This document shows positions 1 to 64,000 of a DNA stretch of 64,000 nucleotides, piece after piece. Position numbers and translations under genes: made by a program. Each line of letters opens with the position of its first letter. The stretch's first letter is position 1. The DNA comes from Nocardia sputorum (GTDB taxonomy: Bacteria; Actinomycetota; Actinomycetes; Mycobacteriales; Mycobacteriaceae): positions 4,030,001 through 4,094,000 of the forward strand of contig NZ_AP026978.1 in assembly GCF_027924405.1 (NCBI RefSeq), given 5' to 3'. Under the pieces are notes generated by a model that searched no databases, had not been told where the DNA came from, and worked only from the letters and a program-made list of their open reading frames with translations.

Positions 1-2
1 CC

Positions 3-875
3 GACGACGCGACCTATCTGTCCGCCTTCCGTGCCGGGCTCGGGCTGGCCGGCATCATCGACGTCCACACCCATTTCATGCCCGACCAGGTGATGCGGAA
101 AGTGTGGGCGTACTTCGACGCGGCCGGACCGCTGATCGGCCGCAGCTGGCCGATCACCTACCGCGCCGACGCGCAGGTGCGGTTGAAGACCTTGCGGGAC
201 TTCGGTGTTCGCGCGTTCACCGCTCTGGTGTATCCCCACAAACCGGACATGGCCGCGTGGCTCAACGAATGGACCGCCGATTTCGCCGCCCGCACCCCGG
301 ACTGCCTGCACACCGCCACGTTCTTCCCCGAGCCGCAGGCGGCGGACTATGTCCGGGAGGCCGTCGAGCGTGGAGCCCGCGTCTTCAAGGCGCATGTTCA
401 AGTCGGCGGCTACCATCCGGGCGACCCGCTGCTGGACCCGGTATGGGGCCTGCTGGAGGACGCGCGCGTTCCGATCGTCATCCATTGCGGTTCCGGCCCG
501 GCGACCGGAACGTACACCGGCCCGGAGCCGATCGCCGGTGTGCTGCGGCGCTTTCCGCGGCTGCGCCTGATAGTCGCGCACATGGGCACGCCCGAATACT
601 CCGAATTCCTCGATCTCGCCGAGGAATACCCCGAGGTGCGGCTGGACACCACGATGGTGTGGACCGATTTCTCCGAGGCCGACGCCCCGTTTCCGGCGCA
701 CGAGCACGACCGGCTGCAAGCCTTCGCCGACCGCATCCTGTTCGGCAGCGACTTCCCGAACATTCCCCACTCTTATGGTCATTCGATCGAAGCGCTCGAA
801 CGACTCGATCTCGGTGACGACTGGTTGCGCCGGGTCTGCCACGACAACGCCGCGGAGCTGTTCGGCCTCCGGTGA
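3..875 (+). CDS. Amidohydrolase family protein (5' end outside window)
   Basis: The reading frame is open from base 3 and holds a metal-binding HTH motif (IIDVHTHF) before the first in-frame ATG at 78, so the gene starts upstream of the window. This is the Amidohydro_2 (TIM-barrel metal hydrolase/decarboxylase) family. Visible motifs in order are DVHTHF, FKAHVQVG, VIHCGSG, IVAHMG and FGSDFPN, the last carrying the conserved Asp that ends the active site. About 290 residues are visible, near normal family length, so little is missing. The substrate cannot be read from sequence. It is followed by a 380-bp gap and is not obviously in an operon with the next gene. Confidence 0.85.
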   Translation, partial: DDATYLSAFRAGLGLAGIIDVHTHFMPDQVMRKVWAYFDAAGPLIGRSWPITYRADAQVRLKTLRDFGVRAFTALVYPHKPDMAAWLNEWTADFAARTPDCLHTATFFPEPQAADYVREAVERGARVFKAHVQVGGYHPGDPLLDPVWGLLEDARVPIVIHCGSGPATGTYTGPEPIAGVLRRFPRLRLIVAHMGTPEYSEFLDLAEEYPEVRLDTTMVWTDFSEADAPFPAHEHDRLQAFADRILFGSDFPNIPHSYGHSIEALERLDLGDDWLRRVCHDNAAELFGLR

Positions 876-1257
876 CCGGTCCGGTTCGGGATGCCTCGAC
901 TCCGAACCGCGCGCACCGTTGCGCCAACCGCTCCGGCTCGCACGAGCAGCGCTCCCACGAGATCCTCCATATCGGCCTCGCAGAACGTGATCTGATCCGC
1001 GCAAGCCCTGGACGATCGCGCGCAGTCCGAATCCGGCGTTTCGCGCGGGGTCGCGCCACCGGCCACCCCGGCACGGTCGAGCCGGCGGTTCCCCTGACGA
1101 CCAGACGACGCACCCGGGCACGGCCTGAGCGACCAGCACCGCGGTGCGCGGGCATTTTCGCGCCCCGGGCGCAGGTCCGGCCGCGACACCACCCACCGCC
1201 TCGGAGCGGCTCACCGGCCGGAACACCCGCCCGACCGTCGCATGTAATGTGCGGCCG
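876..1257. other. Intergenic stretch, no gene seen
   Basis: Both strands were read. The open frames here are arginine/proline/serine-rich with no recognisable domain and poor start contexts. I see no RNA gene or clear repeat. It presumably carries the promoter of the following gene. Confidence 0.5.
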
Positions 1258-2232
1258 GTGTATTCGCGCGCGCTGTCGAAACCGGTTCGAGCCGGGGTGT
1301 ATCTGCTCGCATGGATTGCGGTCCTCGTGGCAGCCATCGGCGTCACCTTGCACTACACCGGCTCCTCGGCTCGGGTGCTGGTGCTGGCGGCTTCGGGGGC
1401 GCCGTATCTGATGGGCTCCGCGCTGGTCGCGGCGGTGACTTTCCTCGCGATGCGGCGGTGGCGCGGTGTGGCGGTGGCGGTCGTCGTCCTGGCGACCGGG
1501 ATCTGGACCCAAGCGCCGCTGTACGTCGGGCACTCCGGCCACGAGCACGGACCAACGATCACGGTGATGCAGGCCAATCTGCTCTTCGACGGAGCCGATC
1601 CGGCGGCGCTGATCGAGCAGCTGCGCGCGCGAGACGTCACCGTGCTCACCGTCGAGGAACTCACGCCCGCGGCGATCGAGGATCTCGGCCGGGCGGGCAT
1701 CGACCGGTTGCTGCCGTACCGGTACCTCTCCCCGGGGAGGACGGCGGCCGGCACCGGCATCTGGAGCCGCCATCCCTTGTCGGAGACCGCCGAGTACGAC
1801 GGCTACGTGCTGAACCAGCTCTCGGCGACCACCGACATCCCGGGCATCGGGCCGGTCGCGGTCTACGCCTTCCATCCGGTGCCGCCGGTGTACGGCACGC
1901 AGGTCTGGGCCGACGAATTGTCCCGCCTGCGGACGATTCTCGAACGATCACCCGCCGATCGACCGGCGATCGTGGGCGGAGACTTCAACGCGACCTACGA
2001 TCACCGGCAGTTCCGCGCGCTGCTCTCCGGCCGCTTCGCCGACGCCGCCGAGCAGGCCGGGGCAGGACATCTGGTCACCTATCCGACCGACAAGCGCTGG
2101 CCACCTCTCGTCGGCATCGACCACATCCTCGTCGCGGCCGGTCACGCGGTCGCGGCGGAGACCGTAAGCCTCCCGGGAGCGGATCACCGCGCGCTGGTAG
2201 CGCAGGTCGGTTTGCACCGCGAGCAGCAGTAA
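1258..2232 (+). CDS. Membrane-anchored endonuclease/exonuclease/phosphatase (EEP) family protein
   Basis: A 324-residue protein with about three N-terminal membrane segments (roughly residues 9-85) followed by an extracytoplasmic EEP domain. Catalytic signatures are in order: QANLL (about 105), a Glu pair in VEELT (133-134), GGDFN with D242/N244, GIDH (288-289) and ADHR near the C terminus. Such proteins are metal-dependent phosphodiesterases or phosphatases; the substrate is unknown. I chose the GTG at 1258 because the predicted membrane segment then starts near the N terminus; an ATG at 1144 would add 38 low-complexity residues. It is convergent with meaB, with a hairpin between. Confidence 0.85.
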   Translation: MYSRALSKPVRAGVYLLAWIAVLVAAIGVTLHYTGSSARVLVLAASGAPYLMGSALVAAVTFLAMRRWRGVAVAVVVLATGIWTQAPLYVGHSGHEHGPTITVMQANLLFDGADPAALIEQLRARDVTVLTVEELTPAAIEDLGRAGIDRLLPYRYLSPGRTAAGTGIWSRHPLSETAEYDGYVLNQLSATTDIPGIGPVAVYAFHPVPPVYGTQVWADELSRLRTILERSPADRPAIVGGDFNATYDHRQFRALLSGRFADAAEQAGAGHLVTYPTDKRWPPLVGIDHILVAAGHAVAAETVSLPGADHRALVAQVGLHREQQ

Positions 2233-2235
2233 GGC

Positions 2236-2277
2236 GCAGCGGGCCGACCGGATCCGAAACCGCCGCGGGCCCGCTGC
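2236..2277. terminator. Hairpin between convergent genes
   Basis: GCAGCGGGCC at 2236-2245 pairs perfectly with GGCCCGCTGC at 2268-2277 (10-bp stem, 22-nt loop). It starts 3 bases after the stop codon of the EEP gene, a typical terminator position, although no T-tract follows. Confidence 0.5.
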
Positions 2278-2378
2278 TCGAACGCTTCGCGAAGAGTCGA
2301 AGTGTCCGGCGGGCGCGGCGAGGCCCGCGAGCACGCTGCCGCACGGCGCGGCGTTCGCCTGCGGCGGTGACGCCCGCA

Positions 2379-3422
2379 TCAGCGTCCGTCGAAGGCGCGC
2401 AGCAGTTCCTCGGCGGCGAGCGCGGCGGTGAGGGTGCCGTCGCGAACCTGCTTCTCTACCTGCGCCCGAATGGCTTTCACCTGCGGGTTGTCCGCCAGCC
2501 TGCGCAGCAGCTGGTCGTGCACCATGGTCCAGGTCCAGTCGACCTGCTGCCGACGGCGCTTCTCGGCGAACTCGCCGGCGTCGGTGAGCACGCGGCGGTG
2601 CTCGAGCACCGTGTCCCAGAACCGGTCCAGCCCGACGCCTTCCAGACCGCTCATGGTCAGCACCGGCGGACGCCACAGCGCGTCGTGCGGATGGATCAGG
2701 CGCAGCGCACCCGCGAGTTCCCTCGCGGCGGACCGGGCCTCGACCTCGTGTTTGCCGTCGGCCTTGTTCACCGCGACCAGGTCGGCGAGTTCGAGCACGC
2801 CTTTCTTGATGCCTTGCAGCTGATCACCGGTCCGGGCCAGGGTCAGGAAGCAGAACACGTCGACCATGTTCGCGACGGTGACCTCCGATTGCCCCACCCC
2901 GACGGTCTCCACGAGGATGACGTCGTAGCCCGCCGCTTCCAGCAGCACGATGGTCTCGCGCGTCGCCTTGGCCACGCCGCCGAGCGTGCCCGCCGTGGGC
3001 GAAGGCCGGATGTAGGCGTCGCGTTGCACCGACAGCCGCGCCATCCTGGTCTTGTCGCCGAGGATCGAGCCGCCGGTTCTGGTCGAGGACGGGTCCACCG
3101 CCAGCACCGCGACGCGGTGCCCCTGCCCGATCAGGTACATGCCCAGCGCGTCGATGAAGGTCGACTTGCCGACGCCAGGAACGCCCGTGATGCCGACGCG
3201 GTTGGAGGGCGCGCTGCCCGCGCCCGCCTCCGGCGAAACCTTCAGCAGCAGTCGCTGCGCCAGCGCCCGGTGATCGGCCCTGGTCGACTCGACCAACGTG
3301 ATCGCCCGCGCCAGGGCGGCCCGCTCGTTGGCGCGGACCGCCGCGGCGAGGGCGTCGACGTCGACGGTCCGGCGCGCGGCCGCCGCAGGGGTGGCACGCG
3401 CCGCGGAACCCGCTTCGCTCAT
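2379..3422 (-). CDS. meaB: Methylmalonyl-CoA mutase-associated GTPase MeaB
   Basis: A 347-residue G3E-family P-loop GTPase (ArgK/MeaB). Walker A is GVPGVGKS at residues 80-87; GTP-specificity and switch motifs follow ([20 protein letters not shown]). MeaB forms a complex with methylmalonyl-CoA mutase, gates adenosylcobalamin loading and protects the enzyme from inactivation. The ATG start overlaps the mutB stop codon (ATGA), so it is the third gene of mutA-mutB-meaB and probably translationally coupled. Length and motifs are normal. Confidence 0.96.
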
Positions 3423-5698
3423 TCCGTCGCGGCGGAATCCGCGGCGCCGCTGCCGAGTTCGTGGCCGAGTTCGGCGCCGAGCTTCTTCAGCAGGTCGATC
3501 GCCGCGTCCGCGATCACCGTTCCGGGCGGGAAGATCGCCGCCGCGCCCGCCTGATAGAGCTCGTCGAAGTCACCGGGCGGGATCACGCCGCCGACGATGA
3601 CCATGATGTCGGGACGCCCGACATCGGCCAGCGCCTGCCGCAGGGCGGGCACCAGCGTGAGGTGGCCCGCCGCCAGCGACGACACACCGACGACGTGCAC
3701 GTCGTTGTCGGCCGCCTGCTGCGCCACCTCTTCCGGGGTCTGGAACAGCGGGCCCACGTCGACGTCGAAGCCGAGGTCGGCGAAGGCCGTGGCGATCACC
3801 TTCTGGCCCCGGTCGTGGCCGTCCTGACCCATCTTCGCGACGAGGATGCGCGGCCTGCGGCCCTCGGCCTCGGCGAATTCTTCGACCAGTTCGCTCGCCT
3901 TGGTGATGTTGGTGACCTTCCCTGCCTCGTCGCGGTACACACCGGAGAGCGTACGGATCTCCGCCTGGTGCCGTCCGTACACCTGCTCCAGCGCGTCGGA
4001 GATCTCGCCGACGGTGGCCTTGGCCCTGGCCGCGTCGATGGCCAGCGCGAGCAGGTTGTTCGCCATGCCGCCCTCGGAAGAGGCCGCCGCACGGGTCAAT
4101 TCGGCCAGCGCCCGGCGCACCGCGTCGGGGTCGCGCTCGGCGCGCAGGCGTTGCAGCTTCTCGATCTGCTCGGCGCGCACCCGCGAGTTCTCGACCTTGA
4201 GGACCTCGACCTGCTGGTCCTCCTCGACCTGGTACTTGTTGACGCCGATCACCGGCTGCTGGCCGGTGTCGATGCGCGCCTGGGTGCGCGCCGCGGCTTC
4301 CTCGATGCGCAGTTTCGGGATGCCCTCGCCGATCGCCTGCGCCATGCCGCCGTGCGCCTCGACCTCGGCGATGTGCGCGCGGGCGCGGTTGGCCAGCTGG
4401 TGGGTCAGCCACTCGACGTAGTAGGAGCCGCCCCACGGGTCGATCGGGCGGGTGGTGTTGGACTCCTGCTGGATCAGCAGCTGGGTGTTGCGGGCGATGC
4501 GCGCGGAGAAGTCCGTGGGCAGCGCCAGCGCCTCGTCGAGCGCGTTGGTGTGCAGCGACTGCGTGTGGCCCTGGGTGGCGGCCATCGCCTCGATGCAGGT
4601 GCGCGCGACGTTGTTGTAGGCGTCCTGCGCGGTCAGCGACCAACCGGAGGTCTGCGAGTGGGTGCGCAGCGACAGCGATTTCGCGCTCTTCGGGTTGAAC
4701 TTCGCGACCAGCTCGCTCCACAGCAGACGCCCCGCGCGCAGCTTGGCGACCTCCATGAAGAAATTCATGCCGATCGCCCAGAAGAACGACAGCCGCGGCG
4801 CGAACTTGTCGACCTCCATGCCCGCGTCGATGCCGGCGCGGATGTACTCGACGCCGTCGGCGAGGGTGTAGGCCAGCTCCAGGTCGGCGGTCGCGCCGGC
4901 CTCCTGGATGTGGTAGCCGGAGATGGAGATCGAGTTGAACTTCGGCATCTTCGCGCTGGTGTAGGCGAAGATGTCGGAGATGATCCGCATCGAGGGCTTC
5001 GGCGGGTAGATGTAGGTGTTGCGGACCATGAACTCCTTCAGAATGTCGTTCTGAATGGTTCCGGCCAGCTGCTCGGGCGCGACACCCTGCTCCTCGGCGG
5101 CGACGACGTACAGCGCCAGGATCGGCAGCACCGCGCCGTTCATCGTCATCGAGACGCTGACCTGGTCCAGCGGGATGTGGTCGAACAGCTGGCGCATGTC
5201 CAGGATGGAGTCGATGGCCACGCCCGCCATGCCGACGTCACCTTGCACCCGCGGATGATCGGAGTCGTAGCCGCGGTGGGTCGCCAGGTCGAACGCGACC
5301 GACAGGCCCTTCTGGCCCGCCTGCAGATTGCGCCGGTAGAAGGCGTTCGAATCCGCGGCGGTGGAGAAGCCGGCGTACTGGCGGATGGTCCACGGCTGGT
5401 TGACGTACATCGTGGGGTACGGCCCGCGCACGAACGGCGCGACGCCGGGCACGCTGTCCAGCGGATACCCTTCGGCCGCGACCGCGTCCCGATCCGCCTT
5501 GGTGAACACCGGCGGCACGTCGATGCCTTCGGGCGTCGACCACACCAGCTGCTCGGGTGCGTACCGGTTGGCCGCCGCGGCCGCGCGCAGATACTCCGTC
5601 ACCTGCGCCGCGTCGACGGCGGCGGGCTCCGGCGCCCGCTCGGCCAGCGGCACGTCGGCGAAACTGCCGATCACGTGCTTGATCTCACGAGTAGTCAT
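3419..5698 (-). CDS. mutB: Methylmalonyl-CoA mutase large (catalytic) subunit
   Basis: A 759-residue protein. It interconverts (R)-methylmalonyl-CoA and succinyl-CoA with adenosylcobalamin, linking propionate, odd-chain fatty acid and sterol breakdown to the TCA cycle. The N-terminal substrate-binding TIM barrel is followed by a C-terminal B12 domain (about 614-759) with the DxHxxG cobalamin motif at D626/H628/G631. The start is the ATG at 5698, which overlaps the mutA stop (TGATG); the open frame continues upstream but only as a shadow of mutA. The catalytic subunit is complete. Confidence 0.97.
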
Positions 5699-7554
5699 CA
5701 GGCTCCCACCTTCTCCAGCAGGCCGGACAGCGCGGCGACGGCGTCGATGCGCGCGGCGAGGAATCCGTCCGGGCGCTGCGCGTCGTCCAGATCGGCGACG
5801 GCTTTCGCCGAGCCGGCCAGCAGCACCGTCGCCACGCCCGCGGCACGCAGTCGCTCCACCGCCGCACCGGCTTCGGATCCGTAGCGCGTATCCGATCCGC
5901 ACAGCACCGCGATCGGCGCCCCGGCGTCGGTGGCCGTCGCGGCGATCGCGTCGACCGTGAGCGGTCCGGGATTGATCGACTCGATGCCGCCGGAAGCCAG
6001 CAGGTTCGCGATGAAGGTGACCCGGACGTTGTGCTCGGCCACCGAGCCGAGCGGCACCAGCAGCGCTTTCGGCCGCGTCCCGTGTGCGGCGAGGTAGGCG
6101 TCGGAGCGGTTGCGCAGCTCCTCGAACGCGGCGCCGTAGCGGGCGACCCGTCCGGACTGACGCGCCGCCTCCGAGAGCGGCTGCTCGGCCAGGTTCGGGA
6201 ATTCGTTCACGCCGGTGACGGCCGTCTTGCGGTGCGCGACATCGGCGTCGCGGGCGGTCTTCGTCTCGGCGACGCGCTCGGCGAGCAGCCCGGACTCCAG
6301 CGCGGCGAGGTAACCACCCGCCGCCTCGATCTCCTGGAGGAATTCCCACGCCTTCGCCGCCAGCGCGGCGGTGAGGTCCTCGACGTACCAGGAGCCCGCA
6401 CCCGGGTCCAGCACGTGGCCGAGATGCGATTCCTCGAGCAGCAGCAGCTGGGTGTTGCGGGCCATGCGGTCGGCGAACGACTTCGAGACGCCGAGTTCGC
6501 CGGGCGGCAGGGCGGAGTCGAACGGCAGCACGGTCACGGTGTCGGCGCCCCCGATGCCCGCGCCGAAGGCGGCGAGCGTGGTGCGCAGCATGTTCACCCA
6601 GGGATCGCGCTGACTCATCATGGCGGCCGAGGTGACGGCGTGCTGCGGCGCGCCGCCGAAATCCGGTGCGCCGCAGACCTGCGCGACCCGAGCCCACAGC
6701 TGCCTGGCGGCGCGGAACTTCGCGATGGTGGCGAACTGGTCGTCGGTGGCCGCGAAACGGAATTCCAGCTGGCTCAGCGCGTCGGCGAGATCCAGGCTCT
6801 CGGTCAGCGACCGCAGGTAGGCCAGGCCCGCGGCGACGGCCGCGCCCAGTTCCTGGGTGTCGGACGCGCCCGCGTCGTGGAAGACGGTGCCGTCCACGGT
6901 GATCGCGCGAACTGTTTCCGGCCGCCCCGCCGCCCGTCCGGCCAGCGCGACCGCCTCGGTGAGACCGATATCGGACAGATCGGCGAAACGGCTGGTCAAG
7001 GGGGCGGCACCCAAGGCGATCCAGATGTCCTCGCGAGCCGGTGCGGCGTAGCCGTCGAGCACCGCGAACACTTGCGCGGCCGCGTCGGCGACGTCGCCGC
7101 CCGCATCCAGCGTGAGCGGGGCCAATTCGAACAGCAGGCCGTTCAGCGCGGCGGGCAGGTCCGGCACCGGCACACCGCGTTCGCCCGCGCCGAGCCAGAC
7201 GGCGCTGATCCCGTTCTCCAGTCCGGCCAGGATCTCCCGGTTGGCCGCGGCGGCGTCGCGCTGGGCGACCTGCGCGCTGACGAACCAGCCCCGGTGCACG
7301 TCCCGGGTGGCGTCCCGGCCACGCACGAAGGGAAAGGTTCCCGGCAGCGGCTGTTCCGGCAGCTCGTCGCGCCGAGTGTAGAGCGGGGCGATGGTCAGCC
7401 CGTCATAGGTGGTCTCGTCGAGCAGTCGCTCGGGCTCCTCGGGAAGTTCGCTGACCTCGACGCGGCGAGTCTTCGCCAGCACCCCGGCAACGCCCTTGCG
7501 CCATGCACCGTATTCGGGCACCGGGTCGGCCCCGGGATCTGAAGCAATCGGCAT
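5698..7554 (-). CDS. mutA: Methylmalonyl-CoA mutase small subunit
   Basis: A 618-residue homologue of MutB. The C-terminal B12-like domain lacks the DxHxxG motif (the equivalent segment reads GSVAEHN), as expected for the non-catalytic small subunit of the actinobacterial heterodimer. The start at 7554 follows a purine-rich ribosome site (AGGAAGAGGAA); an in-frame ATG 60 bases upstream would add a poor 20-residue extension. First gene of the operon, transcribed divergently from the TVP38 gene. Confidence 0.95.
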
Positions 7555-7733
7555 AGCTTGCTGTTCCTCTTCCTCACCACGGGCGCACCGCCAGTGCGCG
7601 CCCGATACCCTCACATTCGCCCAGCTCAGCGACTACTTCGGTTAACGGGCATTCGTCCCGCTTCCACTGATGCTAGCGGGCGCATTCCCAGCCGTTGACC
7701 CTGCCCGCCACTACCAACCGGTAACCTGTCGCG

Positions 7734-8477
7734 GTGATCGACCGCAGCACCGAGGGGCCCGAGGCAGCCGAGCGCAGGCGCGGCGGCGTCTCGGCCAGGC
7801 TGATCCGTGACCCGCGTTTCGTCGCGCTGCTCGTCGGCGCGGTGGCCTTGTTCGGCACGGCCCTGCTGATTCCGCTGCCCTCTCCCCGCCAGGTGCAGGA
7901 GTGGGCGACGTCGGTCGGCCCGGTCTTCCCGCTGGTGTTCTTCGTGGTGCACGCTCTGGTGACGGTGGCGCCGATTCCCCGCACCGTTTTCACCGTCAGC
8001 GCGGGGCTGCTGTTCGGCCCGCTGCTGGGCATCACGCTGGCGGTGAGTGCGACGACCGTGAGCGCGGTGCTGGCGATCCTGCTCGTGCGCGCACTGGACC
8101 GCGAGCAGGTCGCCGCCCGGCTCACCCATCCCGCGGTGCGCGCGATCGATGAGCGTCTCGCGCGCCGGGGCTGGCTGGCGGTCGGCTCACTCCGGCTCAT
8201 CGCGGCGGTGCCGTTCTCGGTGATCAATTACTGTTGCGGGCTGTCCTCGATCCGGTTCTGGCCCTACCTCATCGCCACGGTGCTCGGCGTGCTGCCCGGC
8301 ACGATCGGCACCGTCGTTCTCGGCGACGCGCTCACCGGCACGACCCATCCGGCGATGCTGGCGCTGTCCGGCGTCTGCCTGGCCATCGGCCTGGCGGGTC
8401 TGGTCGTCGACGCACGCTGGAGGACGGCACCGCCCGCCCCGGTGGGCATCCCCGAGCCCGTCCGGGCCGCCGACTGA
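7734..8477 (+). CDS. TVP38/TMEM64 (DedA-like) membrane protein
   Basis: A 247-residue integral membrane protein with about five to six hydrophobic segments. The family core is visible as a re-entrant loop (PIPRTVFTVSAGLLFG, about 80-97) and a later glycine-rich segment ending in GTIGTVVLG. Some DedA/TVP38 proteins act as lipid scramblases or flippases; the substrate here is unknown. GTG start. The next gene converges only 6 bp away. From memory, a TVP38 gene also neighbours mutAB in M. tuberculosis, which supports conserved synteny. Confidence 0.88.
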   Translation: MIDRSTEGPEAAERRRGGVSARLIRDPRFVALLVGAVALFGTALLIPLPSPRQVQEWATSVGPVFPLVFFVVHALVTVAPIPRTVFTVSAGLLFGPLLGITLAVSATTVSAVLAILLVRALDREQVAARLTHPAVRAIDERLARRGWLAVGSLRLIAAVPFSVINYCCGLSSIRFWPYLIATVLGVLPGTIGTVVLGDALTGTTHPAMLALSGVCLAIGLAGLVVDARWRTAPPAPVGIPEPVRAAD

Positions 8478-8483
8478 CGACGC

Positions 8484-9413
8484 TCAGTCGGCCACCAGTT
8501 CCACCGGAACCGCGATCACGTCCACCATCGCCCCGTTGCGCAGCACCGTGACGGGCAGCTGCACGCCGATCGCCTCGGCGAACAGCTGCCGCTGGATGCC
8601 CTGGGCGTCCCGCACTTCCGACCGCGCCACGCTCAGGACCAGATCACCGCGGCGCAGGCCCGCTTCCTCGGCGGGGCCGCCGCGGATCACCTCCACGATG
8701 CGCACCCCGGCCGCCTGCCCGGTCCGCGCGGCGACCGGCTCGGGCAGCGGCGCGGGCACGCCGACCAGGCCCAGGTACGCGCGCCGCACCCGTCCCTCGG
8801 TGTGCAGCGTGCCGATGATCCGGCGCGTCGTCGCGTTGATCGGGATGGCCAGGCCGAGACCGATCCCGGCGACCGCGGTGTTGATGCCGACCACCCGGCC
8901 CGCCGAATCCGACAGGGCACCGCCGGAATTGCCCGGATTGAGCGCCGCATCGGTTTGGATCACGTCTTCGATCACCCGCCCGGCGCGGCGCGACGCCACC
9001 GGAACCGCCCGTCCGAGCGCGCTGACCACGCCCGCGGTGACCGAGCCCGCCAGACCGAGCGGACTGCCGACCGCCACCACCAGCTGGCCGACCACCAATC
9101 GATCGGCGTCCCCGAGCGGCACCGCGTCCGGCGCGCCGTCGCGGGCGCGCAGCACCGCCAGATCCGACAGCGGATCCACCCCGATCACCTGGAATCGGGA
9201 TTCCACCCCGTCGGCGAAGACCACCTCGCCCTCCCGCGCCGCGCCGAGGACGTGCGCGTTGGTGAGCAGGAATCCGTCGTCGGTGAAGACCACCGCCGAT
9301 CCGCTCCCCCGCCTGGTCCGCACACTCGCAACGTGCGGCGTCACCGACGCCGCCACCGCGATCACCGTGCGGGAGTAGGCATCCATCGCGGCGTTGTCCA
9401 CGCCGACCACCAC
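8484..9413 (-). CDS. Trypsin-like serine protease with C-terminal PDZ domain (HtrA/DegP type)
   Basis: A 309-residue protein with a complete catalytic triad: H54 (TNAHVLG), D84 (SDLAVLRA) and S163 (GNSGGAL). A PDZ domain follows at about 215-300 (GGPAEEAGLRRGDLVLS). Unlike classical HtrA there is no obvious membrane anchor or signal peptide, so a cytoplasmic location or a missed upstream start are both possible. The assigned start is a GTG; an in-frame ATG lies at 9386. Predicted role is protein quality control. Confidence 0.85.
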   Translation of the reverse strand: MVVGVDNAAMDAYSRTVIAVAASVTPHVASVRTRRGSGSAVVFTDDGFLLTNAHVLGAAREGEVVFADGVESRFQVIGVDPLSDLAVLRARDGAPDAVPLGDADRLVVGQLVVAVGSPLGLAGSVTAGVVSALGRAVPVASRRAGRVIEDVIQTDAALNPGNSGGALSDSAGRVVGINTAVAGIGLGLAIPINATTRRIIGTLHTEGRVRRAYLGLVGVPAPLPEPVAARTGQAAGVRIVEVIRGGPAEEAGLRRGDLVLSVARSEVRDAQGIQRQLFAEAIGVQLPVTVLRNGAMVDVIAVPVELVAD

Positions 9414-9533
9414 CCTGTTCGCCAGAATCGCACTACTGCGTCCAGGATGCCCCCGCGGCGCCCACGACGCACCGTGTTCGCCGCAGGCGCAAACGGGCTC
9501 CGGTGCGCCGGGCTGTCGCGGACCGGCCGGCCG

Positions 9534-9902
9534 CTAGGCCGACGGCACCCGGTCGAGAAAGCCGTGCACACTCGTGATCCGGCCGTCGGACCCGAGGGTG
9601 ATCACGTCCGAGCCCGCGACCGGGGCGCTGCCGTCGGCCGCCGAGACCAGCTCCCAGGAGAAGCGGGCGATGTCGTGGTGGCCGTCGACCGCGCCGAGGC
9701 GGCGGAACTCGAAGCCGGGGAACTGCGCCTGCACGCCCCCGATGGCCGCCGTCAGCTGGGCGTGCCCGCTCACCTCCGCGAGCGGATCGGTGTACGCGCC
9801 GTCCTCGGCCCAGGCGGCCGCGACCGCGGCGGCCCTGGCGTCCTCGTCGGTGGCGTTCCACGCGGCGAAGTACCGATCGACCGCTTCCTCGTAGCGCGAC
9901 AT
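9534..9902 (-). CDS. SnoaL/NTF2-like polyketide-cyclase-fold protein
   Basis: A 122-residue single-domain alpha+beta-barrel protein (YEEAVDRYFAAWN at the N terminus, GRITSVHGFLDRVP at the C terminus), typical of the SnoaL-like family of small-molecule isomerases, hydrolases and proteins of unknown role. The start at 9902 is set by a strong AGGAGG site 6 bases upstream. No partner gene is apparent; the function is unassigned beyond the fold. Confidence 0.8.
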   Translation of the reverse strand: MSRYEEAVDRYFAAWNATDEDARAAAVAAAWAEDGAYTDPLAEVSGHAQLTAAIGGVQAQFPGFEFRRLGAVDGHHDIARFSWELVSAADGSAPVAGSDVITLGSDGRITSVHGFLDRVPSA

Positions 9903-10037
9903 GTTGAACCTCCTGTGCTGCAATGCTTTTCGTCAAGCCGAATCGCGTTCTCCGATCGGCTGTCCCCAACCTTGCCGTGCCGCGCGCCCCGCGTCGATTA
10001 CGCGCGAGGTAATGATTGCCGGACCGGAGCGAGGGAC

Positions 10038-10973
10038 TCAGCCCAGCAGGCCCTTGTTCTTCAGGTAGGCGAGTGGAATCAGCGCCGCCGCAAGCGTCAG
10101 CAGGCAGGTCACCAGAAGACCGGTCTGCCAGGACAACTCGGAAATCAGATCCACGGCGTAGCAGGTGGCGATGAGCGTGGGTGGCAGAGCAGCCGCGGTG
10201 ACGGCGAACGCCTTGACGATCTCGTTCTGCCGGACATCCAGCCCGGCCAGCGCGGACTGCTGCCGGTACCGAACCTTGTCGTACGCCACGCCCGCGCGCT
10301 GTCCCACCCCGTCGATGTCCGCGAGCAGCACGCCGATCGCCCCGTCCAGCTCGCCGCGACCGGACCGTGCGTCGGCCCGCAGGTGGCGTGCCGCGCGGGC
10401 CAATTGCAGTTGCGTCTCCCGGGTGCGCGCGATGATTCGCTCGGTCGCGTTCATCCGCGACAGTGCGCCGCGCACGTCGGAAGTCGCGAACTCCCGCTCC
10501 CGCCGGTCGTGGGCGGAGATCGCGCGCTCGATTTCCTCGTGCGTCGCCTCCAGCGCGTCACCGGTGTGGTGGAGCACCCGCTCCGACGCCTCGTTCAGCG
10601 CCCACAGCAGCGCGTACATCACGCCGTGCGCGGAGCCGGCGAGTTCCGGGTTGCGGCGCATCTTCGCGACCGCCTTGTCGAACGGGACGAAATGCTCGGA
10701 CGGCTGCAACGTCACGAGGAACTCCCCGCCCAGGGCGAAGACGATCGTCGCCCGTTCGATGGTCTCGCCGAGCTGATAGTTGGCGACCACCGGCAGATAG
10801 AGGAAGTTGCCCGCCTCCCAGACCTGGTTGTGCGCGGCGGTGAAGTCGATGCCGAGCCGTTCCCGGAGCACTGCCGCGGTGTCGGCGTCGTCGGCGGCGA
10901 GGGGAATCCAATGCTGCTGAAGCACTTCCGTGTCGAAGTGATCGGCGGTCACGGCGCTGAGAAAGGTCGTCAT
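10038..10973 (-). CDS. CorA-like divalent cation transporter family protein lacking the GMN motif
   Basis: A 311-residue protein with the CorA plan: a cytoplasmic alpha/beta domain, a long helical stalk (about 120-250), then two C-terminal membrane helices (about 252-274 and 284-304) and a basic tail (YLKNKG). In canonical CorA/ZntB the first helix ends in YGMN, the ion-selectivity motif; here the matching residues read YAVD (272-275). Membership follows from architecture; transport of Mg2+ is inference and may not hold. A 37-codon leader ORF ends 3 bases upstream and the gene has no good ribosome site of its own, suggesting translational coupling. Confidence 0.75.
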   Translation of the reverse strand: MTTFLSAVTADHFDTEVLQQHWIPLAADDADTAAVLRERLGIDFTAAHNQVWEAGNFLYLPVVANYQLGETIERATIVFALGGEFLVTLQPSEHFVPFDKAVAKMRRNPELAGSAHGVMYALLWALNEASERVLHHTGDALEATHEEIERAISAHDRREREFATSDVRGALSRMNATERIIARTRETQLQLARAARHLRADARSGRGELDGAIGVLLADIDGVGQRAGVAYDKVRYRQQSALAGLDVRQNEIVKAFAVTAAALPPTLIATCYAVDLISELSWQTGLLVTCLLTLAAALIPLAYLKNKGLLG

Positions 10974-10976
10974 CGA

Positions 10977-11090
10977 CTACCGCTGCCCGGAGAAGGGTCG
11001 CACGGGCGAGTCCGAGCGAAAGCCGGTCGGCTTGTGCTCCGGGCCCGGTGGGCGAGAGGATGTTTCGTCTTTCTCGGGCAGTGTGGCCAT
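10977..11090 (-). CDS. Short proline-rich leader ORF upstream of the corA-like gene
   Basis: A 37-residue ORF starting ATG at 11090, with GGAG spaced 8 bases upstream, ending TAG 3 bases before the corA-like ATG. The peptide is hydrophilic and has seven prolines, including a PPGP run (residues 14-17). In enterobacteria, corA and mgtA have leader ORFs (corL, proline-rich mgtL) that control transport gene expression; a similar role here is inference. It could also be a simple translational-coupling ORF. Confidence 0.45.
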   Translation of the reverse strand: MATLPEKDETSSRPPGPEHKPTGFRSDSPVRPFSGQR

Positions 11091-11658
11091 AGCGGGGGCT
11101 CCAATACTTACTATCGTGCGGGTGGTGGCGCACCCCTCCTGGACAGAGGAGGCGCACACGGGCGGGGCGGCGTCGATCCGCGACGAGACCATCGGCGCGG
11201 ACAAGACCACGCATCGGTCGAACCCGCACGCGCGGCCTTACGCGTCGAAATAACGAAGGTGGAAATACGTGCCGTCGGCCGATCAGGGCGCCGTTGCCCG
11301 GTCGCCGATCACACACGCGGATCAACGACGCGGCGGCGCAACCCGTTTCTCGAGGGTGGCCCGGCTGTAGATGTCGATATTGTCATCCGGCATCTGCCGC
11401 TCACCTCGCTTCGTTGGTCGACCGGCGCACGAATTGCGCCATCCATCATTAGAAACCCGCCGATCGGGGTACGTCAATCAGTTGCGCAAGTATTCGACAG
11501 CGCGCCACCCGGTGGAAATCTCGCGGCACGAAACGAGCCGGACGCGCGTGCAGGACAGCGGTTTTCGGCCCGATGCCGCGCGGGCCGGTCACCGGCGGCC
11601 ACATGGTTGCACAGCCGGACACGGCCGTGTCACCCTACCGACAGCTATGGAGGCGGAC
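11091..11658. other. Divergent intergenic region, no gene seen
   Basis: It separates the corA-like leader ORF (minus) from the arsR-type gene (plus). A CTCCT...AGGAG stem flanked by GTGCGC/GCGCAC arms lies near 11127-11160. A TTGCGCAA palindrome lies near 11482 and could be a regulator site. No convincing coding frame was found. Confidence 0.4.
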
Positions 11659-11979
11659 GTGACCCAGCAGGGCGAGCCGCCGGGCCCCATCCCGGCGGAC
11701 CGATTACAGGACGCGGCGGCCGTTTTCGGCATGCTCGCGGCCACCGCGCGCCTGCAGATTCTCTGGCTCCTCGCGCAGGGCGAGCGCGACGTCGGCTCCC
11801 TCGCCTCCGCCGTCGGCCAGTCCGTGCCCGCCGTCAGCCAGCACCTGGCCAAACTGAAACTCGCCGGTCTGGTCCACGCCCACAAGGACGGCAGACGGCA
11901 CGTCTACGCGATCGCCGACCCGGACATCGCCGACCTCGTCCGCCTGGCCTTCCGCCACCACCGCGCCCACCACGACTGA
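11659..11979 (+). CDS. ArsR-family winged-helix regulator
   Basis: A 106-residue winged-helix repressor. The recognition helix lies in GQSVPAVSQHLAKLKLAGLV. The N-terminal helix contains FGMLAATARLQILWLL, and the C terminus is histidine-rich (FRHHRAHHD), resembling the alpha-5 metal-site region of NmtR/KmtR-type Ni/Co sensors. The start is the GTG at 11659, five bases after a GGAGG site; the ATG at 11647 overlaps that site. Neighbouring transport candidates are the CorA-like gene upstream (divergent). Metal sensing is inference from the His-rich tail. Confidence 0.85.
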   Translation: MTQQGEPPGPIPADRLQDAAAVFGMLAATARLQILWLLAQGERDVGSLASAVGQSVPAVSQHLAKLKLAGLVHAHKDGRRHVYAIADPDIADLVRLAFRHHRAHHD

Positions 11980-12020
11980 CCCGGCCGCACTCCGCCGCGA
12001 TCGCCGATTCCTGGTGCGGC

Positions 12021-13046
12021 TCACCGACTCCGGTAATAGTCGGCGAGGGCGTCGAACGCGGCCTTGGGCTCCCAGGGGAGATCGGGGTAGGTGTCGCCGG
12101 TACGGTCTTCGAGCACCTTGACCACGCCGTAGCTGGCCAGGTCCAGATCGTCGCGCGGGTCGCCGCCGGGGCGGTGCACATGGTCGTAGAGCGCGAGGAC
12201 GAAGACGAATGCGCTGTCGACACCCTCGGCGTCGAAGATCTCCAGCAGCTCGCGCAGATACCGCGCCTGCCCGGCCTCGTCGCGCGCGTACTCGCCGTTC
12301 AACCGGAGTGGCCCGCGGGTGTCGTCGTATTCGACGATCTGCAGGCCGTGCGCTCCGAGATCACCCGCGCCCGCGAAGGTCGCCGCACCGAACTCGGTGA
12401 TCGCGAGCGGCTTTCCCCCGGTGGCGAAGGTACGAACGCCCGCACCGAATCGGTCGGCGATCTCGGCCGTCCGGTACAGGTCCACCGACACGATGTCGAA
12501 CGGCGTCCAATCGACGCGCTCGAGCGGGACGGACGCGTAGGTGACCGGGCCGCCGAAACGCTCGCGAACGGTCATCACGGCCTTGTCGAGGAAGTCGTTC
12601 ACGCGCCTGCTCGCCTCGACGACGGATTCGCCCAGGTCATCCGGCCGGGCGGTCAGCCACCGCACGCGTTCGTCGATGCTGTCGCCCGGGAGGAACCCGG
12701 AGTGCATCAGGCTCAGCTCGGCGCCGGTCACGAAGACCACTTCGGCTCCGCGCCGCCGGATCCGCTCGGCCCGCTCGGCGCAATCCGCGAACAGGGCCAG
12801 CATCTCCGCCACAGTCGAATCAAGAGGGTACGGCGAGAACCATATCTCGAGGCCGAGATCGGCGGCGATGGCAGCCGCGAGTTCCAGCCGTCCCGGATCG
12901 CCCCCGATGACGCGAACCGCGTTGCAGTGCAGGTCGTCGCGGATGACGCTCAGTTCGCTGGCCACTGTTTTGGGGTCGAACTGAACGCGGGAGAATCGTC
13001 CGTCATGAACGAAACCAGTCTCGTAGCTGATGCCTTTGGCGCGCAT
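12021..13046 (-). CDS. TIM-barrel protein of the family often labelled 'abortive infection protein'
   Basis: A 341-residue soluble protein (MRAKGISYETGF start, VDLYRTAEIA and ITEFGAA segments) resembling a glycoside-hydrolase-like TIM barrel. Acidic residues sit at strand ends (VTGAELSLMHSGFLPGD; AITEFGAATF), as in clan-A hydrolases. From memory, Streptomyces relatives carry the label 'abortive infection protein', which I cannot support from sequence. Transcribed divergently from a TetR gene with a palindrome between them, so it is the likely TetR target. Confidence 0.6.
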   Translation of the reverse strand: MRAKGISYETGFVHDGRFSRVQFDPKTVASELSVIRDDLHCNAVRVIGGDPGRLELAAAIAADLGLEIWFSPYPLDSTVAEMLALFADCAERAERIRRRGAEVVFVTGAELSLMHSGFLPGDSIDERVRWLTARPDDLGESVVEASRRVNDFLDKAVMTVRERFGGPVTYASVPLERVDWTPFDIVSVDLYRTAEIADRFGAGVRTFATGGKPLAITEFGAATFAGAGDLGAHGLQIVEYDDTRGPLRLNGEYARDEAGQARYLRELLEIFDAEGVDSAFVFVLALYDHVHRPGGDPRDDLDLASYGVVKVLEDRTGDTYPDLPWEPKAAFDALADYYRSR

Positions 13047-13068
13047 CGACTCCGCCCTTCCATAATGA

Positions 13069-13093
13069 GATAGAGTACGTGTCGTATCTTATA
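13069..13093. promoter_or_regulatory. Candidate TetR operator
   Basis: An imperfect inverted repeat built on TACG-TGT-CGTA (13076-13086), with arms extending to GATAGAG and CTTATA. It lies between the divergent TIM-barrel and tetR starts, 23 bp from one and 70 bp from the other, positioned to control both. Confidence 0.5.
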
Positions 13094-13162
13094 GTTCCCC
13101 GGTTCGACCGAGCAAGCACGCCCGGCAAGTAGGATCGGCGGCGATTACGGGAAGGGGCCGAA

Positions 13163-13780
13163 GTGGAAGATGCGGTCCGGCAGCCGGGCGCCGGGCAGAC
13201 GCGCCGACGTGGGGCCGCTCTCGAAGAGGCGATCCTGCGCGCCGCGGCGGACGAACTCCTCGAATCCGGATACGCCGCGCTGACCATGGACAAGGTCGCC
13301 GCCCGGGCCGGAACCAACAAGAACGCCATCTACCGCCGGTGGCCGAACCGCTTGGCACTCGGCATCGCCGCCTACCGCCAGCTGGCCACGACCACACCAC
13401 CGCCGGACACCGGCAGCCTGCGCGAAGACGCGCTGGAACTGCTACGGCGCGTCAACCGCCATTGGAGTTCGTCCTCGGGCGCGATCCTGCGGGAACTCCT
13501 GGCGGCCTGCGGTGGCGCAGCCGAATTCCTGGCACAGCTGCCGGATCAGACCGGCGACGCCGCCGCGGCGCCGTGGCTCACCTTGCTGGGCCGCGCGGTC
13601 GCCCGGGGTGAAGCCGCTCCCGAGGCGCTGCATCCGCGCGTCGCCACCGTGGCCCTGATCCTGCTCCGCAACGAATTCGTCGTGCGCGGCGCGCCGACCG
13701 CGCCCGACGACGTCCTGATCGACATCGTGGACGAGGTCTACCTGCCGCTGATCCGCAGACGCGATCCGGCCGCGCGCTGA
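13163..13780 (+). CDS. TetR-family transcriptional regulator
   Basis: A 205-residue protein. The N-terminal helix-turn-helix spans about 22-68 (LTMDKVAARAGTNKNAIYRRWPNRLAL), and the rest is the helical ligand/dimer domain. GTG start after a GGAAGGGG site. The divergent neighbour and shared palindrome suggest autoregulation plus control of the TIM-barrel gene. The ligand is unknown. Confidence 0.88.
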   Translation: MEDAVRQPGAGQTRRRGAALEEAILRAAADELLESGYAALTMDKVAARAGTNKNAIYRRWPNRLALGIAAYRQLATTTPPPDTGSLREDALELLRRVNRHWSSSSGAILRELLAACGGAAEFLAQLPDQTGDAAAAPWLTLLGRAVARGEAAPEALHPRVATVALILLRNEFVVRGAPTAPDDVLIDIVDEVYLPLIRRRDPAAR

Positions 13781-14138
13781 GCGCGCCACACCGCCGGCAC
13801 GTTGCTGAAGTGGTCGCCTGTCCAACTCCGGTCACCGGGATCGGGCCGGTTCGCCGCGTCGAGCGGCCCCCTACCCGCTTCCCGCGCAGGTGGCAAGCAG
13901 ATTCCCGTTAGCGCAGCACAGCGGACCAATAGGTACCGTTCGCACCGCACCGCCGGGCCGCCGGGACCGAACCCGCCAGTAGGGTTGACCATGGCGTTGC
14001 CAGGCCGGATGCTCTTGGTTGGCCGAACAACTCGAAACCGGACATTCGAACGATCCCCATCGTCGTAGCGTCGAGTTGTGGCGGCGACGACGCCGGCGCG
14101 GACCCGCCCCGGCGTCCGGAACTCGAGGGGAGATTTGC
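13781..14138. other. Intergenic stretch, no gene seen
   Basis: Open frames on both strands are short, arginine-rich and domain-free. It presumably contains the promoter of the acyltransferase-like gene, whose ribosome site (GAGGGGAG) closes the region. Confidence 0.4.
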
Positions 14139-15434
14139 GTGACCTACCGCCTGACCGATATCGATTGCGTGAGTGCACGGGGGCACTCCGCGCTAGGGGG
14201 AACCCTGGCGATACAGGCGGTCTGGCGTTACGACCGTCCGGTGGACATCGCGGCGCTGGAGCGTTTCCACGAGACGTTGCGCCACGGCAGCCTGGGCAGG
14301 GCGGTCGCGCCCGCGATGATCCCCGCCGCCGGTGACCGCTGGACCACCCGAGTCGAATTCAGCCCGCTCGAGGTCGCGGACGAGCCCCTTCCCGCCGGCG
14401 CTCTGGAGGCCTGGATCGCCGAACAGGGGCATGCCGAGTTGCGTACCTTCGGCGGGCCCGCATGGCGGCTGGCGGCGACCCACCTCGACAACGGGGAAAG
14501 CGCGGTGTCGCTGCTGGTTTCGCACACTCTCGCCGATGGCCACGCGTTCTGCGCGGCGGTCACGGACGCGGTCGCGGGAAAGCGGCTCGACTTGGTGTAT
14601 CCGAGCGACGGATTCGGCCGGATGCGCTTGCTCGCCGACGATCTTCGCTCTGCCGCGCGGCGAGCCCGGTCGTTCCCCTCGGCGGCCGGTTTGGCGCTGC
14701 GGTTGGCCACCGCAAGGCACGGCGGGCCCACCGGCGACGCACCGAACTTCCGCCTGCCGACGATCACCGCGACAGTCCCGGCGCAGCCCTGGCATGCGGC
14801 GGCCCGGGCGCGAGGCGGCACCGGCACCACCTTGGCGGTGGCGATGATGGCCGCCATCGCCACCGAGCTCGGCCGCATCGACGAGCAGGGCCGGGTCCGC
14901 ATGATGATGCCGGTCAGCACCCGCACCGCCGATGATCTCCGCGCGAACGCTCTGACCTCGATCGCCTTCGAGCTGGACGCTCACGAGGGCGAGCCGGCCG
15001 ATCTCGCCTCGCTGCGCGCGGTGATGAAGGAGAAGCTCACGGAGGCCGCGGCGAGCGGGCAGGACGTCCCGCCGCTGGTCCCGGTCGCGGTGGCGCTGCC
15101 GCGCGGGCGCTACGCCCACCTGGCGCGCCAAGCCGCCACCGACCCCATCTCCACGGTCTGTTCCAGCCTCGGCAAGCTCGACCCGGAGATCCTCCGCATC
15201 GACGGCCGCCCGGCCTCGGCGATGATGCTCGGCTTGGTCAATCAGAGCTTGAACTCGCGGACCGTCGTGACCGAACGCGGCGGCACCCTCTACGTCGCGC
15301 TGATCGAGGCCGCGGAGACGATCACGCTGCGCGTCATGGGTTACCACCCACCGACCCTGCTCGACGCCGAGCGGCTCACCGAGCTGGTGCGGTCCGCGCT
15401 CGCCGAGTACGAGCTCTCGGCGACCTTCTGGTAG
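14139..15434 (+). CDS. Condensation-domain/acyltransferase-like protein
   Basis: A 431-residue protein of the chloramphenicol-acetyltransferase-like fold. SHTLADG (about residue 128) is the HHxxxDG active-site motif of condensation and PapA/wax-synthase-type acyltransferases, with the first His replaced by Ser and the catalytic second His kept. The C-terminal half has typical core strands (MMMPVSTRT; NQSLNSRTV). It probably transfers an acyl chain to a hydroxyl or amine acceptor, perhaps in lipid or secondary metabolism; the substrate is unknown. Start chosen at the GTG after GAGGGGAG. Confidence 0.7.
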   Translation: MTYRLTDIDCVSARGHSALGGTLAIQAVWRYDRPVDIAALERFHETLRHGSLGRAVAPAMIPAAGDRWTTRVEFSPLEVADEPLPAGALEAWIAEQGHAELRTFGGPAWRLAATHLDNGESAVSLLVSHTLADGHAFCAAVTDAVAGKRLDLVYPSDGFGRMRLLADDLRSAARRARSFPSAAGLALRLATARHGGPTGDAPNFRLPTITATVPAQPWHAAARARGGTGTTLAVAMMAAIATELGRIDEQGRVRMMMPVSTRTADDLRANALTSIAFELDAHEGEPADLASLRAVMKEKLTEAAASGQDVPPLVPVAVALPRGRYAHLARQAATDPISTVCSSLGKLDPEILRIDGRPASAMMLGLVNQSLNSRTVVTERGGTLYVALIEAAETITLRVMGYHPPTLLDAERLTELVRSALAEYELSATFW

Positions 15435-15505
15435 CCCCGGGCATCCCGCGAGAGGCGCGGGCCGGGATCGGCCGCTTGTCACCGCGATGTGGCACCATCT
15501 GGTGA

Positions 15506-15955
<450 letters not shown>

Positions 15956-15960
15956 CTGCC

Positions 15961-16371
15961 ATGGACATCACCATTCACGCGAGCTTCCTGCCGCACGACG
16001 ATCCGGACGCGGCGCTGGCCTTCTACCGTGACCTCCTCGGCTTCGAGGTCCGCAACGACGTCGGATACGAAGGGATGCGCTGGCTCACCGTCGGCCCCGT
16101 CGGACAGCCCGGGACCTCCATCGTGCTGCACCCCCCGGGCGCCGACCCCGGCATCACCGACGACGAGCGCCGCACCATCGCCGAGATGATGGCCAAGGGC
16201 ACCTACGGCGGCATCCTGCTGGCAACCAAGGACCTCGACAGCGCCTTCGAGCGGCTGGTGGCCGGCGACGCGGAGATCGTCCAGGAACCCACCGAGCAAC
16301 CGTACGGGGTGCGCGACTGCGCCGTCCGCGATCCCGCGGGCAACCTGATCCGCATCCAGCAGCTGCGCTGA
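15961..16371 (+). CDS. VOC-superfamily (glyoxalase/bleomycin-resistance fold) protein
   Basis: A 136-residue protein with two beta-alpha-beta-beta-beta modules (DPDAALAFYRDLLGFEV near the N terminus; GVRDCAVRDPAGNLIRI at the C terminus). Members are metal-dependent lyases, dioxygenases or drug-binding proteins. Directly follows the AraC regulator, a common actinobacterial pairing. It lies just upstream of a UvrA-like ATPase, so an operon for handling a toxic small molecule is plausible but inferred. Confidence 0.85.
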   Translation: MDITIHASFLPHDDPDAALAFYRDLLGFEVRNDVGYEGMRWLTVGPVGQPGTSIVLHPPGADPGITDDERRTIAEMMAKGTYGGILLATKDLDSAFERLVAGDAEIVQEPTEQPYGVRDCAVRDPAGNLIRIQQLR

Positions 16372-16542
16372 ACCACCCGGCGCGCTCAGCCGCGACCGCG
16401 CACCGGTCCGATAGCCATCGCCGGCCACGGCAGAAGCGGCTGGCCGCCGGGCGGCCCGCAGACAAGTCGACCTGGTTGGATCGAGCCAGGCGACGCCGAC
16501 CCAGGACCGCCCACGCGGCCCCGCCCGACAGAGGGAGACCCC

Positions 16543-18936
<2,394 letters not shown>

Positions 18937-18951
18937 TCCGCACGTCGCGCC

Positions 18952-18984
18952 GACAGCATCGTCACCCGTGGTAACGATGCTGTC
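18952..18984. terminator. Bidirectional terminator hairpin
   Basis: GACAGCATCGT (18952-18962) pairs perfectly with ACGATGCTGTC (18974-18984), an 11-bp stem with an 11-nt loop. It lies between the convergent UvrA-like and SRPBCC genes. Confidence 0.6.
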
Positions 18985-19031
18985 CACGGCCCGTGCCGCC
19001 GCGAGCGGTGCGGAGTCCGATGTGCCAAGCG

Positions 19032-19475
19032 TCAATTCCAGTTGTCGATCTTGACGTCGTAGGGGTCCGGCGCGCCTTTCCCGGTCTCGACCAGCGACTT
19101 CAAGCTCAGCAGAAAGACCGCCCACTTCGTGCTGCAGTGGTGCATGAACTCCACCGGCTCCTTCCAGCCCCGGTGCGCGAAGAGCACGACGGTGTAGTCG
19201 CCCGCCTGATCGAGGGTCCAGTCCACCTCGGTGCCGATCCACTCGTCGGGCCCGCCGACCACCTCCCACAGCACGCGCTTGCCCGGGTCGAGCGCGCGCA
19301 CTCGCATATCGAATCCGCCCGCGCCGAACCGGAACTCGATCAGTCCGCCGAGTTCGTCGCTCGTGCCGCGCGTGTCGCTCGCCCACCAGCCGGCCAGCCC
19401 CTCGGTGGTGGTCAGGGCGGCGTAGACCTCGTCCACCGGCGCTTCGATGCCGACTCTGTGCAGGATGTCCACCAT
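19032..19475 (-). CDS. SRPBCC (AHSA1/START-like) domain protein
   Basis: A 147-residue single-domain protein of the activator-of-Hsp90-ATPase-like group (MVDILHRVGIEAPVDEVYAALTTTEGLAGWW start). The fold has a deep hydrophobic cavity for lipids or other ligands; no catalytic activity can be assigned. Third gene of an SRPBCC-ArsR-SRPBCC cluster read from one operator region near 20.3 kb, 30 bp downstream of the arsR gene. Confidence 0.85.
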   Translation of the reverse strand: MVDILHRVGIEAPVDEVYAALTTTEGLAGWWASDTRGTSDELGGLIEFRFGAGGFDMRVRALDPGKRVLWEVVGGPDEWIGTEVDWTLDQAGDYTVVLFAHRGWKEPVEFMHHCSTKWAVFLLSLKSLVETGKGAPDPYDVKIDNWN

Positions 19476-19505
19476 TGTCGATTCCTTTCCTCGGTTGCTT
19501 TCGAT

Positions 19506-19847
19506 TCACTGCTGGTCTCGACCACGCTCGATCGCCTCGGCGATCCGCTTGATACGGCGGAGCCTGGCGTCCCACGCCGCGCCCACGGAAGACAGCTGGG
19601 CGACCGCTCGGGCGAGTTGCGCCTCGTCCACGCGGTACCGCCGCTCCCGCCCGGCAGGCGTGGCGTGCACCAAGCCGACGCGATCGAGCACGCCGAGATG
19701 TTTCGCGACCGCCTGCCGTGTCACGGGCAGCTGCTCGCTGAGACTGGTGGCGGTGCCCCCGCCGTCCACCAGGAGCAGGTCGAGCATCCGCCGACGGGTC
19801 GGATCCCCGATGGCGGACCACAGGTCGTCGTCGACCGCCGCGGTCAC
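19506..19847 (-). CDS. ArsR-family regulator of the SRPBCC-associated type
   Basis: A 113-residue winged-helix protein (WSAIGDPTRRRMLDLLL; recognition helix in LPVTRQAVAKHLGVLDRVGLV) with no metal-binding cysteines. The GTG start overlaps the stop of the upstream SRPBCC gene (GTGA), indicating translational coupling. ArsR regulators paired with AHSA1-type proteins usually autoregulate; two near-identical inverted repeats upstream of the cluster are the likely binding sites. Confidence 0.88.
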   Translation of the reverse strand: MTAAVDDDLWSAIGDPTRRRMLDLLLVDGGGTATSLSEQLPVTRQAVAKHLGVLDRVGLVHATPAGRERRYRVDEAQLARAVAQLSSVGAAWDARLRRIKRIAEAIERGRDQQ

Positions 19848-20296
19848 GGGGCCGACACCAGCCGGGCGATGTATTCCCCCAGCCGGGGAACGTAGGTGTC
19901 CCATCCCACGGTGTGCTCGCGGTATTGCTCGGCCAGCTTCGCGGCCTCCCAGCCCGTCTCCCGGAAACCGGTCTCGGTGAGCCGGATCCGGGTCCCCGCA
20001 CCCGAGGCAACGAGTTCGAAGGTGACCAGCAGCGAGCCCGCGGAGTCATCGACCTCGCCGTCGGGGTAGCACCAGCGGAAGGAGAACACCCGAGGCCGCT
20101 CGGCCCGCACCACAGTGATCGGAGCGACCTGCGCGCGGTCTCCCCAGACGAGTTCACCGACCGCACCGGGAGTCACGTCGAAGTCGGCGTCGTCGCTCCA
20201 CCACTGCGAGATGTGCTCCGGGCTGCTGACAACCTCGAACACCACCTCGGGAGAGGCGTCGACGTAGATCTCCCGTTCGATGCTGCCGTACTCCAT
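19844..20296 (-). CDS. SRPBCC (AHSA1-like) domain protein
   Basis: A 150-residue protein (MEYGSIEREIYVDASPEVVFEVV start; conserved ISQWWSDDADFD). First gene of the SRPBCC-ArsR-SRPBCC cluster. The start is the ATG at 20296, preceded by GGAAGGGCG; an upstream in-frame ATG would run through the operator. It differs clearly from the cluster's other SRPBCC protein, so it is not a recent tandem copy. Confidence 0.85.
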   Translation of the reverse strand: MEYGSIEREIYVDASPEVVFEVVSSPEHISQWWSDDADFDVTPGAVGELVWGDRAQVAPITVVRAERPRVFSFRWCYPDGEVDDSAGSLLVTFELVASGAGTRIRLTETGFRETGWEAAKLAEQYREHTVGWDTYVPRLGEYIARLVSAP

Positions 20297-20317
20297 ACTC
20301 GTCGCCCTTCCATCATA

Positions 20318-20378
20318 TGCAACATTTGGTTGCACATCACGCTAGCCCGCCACCGGCCGAAGCGCAACCATTAGTTGC
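20318..20378. promoter_or_regulatory. Two copies of an ArsR-type operator
   Basis: TGCAAC-N5-GTTGCA at 20318-20334 and GCAAC-N5-GTTGC at 20364-20378. Reverse-complementing the first gives GCAACCAAATGTTGCAT; the second reads GCAACCATTAGTTGCAT: identical at 14 of 17 positions, in opposite orientation. Centres are 45 bp apart, just upstream of the SRPBCC-ArsR cluster. Confidence 0.65.
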
Positions 20379-20742
20379 ATATTCGCCTGCGGACCGTCGT
20401 CGGCGCGCGATCTCCACGCCCGCCCGCCGGTTTACCGAGATCACTGCCCGTCAGCCGGATCGCCGGTCGCTCACCGGTCCGGGCGACCGATCGCGCGGCA
20501 TGCGCCGCACGCTGGAGCATGCCGTGGAGGAACAACGGCGCGGGACAGCCGGTCCACTCAGCCCGCCACAATTCGTAGGCGTTGGCCGCCTCCGCGATAT
20601 CCCGGGCGCGAGCGACGTTGTCCCGGGCGGCGGCCGCGAAGTTCGCGTCGGCACGGGCGAGACCGCACGCACCGGCCGCCGCGTCCGCCCGTGCCGAATC
20701 GGCCAGACCGCGGGCAACGACAGAGCTATTGCAACGGAACAC
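20371..20742 (-). CDS. Hypothetical alanine-rich helical protein (doubtful)
   Basis: A 123-codon frame with very high third-position GC and a plausible helical composition in its middle (NVARARDIAEAANAYELWRAEW). It has no recognised domain. Its 3' end overlaps one copy of the ArsR operator, which is unusual for a real gene. Could be a genuine small protein or a chance frame; the N-terminal 20 residues look poor, so the start is uncertain. Confidence 0.25.
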   Translation of the reverse strand: MFRCNSSVVARGLADSARADAAAGACGLARADANFAAAARDNVARARDIAEAANAYELWRAEWTGCPAPLFLHGMLQRAAHAARSVARTGERPAIRLTGSDLGKPAGGRGDRAPTTVRRRICN

Positions 20743-21065
20743 CTTTCGCGACCGGCGAACCGCCGGGTTACCCGCCGGGGTTGCCGACCTGATCCGGAAT
20801 GGCCGGACTCGGTGTCACCGTGCGGCGTCGTCGCCGAGTGTGAAGGTGATCACGACCGGTCCGCCCGAGGGGCAGCGGTTGGCGTCGCGCCCTTTCGAAT
20901 TCCCGACAATTGGATGTCGGCGCTACGAGAACGGCGTTACGCCCGGGATTTCGGGGCTCTGTCCGGGCCCCGGTGCACCGCCCCGGAGAGCCACGTCACG
21001 GTAAGGCGCCGGAATGGCATGGGAGGGCACGTTTCGCGACGTTCGCGATCGGTAATGTCGGACGG
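20743..21065. other. Intergenic stretch, no gene seen
   Basis: No convincing ORF. A short minus-strand frame ending at 20815 (tail VVITFTLGDDAAR) looks protein-like but is closed by a stop 35 codons upstream and has no start codon. It may be the remnant of a gene or chance. Confidence 0.35.
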
Positions 21066-22658
21066 GTGAGTAGCTGGGTGCGCCGGAAGTTCCACGGCAT
21101 CGGACGAATCGATCGGGCGATCGGCGGCGCGGTCGCCGAACTGCCGGCCTCGGTGGTCGACCACGGCCTCTTGCGGCTCACCAACAGTGCCGATTTCAGC
21201 GGCTTGTGGCTGGCTCTCGCGACACTGCTCGCCACCCGCCAGGGCGCACCGCGCCGGGCCGCGCTGCGCGGTGTCGCCTCCGTCGCAGGAGCCAGCCTCG
21301 TCGTCAATGTGGGCCTCAAGTCGCTCATCGCACGACGCAGGCCCGCCGCCGAACTGCTGCCGGTGTACCGGCGGCTCACCCCCGCCCCGAGGTCGTCGTC
21401 GTTCCCCTCGGGACACAGCGCCTGCGCCGCCGCGTTCGCCACGGCCGTGGCCATGGAAAGCCCGCGCACCGCGCTGGTGGTCGCCCCGCTGGCCGCCACC
21501 GTCGCCTACTCGCGGGTGCACACCGGCGTGCACTGGAGTTCCGATGTGGTCATCGGCGCGGCCGTCGGTTCCGGTGTCGCCTTGGCCACGCGACGCTGGT
21601 GGCCGGTGCGCGAATCCGATGAGGCGCAGGCCAGCCCGGTCCCCGCGGTGCCGACGCTGGTGGAGGGCAAAGGCCTCGTGGTCATGGTCAATCCGATTTC
21701 CGGCGATCCGAATTACGACCCCACCGACGACGTCGTCGAGGCCCTGCCCGCCGCCACCGTGCTGCGCACGCAGCCCGATGTCGACTGCGCCGACCAGCTC
21801 GAGCGGGCCATCGCCGACCACGGCGAACCGGTGCTGGCGGTCGGTGTCGCCGGTGGCGACGGCACGGTGGCGGCCGTGGCCGCGGTCGCGTTGCGCCACG
21901 AACTGCCGCTGGTCGTCATCCCCACCGGCACGCTCAACCACTTCGCCCGCGACCTCGGCGTCTACGACCTGCGCGAAGTGATCGATGCGACCGGCGAGGG
22001 CGAGGCGGTCGCGGTCGACATCGCCAGCGTCGAATGCGAGGACGAGACCGGTTCGCGCACCAGGCATCTGATCAACACGGCCAGCCTCGGCGCCTATCCG
22101 GATCTGGTGCAGCTGCGCGAACAATGGCAGTCACGCTGGGGCAAATGGCCGGCGTTCGCCGCCGCGCTCGTGGTCACCCTGCGCCGGGCCGAGCCGATCG
22201 AGATCTGCCTGGACGGACGCTGGCAGCGGGTCTGGTTCCTCTTCGTCGGCAACGGTCCCTACCATCCGCACGGCGCGGTGCCCGCTTTCCGCGACCGGCT
22301 CGACGCCGGACTGCTCGACGTGCGCTGGCTGCGCGCCGATCTGCGCTGGTCGCGCACCCGTGCCGTGCTGGCACTGCTGCTGGCGGCGATCGGCCACAGC
22401 AAGGTCTACGGCGAGCGGCAGCTGCCCGAACTCTTCGTGCACCTGCCCACGCCGGAGGCGCTGGCCACCGACGGTGAGGTGATCGGCAAGGCCACCCGGC
22501 TGCACTTCGCCATCGCGGGTCAGCTCGCCGTCTACCGCCGGGACGAATCGAATCCCCTCTGGGCCGACCGCAGCCGCCCCCACCACCGCCGATCGCCCTG
22601 GCTCCGCGACGCCTTCCGTGCCCGCCGACCGTTTCAGCGACGTGCGGGCGAAGACTGA
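21066..22658 (+). CDS. PAP2 phosphatase - diacylglycerol kinase (YegS/LCB5-like) fusion
   Basis: A 530-residue two-domain protein. Residues about 1-185 form a PAP2 phosphatase domain with its three motifs: KSLIARRRP (near 85), PSGH (114-117) and SRVHTGVHWSSD (near 150-160). Residues about 200-500 form a DAGK catalytic domain with VNPISG, GGDGT (263-267) and PTGTLNHFARDLG. One half removes a phosphate from a lipid, the other can add one, so it probably acts on the same lipid pool at the membrane. GTG start. Similar fusions occur in actinobacteria. Confidence 0.9.
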   Translation: MSSWVRRKFHGIGRIDRAIGGAVAELPASVVDHGLLRLTNSADFSGLWLALATLLATRQGAPRRAALRGVASVAGASLVVNVGLKSLIARRRPAAELLPVYRRLTPAPRSSSFPSGHSACAAAFATAVAMESPRTALVVAPLAATVAYSRVHTGVHWSSDVVIGAAVGSGVALATRRWWPVRESDEAQASPVPAVPTLVEGKGLVVMVNPISGDPNYDPTDDVVEALPAATVLRTQPDVDCADQLERAIADHGEPVLAVGVAGGDGTVAAVAAVALRHELPLVVIPTGTLNHFARDLGVYDLREVIDATGEGEAVAVDIASVECEDETGSRTRHLINTASLGAYPDLVQLREQWQSRWGKWPAFAAALVVTLRRAEPIEICLDGRWQRVWFLFVGNGPYHPHGAVPAFRDRLDAGLLDVRWLRADLRWSRTRAVLALLLAAIGHSKVYGERQLPELFVHLPTPEALATDGEVIGKATRLHFAIAGQLAVYRRDESNPLWADRSRPHHRRSPWLRDAFRARRPFQRRAGED

Positions 22659-22672
22659 CCCACGGCCGCGCC

Positions 22673-23239
22673 CTACTTCATGTAGCGCAGCAACCCGAGG
22701 TCCGGCTCGAGCGCGCCGTCCTGGCCCAGGGACAGGAAGTCCGCCTCGACGGCGTCGCGCTCCAGCACCCCGGCCCGCACCGCGTGGTAACGCACGACCG
22801 ACCAGAGGAAGATATCGAGATCGTCGAAACGAGTGCCGCCCTCGACGACTTCCTCCTCGTGGAACCAGATCGCGACCTGTCCGTTGGTGAGCACCAGGTA
22901 CAGGTTGCCGCCGCCGTCCGCGCCGATCGAGTACACGTCGTCGTCGGTCAACTCGGTCTCGTAGTCGGAGTCCATCAGCCCGCAGTCGTTGCCGGCGAAA
23001 TCGAAACCGTAGGACCAGGAATGGATGTCCAGGAACTGCGGCATGCGCCCGGATCGCACCCGGCGGTCGAAGGCCGCCAGAGCCGCCGCGGCCGCGGGCG
23101 CCAACCGGTCCAGAAAGGGCGCCACGGGCCGGGTTTCTTCCGGCACGATGACCGGCGGCCGGTCGGCGAACCATCTCGCCAGATCGGCGTCCAGGTCGCG
23201 CTCGACATAGCCGGCCAAGTCGTCACGAGTAAGTGTCAC
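22673..23239 (-). CDS. SMI1/KNR4 (SUKH)-like protein
   Basis: A 188-residue soluble acidic protein. The segment from about 95 to 130 (YSIGADGGGNLYLVLTNGQ, IWFHEEE) matches the core of the SUKH/SMI1-KNR4 fold, a group that includes immunity proteins of polymorphic toxin systems. No toxin gene lies beside it; neighbours are a lipid enzyme (convergent) and yaeQ (divergent), so an immunity role is not supported by context. Assignment rests on the short motif. Confidence 0.6.
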   Translation of the reverse strand: MTLTRDDLAGYVERDLDADLARWFADRPPVIVPEETRPVAPFLDRLAPAAAAALAAFDRRVRSGRMPQFLDIHSWSYGFDFAGNDCGLMDSDYETELTDDDVYSIGADGGGNLYLVLTNGQVAIWFHEEEVVEGGTRFDDLDIFLWSVVRYHAVRAGVLERDAVEADFLSLGQDGALEPDLGLLRYMK

Positions 23240-23374
23240 CGCCGAATCCTAGACGGGGGCAGACGCATTCGCCGGCTTGCGCACGTCGTACTGCACCTGT
23301 CGCAGCCGCACTGCACGTCCGCCGCCGTCCCTGCGCGGCCGCATCCGGTAGCCCAGCGTTAAGCTGCTGCACCT

Positions 23375-23917
23375 ATGGCACTCAGCGCGACACTGCACAG
23401 CTTCGCCGTCCACTTGGCCGACGTCGACCGCGGCGTCTATCAGGAGCTGGAGTTGCGGGTGGCGTGTCACCCGTCGGAATCCGCGGAGTTCATGCTGACC
23501 CGCGTGCTGGCCTACTGCCTCGAGTACGAGGAGGGGATCGCCTTCAGCGACGGCGGAGTCTCGTCCACCGACGAGCCCGCGGTGCTGGTCCGCGACCTCA
23601 CCGGACGGCTGACCGCGTGGATCGAAGTCGGCGCGCCGGACGCCGAGCGGGTGCACCGGGGCAGCAAGCTGGCCGAACGCGTCGCCGTCTACACCCATCG
23701 CGACCCGGTGAAAGTACTGGCGCAACTCACCGGCAAACGCATTCATCGCGCCGACGCGATACCGCTGTACAGCTTCGATCGCGACTTCATCGATGCCGCC
23801 GTCGCCGCGGTCGAACGACGCAACGCTGTCACCCTGTCCGTCACCGAGCGTTTGCTGTATCTGGACCTCAACGGCACCGGACTGAGCACTTCCGTGCACG
23901 AGCACCGGCTCACGTAG
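23375..23917 (+). CDS. yaeQ: YaeQ family protein
   Basis: A 180-residue protein matching YaeQ along its length (MALSATLHSFAVHLADVDRGVY start; EFMLTRVLAYCLEYEEGI; WIEVGAPDAERVHRGSK). YaeQ has a PD-(D/E)xK nuclease-like fold with a partly conserved active site (E..D..ExK pattern); the biological role is unknown. More usual in proteobacteria but also found in actinobacteria. Confidence 0.9.
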   Translation: MALSATLHSFAVHLADVDRGVYQELELRVACHPSESAEFMLTRVLAYCLEYEEGIAFSDGGVSSTDEPAVLVRDLTGRLTAWIEVGAPDAERVHRGSKLAERVAVYTHRDPVKVLAQLTGKRIHRADAIPLYSFDRDFIDAAVAAVERRNAVTLSVTERLLYLDLNGTGLSTSVHEHRLT

Positions 23918-24113
23918 CGTTCTTCGATCCGGACCGTTCGCGATAGGCCGGCGACGCCGGTCGTCATGTTGCGCACGGGGTGTTGTCCCTGGCCGACCGA
24001 AGCGGTTTTTCGACCTCCCCCACGGAACCGGCGCGGCGTTCGAGTCCCAGCGGAACCACCCGAACGGCGACCCACCGTCTACTGCGAGGTGGGGAAGGTT
24101 CGTGACGCGCGGC

Positions 24114-24587
24114 TCACCGCATCCGGCGTTCGCACTCCTCGAATTCGGCTCCCGTTGCGAAGCAGTCGTCGAGGCCGCTCTGCACGTCGCCACTGGTGGG
24201 CGGCTCACCGCAGAGGATTCCGCAGCGCTCGTAGTTCGGGACGGCAGTGCCGTCGGGCCGATGGCAGGCGTCGCTGTCACAGGCGTAGCCGCGCGTGTGG
24301 GGATCGCGCGGGATCGGGTTCCGGCTATAGGACCACACGAACGCGTCGGTGTTCTGTACCTGTGTGCAGTAGACGGTCCGACCGTCGGCGAGGTGGCCAA
24401 CCGCGCCGGGATCCTGGCAATAGTCGTTCAAGGTGACCGTGGAACCGTTCGACGGTCCGGCCGACCCACTGCCCGACGGCAGCGGCGCGGCCGCCGAGGT
24501 CGCGAACATCGCCGCCAGGAACGTCACCCCGCCGACAACCCCCACGACAATCCTGTGCACCACCCCTCCCTCAGCGAGCCCACCCAT
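24114..24587 (-). CDS. Secreted cysteine-rich hypothetical protein
   Basis: A 157-residue protein with a Sec-type signal (hydrophobic about 11-32, cleavage near AAAAP). The mature part has eight cysteines, including YACDSDAC and RCGILCG, enough for four disulfides. No known family recognised. The ATG at 24587 follows GGGAGGGAAGT, a good ribosome site. It lies downstream of ureC, where urease accessory genes might be expected, but shows no resemblance to UreF, UreG or UreD. Confidence 0.65.
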   Translation of the reverse strand: MGGLAEGGVVHRIVVGVVGGVTFLAAMFATSAAAPLPSGSGSAGPSNGSTVTLNDYCQDPGAVGHLADGRTVYCTQVQNTDAFVWSYSRNPIPRDPHTRGYACDSDACHRPDGTAVPNYERCGILCGEPPTSGDVQSGLDDCFATGAEFEECERRMR

Positions 24588-24643
24588 ACTTCCCTCCCTA
24601 CTACTTCACGACCGAGCCCCGGACTATACGCTTTCCACCAACA

Positions 24644-24700
24644 CGAGTGGCACATGAGCGTGAACCCTTCTCGCGCTCCGCCACGACCATGTGCCACTCG
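24644..24700. repeat. Perfect 13-bp inverted repeat downstream of ureC
   Basis: CGAGTGGCACATG (24644-24656) and CATGTGCCACTCG (24688-24700), separated by 31 nt. It has no T-tract on either side. It could be a terminator of the urease operon, a regulatory stem or the scar of a lost element. Confidence 0.6.
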
Positions 24701-24828
24701 CAGAGTTGGCCTGTTTGCCCGTGTTCGGCCTCGGAGGGTAGGGCCGTTGCACTCGCCGTGCATGTGCGGCTTCCGGTCCACGAGTGTCCATGGTTGCGAG
24801 CTGGCACGCTCAGGCGAATCGCCGGCGC

Positions 24829-26550
24829 TCAGAACAGGAAATAGCGCTGCGCCATGGGCAATTCGGCAGCTGGTTGTTCGCGCCAGACCTCGCCGTCGAT
24901 GCGGACGGTGAAGGTGTCCGGGTCGACCTCGATGCGCGGCATGGCGTCGTTGTGCGGCAGATCCGTCTTCGTCACGCCCCGCACGTTGCGGACCGGCACC
25001 AGCCTGCGCCGCACCCGCAGCCGGTCGGCGAGGCCGTCCTCGATCGCCTGCTCGGAGACGAAATGCAGCGAGGTGGCGGCGGCGGTCGCCGGGGCGGCGC
25101 CGAACATGGGGCGCGGTAGCACCGGCTGCGGTGTCGGGATGGAGGCGTTGGCGTCGCCCATCGCGGCCCAGGCGATCGCGCCGCCCTTGAGCACGGCGTG
25201 CGGGCGAACGCCGAAGAACGCGGGCTCCCACAGCACCAGATCGGCGAGCTTGCCCACTTCGACCGAACCGATCTCGTGGTCCAGGCCGTGCGCGATAGCC
25301 GGGCAGATGGTGTATTTCGCGACGTACCGCCGCACCCGTGCGTTGTCGGCGGCGCCGTCGCCCGGCAGGGCGCCGCGGCGGCGCTTCATCACGTGCGCGG
25401 TCTGCCAGGTGCGCAGTACGACCTCACCGATGCGGCCCATGGCCTGCGAGTCGCTGCCGATCATCGAGATGGCGCCCAGATCGTGCAGCAGGTCCTCGGC
25501 CGCGATGGTGGACGGGCGGATGCGGCTCTCGGCGAAGGCCAGGTCCTCGGGGATCGACGCGCTCAGGTGGTGGCACACCATGAGCATGTCCAGGTGCTCG
25601 TCGAGCGTGTTGATCGTGTGCGGGCGAGTCGGGTTGGTCGAGCTGGGCAGCACGTTGGGATGGGCGGCGACGGTGATGATGTCGGGCGCGTGCCCGCCGC
25701 CCGCGCCCTCGGTGTGGTAGGCGTGGATGCCGCGCCCGGCGATCGCCGCGAGGGTGTCCTCGACGAAACCCGCCTCGTTCAAGGTGTCCGAGTGCAGCGC
25801 GACCTGGACCCCGGCCGCGTCGGCCACGGTGAGGCAGGCATCGATCGCGGCCGGTGTGGAGCCCCAATCCTCGTGCAACTTGAATCCCGCCGCCCCGGCT
25901 CGCAATTGCTCCCACATGGCCTCGGCGCTGACGGTGTTGCCCTTGCCGAGCAGCACGATGTTCACCGGCCAGCCGTCGGTGGCCTCGAGCATCCGCGCCA
26001 GATGCCACGCGCCGGGCGTCACGGTGGTCGCCTTGCTGCCCTCGGCCGGGCCGGTGCCCCCGCCGATGAGGGTGGTGATGCCGCCGCCGAGCGCCTCCTC
26101 CAGGAGCTGCGGGCAGATGAAGTGCACGTGGCAGTCGATCGCGCCCGCGGTGAGGATGCGGCCGTTGCCCGCGATGATCTCGGTGGACGGGCCGACGACG
26201 AGATCGGGGTGCACCCCGGTCATGGTGTCGGGATTGCCCGCCTTGCCGATCGCGCTGATCCGTCCGTCACGAATACCCACGTCCGCCTTGACGATTCCCC
26301 AATGGTCGACGATCACCACGCCCGTGATCACGGTGTCGGGAGCGCCTTCGGCGCGCGTCGCCCGGGATTGGCCCATCGATTCGCGCAGCACCTTGCCACC
26401 GCCGAACACGGCCTCGTCGCCCGCGCGCCCCGGTCCCCCGCTGCGGTCCTCGGTGATCTCGATCAGCAGATCGGTGTCCGCCAATCGAATCCGGTCGCCC
26501 GTCGTCGGCCCGAACAGTTCGGCGTACCGGGCCCGGCTCAGCTCACTCAT
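24829..26550 (-). CDS. ureC: Urease subunit alpha
   Basis: A 573-residue catalytic subunit that hydrolyses urea to ammonia and carbamate at a di-nickel centre. Visible motifs are HVHFICP (nickel His pair), FKLHEDWG (carbamylated Lys), [13 protein letters not shown] and MVCHHL (catalytic His region). Length is typical. The ATG at 26550 follows GGAGG. Last gene of ureA-ureB-ureC; the accessory genes ureF, ureG and ureD are not in this window. Confidence 0.97.
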
Positions 26551-26597
26551 CGCGTCCTCCTGCCCGGCACTTCCCGGGGATCGGCCGGGCCCATGCA

Positions 26598-26909
26598 CTA
26601 GTCATCGAGACGCCCGGGTGGGGTGCGGCTGATCCCGTGGACCTCGCGTGCGCCGCCCAGCGGCACGAGCCGCACGCGTTGCCCGAGACCGGGTTCGAAG
26701 CGCACCGCGGTCCCGGCCGGGATGTCCAGGCGGTGTCCGTGCGCGGCCGCCCGGTCGAACCGCAGCGCCGCGTTCGCTTGCGGGAAGTGCACATGGCTGC
26801 CGACCTGCACCGGCCGATCACCGGTGTTCAGCACGTCCAGTTCGAGGCGCTCAGCGCCGGGATTCAGCTCGATGACGCCCTCGGCGCAGAAGTATTCGCC
26901 CGGGATCAC
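26598..26909 (-). CDS. ureB: Urease subunit beta
   Basis: A 103-residue structural subunit ([11 protein letters not shown] start, then [35 protein letters not shown] end). The start is a GTG at 26909, fixed by family alignment to the conserved IPGE; the open frame extends upstream through a ureA shadow. 47 bp from ureC and 50 bp from ureA, same operon. Confidence 0.95.
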
Positions 26910-26959
26910 GCCGGGCCTCGCTTCGCCTGGGCGGCGTTCGAATACCGCATGCCGCCCGC

Positions 26960-27262
26960 CTAGCCGATCGGATGGTGCACGGTGACGAGTTTGGTGCCGT
27001 CCGGGAAGGTCGCCTCGACCTGGACATCGGGAATCATCTCCGGCACGCCTTCCATCACGTCGTCGCGGGCCAGGACCGTGCGCCCCGAGGACATCAGCTC
27101 GGCGACGGTACGGCCGTCCCGTGCGCCTTCCAGCACGTGATCGGTGATCAGCGCGACCGCCTCGGGATGGTTCAGCTTGAGTCCGCGCGCCCGCCTGCGC
27201 CGGGCCAGCTCGGCGGCGTAGCTCAGCAGCAGGCGCTCCTGCTCGTGCGGTGACAGTCGCAT
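26960..27262 (-). CDS. ureA: Urease subunit gamma
   Basis: A 100-residue structural subunit ([19 protein letters not shown] start; [29 protein letters not shown] end). Full length for the family. First gene of the urease operon; the thioesterase gene lies 75 bp upstream on the same strand and may share transcription, as in M. tuberculosis, where a PaaI-type gene precedes ureA. Confidence 0.96.
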
Positions 27263-27337
27263 CCGGGCTCCTCACCGGTTCACAGAGGCGGGTGACGGCC
27301 ATTCTGGCACGCCCGTTCCGCCCTCGCCGGGCGACGG

Positions 27338-27784
27338 TCAGGAACGATGGGGCAGATTCTGCAAGCGCACCTGGCCGCGGGCCACGGTGCGGTTCTGCTC
27401 GTCGGTGATGACGACCTGCCACAGCTGCTGCAGTCTGCCCCGGTGCAGCGGCGTCGCCTCGCCCGACAGCGTGCCCTCGCGCACCGCGCGCAGGAAATCG
27501 GTGTTGTTGTTCACGCCGACCACCGTGCCCTGGTCGCCGAACCAGATGCCGCCTGCGATGCTGGCGAGCGTCTCGATGACGGTGCAGTACACACCGCCGT
27601 TCTGGATGCCCGCGGGCTGGTAGAGATGCGGTTTGACGACCCACTCGCCGCGCACGCGGTCGGGGCTCAGCTCGGTGTAGCGCAGGCCGATCAGGTCGGC
27701 GAAGGTGCCTTCGCTGTAGGCGTTCATCTGCTCCGGCGTGACGCCCGCCAGCGAGCCGAACCGCTGCGTTTCCTGCTGTGTCAT
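27338..27784 (-). CDS. PaaI/hotdog-fold thioesterase
   Basis: A 148-residue hotdog-fold protein of the PaaI type. The active-site segment [15 protein letters not shown] (about 60-75) has the usual Asn-Gly-Gly; [13 protein letters not shown] follows. Predicted to hydrolyse an acyl-CoA. Equivalent to the gene preceding ureA in M. tuberculosis (Rv1847, from memory). Confidence 0.88.
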
Positions 27785-27826
27785 GTATTCACTGTCGCAC
27801 AGCCCCCACCGCCCGCCGGCGCGGCC

Positions 27827-28642
27827 TCATCCGCCGGCCAGCGTGACCGACCGGCCGTTCAGCGGCTGGGTCGGCCGGTTGCTGTGGGCGAACAACGCCC
27901 GGTAGCGGTCGGCGTCGGCGGGGGCCACCGCGACCGGACTGCCGAGCACCGTCCACGAGACACCCTCGCTGCACGGCGGGGTGGTGAGTGAACCCTGATA
28001 ACGGTACTGATCGGTGGCACCCGGCAACATCGAGCGCAAGTCGATCGGGCCCGGCACGACCGTCTCGGCGTCCACCGCCCGCGGCGCGACCGAGAGGATC
28101 GGCGCGAAGCCCGACGGCCCCGGTGCGGCCCGCAGCAGCACACCGAGCACAGCCACCTGACCTGTCGCGCTCTTGTGCACGAAGTGCGCTTCCATCGTGG
28201 TACCCACGCCGTCCACGGTGTGCTCGCTCGGCAGGTGGAAATGGAATTGCACGAGCTCGAACGGCACGTCGTCGACCACGATCCGATTTCCGTTGTGCGG
28301 CGGGAGATTCGCCTGCACGGTGTGCCCGTTGTTCCGCAGCGTCACCGTGGGCACCGAGTGGTAGTCGACGGTGGTGTGCTCGTGCGGCTCGAGGCGGGCG
28401 TGACCGGGCAGATCGACGGGTGACTGCTGATGGCCGCTCTTGCAGGTCAGGAAGTCCCGGTCCAGGTCGGCCCAATGGTCGGGGCCCTCGGCGTCGTAAT
28501 CCCAGTGCGGCGCGTGGTGCGTCGACGGTTCGCCCGTCGGTCCCCGCTGCCCGCCCGAGCCGCAGGCGGGCAGCACGAGTACCGCGACCGCGGCCAGGAC
28601 CGCGGCGATCGATCGGGGACGGAACGGTGTGCTGGTGGGCAA
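27827..28642 (-). CDS. Alpha-type carbonic anhydrase, lipoprotein
   Basis: A 271-residue enzyme interconverting CO2 and bicarbonate outside the membrane. Zinc ligands are H134 and H136 (QFHFH) and H153 (EAHFVH); the E140-H141 pair and GSLTTPPCSEGV are also conserved. A signal peptide ends in LPAC with the lipidated Cys27. The start is an unusual TTG at 28642, chosen because it puts the signal peptide at the N terminus and follows GAGGGG; the same frame stays open to a GTG at 28972 but would add 110 residues of low-complexity sequence. Urease nearby produces CO2, so a joint pH/CO2 role is possible. Confidence 0.88.
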   Translation of the reverse strand: MPTSTPFRPRSIAAVLAAVAVLVLPACGSGGQRGPTGEPSTHHAPHWDYDAEGPDHWADLDRDFLTCKSGHQQSPVDLPGHARLEPHEHTTVDYHSVPTVTLRNNGHTVQANLPPHNGNRIVVDDVPFELVQFHFHLPSEHTVDGVGTTMEAHFVHKSATGQVAVLGVLLRAAPGPSGFAPILSVAPRAVDAETVVPGPIDLRSMLPGATDQYRYQGSLTTPPCSEGVSWTVLGSPVAVAPADADRYRALFAHSNRPTQPLNGRSVTLAGG

Positions 28643-28911
28643 GCTGACAACCCCTCGAACTTCCGGAGAGCCACCGTGAAAGCCTGTGCGGGAGGGCAAG
28701 CGGGCGTCATCGACGACTCGGACCAGGCGCGCGACGGTGCGCACCGATGACCGCGACACGGCACCGGGCCGAATCCGCGACGCGGCGGTGACCCGCCGAG
28801 GACGGCCGGACCACGAATAACCCTGTCGTGCAGCGGGTTCGGGCGTTCGTGTCGGCGTCAGACTAGATCCGTGCCCCGGCGGCACGCCAGAGCGGGCGAC
28901 GCAGGTCACAG

Positions 28912-29008
28912 GGAACAGAGCGGCGGGCCCCACCGGAGGTGGAGCCCGCCGCGGCACGGGATCGGGGGTCACCGCAGCCCTCGGGACTCTCGCGCGATCC
29001 GTACGCCG
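28912..29008 (-). ncRNA. Candidate iron-regulated small RNA
   Basis: A promoter with an embedded iron box (29014-29043) points leftward. The predicted start is about 29007 and the first strong hairpin closes at 28920, giving a transcript of about 95 nt. It contains C-rich single-strand segments (GGTGACCCCCGATCCC), and the hairpin apex includes CCACCTCC, complementary to a Shine-Dalgarno sequence. No good ORF fits; a GTG at 28972 opens in the carbonic anhydrase frame but must cross the hairpin. Mycobacteria have an IdeR-controlled sRNA (MrsI), so a functional analogue is plausible. This is inference. Confidence 0.4.
28920..28952 (-). terminator. Strong terminator-type hairpin
   Basis: GCGGCGGGC (28920-28928) and CCACC (28930-28934) pair with GGTGG (28938-28942) and GCCCGCCGC (28944-28952), leaving a single C/A mismatch and a 3-nt loop. 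It would end transcripts from the FhuF-like gene and from the internal iron-box promoter. Confidence 0.65.
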
Positions 29009-29013
29009 AGATA

Positions 29014-29043
29014 AGTATAGGTCAGGCTTACCTAACTAAGCAA
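29014..29043 (-). promoter_or_regulatory. Iron-box promoter at the 3' end of the FhuF-like gene
   Basis: Reading the minus strand: TTGCTT (29043-29038), an 18-nt spacer, TATACT (29019-29014). The spacer and -10 carry a DtxR/IdeR box (29017-29035) matching TTAGGTTAGGCTAACCTAA at 16 of 19 positions. It overlaps the last codons and TAA stop of the FhuF-like gene. 23 of 30 bases match the promoter at 29804-29833. Confidence 0.65.
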
Positions 29044-29735
29044 GATCCCGACCGTCGCACGGGGAGCCCGCGCTCGGCCATCGCCGCCAGCAACGCCTGG
29101 CCGCGCCGCGCGCCGGTCGCCGAATCGGTTCGCGCGAGGTCGGGCACGTAAGTCGAAGCGCCCGCGACCGATTCGCCCACGAGGGACCAGAACCGCCGGG
29201 CACTCAGACCGGAGCAGCGGGCCAAGCTCTGCTGGACGACCGTCAGCGCGGACTCGCAGCGATGCGCGAGCCAGACGTACATCGCTTCCGGGCACGGCAA
29301 GGCGACCACACCCCGTCCACCGGCCAGCGGATCCCCGTCGACCACGCGAATCGTCGTGTCCGACAGGCCCGCCCAGTCGATCCCGCCGTCGTTGTCGGTA
29401 TGGATCCAAAGGTTCTCCAAGCCCGGATCCCAGGCCCGCCCCTCCGCGACGAGCAGCGCGACCACGCGTCCGACGATCGCGTGGATCAGCGCGGTGGCAA
29501 CGACTTCCGCCGCGATATCGGCGCTGATCATCTCCGCGGCGTGCCGCCGGTACATGAGTTCGACGCGTCCCTCGCGCACGCCGTCGGCCAGTCGCCACCA
29601 GCGCCGCTTGCCCTGCTCCGCCATCGACGCCACGGCGTAGACCCGCGGATGTTCCGGTTGCAGCGCGCGAAGCCGGGCACAGGCGCGTCCGAACGCCGTC
29701 GGCGAGCGATGTGGCGTGGTGATGAGCTCGGTCAT
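29028..29735 (-). CDS. FhuF-like ferric siderophore reductase family protein, apparently C-terminally short
   Basis: A 235-residue protein. The central region (LWIHTDNDGGIDWAGLSD) and C-terminal helices (RRGQALLAAMAERGLPVRRSGSC) resemble FhuF-like proteins, which reduce ferric siderophores with a [2Fe-2S] cluster held by four C-terminal cysteines (C-C-x10-C-x2-C). Here the protein stops at SGSCLVR, with only one of those cysteines, exactly where an iron-box promoter begins. So either the reductase activity is lost or the family assignment is looser than I think. The ATG at 29735 follows GAGGAGG. Divergent from the siderophore importer and iron-regulated. Confidence 0.6.
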   Translation of the reverse strand: MTELITTPHRSPTAFGRACARLRALQPEHPRVYAVASMAEQGKRRWWRLADGVREGRVELMYRRHAAEMISADIAAEVVATALIHAIVGRVVALLVAEGRAWDPGLENLWIHTDNDGGIDWAGLSDTTIRVVDGDPLAGGRGVVALPCPEAMYVWLAHRCESALTVVQQSLARCSGLSARRFWSLVGESVAGASTYVPDLARTDSATGARRGQALLAAMAERGLPVRRSGSCLVR

Positions 29736-29803
29736 CGAACCTCCTCGGGGATCGGCTCCGTCGCGCGGCGCGGCGGACACTCGGCCATGCCCGTCTGTAC
29801 CGA

Positions 29804-29833
29804 AAGATAGGTTAGGCTTACCAGACCTAGCAA
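29804..29833 (-). promoter_or_regulatory. Iron-box promoter between FhuF-like gene and siderophore importer
   Basis: On the minus strand TTGCTA (29833-29828), 18 nt, TATCTT (29809-29804), with an IdeR/DtxR box at 29807-29825 (15 of 19 matches). It drives the FhuF-like gene; the same box lies 41 bp before the importer's GTG and so can also control the plus-strand operon. Confidence 0.7.
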
Positions 29834-29866
29834 CCGTATCGCTGATTTCAGGAGCAGCTCGTCGCC

Positions 29867-30913
29867 GTGACCTTTCTTTCCACCGTGAGGCGGCGCCGTC
29901 TTTCCGGACTGCTCCTCTCGACCGCCCTGCTCATGCTCGCCGCGCTCGCCGGTGTCGCGGTCGGCGCTCGATCGCTCCCGCCCGGCACCGTCTACGACGC
30001 CGTGCACCATGCGCTCACCTGCCCCGGCGGACCCTTCACCTGCGCCGCCGGATCCACGGAGGAACAGATCGTGCGCGGCCTACGGCTGCCGCGCACCGCG
30101 TTGGCACTGGTCTGCGGGGCGGCTCTGGGCATCGCGGGCGCGCTCATCCAGGGCTACACCCGCAATCCGCTCGCCGACGCCGGATTGCTCGGGCTCAACG
30201 CGGGCGCGGCATTCCTCGCGGCCCTGAGCGTGTACCTGTTCTCCTACAGCGCGCCGGAACAATACATCTGGTTCGCGCTCGTCGGAGCGCTGGTCGCCGG
30301 GCTGGTGGTGTTCGCGACCTCGTCCGTGGGCGGCGGCAAAGCCAGTCCGCTGAGCCTGGTGCTCGCGGGCGCGGCGATCACCGCGTTCCTGCAGGCGATG
30401 ACGAACGCCGTCGTGCTGTTCGACGCCGCCGCGCTGGACACCTACCGCTTCTGGGTGATCGGCACGGTCGCGGGCCGGGACGCCGAGGTGTTCTGGCAGG
30501 TGCTGCCGTTCCTGGCGGCGGGCATACTGCTGGCGGTGTCGGCCGCGCCCGGACTGAACCTGATCGGCCTCGGCGACGATGTCGCGCGCGGGCTCGGCGT
30601 GCACGTGGGCCGCAACCGCGCGCTCGGGCTCGCGGCCGTCGTGCTGCTGGCGGGCGCGGCGACGGCGGCGGTCGGACCGATCGCCTTCCTCGGCTTGGTC
30701 GTCCCGCATCTCGCGCGCACGATCACCGGACCGGACCATCGCTGGCTGATCCCCTATTCCGGGCTGTTCGGCGCGTTGCTGCTGCTCATCGCCGATATCG
30801 CAGGCCGGGTGGTGGCCCGGCCCGGCGAGCTGGAGGTCGGGGCGATGCTGGCCGTGCTCGGGGTCCCGTTCTTCCTGGCGTTCGTGCGTCGGCGAAAGCT
30901 GGTGAATCTGTGA
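29867..30913 (+). CDS. Iron-siderophore ABC transporter permease (FecCD family), subunit 1
   Basis: A 348-residue protein with about nine to ten membrane helices. Family motifs: GAALGIAGALIQGYTRNPLAD (the conserved G-x-Q-x-x-x-RNPLADP type region) and AAVGPIAFLGLVVPHLAR, the cytoplasmic loop that docks the ATPase. GTG start, 41 bp downstream of an iron box. First gene of a three-gene operon; no substrate-binding protein gene accompanies it. Confidence 0.93.
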   Translation: MTFLSTVRRRRLSGLLLSTALLMLAALAGVAVGARSLPPGTVYDAVHHALTCPGGPFTCAAGSTEEQIVRGLRLPRTALALVCGAALGIAGALIQGYTRNPLADAGLLGLNAGAAFLAALSVYLFSYSAPEQYIWFALVGALVAGLVVFATSSVGGGKASPLSLVLAGAAITAFLQAMTNAVVLFDAAALDTYRFWVIGTVAGRDAEVFWQVLPFLAAGILLAVSAAPGLNLIGLGDDVARGLGVHVGRNRALGLAAVVLLAGAATAAVGPIAFLGLVVPHLARTITGPDHRWLIPYSGLFGALLLLIADIAGRVVARPGELEVGAMLAVLGVPFFLAFVRRRKLVNL

Positions 30914-32001
30914 CGATTTCGCTGCGAACCACGACCGGGCGACCCGCGCTGCGCGTCGGGCCGGTGTCGACGGTGCTGCGACCGCGGATGGTGGTGCTCG
31001 TCGCGCTCCTGATCGCGCTGGCCCTCGGACTGTTCTGTCTGGACATCGCGGTGGGCGAGTCGCATCTGCCGCTCGGGCGCGTGCTCGACGTGCTGACCGG
31101 CGGCGGCACCAAGGCGCAGCGGTTCATCGTGCTGGAATCCCGGCTGCCGCGCGCGCTCACCGCGCTCGTGGTCGGCCTCGCGCTCGGGCTCTCCGGCGCG
31201 ATCACCCAGTCCATCCTGCACAACCCCCTGGCCGCGCCGGACATGCTCGGCATCACGTCGGGGGCGAGCCTCGGCGCGGTCGCCGTGCTGGTCGGCACGG
31301 GCGGCGCGAGCACCGGCCTGGCCGCCTCGGTCGGCGCGCCGATGGCGGCGCTCGCGGGCGGCCTGCTCACCGCCCTCGCCATCTACGTGCTCGCCTGGGG
31401 ACGCACTGCCACCGGCACGTACGGCGCTACCGGTCTTCGGCTGGTCCTGATCGGCGTAGGTGTGAACGCCTTGTTGACCGCGGGCATCGGCTGGCTGCTC
31501 ACCCGCGCCAGCCTGGTGGACGCCCAGCGCGTGCAGCTGTGGCTGACCGGGTCGCTCAACGCGGCCGACGCCGCGCACCTCGTTCCCGCGACGATCGCCG
31601 CGGGAGTCGCCGCCCTCGTCGCGCTCGCCTCGGCCCGCACGCTCGCCGCGCTGCGCCTCGGCTCCGACACCACGCGCGCGCTCGGCGTGCGCATCCAGAC
31701 CCAGCAGGCCATCCTGATCGGAGCGGCCGTGGTGTCCGCCTCGGTGGCCACCGCCGCCGTCGGGCCGGTGGGATTCGTCGCCCTCGCCGCGCCGCAGATC
31801 GCACGGCGCGTATTGCGCACGCCGGGCGAACCACTCGTCGGCTCCGCGCTGGCCGGGGCCATCCTGGTGGTCGGCGCGGATGTCGCGTCCCGCACGGTGT
31901 TCCCGGTCGACCTGCCCGTCGGCGTCGTCACCGCGGCATTCGGCGGGCCGTTCCTGCTGTACCTGCTCGTGCGTATGAACCGGAAGGCGACGCTGTCATG
32001 A
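30910..32001 (+). CDS. Iron-siderophore ABC transporter permease (FecCD family), subunit 2
   Basis: A 363-residue paralogue of subunit 1 with the same motifs (GLALGLSGAITQSILHNPLAAPDMLG; AAVGPVGFVALAAPQIARR). The GTG overlaps the upstream stop (GTGA) and its own stop overlaps the ATPase start (ATGA), so the operon is tightly coupled. The two permeases probably form a heterodimer. Confidence 0.94.
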   Translation: MTISLRTTTGRPALRVGPVSTVLRPRMVVLVALLIALALGLFCLDIAVGESHLPLGRVLDVLTGGGTKAQRFIVLESRLPRALTALVVGLALGLSGAITQSILHNPLAAPDMLGITSGASLGAVAVLVGTGGASTGLAASVGAPMAALAGGLLTALAIYVLAWGRTATGTYGATGLRLVLIGVGVNALLTAGIGWLLTRASLVDAQRVQLWLTGSLNAADAAHLVPATIAAGVAALVALASARTLAALRLGSDTTRALGVRIQTQQAILIGAAVVSASVATAAVGPVGFVALAAPQIARRVLRTPGEPLVGSALAGAILVVGADVASRTVFPVDLPVGVVTAAFGGPFLLYLLVRMNRKATLS

Positions 32002-32897
32002 CGATCGCAGACATCACCACTCCCGACGCCACGGAGCGGGCGAGCGCTCCGGGGCACCGGCTCGGCGCCGAGAACGTCACGCTCGGCTACGGCGACCGGG
32101 TGATCGTCGACGGGCTGAGTGTGGCCATCACCCCCGGCGTGGTGACTACCGTCATCGGACCGAACGGCTGCGGAAAGTCCACCCTGCTGCGTTCACTCGG
32201 CCGGTTGCTGCGACCGCGGGACGGCCGAGTCCTGTTGGACGGCAAGGCGATATCGACGATGAGGACGAAGGACGTCGCCCGCATCGTCGGCATGCTGCCG
32301 CAGTCGCCGGTGGCTCCGGAAGGACTCACCGTCGCCGATCTGGTCGCGCGCGGACGCCACCCCCACCAGTCCTGGTTCCGGCAGTGGTCGGGCACGGACG
32401 AGACCGAGGTGACGTCCGCGCTGGAACAGACCGGGATCGCCGACCTCGCCGACCGACCGCTCGACGAGTTGTCCGGCGGACAGCGGCAACGCGCCTGGAT
32501 CTCGATGGCGCTGGCCCAGGGCACCGACATCCTGTTGCTCGACGAGCCGACCACGTATCTCGACCTGGCACACTCCATCGAGGTGCTGGACCTGGTGGAC
32601 CGGTTGCACGCCGATCTCGGGCGCACCGTCGTGATGGTGCTGCACGATCTCAATCTCGCGATCCGCTACAGCGACCAGCTGGTCGTCATGCGCGACGGGC
32701 GTGTCGTGGCGGCGGGGGCGCCGGGCGAAGTCGTGTCGGTGGAGCTGCTGCGCGAGGTGTTCGACCTGGACGCCACGGTGCTCGAGGACCCGGTGTCGGG
32801 ACGGCCGATGATCGTGCCGATCGGCGCCAGGCACGTGCGCGGAAAAGTGGGCGGACCCGCTGCCGGGGAGCCCGAATCCGCGCCCTATGAGAAATGA
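31998..32897 (+). CDS. Iron-siderophore ABC transporter ATP-binding protein (FepC/FecE family)
   Basis: A 299-residue ABC ATPase: Walker A GPNGCGKST (54-62), signature LSGGQRQR, Walker B DILLLDEPT with the D-loop following, and switch His in VLHDLN. Powers import through the two upstream permeases. An N-terminal extension of about 20 residues and a hydrophilic C-terminal tail are unremarkable. Last gene of the operon; a BlaI operator begins 20 bp after its stop. Confidence 0.95.
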   Translation: MTIADITTPDATERASAPGHRLGAENVTLGYGDRVIVDGLSVAITPGVVTTVIGPNGCGKSTLLRSLGRLLRPRDGRVLLDGKAISTMRTKDVARIVGMLPQSPVAPEGLTVADLVARGRHPHQSWFRQWSGTDETEVTSALEQTGIADLADRPLDELSGGQRQRAWISMALAQGTDILLLDEPTTYLDLAHSIEVLDLVDRLHADLGRTVVMVLHDLNLAIRYSDQLVVMRDGRVVAAGAPGEVVSVELLREVFDLDATVLEDPVSGRPMIVPIGARHVRGKVGGPAAGEPESAPYEK

Positions 32898-32917
32898 CAC
32901 ACCAGCTACTTCATGGT

Positions 32918-32934
32918 TACGACACCCTGTAGTA
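32918..32934. promoter_or_regulatory. Candidate BlaI operator
   Basis: TACGACA-CCC-TGTAGTA, an inverted repeat with one mismatch, matching the TACTACA/TGTAGTA type half-sites of BlaI/MecI operators. It lies 34 bp upstream of the blaI start. Confidence 0.6.
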
Positions 32935-32968
32935 CGCATCTTCGTCGTTGAGTACCTAAAATTGTGGA

Positions 32969-33367
32969 ATGGCAGGTCTTGGTGAACTCGAGAAAGCGGT
33001 CATGGACCAGTTGTGGTCGGCCGACGAACCACAAACGGTCCGGCAGGTGCACGAGGCTCTCGCCGCACGCCGCGAGCTCGCGTACACCACGGTGATGACC
33101 GTGCTGCAACGCCTCGCGAAGAAGAACCTGGTGGTGCAGCGCCGCGACGACCGCGCGCACCGTTACGCGCCCGTGCACACCCGCGACGAACTCGTCGCCA
33201 GCCTGATGGTCGACGCGCTGCAACAGGCCGACGCGGCGGGCAGCCGCGCCGCCGCGCTGGTGCACTTCGTGGAGCAGGTCGGCAAGGACGAGGCTGCCGC
33301 CCTGCGCGAAGCACTCGCTAAGCTCGAAGCTACCGAGGACGAGGACTCGGCGCCGCCGCCGCAGTAG
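32969..33367 (+). CDS. blaI: BlaI/MecI/CopY-family transcriptional repressor
   Basis: A 132-residue protein with the penicillinase-repressor winged helix (LGELEKAVMDQLW; TTVMTVLQRLAKKNLVVQRR) and a C-terminal dimerisation helix that contains the family cleavage region. Represses its own operon through the upstream inverted repeat and is released when cleaved after BlaR1-type signalling. A blaR-like peptidase gene follows 43 bp downstream. No beta-lactamase gene is in the window, so its targets lie elsewhere. Confidence 0.92.
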   Translation: MAGLGELEKAVMDQLWSADEPQTVRQVHEALAARRELAYTTVMTVLQRLAKKNLVVQRRDDRAHRYAPVHTRDELVASLMVDALQQADAAGSRAAALVHFVEQVGKDEAAALREALAKLEATEDEDSAPPPQ

Positions 33368-33410
33368 ACTCCTCGGGCGCCCTGGCCCCACAACGCAGTG
33401 AGCTGAGTCG

Positions 33411-34349
33411 ATGAACGCAACCGCGCCGGTCTTCGCCGGACTCGCATTGCTTCTCGCGGGGCCTGCCCCGGCCTTGCTCAGCCGGGCGACCTGGACCTAC
33501 CGGACGCCCCGAGCAGCGCTGGTGCTCTGGCAGGCCATCGCGCTCGCCGCCGTGCTCAGCGCGTTCGGCTCCGGGCTGGCCATCGCCGCCGAGCTGCTCG
33601 TGCCCGGCCCCGACGGCCGCCCGACCACCGCACCGACCAGGGAGATCGACGCGCTCGGCCTGCCGCTGTGGCTGGCCTACGTCTTCGTCTTCGCGCTCAC
33701 GCTGCTGGTCGGCGCCCGGCTGATCTACGCGATCATCCGGGTCGGCGTGCATACCCGCAGGCGGCGGGCGCGTCACCGGATGCTGGTCGACCTGCTGGAC
33801 CAGAGCGGTCCGCATCGGCGCGCGGCGGACATCCGGGTGCTGGCCGCGACCGAGCCGATCGCCTACTGCCTGCCCGGCCTGCGCCAGCGCGTTGTGCTCA
33901 GCGAAGGCACCCTGACCAGTCTCGCGGACGCCGAGATCACCGCCATCGTCAGCCACGAACGTTCGCATCTGCGGGCCAGGCACGATCTCGTGCTGGAAGC
34001 GTTCACGGCGGTGCACGAGGCGTTCCCGCGGGTGGTGCGCAGCAAGGCCGCGCTCGGCTCGGTCAAACTGCTCATCGAGTTGCTCGCGGACGACTCGGCG
34101 GTCAAGGTCACCGGGCCCAAGCCCCTGGCCCGCGCCCTCGTCGCGTGTGCGAAATCCACCGCGCCGCAAGGCGCGCTGGCGGCGGGCGGCCCGACCACGC
34201 TCATCCGCATCCAGCGGCTCAGCGAGCGGATCGGTGACATTCGCATCGCCACGGCCGCCTATCTCGGCTCCGCCGCCATCCTGGTGGTGCCGACGCAGGC
34301 CGTGGCCGTACCCTGGCTCGTGGAACTGAGCCGGCTGTTCCACGGCTGA
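33411..34349 (+). CDS. BlaR1-like M56 family metallopeptidase, no sensor domain
   Basis: A 312-residue membrane protein with about four membrane segments. The zinc-metallopeptidase motif HERSH (182-186, HExxH form) lies in the cytoplasmic loop, followed by the downstream acidic zinc ligand in LLADDSAV. It is about half the length of staphylococcal BlaR1 (around 585-600) because the extracellular penicillin-binding sensor domain is absent, as in the mycobacterial Rv1845c-type proteins. The inducing signal is therefore unclear. Confidence 0.88.
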   Translation: MNATAPVFAGLALLLAGPAPALLSRATWTYRTPRAALVLWQAIALAAVLSAFGSGLAIAAELLVPGPDGRPTTAPTREIDALGLPLWLAYVFVFALTLLVGARLIYAIIRVGVHTRRRRARHRMLVDLLDQSGPHRRAADIRVLAATEPIAYCLPGLRQRVVLSEGTLTSLADAEITAIVSHERSHLRARHDLVLEAFTAVHEAFPRVVRSKAALGSVKLLIELLADDSAVKVTGPKPLARALVACAKSTAPQGALAAGGPTTLIRIQRLSERIGDIRIATAAYLGSAAILVVPTQAVAVPWLVELSRLFHG

Positions 34350-34482
34350 GTCCCCGGCCCGTATCCTGGAGGTTCGGCCCGCCTCCGGTCGGCCGCACCC
34401 TCTCGTTCCACCCGGCGCGCGTCATCGCCCGCGCCGCAGCGCGGTGAACCGCATCGTGCACCGCCCTCCACCCCACCGAACA

Positions 34483-34503
34483 GCGCGTTCCGCTGGAACG
34501 CGC
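34483..34503 (+). promoter_or_regulatory. Hairpin in the leader of the DEAD-box helicase gene
   Basis: GCGCGTTCC (34483-34491), loop GCT, GGAACGCGC (34495-34503): a perfect 9-bp stem 26 bases before the start codon, at the end of a roughly 180-bp intergenic leader. It may affect helicase translation; no T-tract follows. Confidence 0.35.
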
Positions 34504-34529
34504 CGTGCGACGAAAGGCACATCTTCCTC

Positions 34530-36122
34530 GTGACCCCCTCGACCCCCGTCGCCGCGGCGCCCACCGCGACCTTCGCGGATCTGGGCCTGCCCGCCGTGCT
34601 CGTACAGGCACTGCGACGCGACGGCATCGAGACGCCGTTCCCGATCCAGGCCGCCACGGCGCCGGATGTCCTGGCCGGTAAGGACGTGCTCGGCCGCGGA
34701 CCCACCGGTTCCGGGAAGACGCTCGCCTTCGGCCTCCCGATGCTCACCCGGCTGACGGGCGCCTCGGCCAAGCCGGGCCGCCCGCGCGGGCTCGTCCTGG
34801 TGCCGACCCGCGAACTCGCCGCGCAGATCGAGCGGGCGCTCGACGAACCGGCGCTCGCGCTCGGCTTGCGGGTCACCTCGGTGGTCGGCGGCGCGCCGAT
34901 CAAGCGCCAGGCCGACCGGCTCGCCCGCGGCGTCGACCTGCTCATCGCCACGCCGGGACGGCTCGCCGACCTGCTCGCACAGGGGTCCGCCGATCTGTCC
35001 GACGTGCTGATCACCGCCCTGGACGAGGCCGACCACATGGCCGACATGGGGTTTCTGCCGCAGGTGACCAAGCTGCTGGACCGCACCCCCCGTGACGGAC
35101 AGCGCCTGCTGTTCTCGGCCACGCTCGACGGCGAGGTCGACAAGCTGGTCAAGCGCTACCTGCGCGCCCCCGTCACGCATTCCACCGCACCGCCGTCGGC
35201 GTCGGTCACCACGATGTCGCATCACCTGCTGTACGTCGGTGACAAAGTGGCCAAACGGGCGGTCGCCACCGAGATCGCCGCCCGCGAGGGACTGACCATC
35301 ATGTTCGTCCGCACCAAGCACGGCGCCGACCGGCTCGCCAAGCAGTTGCGCGGGGCGGGCGTCCCCGCGGGCGCGTTGCACGGCGGCAAGGCGCAGAACA
35401 ACCGCACGCGCACCCTCGCGGCGTTCGCCGACGGCTCGGTGCCGGTGCTGGTCACCACCGACGTCGCGGCGCGTGGCATCCACGTCGACGGGATCTCCCT
35501 CGTCGTGCACGTCGATCCGCCGCCGGAGCCGAAGGCCTATCTGCACCGGGCCGGGCGCACCGCCCGCGCGGGCGAGGACGGCGTGGTCGTCACGCTGGTG
35601 ATGGACGAAGAGCGCCGCGACGTCGAGGCCATGGCCCGCAAGGCGGGTGTCGAGGTCGACGGGGTCGCGGTCCGTCCCGGTGACCGCACGCTGATCGAGA
35701 TCACCGGCGCGCGCCGCCCGTCCGGCGTTCCCGTCGCCGCTGCCGCACCGGTGGCCGCGCCTGCCGCTGCCCCCGCGAAACCCGCACGACGCAAGACCGG
35801 CAGGCGCGATACGCCCGCGGCGGCCGGTGGCCGGGGCGCGGCCAAGCAATCCAGGAGCCGGTCGGCCGCCGGGGCCGGCCGCGGCAGCGAATCGGTCGCC
35901 GCGCCCGCGCGCCGCCGCGGCGACGCGAAACCCGTCGCGAACAACACCGTCGGCCGCGGCGCGGGTTCGGGCAAGGGCACGCCCGCTCGCACCGGGGGCA
36001 CCGCGGGCGGGTTCTCCGGCCGCGCCGCCGCGTCCGCATCCGGCGACACGGCGGGCCGGCCGCGGCGACGCGCCGTGCGAGCCCAGCAGTCCCCCACTCG
36101 AGGCAATCGGGCAGCAAACTAA
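34530..36122 (+). CDS. DEAD-box ATP-dependent RNA helicase
   Basis: A 530-residue RhlE-like helicase: Q motif (FADLGLPAVLVQALRRDGIETPFPIQ), motif I GPTGSGKT (near 57), motif II LDEADHMADMG (near 165), SATLD, and motif VI HRAGRTARAG. The last 135 residues are Arg/Ala/Gly/Pro-rich and basic, an RNA-binding tail. It remodels structured RNA, typically in cold adaptation, ribosome assembly and mRNA turnover. GTG start with a hairpin just upstream. The DMT transporter starts 4 bp after its stop. Confidence 0.95.
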   Translation: MTPSTPVAAAPTATFADLGLPAVLVQALRRDGIETPFPIQAATAPDVLAGKDVLGRGPTGSGKTLAFGLPMLTRLTGASAKPGRPRGLVLVPTRELAAQIERALDEPALALGLRVTSVVGGAPIKRQADRLARGVDLLIATPGRLADLLAQGSADLSDVLITALDEADHMADMGFLPQVTKLLDRTPRDGQRLLFSATLDGEVDKLVKRYLRAPVTHSTAPPSASVTTMSHHLLYVGDKVAKRAVATEIAAREGLTIMFVRTKHGADRLAKQLRGAGVPAGALHGGKAQNNRTRTLAAFADGSVPVLVTTDVAARGIHVDGISLVVHVDPPPEPKAYLHRAGRTARAGEDGVVVTLVMDEERRDVEAMARKAGVEVDGVAVRPGDRTLIEITGARRPSGVPVAAAAPVAAPAAAPAKPARRKTGRRDTPAAAGGRGAAKQSRSRSAAGAGRGSESVAAPARRRGDAKPVANNTVGRGAGSGKGTPARTGGTAGGFSGRAAASASGDTAGRPRRRAVRAQQSPTRGNRAAN

Positions 36123-36126
36123 TCGG

Positions 36127-36972
36127 GTGTCGACCCACTGGGCAGCCGCCGTCCTCTGCGCCTTGCTCGCCGCGCTGCTGTTCGCGGTCGCCGCGGTCGC
36201 GCAGCAGAGCGCGGCGGCCGCGGTGCCGGAGAGCGAGTCGCTGATCCGCTCGCTGCTGCGCACACCCCGCTGGTGGGCGGGCGTCGTCGGAGACGCGGGC
36301 GGTTACGCCATGCAGGTGGCCGCGCTCGCGCTGGGCGCGGTGCTGCTGGTGCAGCCGATCCTGGTGAGCGCGCTGGTGTTCGCCCTGCCGCTGTCCGCCC
36401 GCCTCAACGATCGCCGCGTGGCCCCGAGCACGTGGGCGACCGCGCTCGCGTTGACCGCCGCGCTGGCCTGTTTCGTGCTCGTCGGCGATCCGACCGAAGG
36501 TGATGCCGGTGCGCCGCTGCGCGATTGGCTGCTGCCGCTCGGCCTGCTGGTCGGCCTGATCGCCGCCGCCACGGCCGCGGGAATCGCCGCACGCGAGCCC
36601 GCATGGCGCGCGCTGTTGCTGGGCGCCGCGAGCGGCTCGCTGTACGGGCTGGCCGCCGCACTCACCGACTACGTCACGGGGTTGTTCGAACACGGTGTGG
36701 CAGACGTGCTGGGCGGCTGGCAGACCTGGGCGCTGGTCGCGGCCGGCGTCACCGGCGTCTACCTGCAACAACGCGCCTATCAAGTGGGCCCGCTGACCGC
36801 TTCGCTGCCCGCCGTCACGGTCGCCGAGCCACTGGCCGCCGCGTTCATCGGCATCGCCGTGCTCGACGAGCGGTTGCGCGCGGGCACCGCCGGGCTGGTG
36901 GTCACCGCGGGTGCGGTGGTCGTCATGGTCGCCACCACGATCGTGCTCTCCCGCTCCGAAGCCGTCGCCTGA
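36127..36972 (+). CDS. DMT-superfamily (EamA-like) membrane transporter
   Basis: A 281-residue protein with about nine to ten membrane helices and the two-repeat plan of the drug/metabolite transporter superfamily; the second repeat ends in ASLPAVTVAEPLAAAFIGIAVLDE, the typical DMT signature. GTG start 4 bp after the helicase stop, so likely co-transcribed. The substrate is unknown. Confidence 0.85.
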   Translation: MSTHWAAAVLCALLAALLFAVAAVAQQSAAAAVPESESLIRSLLRTPRWWAGVVGDAGGYAMQVAALALGAVLLVQPILVSALVFALPLSARLNDRRVAPSTWATALALTAALACFVLVGDPTEGDAGAPLRDWLLPLGLLVGLIAAATAAGIAAREPAWRALLLGAASGSLYGLAAALTDYVTGLFEHGVADVLGGWQTWALVAAGVTGVYLQQRAYQVGPLTASLPAVTVAEPLAAAFIGIAVLDERLRAGTAGLVVTAGAVVVMVATTIVLSRSEAVA

Positions 36973-37166
36973 AACCACAACCGGACCAGCCGGCGCGGGG
37001 GACACCGGCAGGACCGGCATCGGCGATCCGTCGGGCCCGACGGACGTCGGCATCGCCCGGCCGCGGTTACGCGGTCACGGTGCGAGCGTCCCGCGCGGCC
37101 GGCCATCGCTACGGCGCAGCCGTGCTCGGCGCCCGAAGCCGCGCGGGCGGCGTTCGCACGAGGTAG

Positions 37167-38672
<1,506 letters not shown>

Positions 38673-38698
38673 GCGCCGACACGCGCCCCGAACCGGCA

Positions 38699-38728
38699 CC
38701 GGCCCACGCCGCTCGGCGCGTGGGCCGG
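38699..38728 (+). terminator. Terminator hairpin after guaB1
   Basis: CCGGCCCACGC (38699-38709) pairs perfectly with GCGTGGGCCGG (38718-38728): 11-bp stem and 8-nt loop, 26 bases after the stop codon. Confidence 0.6.
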
Positions 38729-38782
38729 TAGCATGGTGGTTGCCGGATATCGGCACCACGACTCATTTGCGAAAGGATCCAG

Positions 38783-38914
38783 TTGTCACCCGCGTCCGAG
38801 GGCGCCACTCAGGAGGGCTCCTCTACCGAGCCGGGTGACCGACCCGGCGTCCTCCTCCCCGCAGCAGTCCCACTCCGCACAGGCCGTTCCGCAGCACCGT
38901 CCAGGTGGTGCTGA
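38783..38914 (+). CDS. Short leader ORF upstream of the CNNM/CorC gene (doubtful)
   Basis: A 43-residue frame starting TTG at 38783, five bases after AAAGGA, ending TGA two bases before the ATG of the transporter gene. The peptide is proline/serine-rich and has no domain. A hairpin (GTGG-TGCCG/CGGCA-CCAC, 38736-38759) lies just upstream. It may be a coupling leader or chance. Confidence 0.3.
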   Translation: MSPASEGATQEGSSTEPGDRPGVLLPAAVPLRTGRSAAPSRWC

Positions 38915-38916
38915 CC

Positions 38917-40299
38917 ATGTCCGTCGCGCTCACCGCGCTCAGCCTGATCGGGTTCATCGCACTCACCGTCGGCACGGCCCTGTTCGTCGCCGCGGAATTC
39001 TCCCTCACCGCCCTCGAGCGCAGCACCGTGGAGGCGCACGCCCGCTCCGGTGACGTCCGCGCTCGCATGGTCCGCAGGGCGCACCGCACCCTGTCGTTCC
39101 AGTTGTCCGGCGCTCAGCTCGGCATCACCATCACCACGCTGATCACCGGTTACATCGCCGAGCCGGTGCTGGCCCGGCTGCTGGATCCGGTGTTCACCGG
39201 ACTCGGGCTGAGCGACGCCGCCGCGAGCGGCGTCGCCCTGACCCTGGCGCTGATCCTGGCCACCTCGCTGTCGATGATCTACGGCGAGCTGGTGCCCAAG
39301 AACATCGCCATCGCCAAACCGCTGGCCACCGCCCGCGTCACGGCCGGACCGATGATCGCGTTCTCGGTGGTCTTCAAGTGGATGATCCACTTCCTCAACG
39401 GCACCGCCAACTGGGTGGTCCGCAGGCTCGGCGTCGAGCCCGCCGAGGAGTTGCGCTCGGCCCGCTCACCGCAGGAGCTCGGCTCCCTGGTGCGCACGTC
39501 CGCCTTGCGCGGCGCGCTGGACCAGCCCACCGCCCAGGTGATGGACCGTTCGCTGCAATTCGGCGAGCGCAGCGCCGAGGAACTGATGACGCCGCGGGTG
39601 AAGATCGAATCGCTCGACAAGGACGACACCATCGCCGATCTGATCGACGCGGCGGGCCGCACCGGCTACTCCCGCTTCCCGGTGATCGACGGCGACCTCG
39701 ACAACACCCTCGGCTTCGTGCACGTCAAGCAGGCGTTCACCCGCCCGGTACACGCGCGCCGGACCCTCCCGCTGCACCGGCTCGCCCAGCCGGTCCCGAT
39801 CGTGCCCGCCAGCCTGGACGGCGACGAGCTGCTCGAACGCGTCCGCGCCGACGGCATGCAGGTCGCCTTGGTCGTGGACGAGTACGGCGGTACCGCGGGC
39901 CTGGTCACCATGGAGGACATCATCGAGGAGATCCTCGGTGACGTCCGCGACGAGCACGACGAGGAGGAGCGCGACGTACGGCGCGTCTCCGACGGCTGGG
40001 ACTGCTCGGGGCTACTGCGCATCGACGAGGTCTCCCGGGCGACCGGATACGACGCGCCCGAGGGCGAGTACGAGACACTGGGCGGCCTCGTGCTGACCAG
40101 GCTCGGGCGCATCCCGGTGACGGGCGACGAAGTCGTGCTGCCGAATCCCCGCTCACAGCAGTGGACGGCGCCCGAGAGCCATGGCACGGGCGGCTGGATC
40201 GCGCGCGTGGAGCGCATGGACGGACGGCGCATCGATCGGGTCCGGCTGATCCCGGTCGACGCCGACGCCCTCGCGACCAAGGAGCACAGCCATGGGTGA
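38917..40299 (+). CDS. CNNM/CorC-type membrane protein (DUF21, CBS pair, CorC_HlyC)
   Basis: A 460-residue protein: DUF21/CNNM membrane domain (about 1-190), CBS pair (about 205-335, ELMTPRVKIESL start; MEDIIEEILGD end), C-terminal CorC_HlyC domain (about 350-445). CNNM/CorC proteins are linked to Mg2+ export or homeostasis; the 'hemolysin' label is historical. The ATG at 38917 is preferred to a GTG 12 bases earlier because AGGTGG lies 7 bases before it. It overlaps the next gene by 8 bp. Confidence 0.92.
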   Translation: MSVALTALSLIGFIALTVGTALFVAAEFSLTALERSTVEAHARSGDVRARMVRRAHRTLSFQLSGAQLGITITTLITGYIAEPVLARLLDPVFTGLGLSDAAASGVALTLALILATSLSMIYGELVPKNIAIAKPLATARVTAGPMIAFSVVFKWMIHFLNGTANWVVRRLGVEPAEELRSARSPQELGSLVRTSALRGALDQPTAQVMDRSLQFGERSAEELMTPRVKIESLDKDDTIADLIDAAGRTGYSRFPVIDGDLDNTLGFVHVKQAFTRPVHARRTLPLHRLAQPVPIVPASLDGDELLERVRADGMQVALVVDEYGGTAGLVTMEDIIEEILGDVRDEHDEEERDVRRVSDGWDCSGLLRIDEVSRATGYDAPEGEYETLGGLVLTRLGRIPVTGDEVVLPNPRSQQWTAPESHGTGGWIARVERMDGRRIDRVRLIPVDADALATKEHSHG

Positions 40300-41356
40300 C
40301 CTGTTCGGCGTCCTGCTCACGGTCGTGCTGCTGGGCGGCAACGCCTTCTTCGTCGCCGCCGAGTTCGCGCTCATCTCCGCCCGCCGCGACCGGCTGGAAG
40401 CGCTCGCCGCGCAAGGCAAGCGCAATGCGAACACCGTCATCCGGGCGGGCGAGAACCTCTCGATGATGCTCGCGGCCGCGCAGCTGGGCATCACCATCTG
40501 CTCGATCCTGCTCGGCCGGGTCGGCGAGCCCGCCGTCGCGCACCTGCTGGAAGGCCCGTTCGAGCTGCTCGGCCTGCCCGAACAGCTGCTGCACCCGGTG
40601 GCGTTCGCCCTCGCGCTGACCATCGTGGTGATCCTGCACATCCTGTTCGGCGAGATGATCCCGAAGAACATCGCGCTGGCCGGGCCGGAGCGCAGCGCGC
40701 TGCTGCTGGTGCCGGCACACCTGATGTGGCTGCGGCTGGCCCGTCCGCTGATCGCGCTCTACAACCTGGCCGCCAACCTGTCGCTGCGCCTGCTGCGGAT
40801 CGAGCCGAAGGACGAGCTCGAGGCCACCGTCTCGACGGTCGAGCTGGCCGAGATGATCGGCGAGTCCCGCTCGGAGGGGCTGCTCGACGAGGAAGAACAC
40901 CGCCGCCTGACGCAGGCGCTCGGCACCAGCGACCGGGTGGTCGCCGACGTGATGGTGCCACGGGACGCCACCCGATCGATCCCGCTGCGCGGCAACGGGA
41001 CCACGCTCGGCGACATCGAGTCGGCTGTCGCCGAGACCGGCTTCTCCCGGTTCCCGGTGCGGGCCGACGACGGCTCGCTGGTCGGCTACCTGCACGTCAA
41101 GGACGTGCTCGACAAGGTCGCCGACGAGAGCGCCGGCCCCGGCACGCCGATCCCGCGCACCGATATCCGCCCGCTGCCGACGGTCGGCATGAACACCACG
41201 CTCTACGAGGCGCTGGCGCGGCTGCGGCGCACGAACAGCCACCTCGGGCGCGTGGTCGACGACCGGGGCAACACCACCGGCATCGTCGCGCTGGAGGACC
41301 TGGTGGAGGAATTCGTCGGCACCGTCCGAGACGGAACGCACCGGGTGGGCGAATGA
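40292..41356 (+). CDS. CNNM/CorC-type membrane protein lacking the C-terminal domain
   Basis: A 354-residue paralogue of the upstream gene: DUF21 membrane domain (about 1-190) and CBS pair (about 205-345, VMVPRDATRSIP start; LEDLVEEFVG end), ending without a CorC_HlyC domain. The 8-bp overlap and similar build suggest the two proteins act together, perhaps as a heterodimer. The same pair occurs in M. tuberculosis (Rv1841c/Rv1842c, from memory). Confidence 0.92.
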   Translation: MGDLFGVLLTVVLLGGNAFFVAAEFALISARRDRLEALAAQGKRNANTVIRAGENLSMMLAAAQLGITICSILLGRVGEPAVAHLLEGPFELLGLPEQLLHPVAFALALTIVVILHILFGEMIPKNIALAGPERSALLLVPAHLMWLRLARPLIALYNLAANLSLRLLRIEPKDELEATVSTVELAEMIGESRSEGLLDEEEHRRLTQALGTSDRVVADVMVPRDATRSIPLRGNGTTLGDIESAVAETGFSRFPVRADDGSLVGYLHVKDVLDKVADESAGPGTPIPRTDIRPLPTVGMNTTLYEALARLRRTNSHLGRVVDDRGNTTGIVALEDLVEEFVGTVRDGTHRVGE

Positions 41357-41396
41357 CGACCTGGGCCGCGCGTAACACCGAACCGCCCGGAGCGCG

Positions 41397-42335
41397 GTGA
41401 GCATGCGGGTGTTGTCCGGCGCGCAGTGGCGGGCAGCCGCCGCCACGCACCGGGCCCGGCTGGACGGACTGGTCGGGCCCTATCTCGAACGGCGGGCGCA
41501 GGGTTCGTCGCACCCGGTGATCGACTTCTTGTTCACCTATTACGGGCACAAACCCGCCCAGTTGCGGCGCTGGCATCCGGGGTACGGCCTCGCGCTGGCG
41601 GACGCCGCCGAGTACCAGGGCGCCCATGGGTATCACCGCGTCCGCGCCGACCAGTCGAATACCGGACAACGGGCGGCGGACGTCTACACCGCCGATCCCG
41701 CCTACCTGGAAAAACGCCGCGATACCCTCGTTTTCGTCGCGGACCTGTTGCGTGCCACCGCTGCCCGGCCGGCCCAGCTCTCCTGCTTCGGCCTGCACGA
41801 ATGGGCAATGGTGTATCGCACCGACGACGTCCGCCACCAGAAGGTGCCGCTGCGGCTCGGGCGAGCGGGCACGGATGCCGTGGTCGACTCGATGTCGCTG
41901 CGCTGCACGCATTTCGACGCCTACCGCTTCTTCACCCCGGATGCCGTCGGACGCAATGCCGAACCACTCACCCGCGCCGATCAGCTGCACCGCGAGCAGC
42001 CGGGCTGCCTGCACGCGAACATGGATTTGTACAAGTGGGGCTTCAAGCTCGTGCCGTTGATCTCCTCGCAGTTGCTGCTGGATTGTTTCGAGCTGGCTTG
42101 CGCCGCCCGCGAACTCGACATGCGCGCCAGCCCCTACGATCTGTCCGCGCTGGGCTACGAGCCGGTGCGCATCGAGACGCCCGCCGGACGCGCGGAATAC
42201 GTTCGCGCCCAGTCCGCGCTCGCCCAGCGCGCCGCCGAACTGCGACGCACGTTCCTCGGCGTCTGCGACGATCTGCTGGCCTCACATACCGGTGGGGACG
42301 CGGCTCGACGCACCGAACCGACCCATCCACGCTGA
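41397..42335 (+). CDS. Protein of the family annotated '3-methyladenine DNA glycosylase' in mycobacteria
   Basis: A 312-residue soluble protein (FLFTYYGHKPAQLRRWHPGYG; SCFGLHEWAMVYR; NMDLYKWGFKLVPLISSQLLLDCFELA). From memory, mycobacterial homologues carry the glycosylase label, but I see neither a helix-hairpin-helix-Asp motif nor the AAG fold, so the activity is unproven. Start: GTG 41397 or ATG 41403; GGAG lies 4 or 10 bases upstream. Confidence 0.7.
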   Translation: MSMRVLSGAQWRAAAATHRARLDGLVGPYLERRAQGSSHPVIDFLFTYYGHKPAQLRRWHPGYGLALADAAEYQGAHGYHRVRADQSNTGQRAADVYTADPAYLEKRRDTLVFVADLLRATAARPAQLSCFGLHEWAMVYRTDDVRHQKVPLRLGRAGTDAVVDSMSLRCTHFDAYRFFTPDAVGRNAEPLTRADQLHREQPGCLHANMDLYKWGFKLVPLISSQLLLDCFELACAARELDMRASPYDLSALGYEPVRIETPAGRAEYVRAQSALAQRAAELRRTFLGVCDDLLASHTGGDAARRTEPTHPR

Positions 42336-42477
42336 CGCCTTCGGCTGGAAAACTTCGCGAATCCGGCTGTGATTCGGCGAAACTCCCCCTCGCGACGCCG
42401 GGAAATCACTACCATGCAGTGACTGTCCCAGTCACCCTGGACAGCCAAGCTCGACGACGAAGTTGGGGGTCGCGACG

Positions 42478-44052
42478 ATGCGCCCACTGGCCGGACTGTG
42501 CCGCACCAAACCGCTGGCTCTGCTCACCATCGGCGTGGTCACGGCCATGCTGCTGCCCGCGAGTGCGTCGGCCGATCAGCAATCGGATCTGCCGAGCGCC
42601 GTGCGGGAGTTCCTCGACGTCGGGCGCACCTCGGTCCCGCGCGCCGACTGCGGGCCCGGCGCCGCACCCGAGAACGGCCTGCAAGGCGATGTCACCGCCG
42701 CCGACCGCGACAGCGGGCGCAGCACCCTGGGCTACCGGTGCAACATCTCCTTCGTCGGCGGCTACGCGGGGCGGGGGGCGGGCATCACCTCCACCAGCTT
42801 CGAGCACTGCGCCTACCTCGGGTCGTTCTTCCCCGGCGACCTGCTCGGCGAGGGGCGCGGCGTCCAAGTGCTCGACGTGTCCGATCCGGCGCATCCGCGC
42901 CCCACGGTGACCTTGACCGAGCCCGCCATGCTCGCGGGCACCTGGGAGAGCCTGAAGGTCAACACCGAGCGCAAGCTGCTGGTCGGCACCGGCGTTCCGG
43001 TCGGTGAAGGCGTGGGCTACCTGTCGGTCTACGACGTCTCCGATTGCGCGCATCCGCGACTGCTCAATCCCGGCCCGGGGTCGAATCTGCTGATGCCGCT
43101 GCCGATCACCACTCACGAGGGCGGCTTCTCCCCGGACGGCAACACATATTGGGCCTCGGGGATCGCACCCGGTTTCGTGAGCGCCGTCGATTTGACCGAT
43201 CCGGCGAACCCGCACGTGATCTGGCAGGGAGTGACCGGCATCGAGGCGCACGGCTTCGGGATCAGCCCCGACGGCAACCGGATGTACCTCTCCGCACTCG
43301 GCGGATTCACCGTCCTCGACATCAGCGCGGTGCAGCGCCGCGACCCGAATCCGCAGGTGCACCACCTCGGCCGGGTGTTCTGGACGGACGGCTGGGCCAC
43401 CCAGCACAGTGTCCCGGTCAGTTACGACGGCAAGCCCTACCTCTACACCGTCGACGAGGGCGGCTCCGGCGGCGTCAAACTCATCGACATCTCCGACGAG
43501 ACGGCGCCCAAGGTCGCCAACAAGATCAAGCTCGAGATCAACCTGCCTCAGCACATCGACAGCAATATCGGCTCCTCCATGGGCGGTTCCGCCTTCGCCT
43601 ACGAATCGCACTACTGCGCCGCCGACCGCCGGGTGAACCCGACCGCCCTGGCCTGCGGGTGGATCTCCTCCGGCATCCGGGTGTTCGACATCCGCGATCC
43701 CTACGGCATCCGCGAGATCGCCTACTACAACCCGCCCGCCCGCACCGGTCAGAACCTGAGCCTGTGGAACTCGCCGCACGCGCTCGCCTCCCTCATCGGT
43801 GTTCCGCTGATGAGCGCGCCCTCCGCGGTGCGCGCCGTGCTGGAGGGACAGTTCGACCCGTTGGATGCCACCACCCCGCGCACCGGCAGGCTGGCCTTCG
43901 GCGACGTGTCCACCGATTGGTGTCTCTCGCCGCCGGAATGGCGCGGGTCGCAACTCTACGTCGCGTGCTCGGACAACGGATTCATGGTGCTGCGATTGGA
44001 CGACGAGGTGTACTCGCCGCCGGCGGACCAGCGATCGATCGTCGGGTCGTAG
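42478..44052 (+). CDS. Secreted LVIVD-repeat (beta-propeller) protein
   Basis: A 524-residue protein with a signal peptide (hydrophobic about 15-32, cleavage near ASA-DQQ). At least six LVIVD-type repeats follow (VQVLDVSDPAHP, LSVYDVSDCAHP, SAVDLTDPANP, FTVLDISA, VKLIDISDETAP, IRVFDIRDPYG), consistent with an extracellular propeller. Paired cysteines suggest disulfides. The DUF305 gene begins 2 bp after the stop, so the two form an operon; LVIVD-DUF305 pairs recur in actinobacteria without known function. Confidence 0.85.
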   Translation: MRPLAGLCRTKPLALLTIGVVTAMLLPASASADQQSDLPSAVREFLDVGRTSVPRADCGPGAAPENGLQGDVTAADRDSGRSTLGYRCNISFVGGYAGRGAGITSTSFEHCAYLGSFFPGDLLGEGRGVQVLDVSDPAHPRPTVTLTEPAMLAGTWESLKVNTERKLLVGTGVPVGEGVGYLSVYDVSDCAHPRLLNPGPGSNLLMPLPITTHEGGFSPDGNTYWASGIAPGFVSAVDLTDPANPHVIWQGVTGIEAHGFGISPDGNRMYLSALGGFTVLDISAVQRRDPNPQVHHLGRVFWTDGWATQHSVPVSYDGKPYLYTVDEGGSGGVKLIDISDETAPKVANKIKLEINLPQHIDSNIGSSMGGSAFAYESHYCAADRRVNPTALACGWISSGIRVFDIRDPYGIREIAYYNPPARTGQNLSLWNSPHALASLIGVPLMSAPSAVRAVLEGQFDPLDATTPRTGRLAFGDVSTDWCLSPPEWRGSQLYVACSDNGFMVLRLDDEVYSPPADQRSIVGS

Positions 44053-44054
44053 CG

Positions 44055-44693
44055 ATGCCGCACTGGATGCGCGTCGCGGCCCTGACGTCGGCGGCCTTCG
44101 CGCTGCTCGTGCTCGGCGCCGCGCTGCGGCCGCTGGTTTTTCCCGAAAGCCGTTCCGCCGATCCCGTTCTCACCGAGGTGGAAATCGCTTTCGCCCAGGA
44201 CATGACCACCCATCACCAGCAAGCACTGCTCATGGTGCAGCGGCTCGATCGCTCGATCGATCCGGCGATCGCCCGGCTGGCCGAGCAACTCGACCGGACC
44301 CAGCGGCTGGAGATCGGCACCATGCTCGGCTGGCTGCGCCTGGCGGACGCGCCGCCCGGTGCCGCACACCCGATGGCGTGGATGCACAGCCGGGACGCGT
44401 CGCATCGGCATGCGACAGCGGTCGCGCAGGCCCCGCCCCCGATGCCAGGGATGGCGAGCACGGCGGAGCTGGACGATCTGGCGGCGGCGCGCGGCCGGCC
44501 TGCGGAAATCCTGTTCCTGCAGTTGATGTTCCGCCACCACCAGGGCGGAATCGCGATGGCCGAGGCGGCCGACGGCCTGCTGCGCTCCGGACCGGTCAAG
44601 GAGATCGCCCGTGCCATGATCCACGGGCAGAGTCAGGAAGCTGGGGTGATGGGCATGCTGCTCACCCAGCGCGGAGCCGCGCCCTTGCCGTGA
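44055..44693 (+). CDS. DUF305 protein, exported
   Basis: A 212-residue protein with one N-terminal signal/anchor (about 6-27) and a four-helix ferritin-like DUF305 domain. Two signature motifs are present: FAQDMTTHHQQALLM and LMFRHHQGGIAMA, whose Met/His pairs suggest metal, often copper, binding. Partner of the LVIVD protein upstream. A metal-related extracellular role is inference. Confidence 0.88.
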   Translation: MPHWMRVAALTSAAFALLVLGAALRPLVFPESRSADPVLTEVEIAFAQDMTTHHQQALLMVQRLDRSIDPAIARLAEQLDRTQRLEIGTMLGWLRLADAPPGAAHPMAWMHSRDASHRHATAVAQAPPPMPGMASTAELDDLAAARGRPAEILFLQLMFRHHQGGIAMAEAADGLLRSGPVKEIARAMIHGQSQEAGVMGMLLTQRGAAPLP

Positions 44694-44701
44694 CCACTCG
44701 G

Positions 44702-45460
44702 TCACGACGCCACATGCAGCGCGAATCCGCTCGCTCCCCGCTCCTCGCGACCCGGCACCAGACGCAGGCTGCGGTCGTAGTCGCCGCCGCCCTGCGGCCG
44801 GTATCGAATGGGCTCCAGTTCCGGCAGTTCGGACATCCGCCGCCGCAACTCGTGTGCGACGTCGTCGAAGCGCTCGGCGCCGAGCCGGATCGTGTCGTGC
44901 ACCACGAACGGCGGCAGCACGTCCATGCCGGTGTAGTACAGGATGCCGTGGTGAATCGGGAACAGCAGGTCGTCGACGGGGCCGTTGATCCCGCGATCGG
45001 AATACGACGGCTGCTTGCCCCCGACGGAGACCACGAGCATCGCCCGCCGCCCGGCCAGGACGCCCGCCCCGTACCTGGGCAGCGCCTTGCCCCCGGCCCC
45101 GTAGGCGAAATCGCAGGTGAGAACCCGGTCCACCCAGCCCTTCATGATCGCGGGCATGCCGAACCACCAGAGCGGGAAATGCAGGACCACGGCATCGGCC
45201 CACAGCAATTTCTCCTGCTCGGCGCGGATGTCGGGACTCAGCGTCCCGGCGCGGTAGGCCACGCCCGAGGCCAGCATGAAATTGGGTTCGGCGACCGGGC
45301 CGAAATCGTCGGTGTCGGCAGCGGCCTTCCAACCCATCGCGTAGAGGTCGGTGATCCGCACCTCGTGCCCGTCCGCCCGCAACTGCCGCACGGCCACGTC
45401 TTTCAAAGCGCCGGTGAGTGAGTCCGGCTTCGGGTGGGCGTACACGACCAGTACGTTCAT
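44702..45460 (-). CDS. NAD(P)H dehydrogenase (quinone), flavodoxin-like fold
   Basis: A 252-residue NQO1/Kef-ancillary-type flavoprotein: MNVLVVYAHPKPDSLTGAL start (FMN/FAD phosphate loop), FPLWWFGMPAIMKGWVDRV signature and VVSVGGKQPSY. Predicted two-electron reduction of quinones to limit redox cycling. The frame stays open upstream to 45841 but only from 45460 does the family sequence begin, with AAAGCAGGA as ribosome site. No regulator gene is adjacent. Confidence 0.9.
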   Translation of the reverse strand: MNVLVVYAHPKPDSLTGALKDVAVRQLRADGHEVRITDLYAMGWKAAADTDDFGPVAEPNFMLASGVAYRAGTLSPDIRAEQEKLLWADAVVLHFPLWWFGMPAIMKGWVDRVLTCDFAYGAGGKALPRYGAGVLAGRRAMLVVSVGGKQPSYSDRGINGPVDDLLFPIHHGILYYTGMDVLPPFVVHDTIRLGAERFDDVAHELRRRMSELPELEPIRYRPQGGGDYDRSLRLVPGREERGASGFALHVAS

Positions 45461-45950
45461 TCCTGCTTTCGTCACGTCTCGGCGCAACAGCGTTCGCAGG
45501 AAGAGATATTCCGCCATCGCCTCGACCTGCGCGGAGCTCGCGGCACACGGCTGCCTCGCGGGCGTGCGATGCCCGGGGTACGCCACGTCGCCCACGAGGC
45601 CACCGATCCGGCGGTGCAGGGCGTCACACAGTGGAGGACCAGCGCGTGAAGTCATCACCGGCCGAGGTACCCGATGGGCCGCAATCCGCGCTCGCGGTCG
45701 CCGAGCCGGGGCGGCGAGCGTTGTGTCGCCGCCTGCGCGTCGCCGGGCGAGGTCACCCGACCGGCGCCTGGTCGCGGCAAGCGTGCGCGCCGAGGTGACC
45801 ACCGAGACGGGGCGCTGCCGTTGTCCGGGGCGATCGGCCACGGCAGCGGCAGGCGGATGACCGGCGGCCCGGCGACGGTCCGGCGATGGGGCGGCGGGTA
45901 TGGTCGGCTGAGCCGGTCATCAGCGTCGGCCGGGAGAGGTTCAGCGACAG
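45461..45950. other. Intergenic stretch, no gene seen
   Basis: This 490-bp region separates the divergent quinone reductase and hotdog-type genes. Frames on both strands are arginine/alanine-rich without domains. I found no RNA gene or notable repeat. Confidence 0.4.
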
Positions 45951-46685
45951 ATGATTCGGACCGATTCGCTCACGGTGCCGGGGCACGTGCGTGGTTATCC
46001 GGGCGTGGCCTTCGGCGGGTACGTGGCCGGGCTGCTCGCCGCCGCCAGTGGTGCCGCGCAGGTCCGCGTCGACTTCCGGCGCGCGGTTTCCGTGGACACG
46101 CCGGTGGTGCTCGCCGCCGACGGCTCCGGCGGCGCGTCGCTCACCGACCTCGACGGCGCGGTGCTCGCCGAAGCATCCGCGTCGGCGCTCACGGTGACGC
46201 CGCGGCCCGCGCCCACGTGGGCAGCGGCACGAGCGGCGAGTGCGACCGCCGACGTGCTGCGCAAGATGAGCCACTGCTACGGCTGCGGCGCGGCGTGCGC
46301 GCCCGGTCGCGGGTTGCGCTTGTCGCCCTGGGCGATGTCCGCCGACGACATGGTCGTCGCCGCATGGACACCGGATCCGCTCCTCGCCGGACCCGACGGC
46401 TTCCTCACCACCGAAAACGTCTGGGCCGCCCTGGATTGCCCCGGCGGCTGGGCCGCGATGGCCCTACGCGATCTGCGGCCCGGAGCAGTCACCGCCGCCC
46501 TCACCGCCACGCAGTTCGAACCGGTCCGCGCCGGCGACTCCTACCTCTCCTACGGCTGGCCGGTCTCCGCGCAGGGCCGCAAACACACGGTCGGCGTCGC
46601 CTTGGCCCGCCCCGACGGAACGCTCTGCGCCCTCGCCGAAGCCCTCTGGATCGAGCCCCGCCAACCACTGCCGTTCGAGTGGTGA
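45951..46685 (+). CDS. Hotdog-fold thioesterase-like protein
   Basis: A 244-residue protein built like a double hotdog. The middle segment MSHCYGCGAACAPGRGLRLSP is the CxxC-containing linker seen in a group of actinobacterial thioesterase-like proteins; the second half has ENVWAALDCPGGWA. The catalytic residue is not obvious. ATG start. Substrate unknown. Confidence 0.7.
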   Translation: MIRTDSLTVPGHVRGYPGVAFGGYVAGLLAAASGAAQVRVDFRRAVSVDTPVVLAADGSGGASLTDLDGAVLAEASASALTVTPRPAPTWAAARAASATADVLRKMSHCYGCGAACAPGRGLRLSPWAMSADDMVVAAWTPDPLLAGPDGFLTTENVWAALDCPGGWAAMALRDLRPGAVTAALTATQFEPVRAGDSYLSYGWPVSAQGRKHTVGVALARPDGTLCALAEALWIEPRQPLPFEW

Positions 46686-46837
46686 TCCGCCTCACCCGGA
46701 CTTGTCGGTGGCTATAGGTAGGCCTGCACCGATCATGCGCGCCGCACGGAATGGATAACCCGAGCCGCGACGGCGACCGCACTCGACGAGGTCTTCGGTA
46801 TCAGAGGCACAGTGACCGAAGCCGTTCGCGACCGCGG

Positions 46838-47413
46838 TCAGTGCGTGTCGACGAAGCGGTACCACTGCCCGTCGAAGGCGGAGTATTCGATGCCGTTGGT
46901 GGCGGGTGGGCCGAGGTGGGGTGGGGTGGCCGGGTCGCGGAAGAAGGCGAAGCCTTCGGTATTCGAGTCGCCCTTCTGCGTATAGAACAGGCAGCCGCCA
47001 TCCCGGGGCGTGACGAAGGTGATGGTGTAGACGCCGAGCCGGTGGCGCTGGCCGGGGTGGGCGCACTCGGCGGCCTGGTCTTCGAGGATGCCTCGGGAGA
47101 GCCGCCAGCCGGTGTCCTGCGGAACGTCGTAGAGCGTCAGCGCCACCAGGACACCGATGAGCACGGGCGAGGCGAGACTGTGGAAGAAGGCGCGGTAGCG
47201 CAGCAGGCCGAGCAGTCCGAACAGGACGGCGATGCCGCCCAGCACGCCGAGGACGGCCCAGAGCACGACGAGGGTCGGGAACGAGCCCTCGGCGGCGAGT
47301 TGCCAGAACAGCGCCGCGCAGCAGATCGCGACCAGCGCGGCCACCAGCCCCATCCACAGTACGAACCAACGAGGAACACGAGACCGTGTGCGCGAGGACC
47401 CTGCGGAGTTCAC
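46838..47413 (-). CDS. Membrane protein of unknown function
   Basis: A 191-residue protein with three hydrophobic segments (about 15-37, 45-70, 80-97) and a C-terminal extracytoplasmic part containing two cysteines (AECAHPG, GGCLFYTQ) and ending QWYRFVDTH. GTG start. No family recognised. Located between the hotdog gene (convergent) and the glcB region. Confidence 0.65.
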   Translation of the reverse strand: MNSAGSSRTRSRVPRWFVLWMGLVAALVAICCAALFWQLAAEGSFPTLVVLWAVLGVLGGIAVLFGLLGLLRYRAFFHSLASPVLIGVLVALTLYDVPQDTGWRLSRGILEDQAAECAHPGQRHRLGVYTITFVTPRDGGCLFYTQKGDSNTEGFAFFRDPATPPHLGPPATNGIEYSAFDGQWYRFVDTH

Positions 47414-47700
47414 GTGTTCAAGATACGAGGCGCAGGAGCTTCGCGCTCGGGATCGACAGCGAAAACGCCCTGCTCCCCGGCGATCACGACGACGCGCTAT
47501 AGCACTGCGAACCGCGACTGGACGTCCACGTAACCGGTGTACGGGCTAATTTCGCAAGCCGCGCCCCGAAGTTCCCATACGCCGAATCCGGCAAGGTCCT
47601 CCGAATTCCGGCGCACCAGGCGCGCGTACGCGCCCCGGAGCGCGGGCCGCCGGTGTGAAAACAAACATTTCGGAACGTTTCTCGATTCCGCGCCGAACCG
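47414..47700. other. Intergenic stretch, no gene seen
   Basis: AT-richer than its surroundings in places (near 47660-47690). No good ORF or RNA gene was recognised. It lies downstream of the small peptide gene and upstream of the membrane protein, whose promoter it must hold. Confidence 0.4.
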
Positions 47701-47703
47701 CAA

Positions 47704-47736
47704 AATCCCCCGGCCAGTAGGACTGACCAGGGGATT
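47704..47736 (-). terminator. Terminator after the 33-residue peptide gene
   Basis: On the minus strand AATCCCC ... GGGGATT, with a mostly paired inner stem, followed by TTTG. It closes 31 bases after the peptide stop and shares the AATCCCC/GGGGATT arms with the glcB terminator. Confidence 0.6.
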
Positions 47737-47767
47737 CGCTACTCGAAACAGCTCGTGCACCGCACGC

Positions 47768-47869
47768 TCACAGCGGCGGGAAGCCCGCCGATCCGGTGGC
47801 CATCCAATTCCAGAACATCGCCGCGCGATTGGCGAGCAATGCCACGATGTCGAGCACAACGCTTCCCAT
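47768..47869 (-). CDS. 33-residue hydrophobic, Trp-containing peptide
   Basis: ATG at 47869 preceded by GTGAGGAAG (Shine-Dalgarno GAGG, spacing about 8), stop at 47768. The peptide MGSVVLDIVALLANRAAMF is followed by a WNWMATGSAGFPPL tail: one amphipathic/hydrophobic helix with two tryptophans. It lies in its own transcription unit downstream of glcB, with a dedicated terminator. Size and composition recall the small pore-forming or membrane-active peptides of Corynebacteriales (PorA/PorH type), but I claim no homology. Confidence 0.5.
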   Translation of the reverse strand: MGSVVLDIVALLANRAAMFWNWMATGSAGFPPL

Positions 47870-47957
47870 GAATCTTCCTCACAAATCGACCGATTCCGTG
47901 CGGCACCCAGGGTAACGGACCGATAAACGGGAGTCGAAACTCGCGTTGCCCAGAAAG

Positions 47958-47994
47958 CGCGAATCCCCCGGCCGACGGGACCGGGGGATTCGCG
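47958..47994 (-). terminator. glcB terminator
   Basis: CGCGAATCCCCCGG (47958-47971) pairs perfectly with CCGGGGGATTCGCG (47981-47994): 14-bp stem, 9-nt loop, starting 12 bases after the malate synthase stop codon. Confidence 0.75.
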
Positions 47995-48005
47995 ACACGC
48001 GCAGG

Positions 48006-50186
48006 CTAGACGCAGGCCAGCGCCTTCGCCTCGCGGCGACGGCGGTGCAGGATCGGCTCGGTGTACCCGTTGGGCTGCTTGGTGCCCTCGAGGATCAGCT
48101 CCTTGGCCGCCTGGAACGCGATGCTGCCCGCGAAGTCCGGCGCCATCGCCCGGTAGTTCGGGTCACCCGCGTTCTGCCGGTCCACGACCGGGGCCATCCG
48201 CTCCAGGCTGGCCACCACCTCGTCGGCGGTGACGATGCCGTGGCGCAGCCAGTTGGCCATCAGCTGGCTGGAGATGCGCAGAGTCGCCCGGTCTTCCATC
48301 AGCGCGACGTCCTTGATGTCCGGCACCTTGGAGCAGCCGACGCCCTGGTCGATCCAGCGCACCACGTAGCCGAGGATGGACTGCGAGTTGTTGTCCAGCT
48401 CCTGGCGCTTCTCCTCGTCGGTCCAGTTCGGCGCGGCGGCCAGCGGGATCTCCAGGATCTCGTCGACGGTGGCGCGACGGCCGCCCTTGGCGATCTCCTG
48501 CTGCCGCTTGAACACGTCGACGAGGTGGTAGTGCGTCGCGTGCAAGGTGGCGGCGGTCGGCGAGGGCACCCACGCGGTGTTGGCGCCCGCGCGCGGATGG
48601 CCGATCTTCTGGGCGAGCATGTCGGCCATCAGGTCCGGCATGGCCCACATGCCCTTACCGATCTGCGCCTTGCCGGGCAGGCCCGCCGCGAGGCCGGTGT
48701 CGACGTTCCAGTCCTCGTAGGACAGGATCCACTGCTGGGACTTCATATCCGCCTTGCGGACCATCGGCCCGGCCTCCATGGAGGTGTGGATCTCGTCGCC
48801 GGTGCGGTCCAGGAAGCCGGTGTTGATGAACACCACCCGCTCGGCGGCGGCCTGGATGCAGGCCTTGAGGTTCACCGTGGTCCGGCGCTCCTCGTCCATG
48901 ATGCCGACCTTGAGCGTGTTGCGCTCCAGCCCGAGCACGTCCTCGATCCGGCCGAACAGCTCGTTGGTGAAGGCGACTTCGTCGGGGCCGTGCATCTTCG
49001 GCTTCACGATGTAGACGGAGCCGGTGCGGCTGTTCTTCAGCTTCGCGTCGTCGGCCAGGCTGTGCTTGGCGATCAGCGAGGTGATCAGCCCGTCCATGAT
49101 GCCCTCGGGCACCTCGTTGCCCTCGGCGTCGAGGATCGCGTCGGAGGTCATCAGGTGGCCGACGTTGCGCACGAACAGCAGCGAACGGCCGTGCAGCACC
49201 AGTTCGCCGCCGTCCAGCGCGGTGTACACGCGGTCGGGGTTCATGGTGCGGGTGAAAGTCTTCTCGCCCTTGCTGACCTTCTCCGCGAGGTCGCCCTTCA
49301 TCAGGCCGAGCCAGTTGTGGTAGCAGAGCACCTTGTCCTCGGCGTCGACCGCGGCGACCGAGTCCTCGAAGTCCATGATCGTGGTGACCGCGGACTCCAG
49401 CACGACGTCCTTGACGCCCGCGGTGTCGGTGCTGCCGATCGGGGACTGCGGGTCGATCTGGATCTCGATGTGCAGGCCGTTGTGCTTCAGCAGCACCGAG
49501 CTCGGCGCCTCCGGGTCGCCCAGATAGCCGACCAGTTGCGAGGCGTCGGCCAGGCCGATGCTGGTGCCGTCCTCCAGGCCGACCTCGAGCTCGCCGTCGA
49601 CGATCTTGTAGGACGTCGAGCCGATGTGCGAACCGGTGATCAGGGTGACCGAGTCGTCGAGGAAGTTGCGCGCCCACTCGATGACCTTGTCGCCGCGCAC
49701 CTTGTTGTAGCCGGTGCCCTTCTCCGCGCCGCCCGCCTCGGAGATGGCGTCGGTGCCGTAGAGCGCGTCGTACAGCGAGCCCCAGCGCGCGTTGGCGGCG
49801 TTGATCGCGAAGCGGGCGTTCATCACCGGCACCACCAGCTGCGGGCCCGCGGTGGCGGCGATCTCCTCGTCCACGTTCTGGGTGGTGATCTGGAAATCGG
49901 TGGGCTCGGGGCGCAGGTAGCCGATCTCGGTCAGGAAGTTCTTGTAGGCGGCCTTGTCGTAGTTCGCGCCAGGGTGCTCCGCGTGCCAGGCGTCGACCTT
50001 GCCCTGGATCTCGTCGCGTTCGGCGAGCAGAGCGCGGTTGCGCGGAGCGAGATCGTTGATGACCTGCTCGGCGCCGGCCCAGAACGCGGCGGAGTCCACG
50101 CCGGAACCGGGGAGCGCCTCGTTCTCGACGAACTCGTGGAGAACGCGTGCCACCTGGAGCCCGCCGACCTGAATCCGCTCTGTCAT
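48006..50186 (-). CDS. glcB: Malate synthase G
   Basis: A 726-residue enzyme condensing acetyl-CoA and glyoxylate to malate (glyoxylate shunt). Sequence matches the long G form throughout: [18 protein letters not shown] (catalytic acidic/Mg region), TRTMNPDR and [13 protein letters not shown] (catalytic Arg), and [13 protein letters not shown] with the catalytic Asp. ATG start. Single-gene unit with its own terminator; isocitrate lyase is not in the window. Confidence 0.97.
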
Positions 50187-50389
50187 CTACTGCCTCACTT
50201 CCGAGAAAGCCGAGTGGGAAAACAGTGCCATGTTACCCGCGGGTAGTGGGGTTGCCGCGCGCCGGGTCGTCCAGGGCCTGTGCCCGAATCCGTCCGCCAC
50301 GCCGGTGTGCGCTGGTCTTTCACCCGGCGGGTCCTCGCGCCGTCGACGGTCGGCCGGACAGCCCCTTGATCCTAACCCCCGGCCGATTT

Positions 50390-50409
50390 AATGTACTGAT
50401 CGGAACATT
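50390..50409. promoter_or_regulatory. Candidate operator of the SDR-ADH-TetR-ACAD operon
   Basis: A 20-bp palindrome of the form AATGTxCxGATCxGxACATT, 21 bp upstream of the SDR start. Eight of ten positions in each half are symmetric. The TetR protein encoded in the operon (52214) is the likely ligand. Confidence 0.55.
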
Positions 50410-50430
50410 TCTAGACATGCAGGAGTTCAG

Positions 50431-51171
50431 GTGCCACTCACCGACAAGGTCGCCGTCGTCACCGGGGGAAGCCGAGGGCTGGGCAAGCAGATGGTGCTCG
50501 CGTTCGCCGGAGCCGGCGCGGACGTGGTGATCGCCAGCCGCAAACTGGACGGCTGCGCCGCCCTGGCCGAGGAGGTGACCGAGCGGTTCGGCCGCCGCGC
50601 CTTGCCGGTGGCCTGCAACGTCAGCGACTGGTCGCAGTGCGACGCTCTGGTGGAGACCGTCTACGACGCGTTCGGCCGGGTGGACGTGCTGGTCAACAAC
50701 GCGGGCCTGTCGCCGCTGTACCCGAGCTTGGACCAGGTCACCGAGGCGTTGTTCGACAAGGTCATGGGAGTGAACCTCAAGGGACCGTTCCGGCTGTCTG
50801 CCCTGATCGGCAGCCGCATGGCGGCCGACGGCGGCGGCTCGATCATCAACGTCTCCTCGATCGAGGCGAGCAGGCCGGAGCCCTTCGCGGTCCCGTACTC
50901 GGCGGCCAAGGCGGGACTCAACGCCCTGACCGGCGGGCTGGCCCAGACGTTCGCGCCGAACGTCCGCGTCAACACCATCCAGTGCGGCCCCTTCGACACC
51001 GACATCGCCACCGCGTGGCCCGACGAGTTGCGCGCGGCACTCACCGAACACAACGCCCTGCGCCGGGTCGGCAAGCCGGCGGAGATCGTCGGTGCGGCGC
51101 TGTTCTTCGCCACCGACGCCTCGGCGTTCTGCACCGGCGCCACCCTCGCGGTCGACGGAGGCTGGCGATGA
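50431..51171 (+). CDS. Short-chain dehydrogenase/reductase
   Basis: A 246-residue classical SDR: cofactor motif TGGSRGLG (11-18), NNAG (89-92), catalytic S142/S143 with Y156 and K160 (YSAAK), and a C-terminal GATLAVDGG typical of 3-oxoacyl or alcohol dehydrogenases. GTG start after AGGAG. First gene of a four-gene operon with ATGA overlap to the next. Confidence 0.92.
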   Translation: MPLTDKVAVVTGGSRGLGKQMVLAFAGAGADVVIASRKLDGCAALAEEVTERFGRRALPVACNVSDWSQCDALVETVYDAFGRVDVLVNNAGLSPLYPSLDQVTEALFDKVMGVNLKGPFRLSALIGSRMAADGGGSIINVSSIEASRPEPFAVPYSAAKAGLNALTGGLAQTFAPNVRVNTIQCGPFDTDIATAWPDELRAALTEHNALRRVGKPAEIVGAALFFATDASAFCTGATLAVDGGWR

Positions 51172-52217
51172 AGGCGCTGACTTACGAAGGCCCGCGGCAG
51201 ATCTCGTACCAGGATCGGCCGGACCCGGCCCTGCCCGGACCGGACGGCGCGATCGTCCGGGTCACCGCGGCCGGCATCTGCGGCAGCGATCTGCACATCT
51301 ACGCCGGGCACGGATTCGTCCCGGGCGCCGGCTACGGCGTCGGGCACGAAGCGGTCGGCGAGATCGTGGAGCTGGGCCCGCAGGCGCGCGGGTTCGCCGT
51401 CGGTGACCGCGTGCTGGTCGCCGCCTCAGCGGGCTGCGACAGCTGTGCGCAGTGCCGCGCCGGGATCGTCACCGCGTGCGCGCGCCATCCGCTGCCCGTC
51501 GACGCCTGCTATGGGCTCGGGGGCTCGCTGGCGGGATGCCAGGCCCAGTTGCTCGCCGTCCCGCACGCCGCGGGCAACCTGGCGAAGTTGCCCGACGAGG
51601 TGAGCGACACCGCCGCCGTCGTGCTCACCGACAACGCGCCCACCGGGTGGTACGGCGCCCGGCGCGCTCGGATCGCGCCGGGCGACACCGTGGTGGTGAT
51701 CGGACTCGGCCCGGTCGGTCTCATGGCGGTGCAGTCCGCCTTCGCGATGGGAGCGGCACGCGTGCTCGGCGTGGACCTGCTCGCCGAACGCCGCGAACGC
51801 GCCGCCGAGCTGGGCGCGGAGCCGGTCGACGCGGACGATCCCAAGCAGGCGATCCGCGACATGCTGCACGGCGGAGCGGATGTCGCGATCGAGGCGGTCG
51901 GGGCCGACGCGACCGTCAAGCTGGCGATCAGCGCCGTCGGGCACGGCGGCCGGGTCAGCGTGATCGGCGTGAGCCACAACCGCGCCTATCCGTTCCATTT
52001 GATGGCGGCGCAGGTCAAGGACCTCGAATTCCACATCGGGCTGTGCTCGATCCAGTACGAGCTGCCGGCCCTGCTGAAACTCACCGCGGGCGGCAGGCTG
52101 CGGCCCGAGGCGGTGGTCACCCATCACCTGCCGATGTCCGAAGGGCCCGACGCCTACCGGATGTTCGCCGAGCGAGCCGACGGGGTGGGCAAAATCGTCC
52201 TGGACCCGTCGCGATGA
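51168..52217 (+). CDS. Zinc-dependent medium-chain alcohol dehydrogenase
   Basis: A 349-residue MDR protein: catalytic zinc ligands in GICGSD (Cys) and GVGHEAVG (His-Glu), structural zinc cysteines in CDSCAQC...C, and Rossmann GLGPVGLMA. Oxidises an alcohol with NAD(P)+. Overlaps the SDR stop (ATGA) and the tetR start, so it is translated as one operon; the pathway substrate is unknown. Confidence 0.92.
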   Translation: MKALTYEGPRQISYQDRPDPALPGPDGAIVRVTAAGICGSDLHIYAGHGFVPGAGYGVGHEAVGEIVELGPQARGFAVGDRVLVAASAGCDSCAQCRAGIVTACARHPLPVDACYGLGGSLAGCQAQLLAVPHAAGNLAKLPDEVSDTAAVVLTDNAPTGWYGARRARIAPGDTVVVIGLGPVGLMAVQSAFAMGAARVLGVDLLAERRERAAELGAEPVDADDPKQAIRDMLHGGADVAIEAVGADATVKLAISAVGHGGRVSVIGVSHNRAYPFHLMAAQVKDLEFHIGLCSIQYELPALLKLTAGGRLRPEAVVTHHLPMSEGPDAYRMFAERADGVGKIVLDPSR

Positions 52218-52852
52218 GCGCGCCGTCCCGCAGGCGCGGCCGCCCGCCCGCCGCCGAGTCGACGGCGAGCGACACCAGGGCGCGCATCGTGCGGGCGGCG
52301 ATCGACCTGTTCGCCGAACAGGGCTTCCACGGCACCGGCGTGGCCGAGATCGGCGAGCGCGCCGATGTGCAGCGCGGCGCCCTGTACTACCACATCGGTT
52401 CGAAAGAGGAACTGCTCTGGCAGATCCTGCGCGACTACATCCAGCCGATGCTGGCCGAGGCCGAAGCGATCGCCGACGGCTCCGACGATCCGGTCACCAA
52501 GCTGCGCAAGATGATTCACAGTCACGTCCGGCTGATCATCCGTCATCAGCGCGAGGTGGCCATCCAGCTGCGCGACGTCGGCGCGCTCACCGGCGAGCGC
52601 GCCGCGCAGTTGCAGGAGCTGCGCGACCGGGTGCAGCACTGCTGGCAACGCGTCATCGACGCCGGTCACGCCGAGGGGCTGTTGCGCACCGACGACCACG
52701 TGGTGACCAACAGCATGCTCGGCATGGTGAACATGGTCTCGTTCTGGTATCGCCCGCACGGCGACCGCTCTCCCGGCGAGATCGCCGACATCCTCGCGAC
52801 CACATTGCTCGACGGCGTGGTGACCGGCACCGCGCGGGATACGAAAGGCTGA
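52214..52852 (+). CDS. TetR-family regulator inside a catabolic operon
   Basis: A 212-residue protein with an Arg-rich N terminus (SRRRGRPPA) and a helix-turn-helix (GVAEIGERADVQRGALYYHIGSKEELL). The ligand domain resembles the KstR2/FadR-like TetR group that often binds acyl-CoAs (inference). ATGA overlap with the ADH gene. Probably represses its own operon through the palindrome at 50390. Confidence 0.9.
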   Translation: MSAPSRRRGRPPAAESTASDTRARIVRAAIDLFAEQGFHGTGVAEIGERADVQRGALYYHIGSKEELLWQILRDYIQPMLAEAEAIADGSDDPVTKLRKMIHSHVRLIIRHQREVAIQLRDVGALTGERAAQLQELRDRVQHCWQRVIDAGHAEGLLRTDDHVVTNSMLGMVNMVSFWYRPHGDRSPGEIADILATTLLDGVVTGTARDTKG

Positions 52853-52854
52853 CC

Positions 52855-54144
52855 ATGGCTTGGGATTTCGAGACCGATCCGGAGTACCAGCGGAAACTGG
52901 ACTGGGCGGCGGAGTTCGTCCGCACCGAGGTGGAGCCGCTGGACCTGCTCTACCCCAATCCGTACGACCGCACCGACCGCGAGGCCACGGCGCTGCTGCG
53001 GCCGCTGCAGGAGCAGGTCAAGGACCAGGGCCTGTGGGCCTGCCACCTCGGACCCGAACTGGGTGGTCCCGGCTACGGTCAGATGAAGCTGGCCCTGCTC
53101 AACGAGGTGCTCGGCACGTCGGTGTGGGCGCCGTCGGTATTCGGTTGCCAGGCACCGGATTCCGGCAACGCCGAGATCCTCGCGCACTACGGCACGCCGG
53201 AGCAGAAGAAGACCTACCTCGAGCCGCTGCTGGCCGGTGAGATCGGTTCCTGCTACGTGATGACCGAGCCGACCGGCGGTTCGGACCCGACGCTGTTCCG
53301 GACCCGCGCGGTGCGCGACGGCGACCACTGGGTGATCAACGGGGAGAAGTGGTTCAACTCCAACGCGCAGTTCGCCGCCTTCCACATCGTCATGGTGGTG
53401 ACCGACCCCGAGGTGAGTCCGTATCGGGGCATGTCGATGTTCATCGTGCCCGCCGACGCTCCCGGCCTGGAGATCGTGAAGAACTATCACGTCGCCGGAT
53501 TCAGCGAGCACGAGGGCCATCTGCGGTTCACCGACGTCCGCGTCCCCGCCGATCACCTGCTCGGCGCGGAAGGCGACGGCTTCGTCGTCGCGCAGACGCG
53601 GCTGGGCGGCGGCCGCGTGCATCACGCGATGCGCACGGTCGCCATGGTCCGCAAGGCGTTCGACATGATGGCCGAGCGAGCGGTCTCTCGTCCGATGCGC
53701 GGCGGGCCACTGGCCGGGTTGCAGATGACCCAGGAACGCATCGCCGACAGCTGGATCGAGATGGAGCAGTTCCGGCTGCTGGTGCTGCGTACGGCGTGGC
53801 GCATCGACAAGGAGCAGGACTACAAGAAGGTGCGCAAGGACATCGCCGCCATCAAGGTCGCCATGCCCAAGGTGATGCACGACATCGCCCAGCGCGCGCT
53901 GCACCTGCACGGCGCACTGGGCGTCAGCCAGGATCTGCCGTTTGTCGACATGCTCACCTACGCCGAGGTGATGGCCATCGCGGACGGCCCCACCGAGGTG
54001 CACAAGATCACGCTCGCGAAAGAGGTGCTGAAGGACTACGCCCCGGCCGACCCGGTGTATCCGAGCGGATACCGGCCTGCGCTGCGGGAGAAGGCGCGCG
54101 AGCTGGTCGCCCGGCGCCTCGAGCACGTCGTCGGGAACCTCTGA
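52855..54144 (+). CDS. Acyl-CoA dehydrogenase
   Basis: A 429-residue FAD-dependent dehydrogenase of the ACAD10/11-like group. Typical motifs: CYVMTEPTGGSDPT (FAD/substrate), WVINGEKWFNSNAQ, and C-terminal ADGPTEVHKITLAKEVL. Introduces an alpha-beta double bond into an acyl-CoA. Starts 2 bp after tetR. With the ADH and SDR it suggests breakdown of an alcohol- or oxo-substituted acid. Confidence 0.92.
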   Translation: MAWDFETDPEYQRKLDWAAEFVRTEVEPLDLLYPNPYDRTDREATALLRPLQEQVKDQGLWACHLGPELGGPGYGQMKLALLNEVLGTSVWAPSVFGCQAPDSGNAEILAHYGTPEQKKTYLEPLLAGEIGSCYVMTEPTGGSDPTLFRTRAVRDGDHWVINGEKWFNSNAQFAAFHIVMVVTDPEVSPYRGMSMFIVPADAPGLEIVKNYHVAGFSEHEGHLRFTDVRVPADHLLGAEGDGFVVAQTRLGGGRVHHAMRTVAMVRKAFDMMAERAVSRPMRGGPLAGLQMTQERIADSWIEMEQFRLLVLRTAWRIDKEQDYKKVRKDIAAIKVAMPKVMHDIAQRALHLHGALGVSQDLPFVDMLTYAEVMAIADGPTEVHKITLAKEVLKDYAPADPVYPSGYRPALREKARELVARRLEHVVGNL

Positions 54145-54159
54145 AGTCGGCGCGCGGGT

Positions 54160-54858
54160 TCAGGACGCGCGTCGGGCCGTCGCGCCCTTGTGCGAGGTGT
54201 CCACGTACCCGGCCACCGGGCTGAGCCGCAGCACCGACGGCATCCGGCGGGTGAGCGCGGGCGGGCCGGTGAACGTCACCCGGCCCGTCCGCAGCGCGTG
54301 CGCCAGCGGCAGCCGCCCCAGCCACACCTGGTAGAGCGAGGCGACGTCGGCACCGATCGCGACGTCCACGGGATAGCCGGGGTCGGACTCGCACACCGAG
54401 GGCACGCCCGCCTCGACCACGATCCAGAAGCGCCGCGAGTCGTCGGTGAAGCGCACCAGCAGGACGTGCCGACGCCCGGGGAACGACGAGGTGTCCACTC
54501 GTGTGTGCATCCACCACGCCAGCAGGGCGGGGTCGCGCTCGTCCGCGCGCGGCGCGCCGAAACTCCAGCGCGCGCCCCATTCGCCGAGGCCGAACAGGAT
54601 CGGCTCGAGCTCCCGCCCCGCGTCGGTGAGCAGGTATTCCCCCGCCGGCCTTTCCACCAGCCCGGCCCGTTCGAACTGCCGCAGGCGTTTGGCGAGCAGG
54701 CTGCGCGACAGACCGGGCAGGCCGCGCGCGAGGTCGTTGAACCGGGTGGTGCCCAGCAGCAGGTCGCGCAGGATCAGCAGCGACCAGCGCTCGCCCACCA
54801 GGTCGAGCGCGCGCGAAATCGGGCAGTACTGGCCGTAACTCGGCGGCGGAGTCGTCAT
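54160..54858 (-). CDS. HxlR-family regulator with C-terminal SCP2-like domain
   Basis: A 232-residue protein: HxlR winged helix at about 8-98 (YGQYCPISRALDLVGERWSLLILRDLL; LPGLSRSLLAKRLRQFERAGLVE) with the redox-type Cys12, then an SCP2/sterol-carrier-like domain that may bind a lipid ligand. Divergent from the second acyl-CoA dehydrogenase gene, with a palindrome between them. Confidence 0.87.
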   Translation of the reverse strand: MTTPPPSYGQYCPISRALDLVGERWSLLILRDLLLGTTRFNDLARGLPGLSRSLLAKRLRQFERAGLVERPAGEYLLTDAGRELEPILFGLGEWGARWSFGAPRADERDPALLAWWMHTRVDTSSFPGRRHVLLVRFTDDSRRFWIVVEAGVPSVCESDPGYPVDVAIGADVASLYQVWLGRLPLAHALRTGRVTFTGPPALTRRMPSVLRLSPVAGYVDTSHKGATARRAS

Positions 54859-54886
54859 GGCACCTCGCGGACGGGGTCTCGTTTCT

Positions 54887-54901
54887 GGACCGGCGAGGTC
54901 C
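54887..54901. promoter_or_regulatory. Candidate HxlR operator
   Basis: GGACC-GGCGA-GGTCC inverted repeat in the 89-bp divergent spacer, 28 bp from the hxlR start and 46 bp from the dehydrogenase start. Confidence 0.35.
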
Positions 54902-54947
54902 ACTTTCTGCACTATCCGGTTATCGCGGCCGTTCTTAGTTTCGAAAC

Positions 54948-56090
54948 ATGACCGCTACAGCTCCTGCCAGCACCGACACCACCGCCATCGACTGGATCGC
55001 CCGCGCACGCCGCGTCGGCGAGACCCTTCGTCCTGGGGTCGCCGAACGCGACCGCTCCGGGGAGATCTCGCTCGCCGCGTTCGACCTGCTGCGCGACAGC
55101 GGACTGTCCGCGGCCCTCGTGCCCGCCGAGTTCGGCGGTGGCGGCGTCACCCACCGCGAGATGGGCGAGATCCTGCGCGAACTGGGTCGTCACGACCCCT
55201 CCACCGCGGTCGCCTTCGCGATGCACACCCACTTGGTCGCCGCCCAGGTGTGGCGGCACAACCACGGCATCGACGCCGCACCGCTGTTCGCCAAGGTGCT
55301 CGCGGGCGCGATCCTGGTCAGCACCGGCGCCTCCGACTGGGTCGGCTCCAACGGCCGCGCCGAGCGCGTCGACGGCGGCTACCGGGTGCACGCGCGCAAA
55401 GCCCCGGCCAGCGGATGCGAGGCGGGCACCGTCTTGGTGACCAGCGTGCGCTGGGACGACGCACCGGAAGGCCCGCAGGTGCTGCACTGCGCCGTACCGT
55501 TCGCCGCCGACGGCGTGCGGATCGAGCGCACCTGGGACACCCTCGGCCTGCGTGCGTCCGGTTCGCATACCGTCGTGCTGGAGGACGTGTTCGTGCCCGA
55601 CGCGGCGGTGTCACTGGCCCGTCCCGCCACCGTCTGGCCGCCACTGCTGAACGTCGTGCTCGGCGCCGCCATGCCGCTGGTGATGGCGGCCTATCTCGGC
55701 ATCGCCGACGGCGCGGTCGACCTCGCGACCACGCTGGCGGCGGGGCGGGCCGACGCGCCGACCGTCCAGCTGGCGGGTGAGATGGCCACCGCGCACACCG
55801 CCGCGGGCGACATCGTCGACGCGATGTTCGCCGCGTCGGAGAACCTGCGTTTCGCCGATACCGATCAGCACGCGAGCCGGACGCTCAGCCGGAAGACCGC
55901 CGCGGCGGACGCGCTCGTGCGCACCGTGCGCTCGGCCATCGAAACCGTCGGCGGCCTGGGTTATTCCCGCACCTGCGAACTCGAGATGCGCTACCGCGAC
56001 GTGCACGGCTGTCTGTTCCACCCGTTGCCCCGTGCCAAGCAGACCCACTTCACCGGCCGCGTCCTGCTCGGCCGGTCCCCGCTCGGATGA
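54948..56090 (+). CDS. Acyl-CoA dehydrogenase-fold flavoprotein
   Basis: A 380-residue protein of the acyl-CoA dehydrogenase superfamily (FDLLRDSGLSAALVPAEFGGGGV start; VGGLGYSRTCELEMRYRDVHGCLFHPLPRAKQ end). The C terminus, GCLFHPLPRAKQ, resembles flavin-dependent monooxygenases (HsaA/DszC branch) as well as true dehydrogenases, so the chemistry is open. Divergent from hxlR and probably its target. Confidence 0.85.
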   Translation: MTATAPASTDTTAIDWIARARRVGETLRPGVAERDRSGEISLAAFDLLRDSGLSAALVPAEFGGGGVTHREMGEILRELGRHDPSTAVAFAMHTHLVAAQVWRHNHGIDAAPLFAKVLAGAILVSTGASDWVGSNGRAERVDGGYRVHARKAPASGCEAGTVLVTSVRWDDAPEGPQVLHCAVPFAADGVRIERTWDTLGLRASGSHTVVLEDVFVPDAAVSLARPATVWPPLLNVVLGAAMPLVMAAYLGIADGAVDLATTLAAGRADAPTVQLAGEMATAHTAAGDIVDAMFAASENLRFADTDQHASRTLSRKTAAADALVRTVRSAIETVGGLGYSRTCELEMRYRDVHGCLFHPLPRAKQTHFTGRVLLGRSPLG

Positions 56091-56184
56091 CGCCGATCCG
56101 TTCCGTCGACGCCGCCACCGCTTCGCCCCCATAATCGGACGGGGGCGAGCACCGGCCCTTTCGACGACGCTCCGAGGAGAAGCC

Positions 56185-56721
56185 ATGGCGTCCGCACGCG
56201 GAATCGCTCGATCGCCGATCACGTGGGTCTTCGCGGTGCTGCTGGTGGCGGCGCTGGGCGTCGGACTGGCCGTGTTCCAGCCCTGGCGGCTGTTCACCGA
56301 CACCACCGTCGAGGAGGCCGCGCCGTCGGTCGCCGCGACGCCCGCGCCGGGCGGCGCTGACGCACAGCCCCGCACGCTCGCCCAGGGCACGTTCGTCTCG
56401 CACGAGCACGCGACCTCCGGCGGCGTGGTGATCCTGCGGCTGCCCGACGGCAGCAGAGTGCTGCGCGTGGAGAACCTCGACACCTCCGACGGACCCGACC
56501 TGCACGTGTGGCTCACCGACGCGCCGGTGCGCGAGGGCCGCGACGGCTGGTTCGTCTTCGACGACGGCCTCCACACCGACCTGGGCAAGCTCAAAGGCAA
56601 CCGGGGAAGCCAGAACTACGCCATCCCCGCCGACGCCGACCTGGCCCGGCTGACCAGCGTCGCGATCTGGTGCGACCGGTTCAACGTCTCCTTCGGCGCC
56701 GCCGAGCTGCGACCGGCCTGA
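56185..56721 (+). CDS. DM13-domain exported protein
   Basis: A 178-residue protein with an N-terminal membrane anchor (about 10-32), a Pro/Ala linker, then a DM13 domain (about 60-178) with GPDLHVWLTD and the conserved Cys in IWCDRFNVSFGAAEL. DM13 domains are proposed extracellular redox or electron-transfer modules. ATG after GAGGAGAAG. No partner gene (such as a cytochrome b-like gene) is adjacent. Confidence 0.85.
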   Translation: MASARGIARSPITWVFAVLLVAALGVGLAVFQPWRLFTDTTVEEAAPSVAATPAPGGADAQPRTLAQGTFVSHEHATSGGVVILRLPDGSRVLRVENLDTSDGPDLHVWLTDAPVREGRDGWFVFDDGLHTDLGKLKGNRGSQNYAIPADADLARLTSVAIWCDRFNVSFGAAELRPA

Positions 56722-56847
56722 CCCCGCGTACCCCTGCCGCGCACTGCCGAAAAATGACCCGACAACGGCGGGTGCGCTGTGCCACCATGTGTTTCGGCAC
56801 CGGCCACCGCCTCGAGGTGGCCCCCGAGCAGTGAGAGGAGGGCGGCA

Positions 56848-56979
56848 GTGAATTCGAAGACGACCAAGCGAACGGCGAGCTGGGCGGCGCAAGCGTCGGC
56901 CACGGGCGGCACGTTCGGCAGGCCGATGCGCGCACGGCACGGCGAATCGGATCACAGCCGCCTCCAGGCCATCGGCTGA
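56848..56979 (+). CDS. 43-residue basic peptide
   Basis: GTG at 56848 preceded five bases upstream by AGGAGGG, an excellent ribosome site; stop at 56977-56979. The peptide is hydrophilic and basic (NSKTTKRTASWAAQ, MRARHGESDHSRLQAIG) with no known domain. It precedes the HNH gene by 41 bp. The ribosome site is the main support. Confidence 0.45.
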   Translation: MNSKTTKRTASWAAQASATGGTFGRPMRARHGESDHSRLQAIG

Positions 56980-57020
56980 TCGCCGTATCCCGTTCTCCTT
57001 CGCTCGATTCCGCATGAAAC

Positions 57021-57578
57021 ATGGTGATTCCCATGACGTTCCTCCGTGCCGCCGACCAGGCGGCGATAACCGCCGACAACTGGATACACACCGGGGTCCT
57101 CGTCCTCAATGCCTCCTACGAGGCGCTCGACGAGGTCAAGGCCGACCGGGCCGTGGTGCTGCTGGTCGCCGGAGCCGCGGAGTCGGTGGCCGACCGGGAG
57201 CCGCACTTCCCCATCCGGTCGCGACACATGGAAATCGCGCTGCCGCAGACGATTCGGCTGCTGCGCTACGTCTACCTGGAGCACACCGTGCTGGTACACG
57301 ACGAGAGCAGGGCCACGCTGGCGGGTGTGCTGCGCCGCGACCGGAACCGGTGCGGCTACTGCGCCGGGTGGGCACGCACCGTGGACCACATCCGGCCCCG
57401 GTCGCGGGGCGGCCCGAACACCTGGAGCAATCTCGTGGCCTGCTGCGCGCCGTGCAACGCGGCCAAGGCCGACCGCACCCCGGAAGAGGCGGGCATGCGC
57501 CTGCTCTGGGAACCGAAGGCCCCCACCCATCAGGTCAGGCAGCAGCGCCGGATCTGGAAGCAACTCGCCGCGACCTGA
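57021..57578 (+). CDS. HNH endonuclease family protein
   Basis: A 185-residue protein with a C-terminal HNH domain: CGYC, ARTVDHIRPRSRGGPNTWSN (the His-Asn core), CCAPCN. The zinc CxxC pairs and catalytic DH are intact. The N-terminal part matches actinobacterial stand-alone HNH proteins of unknown role. ATG 57033 is an alternative start; neither has a clear ribosome site. The WhiB gene follows 28 bp downstream. Confidence 0.87.
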   Translation: MVIPMTFLRAADQAAITADNWIHTGVLVLNASYEALDEVKADRAVVLLVAGAAESVADREPHFPIRSRHMEIALPQTIRLLRYVYLEHTVLVHDESRATLAGVLRRDRNRCGYCAGWARTVDHIRPRSRGGPNTWSNLVACCAPCNAAKADRTPEEAGMRLLWEPKAPTHQVRQQRRIWKQLAAT

Positions 57579-57606
57579 CCACGACCCGAGAAAGGAGACG
57601 ATCGCG

Positions 57607-57879
57607 ATGACGCGCACCGAGACCACCGCCGTCGCGGAGCTGACCCTGGCCGACCTGCTCCCGCTCTCGGATTCCCGAGGGTGGCACCGGGCGGCCTGCC
57701 GCGGCGACCCCAACCACGAAGCCTGGTTCCCGTACCCGTCACAAGACTTCGATTACGCCCGCGAAGTGTGCGCACGCTGTCCGATCCGGGACGCGTGCGG
57801 TGACTTCGCCGCGCGCACCGGGCAGTCGGGTGTCTGGGGAGGGCACGAGTTCGACCGCGGACGAGTGATCCGCCACTGA
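57607..57879 (+). CDS. WhiB-family iron-sulfur transcription factor
   Basis: A 90-residue Wbl protein. The four [4Fe-4S] ligands are C31, C55, C58 and C64; the GVWGG turn is at 75-79, followed by a short basic tail (DRGRVIRH) that contacts DNA. Wbl proteins regulate redox, division and antibiotic responses by binding sigma factor region 4. It may be co-transcribed with the HNH gene upstream. Confidence 0.94.
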   Translation: MTRTETTAVAELTLADLLPLSDSRGWHRAACRGDPNHEAWFPYPSQDFDYAREVCARCPIRDACGDFAARTGQSGVWGGHEFDRGRVIRH

Positions 57880-57999
57880 AGTCCCGCCGTCGCGCCGTTC
57901 CGGGTGCGACGGCGGCACTCCCGGATGCGGTTCCCGCGCGTGCCGGTCGGGGGAAGCCTCGCGGAATTCGCGCCGAGCGGGTGACCATACACTGAGCGC

Positions 58000-59664
58000 G
58001 TGGGCACTCATCGCAGCGGAACCAGGTCCCGGGGCGTCAGCAAAGGTCCGGTTATCGCGGTGGTTGCCATTGCGTTACTGGCCGCGATCGTCGTCGGCTG
58101 GTTCCAGCTGCGTGATCGCGCGGCGGATCAGGACAGCGCGGCGGCAGCCGAATGCGTGGAGGGTCCCGCGACGCTCTACGTGACGGCCGATCCCAGCATC
58201 GCGGCGCAGGTGCGGGCCGCCGCGGACGGCTACAACGCCACCCAGCCGAAAGTGCGCGACCACTGCGCCAAGGTCGAGGTGACCGCGCGGCCCTCCGCGG
58301 CGGTCGTCGCGGCGTTCACCAGCGGCAAGCCGTGGGACCAGGCGCTCGGCCCGCAGCCGGCGCTGTGGATCGCCGATTCGACCCGCTCGATCGAGTCCAT
58401 GCGCGTCCCCGGCCTGATCGAGGGCACGCCGGTGTCCATCGCCGCCAGCCCGATCGTGCTCGCGGTGCCGGAAGACCTGCGGCGCGCGCTGGAGCAGGCC
58501 GACGTGTCGTGGGCGGATCTGCCGCAATTGCAGCAGGGCTCACTCGGCGAGATCGGGCTCAGCGGGTGGGGCGGACTGCGGATGGCTCTTCCCTCGGGTG
58601 ACGCCACGCTGGCCGCGGCCGCGGCGGTCGGATCCGCGGTCTCGGGCGCCGAGCCGCTGAGCGAGCAGGCCGCACAGTCCGGTCAGGTGGTCGCCGCGAT
58701 CTCCGGACTCGCCGCCGACGCCCCCGAGTCCGCCGACACCGCGGCCGCGCTGGCGGAGATCACGACACAGGACGCGCCAGTGCACGCGATTGCGGCAACC
58801 GAACAGCAACTGAATGGTGTCGCCGGCGTCGCCGCCTTCCACCCCGCCGGGTCCGCACCCGTGGCCGACTACCCGGCCGCGCTGATGTCCGGCGCCTGGG
58901 TGGACAAGACGCAGAACCTCATCGCCGGACGGTTCACCGACTACCTGCGCAAGCCCGAGCAGGCGCAGGCCTTCCTCGCGGCGGGCTTCGGCAGTGCGCC
59001 GCCGGCCGCCGCGGCCGCCCCGGCGCGTGGCGCACTCGACAAAGTGCGCGCCACGCTGGCGAATCCCGTGCTCGGTGTGCAATCGACCGTCCTCGTCGAC
59101 GTGTCCGCGTCGATGGGAACCGCCGAGGGAACGACGACGCGCTTGGCGAACGTCCTCGCCGCCCTGAACTCCACGATGACGGTGATGCCGCCCGACTTCG
59201 GCCTCGGCGTGTGGACCTTCGGCAAGAACCTCGACGGCAACACCCCGTACCGGGTGGCGGCCGCCACCGCCCCGCTCGGTGCCGACCAGCGGACGAAGAT
59301 CAGTACCGCGCTGACCTCGGTGCGCCCGAGCGAAACCAAGGCCGACCAGGCGTATCCTTCCCTGATCGCGGCGTACAAGAGCGCGGTGGCCGGGTACACG
59401 CGGGGCCGCACCAATTCGGTGCTGCTGATCACCGATGGACCCGACGACGATTCCACGGTCACCGGCACCCAACTCGCCGCGGACATCACCGCCGCGACCG
59501 ACAGCGCCCGCCCCGTCCGCGTCGACGTGATCGTGCTCGGCGGCAGCGGCACCCAGACACTCCAGGCCCTGGCGCAGCAGACCGGTGGCCACTACACCCG
59601 GCTGGCCACCTCCGATGACATCGGCTTCGGCAACGCCGTGGTTCAAGCGCTCACCACACCGTAG
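58000..59664 (+). CDS. Membrane-anchored substrate-binding and VWA domain protein
   Basis: A 554-residue protein: membrane anchor at about 16-38, then an extracellular solute-binding-protein-like domain (about 50-335), then a von Willebrand A domain whose MIDAS motif DVSAS is at 367-371 (LVDVSASMG) with the later ITDGPDDD. This combination appears in mycolic-acid actinomycetes and is of unknown role, perhaps envelope adhesion or metal-dependent assembly. GTG start. Confidence 0.88.
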   Translation: MGTHRSGTRSRGVSKGPVIAVVAIALLAAIVVGWFQLRDRAADQDSAAAAECVEGPATLYVTADPSIAAQVRAAADGYNATQPKVRDHCAKVEVTARPSAAVVAAFTSGKPWDQALGPQPALWIADSTRSIESMRVPGLIEGTPVSIAASPIVLAVPEDLRRALEQADVSWADLPQLQQGSLGEIGLSGWGGLRMALPSGDATLAAAAAVGSAVSGAEPLSEQAAQSGQVVAAISGLAADAPESADTAAALAEITTQDAPVHAIAATEQQLNGVAGVAAFHPAGSAPVADYPAALMSGAWVDKTQNLIAGRFTDYLRKPEQAQAFLAAGFGSAPPAAAAAPARGALDKVRATLANPVLGVQSTVLVDVSASMGTAEGTTTRLANVLAALNSTMTVMPPDFGLGVWTFGKNLDGNTPYRVAAATAPLGADQRTKISTALTSVRPSETKADQAYPSLIAAYKSAVAGYTRGRTNSVLLITDGPDDDSTVTGTQLAADITAATDSARPVRVDVIVLGGSGTQTLQALAQQTGGHYTRLATSDDIGFGNAVVQALTTP

Positions 59665-59737
59665 TCCCGGCCCTTTCGACCGCTACCGCCGGAATTCACA
59701 TACGTCACTCGCCCGGCGTCGTAGACATTCCGCATTG

Positions 59738-59753
59738 GTAAGTTTAGACTTAC
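59738..59753. promoter_or_regulatory. ArsR operator immediately before the regulator start
   Basis: GTAAGT-TTAG-ACTTAC, a perfect 6-bp inverted repeat ending 5 bases before the GTG of the arsR gene. Likely the autoregulatory site; the short leader leaves no room for a Shine-Dalgarno site, suggesting leaderless translation. Confidence 0.6.
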
Positions 59754-59758
59754 GGTTC

Positions 59759-60100
59759 GTGGGGACTTACCGAGATGCGGCACTGGACGCACTGGGCGAT
59801 CCGACGAGGCGGGCGATCTTCGAACGCCTCGGCAAGGGGCCGTGCGCGGTAGGACAGCTGGCCGAGAGCCTGCCGGTGAGCAGGCCCGCCGTCTCCCAGC
59901 ACCTCAAGGTGCTGGAACAGGCCGGATTGGTGACCCACGAGGCGGTCGGCACGCGCCGGGTCTATCGCTTGAATCCCACCGGCATCGACGCGCTGCGCGC
60001 GTATTTCACGCACTTCTGGACGGCCGCCATGTCGGCTTTTCAGGACGAAGCGAACCGGCGGGCCACCGAAAAACGAGCCACCAGCGAGGAGCAGTCATGA
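59759..60100 (+). CDS. ArsR-family regulator of the SRPBCC-associated type
   Basis: A 113-residue winged-helix regulator (ALDALGDPTRRAIFERLGKG; VSRPAVSQHLKVLEQAGLV) without metal-binding cysteines. GTG start 5 bp after a perfect inverted repeat; its stop overlaps the following SRPBCC start (ATGA). Regulates the pair, judging from position. Confidence 0.9.
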   Translation: MGTYRDAALDALGDPTRRAIFERLGKGPCAVGQLAESLPVSRPAVSQHLKVLEQAGLVTHEAVGTRRVYRLNPTGIDALRAYFTHFWTAAMSAFQDEANRRATEKRATSEEQS

Positions 60101-60579
60101 CACAGCAGGCCAGCGAGAAGGACGTGCGCGTCGAACTCGTCATCGACGCACCCATCGAGACCGCGTACGAGGTGTTCACCGCCGGCATCGACAGCTGGTG
60201 GCCGCGCGAGCACCACATCGGCACCGGCCGGCTCACCGAGGAGGTGATCGAGCCGCGTGTGGGCGGCCGCTGCCTCGGCCGTGAGGAGGACGGCACCGAA
60301 TGCCCGTGGGGAACCGTGCTCGTGTGGCAGCCGCCCACCCATTTCGCGTTCTCCTGGGAGATCGGGTTGGACTGGAAGCACGAGCCCGATCCGGAGCGCG
60401 CCAGCCGCGTCGATGTCACTTTCTCGGCCCTCGCTCCCGAGCGAACCGCCGTCACGCTGGTGCACTCAGGTTTCGACAAGCACGGCCCCGGCTGGGAATC
60501 CATGCACGACGCGGTCGGCAGCGCGGGCGGTTGGCCGGACCTGGTGAACACCTACGCGAAGGCGGCTGCCGCGGGATGA
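60097..60579 (+). CDS. SRPBCC (AHSA1-like) domain protein
   Basis: A 160-residue protein (RVELVIDAPIETAYEVFTAGIDSWWPREHH; HSGFDKHGPGWESMHDAV). Translationally coupled to the ArsR gene. A second ArsR/SRPBCC set lies at 19-20.3 kb in the window with a different operator sequence. Confidence 0.88.
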   Translation: MTQQASEKDVRVELVIDAPIETAYEVFTAGIDSWWPREHHIGTGRLTEEVIEPRVGGRCLGREEDGTECPWGTVLVWQPPTHFAFSWEIGLDWKHEPDPERASRVDVTFSALAPERTAVTLVHSGFDKHGPGWESMHDAVGSAGGWPDLVNTYAKAAAAG

Positions 60580-60606
60580 CCGCGGGGTACGCCCCGAGCC
60601 GGCGGT

Positions 60607-63417
<2,811 letters not shown>

Positions 63418-63469
63418 AACAGCTCCCAAGGTCGGGCGGGGTCGGCCAGGCGGTCGACGGGTACCGGCC

Positions 63470-63672
63470 CTCCCCCTCTGTCGTGGCGCCTGAGAGATTC
63501 GGGTGCCGCGACCGGTGGCCGAGACCCTTTCCCCATGGGCGGGCAGCTCGAAGCCACCGCTTTCCAGAGGCGCCGAAGCCCGCACGGTCCTTTTGCCTGA
63601 GAGATTGACGGGGAGGTGCTGCTCCTTCGGCGCTCGGGCTCTTTTCGAGACCGAGACTCTCCCGCACGGCGG
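63470..63672 (-). promoter_or_regulatory. Tandem glycine riboswitch upstream of gcvP
   Basis: On the minus strand, two aptamer signatures occur in sequence: GTGCGGGAGAG ... GCCGAAGGAGCAGC ... AATCTCTCAGGCAAAAGGACC for the first, then TCTGGAAAGCG ... GGGGAAAGGGTCTCGGCC ... AATCTCTCAGGCGCC ... ACAGAGGGGG for the second. The order and repeated motif are diagnostic of the two-aptamer glycine riboswitch. It should switch gcvP on when glycine is plentiful. Confidence 0.93.
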
Positions 63673-63767
63673 CGACGCACCGTCAGTTTATGCCGACGCC
63701 ACGCCGCAGCGCGCCACGGGACCCCGCCCGCGCCGTGTTGTTCTGGTCACTCGAGCGACCAGCGCCG

Positions 63768-64000
63768 TCAGATCGCCAACCCCGCCCGCAGCCTCGTCGC
63801 GGCCAGCATGATCGACTCCGCTTGAATGCCCACCAGACGAGCCAGCGGCACCGCGACACCTGGTGCGTTCTGCTCCACGTCCGCGCACCATTGCTCGAAG
63901 ATCGCGGCGAACCGGTCCCGTTCGGCTGCCAGCACCGGCGCCGCGCCGCGCGCGTATTCGTCCTCCAGCAGGCGCAGCAGCATGCCGCCCAGCCGCAGAC
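63768..64000 (-). CDS. C-terminal part of a protein of unknown function (gene continues beyond window)
   Basis: The frame is open from the window edge to a TGA at 63768. The visible ~77 residues are helical (LLRLLEDEYARGAAPVLAAERD; FAAIFEQWCADVEQ; VGIQAESIMLAATRLRAGL) with no recognised motif. Start codon not in window. Confidence 0.55.
   Translation of the reverse strand, partial: LRLGGMLLRLLEDEYARGAAPVLAAERDRFAAIFEQWCADVEQNAPGVAVPLARLVGIQAESIMLAATRLRAGLAI

Follow-up and report, generated by a model that had tools for sequence, protein, structure and literature searches.

A conserved Nocardia small RNA, very probably the ortholog of mycobacterial MrsI, whose invariant loop matches a hairpin in aconitase leaders

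The window, that is, the whole stretch of 64,000 nucleotides of Nocardia sputorum DNA that was analysed, carries a FhuF-like gene, a 4HBT thioesterase gene, a BlaI-like repressor gene and urease genes, with genes for FecCD transport and carbonic anhydrase interposed in the interval between BlaI and the thioesterase. The segment studied here begins at the 3′ end of the FhuF-like gene and reads on the minus strand (Table 1). Against PF06276 the FhuF-like protein scored 22.6 bits, under the Pfam cut-off of 25.2. Homologs of the BlaI-like repressor flank the putative small RNA (sRNA) in the loci of relatives.

Table 1. Coordinates of the sRNA, its promoter and neighbouring genes in the window
Feature	Position	Strand	Basis
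Promoter TTGCTT-N18-TATACT	29014..29043	-	sequence; aligned over 90 Nocardia loci
Iron box (IdeR-type operator), overlapping spacer and -10	29017..29035	-	motif comparison with what we take to be the consensus
Putative sRNA, about 95 nt, probable MrsI ortholog, both ends inferred	28913..29007	-	conservation, covariation, covariance model
5′ domain: helix P1 (29000-28995 with 28964-28959) around helix P2 and loop	28959..29000	-	covariation
Invariant 7-nt loop AGGGCUG, putative seed	28975..28981	-	alignment of Nocardia and other-genus loci
Terminator-like 3′ hairpin, 15 pairs, variable apex	28920..28952	-	fold; double changes in 12 of 15 pairs
FhuF-like gene, directly upstream; promoter overlaps its 3′ end	29028..29780	-	PF06276, E = 1.7e-4
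4HBT thioesterase gene, positioned like Rv1847 (MrsI's neighbour)	27338..27784	-	PF03061; synteny
BlaI-like repressor gene, counterpart of the gene on MrsI's other side	32969..33367	+	PF03965 (Penicillinase_R), E = 1e-28

The promoter was found as described in the original prediction, with TTGCTT at 29043-29038, an 18-base spacer at 29037-29020 and TATACT at 29019-29014, so that a transcript would be expected to start near 29007; its resemblance to the promoter of the FhuF-like gene (23 of 30 bases) was also exactly as claimed. The iron box said to lie within the spacer and -10 element proved real. It spans 19 bases (29035-29017) and differs at three positions from what we take to be the IdeR-box consensus, the sequence used for all mismatch counts given here. 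In the 64-kb window there were two sites with five or fewer mismatches, one here and the other in front of FhuF/FecCD (29807-29825); five shuffles of the window by single bases, each read on one strand, gave none. A box with at most five mismatches was present in 89 of 90 Nocardia loci, with all 270 control stretches at eight or more mismatches. Scanning named genomes of Mycobacterium, Gordonia, Williamsia and relatives with a pattern yielded at least 117 further loci, and among the 117 in the matches listed such a box was found in 114 of the 116 that were testable, with 96 controls at seven or more mismatches.

The GC hairpin predicted downstream of the promoter is present (arms 28952-28938 and 28934-28920, 3-nt loop), 55-87 nt past the expected start and without a clear U-run. 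Folding of the 97-nt RNA gave z = -2.6; among 200 shuffles, 2 were equally stable or more so. The proposal that the apex of this hairpin, CCACCTCC, acts as an anti-Shine-Dalgarno seed was rejected, since the terminator apex is not conserved and belongs to the parts of the RNA that vary most; the invariant element is another loop, AGGGCUG (28981-28975). Rfam gave weak matches only to the sRNA, none of them at the gathering score of its family. Elsewhere in the window, an Rfam match to 5′ ureB sRNA lies at 26094-26388 (plus strand), antisense inside the urease alpha gene; the same match was seen at three other loci (L123, L127, L140), and it is therefore probably due to the conserved coding sequence of urease and not to an RNA gene. 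A glycine riboswitch (RF00504, 65 bits) lies at 63575-63674 on the minus strand.

Similarity search with a 181-base query matched all 148 Nocardia genomes at E ≤ 1, and 145 of them significantly. The weak three (G015, G032 and G055) are assemblies of 910, 400 and 1340 contigs, respectively, and nothing convincing was found in them with the covariance model either. Across the 90 Nocardia loci fetched (30 from the search, 60 picked from the rest of the list), conservation extends from the -35 region as far as the terminator hairpin, where it ends. GAGGGCTGC (28982-28974) was found in 90 of 90 of these loci, which had been retrieved by similarity to a query containing it, and in all 20 loci fetched from other genera. 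The segment is kept genus-wide by sequence, and its structure covaries, as set out below.

Covariation was analysed in a MAFFT alignment (A1) of 73 sequences, obtained from the 90 Nocardia loci after a 95% redundancy cut and omission of one locus with a degraded terminator (L052). A structure consisting of P1, P2 with the 7-nt loop, and the terminator was paired in 96.4% of cells, with double changes in 19 of 27 pairs; none of 500 shuffles reached the observed values and all slid controls were far lower. Taken alone, P2 showed 24 cells with double changes (0 of 500 shuffles), distributed over three such pairs, a number reached by 97 of 500 shuffles. At its middle inner position C-G, G-C, U-A and A-U pairs all occur; the pair is mostly C-G in Nocardia but mostly U-A in the other genera seen. 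The minimum-energy fold of the window's own RNA differs from the conserved one, pairing the loop away at -18.2 kcal/mol where the conserved 5′ domain comes to -12.9 kcal/mol, and most loop bases are predicted to be unpaired with a probability of about 0.5. The rival hairpin of that fold is 95.5% pairable in columns that hardly vary and cannot show covariation, and the sRNA may therefore be a two-state RNA with two alternative folds. In the locus left out of the alignment (L052, genome G034) the 5′ domain and iron box are kept and the terminator hairpin is degraded; a locus of another genus (L468, G346) looks similar.

Beyond Nocardia, the covariance model (R1) matched 231 of 301 genomes of the family at E ≤ 0.1, 224 of the 231 below 1e-4, in 23 of 31 genera. 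Two of the weak matches (G199 and G200), which make up genera g3 and g4 in this tally, lack the loop and were for that reason taken as genomes without the RNA; these matches look false. Two genomes of genus g8 (G154 and G183) gave no match in the family run at E ≤ 0.1, yet have weak matches with loop, box and neighbours. Several Mycobacterium genomes gave no match to R1. In one genome the RNA occurs twice, with about 17 kb between the copies (L068 and L069, G129:C64). When the search was extended to 348 genomes of the order, 96 matched at E ≤ 0.1, all those outside the family weakly (E of 4e-4 or worse); among 15 weak extra-family loci that were fetched, 13 were without GAGGGCTGC and two had it outside any fitting context.

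In mycobacteria, MrsI (ncRv11846) lies between blaI and rv1847 and has an IdeR site, as far as the part of PMC8628891 that was available tells, and it is induced in low iron according to the accessible part of PMC7029489. The available part of PMC11188477 describes an RNA of 100 nt with a 7-nt apical loop and a 6-8-nt seed that targets bfrA, fprA and hypF, and the description in the available part of PMC12101431 is much alike (6-nt seed, 7-nt apical loop). Synteny was examined by tblastn, with eight proteins of the window sought up to 4 kb from the RNA in each named locus. Among the 117 in the matches listed, the nearest upstream gene was FhuF or BlaI and the nearest downstream gene the thioesterase in 104 (FhuF with BlaI behind it in 61, BlaI in 37 and FhuF in six); in the other 13 one side was cut by the end of the stretch. 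The order in M. wolinskyi (L243), where the core of the sRNA is present, is BlaI-FhuF-RNA-thioesterase-UreA-UreC.

The Nocardia segment therefore shares with MrsI the iron box in the promoter, a length of about 100 nt (with ends placed by inference), the blaI and Rv1847-type thioesterase flanks, with extra genes between, and the terminator-like 3′ hairpin; the 7-nt apical loop with its seed corresponds to AGGGCUG in the fold that covariation supports, whereas the minimum-energy fold of the window RNA is another one. It departs from MrsI in the FecCD and carbonic anhydrase genes of the interval, although FecCD is also found there in several other genera. Since position, operator and architecture agree, and with M. 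tuberculosis MrsI known here by its published description, the RNA of this segment is very probably orthologous to MrsI of mycobacteria. The original prediction of an IdeR-regulated sRNA comparable with MrsI is thus supported by genus-wide conservation, covariation, the iron box and synteny; transcription and IdeR binding are presumed. Among iron-responsive sRNAs of other bacteria, RyhB and PrrF are under Fur rather than IdeR. With FsrA and IsrR they resemble the RNA described here in being iron-repressed, iron-sparing sRNAs with aconitase among their targets, and share no sequence or synteny among themselves, as far as the available part of PMC9410917 goes. As far as the literature was searched, the sRNA is new for Nocardia and of a known kind.

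Three other accounts of the segment were weighed. It could be a 5′ leader under iron control that belongs to the gene downstream (carbonic anhydrase in the window, thioesterase elsewhere), with the hairpin as attenuator. Such a leader would fit an RNA directed towards the downstream gene and a hairpin without a clear U-run, and in the part of PMC11188477 that was available MrsI itself starts about 100 nt before Rv1847. We nevertheless consider it improbable, given that the downstream neighbour varies between the window (carbonic anhydrase) and the named loci among the matches listed (thioesterase), that conservation stops at the hairpin and that the loop complement is found in distant genes. 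Even less probable is a gene for a small iron-controlled peptide, although an SD-like GAGGG precedes the GTG at 28972, which opens a long frame. This GTG is present in 54 of 90 Nocardia loci, and the lengths of the 54 frames diverge widely (26 shorter than 40 aa, 27 longer, one without a stop in the stretch); furthermore, the double changes track helices and not codons. A leader peptide was rejected on the grounds that its start codon is not conserved, and the earlier statement that nothing convincing is encoded here stands. Finally, the segment gives a weak Rfam match of 28.6 bits to the 6C RNA (RF01066, B11 family), likewise a hairpin-rich actinobacterial sRNA. The gathering score of that family is 47 bits, the conserved loop AGGGCUG is not C-rich and the Nocardia sRNA has none of the C-rich loops, and this identity was rejected as having next to no probability.

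With an ortholog of MrsI as the preferred reading, the complement of the invariant loop, CAGCCC, was sought in the leaders of iron-protein genes. In Mycobacterium it occurs in 23 of 30 bfr leaders (30 loci of 48 matches over the cut-off), as against a mean of 3.7 for 30 letter permutations, none of which was higher, and in ten of these leaders it lies in a hairpin loop with a stem of at least five pairs. The gene bfrA is a published target of MrsI. Nocardia differs in this respect, bfr not being a visible target: CAGCCC was found in 1 of 24 leaders, and bfr was rejected as a target in this genus, where iron storage, suggested earlier for target prediction, does not look like a target as far as bfr goes. 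Nocardia ferritin-like genes (L282-L287) seem, by eye only, to have an iron-box-like sequence in their leaders. Likewise, sdhC was rejected as a Nocardia target, with CAGCCC in 0 of 29 leaders (L424 and L436, both without the site, are cut by contig ends). For hypF in Mycobacterium the signal was weak, at 6 of 30 leaders against a permutation mean of 1.8 with start codons placed inexactly. A genome-wide scan of ten Nocardia genomes for CAGCCCT followed by a Shine-Dalgarno sequence and ATG showed no enrichment, giving 43 matches as against 43 for the reversed pattern.

The aconitase gene (acn) gave a different picture. CAGCCC was found in 27 of 27 Nocardia acn leaders when these were read to -220 (25 of 27 on first reading), the set comprising 27 of 30 loci with L389, L390 and L403 left out as partial or as another copy; in L381 the motif lies just beyond -200, and in L388, on a cut contig, it has a 4-pair stem. 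In the genome of the window it is presented in the loop of a hairpin, GCCGGC-ACAGCCCC-GCCGGT, about 43 nt before the start codon. The stem has at least five pairs in 21 of the 27 Nocardia leaders and four pairs in the other six (L383, L384, L388, L392, L394 and L404). Outside Nocardia, an acn leader hairpin of at least five pairs presenting CAGCCC was found in 52 of 75 genomes, G181 and G215 having been dropped beforehand for want of a usable acn start; in the permutation control AGCCCC, which overlaps CAGCCC by a shift, reached 27 and no other permutation exceeded 6. An alignment of such hairpins (A3) held 57 of 59 distinct hairpins (L379 and L398 out) from 71 of 112 leaders. CAGCCC is invariant in its rows and the stem shows double changes, in counts that lean towards the hairpin because the rows were chosen for forming it.

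The acn hairpin also tracks the RNA. Of the 75 genomes, 55 have the RNA, and the hairpin occurs in 49 of these, leaving six without a hairpin of five pairs, as against 3 of the 20 without the RNA (Fisher p = 3e-9, shared descent ignored). With the two g8 genomes, G154 and G183, moved to the RNA-bearing group, the counts were 49 of 57 and 3 of 18 (p = 1e-7, shared descent likewise ignored). By genus, outside Nocardia, the hairpin was present in 19 of 20 genera with the RNA, g7 being the exception, and in 3 of 9 without it (g15, g25 and g31); in g8, added later to the RNA-bearing genera, it has four pairs. The three genomes with the hairpin in which no sRNA was found, laxer filters included (G161, G171 and G177, the first of them 66% complete), reflect either a diverged RNA, an assembly gap or another function of the hairpin.

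Aconitase is not new as a target of MrsI, since the part of PMC9410917 available counts MrsI among its iron-sparing sRNAs, all of which target aconitase mRNA. In the accessible part of PMC2975660, iron limitation of a cattle strain of M. avium paratuberculosis raised the aconitase transcript and lowered the protein, small RNAs being suspected; this divergence is consistent with post-transcriptional control of aconitase. A literature search that covered listings and, for the papers cited here, parts of the text turned up neither the acn leader hairpin nor loop-loop pairing by MrsI, and no account of an MrsI in Nocardia. In the available parts of PMC11188477 and PMC8470358 the word "kissing" refers to other RNAs, and that of PMC10449499 had nothing further on targets.

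Taking together the conserved structure, the operator, the synteny, the complementarity and the co-occurrence, we put at roughly 0.86 the probability that the segment encodes an IdeR-controlled, trans-acting sRNA, the ortholog of MrsI, which pairs through its invariant loop with target leaders, that of aconitase being the best supported in Nocardia. With enough iron, IdeR would sit on the box and block the promoter; as iron falls, an RNA of about 95 nt would be made, ending at the GC hairpin. Its covarying 5′ domain would display the loop AGGGCUG, which would pair over at least six bases (GGGCUG with CAGCCC) with the leaders of target mRNAs, predicted as a free duplex to form 6 bp at -11.6 kcal/mol, and this pairing would lower the synthesis of iron-rich proteins. 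Aconitase mRNA would be the best-supported target in Nocardia and most of the relatives examined, with bfrA in addition in Mycobacterium. Judged from the sequences, the likeliest mechanism is that the sRNA and acn mRNA pair loop to loop.

An IdeR-controlled sRNA could also exist beside an acn hairpin that serves another purpose, such as leader stability or a protein site, with the loop match a coincidence. The three genomes with hairpin and no detected RNA would suit this, as would the other iron-protein genes that have no site in Nocardia and the fact that co-occurrence of RNA and hairpin was counted without correction for descent. Set against it are the double changes in the stem around an invariant CAGCCC (in rows selected for the hairpin), the presence of the hairpin following that of the RNA across genera, and the same motif in the leaders of bfrA, a published target; we regard a coincidence as rather unlikely. 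As to the pairing itself, we lean towards the view that MrsI and aconitase mRNA form a kissing recognition pair kept over much of the family, in some 20 genera, while the stems of both loops have drifted and other targets such as bfrA have been gained or lost by lineage.

The findings widen the range of an iron-sparing sRNA from mycobacteria to Nocardia and further genera of the family, and provide it with a covariation-supported structure, a plausible seed and, in the aconitase leader, a conserved target site open to direct testing. The match between loop and acn leader suggests how these bacteria save iron. If true, a conserved loop-loop pair would make the evolution of targets traceable, and could explain why aconitase protein falls despite a rise in its transcript in one iron-starved mycobacterium, as reported in the available part of PMC2975660. 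An ordinary-looking gap between genes would thus hold a well-conserved regulatory RNA whose way of recognising its targets can be tested and may be new.
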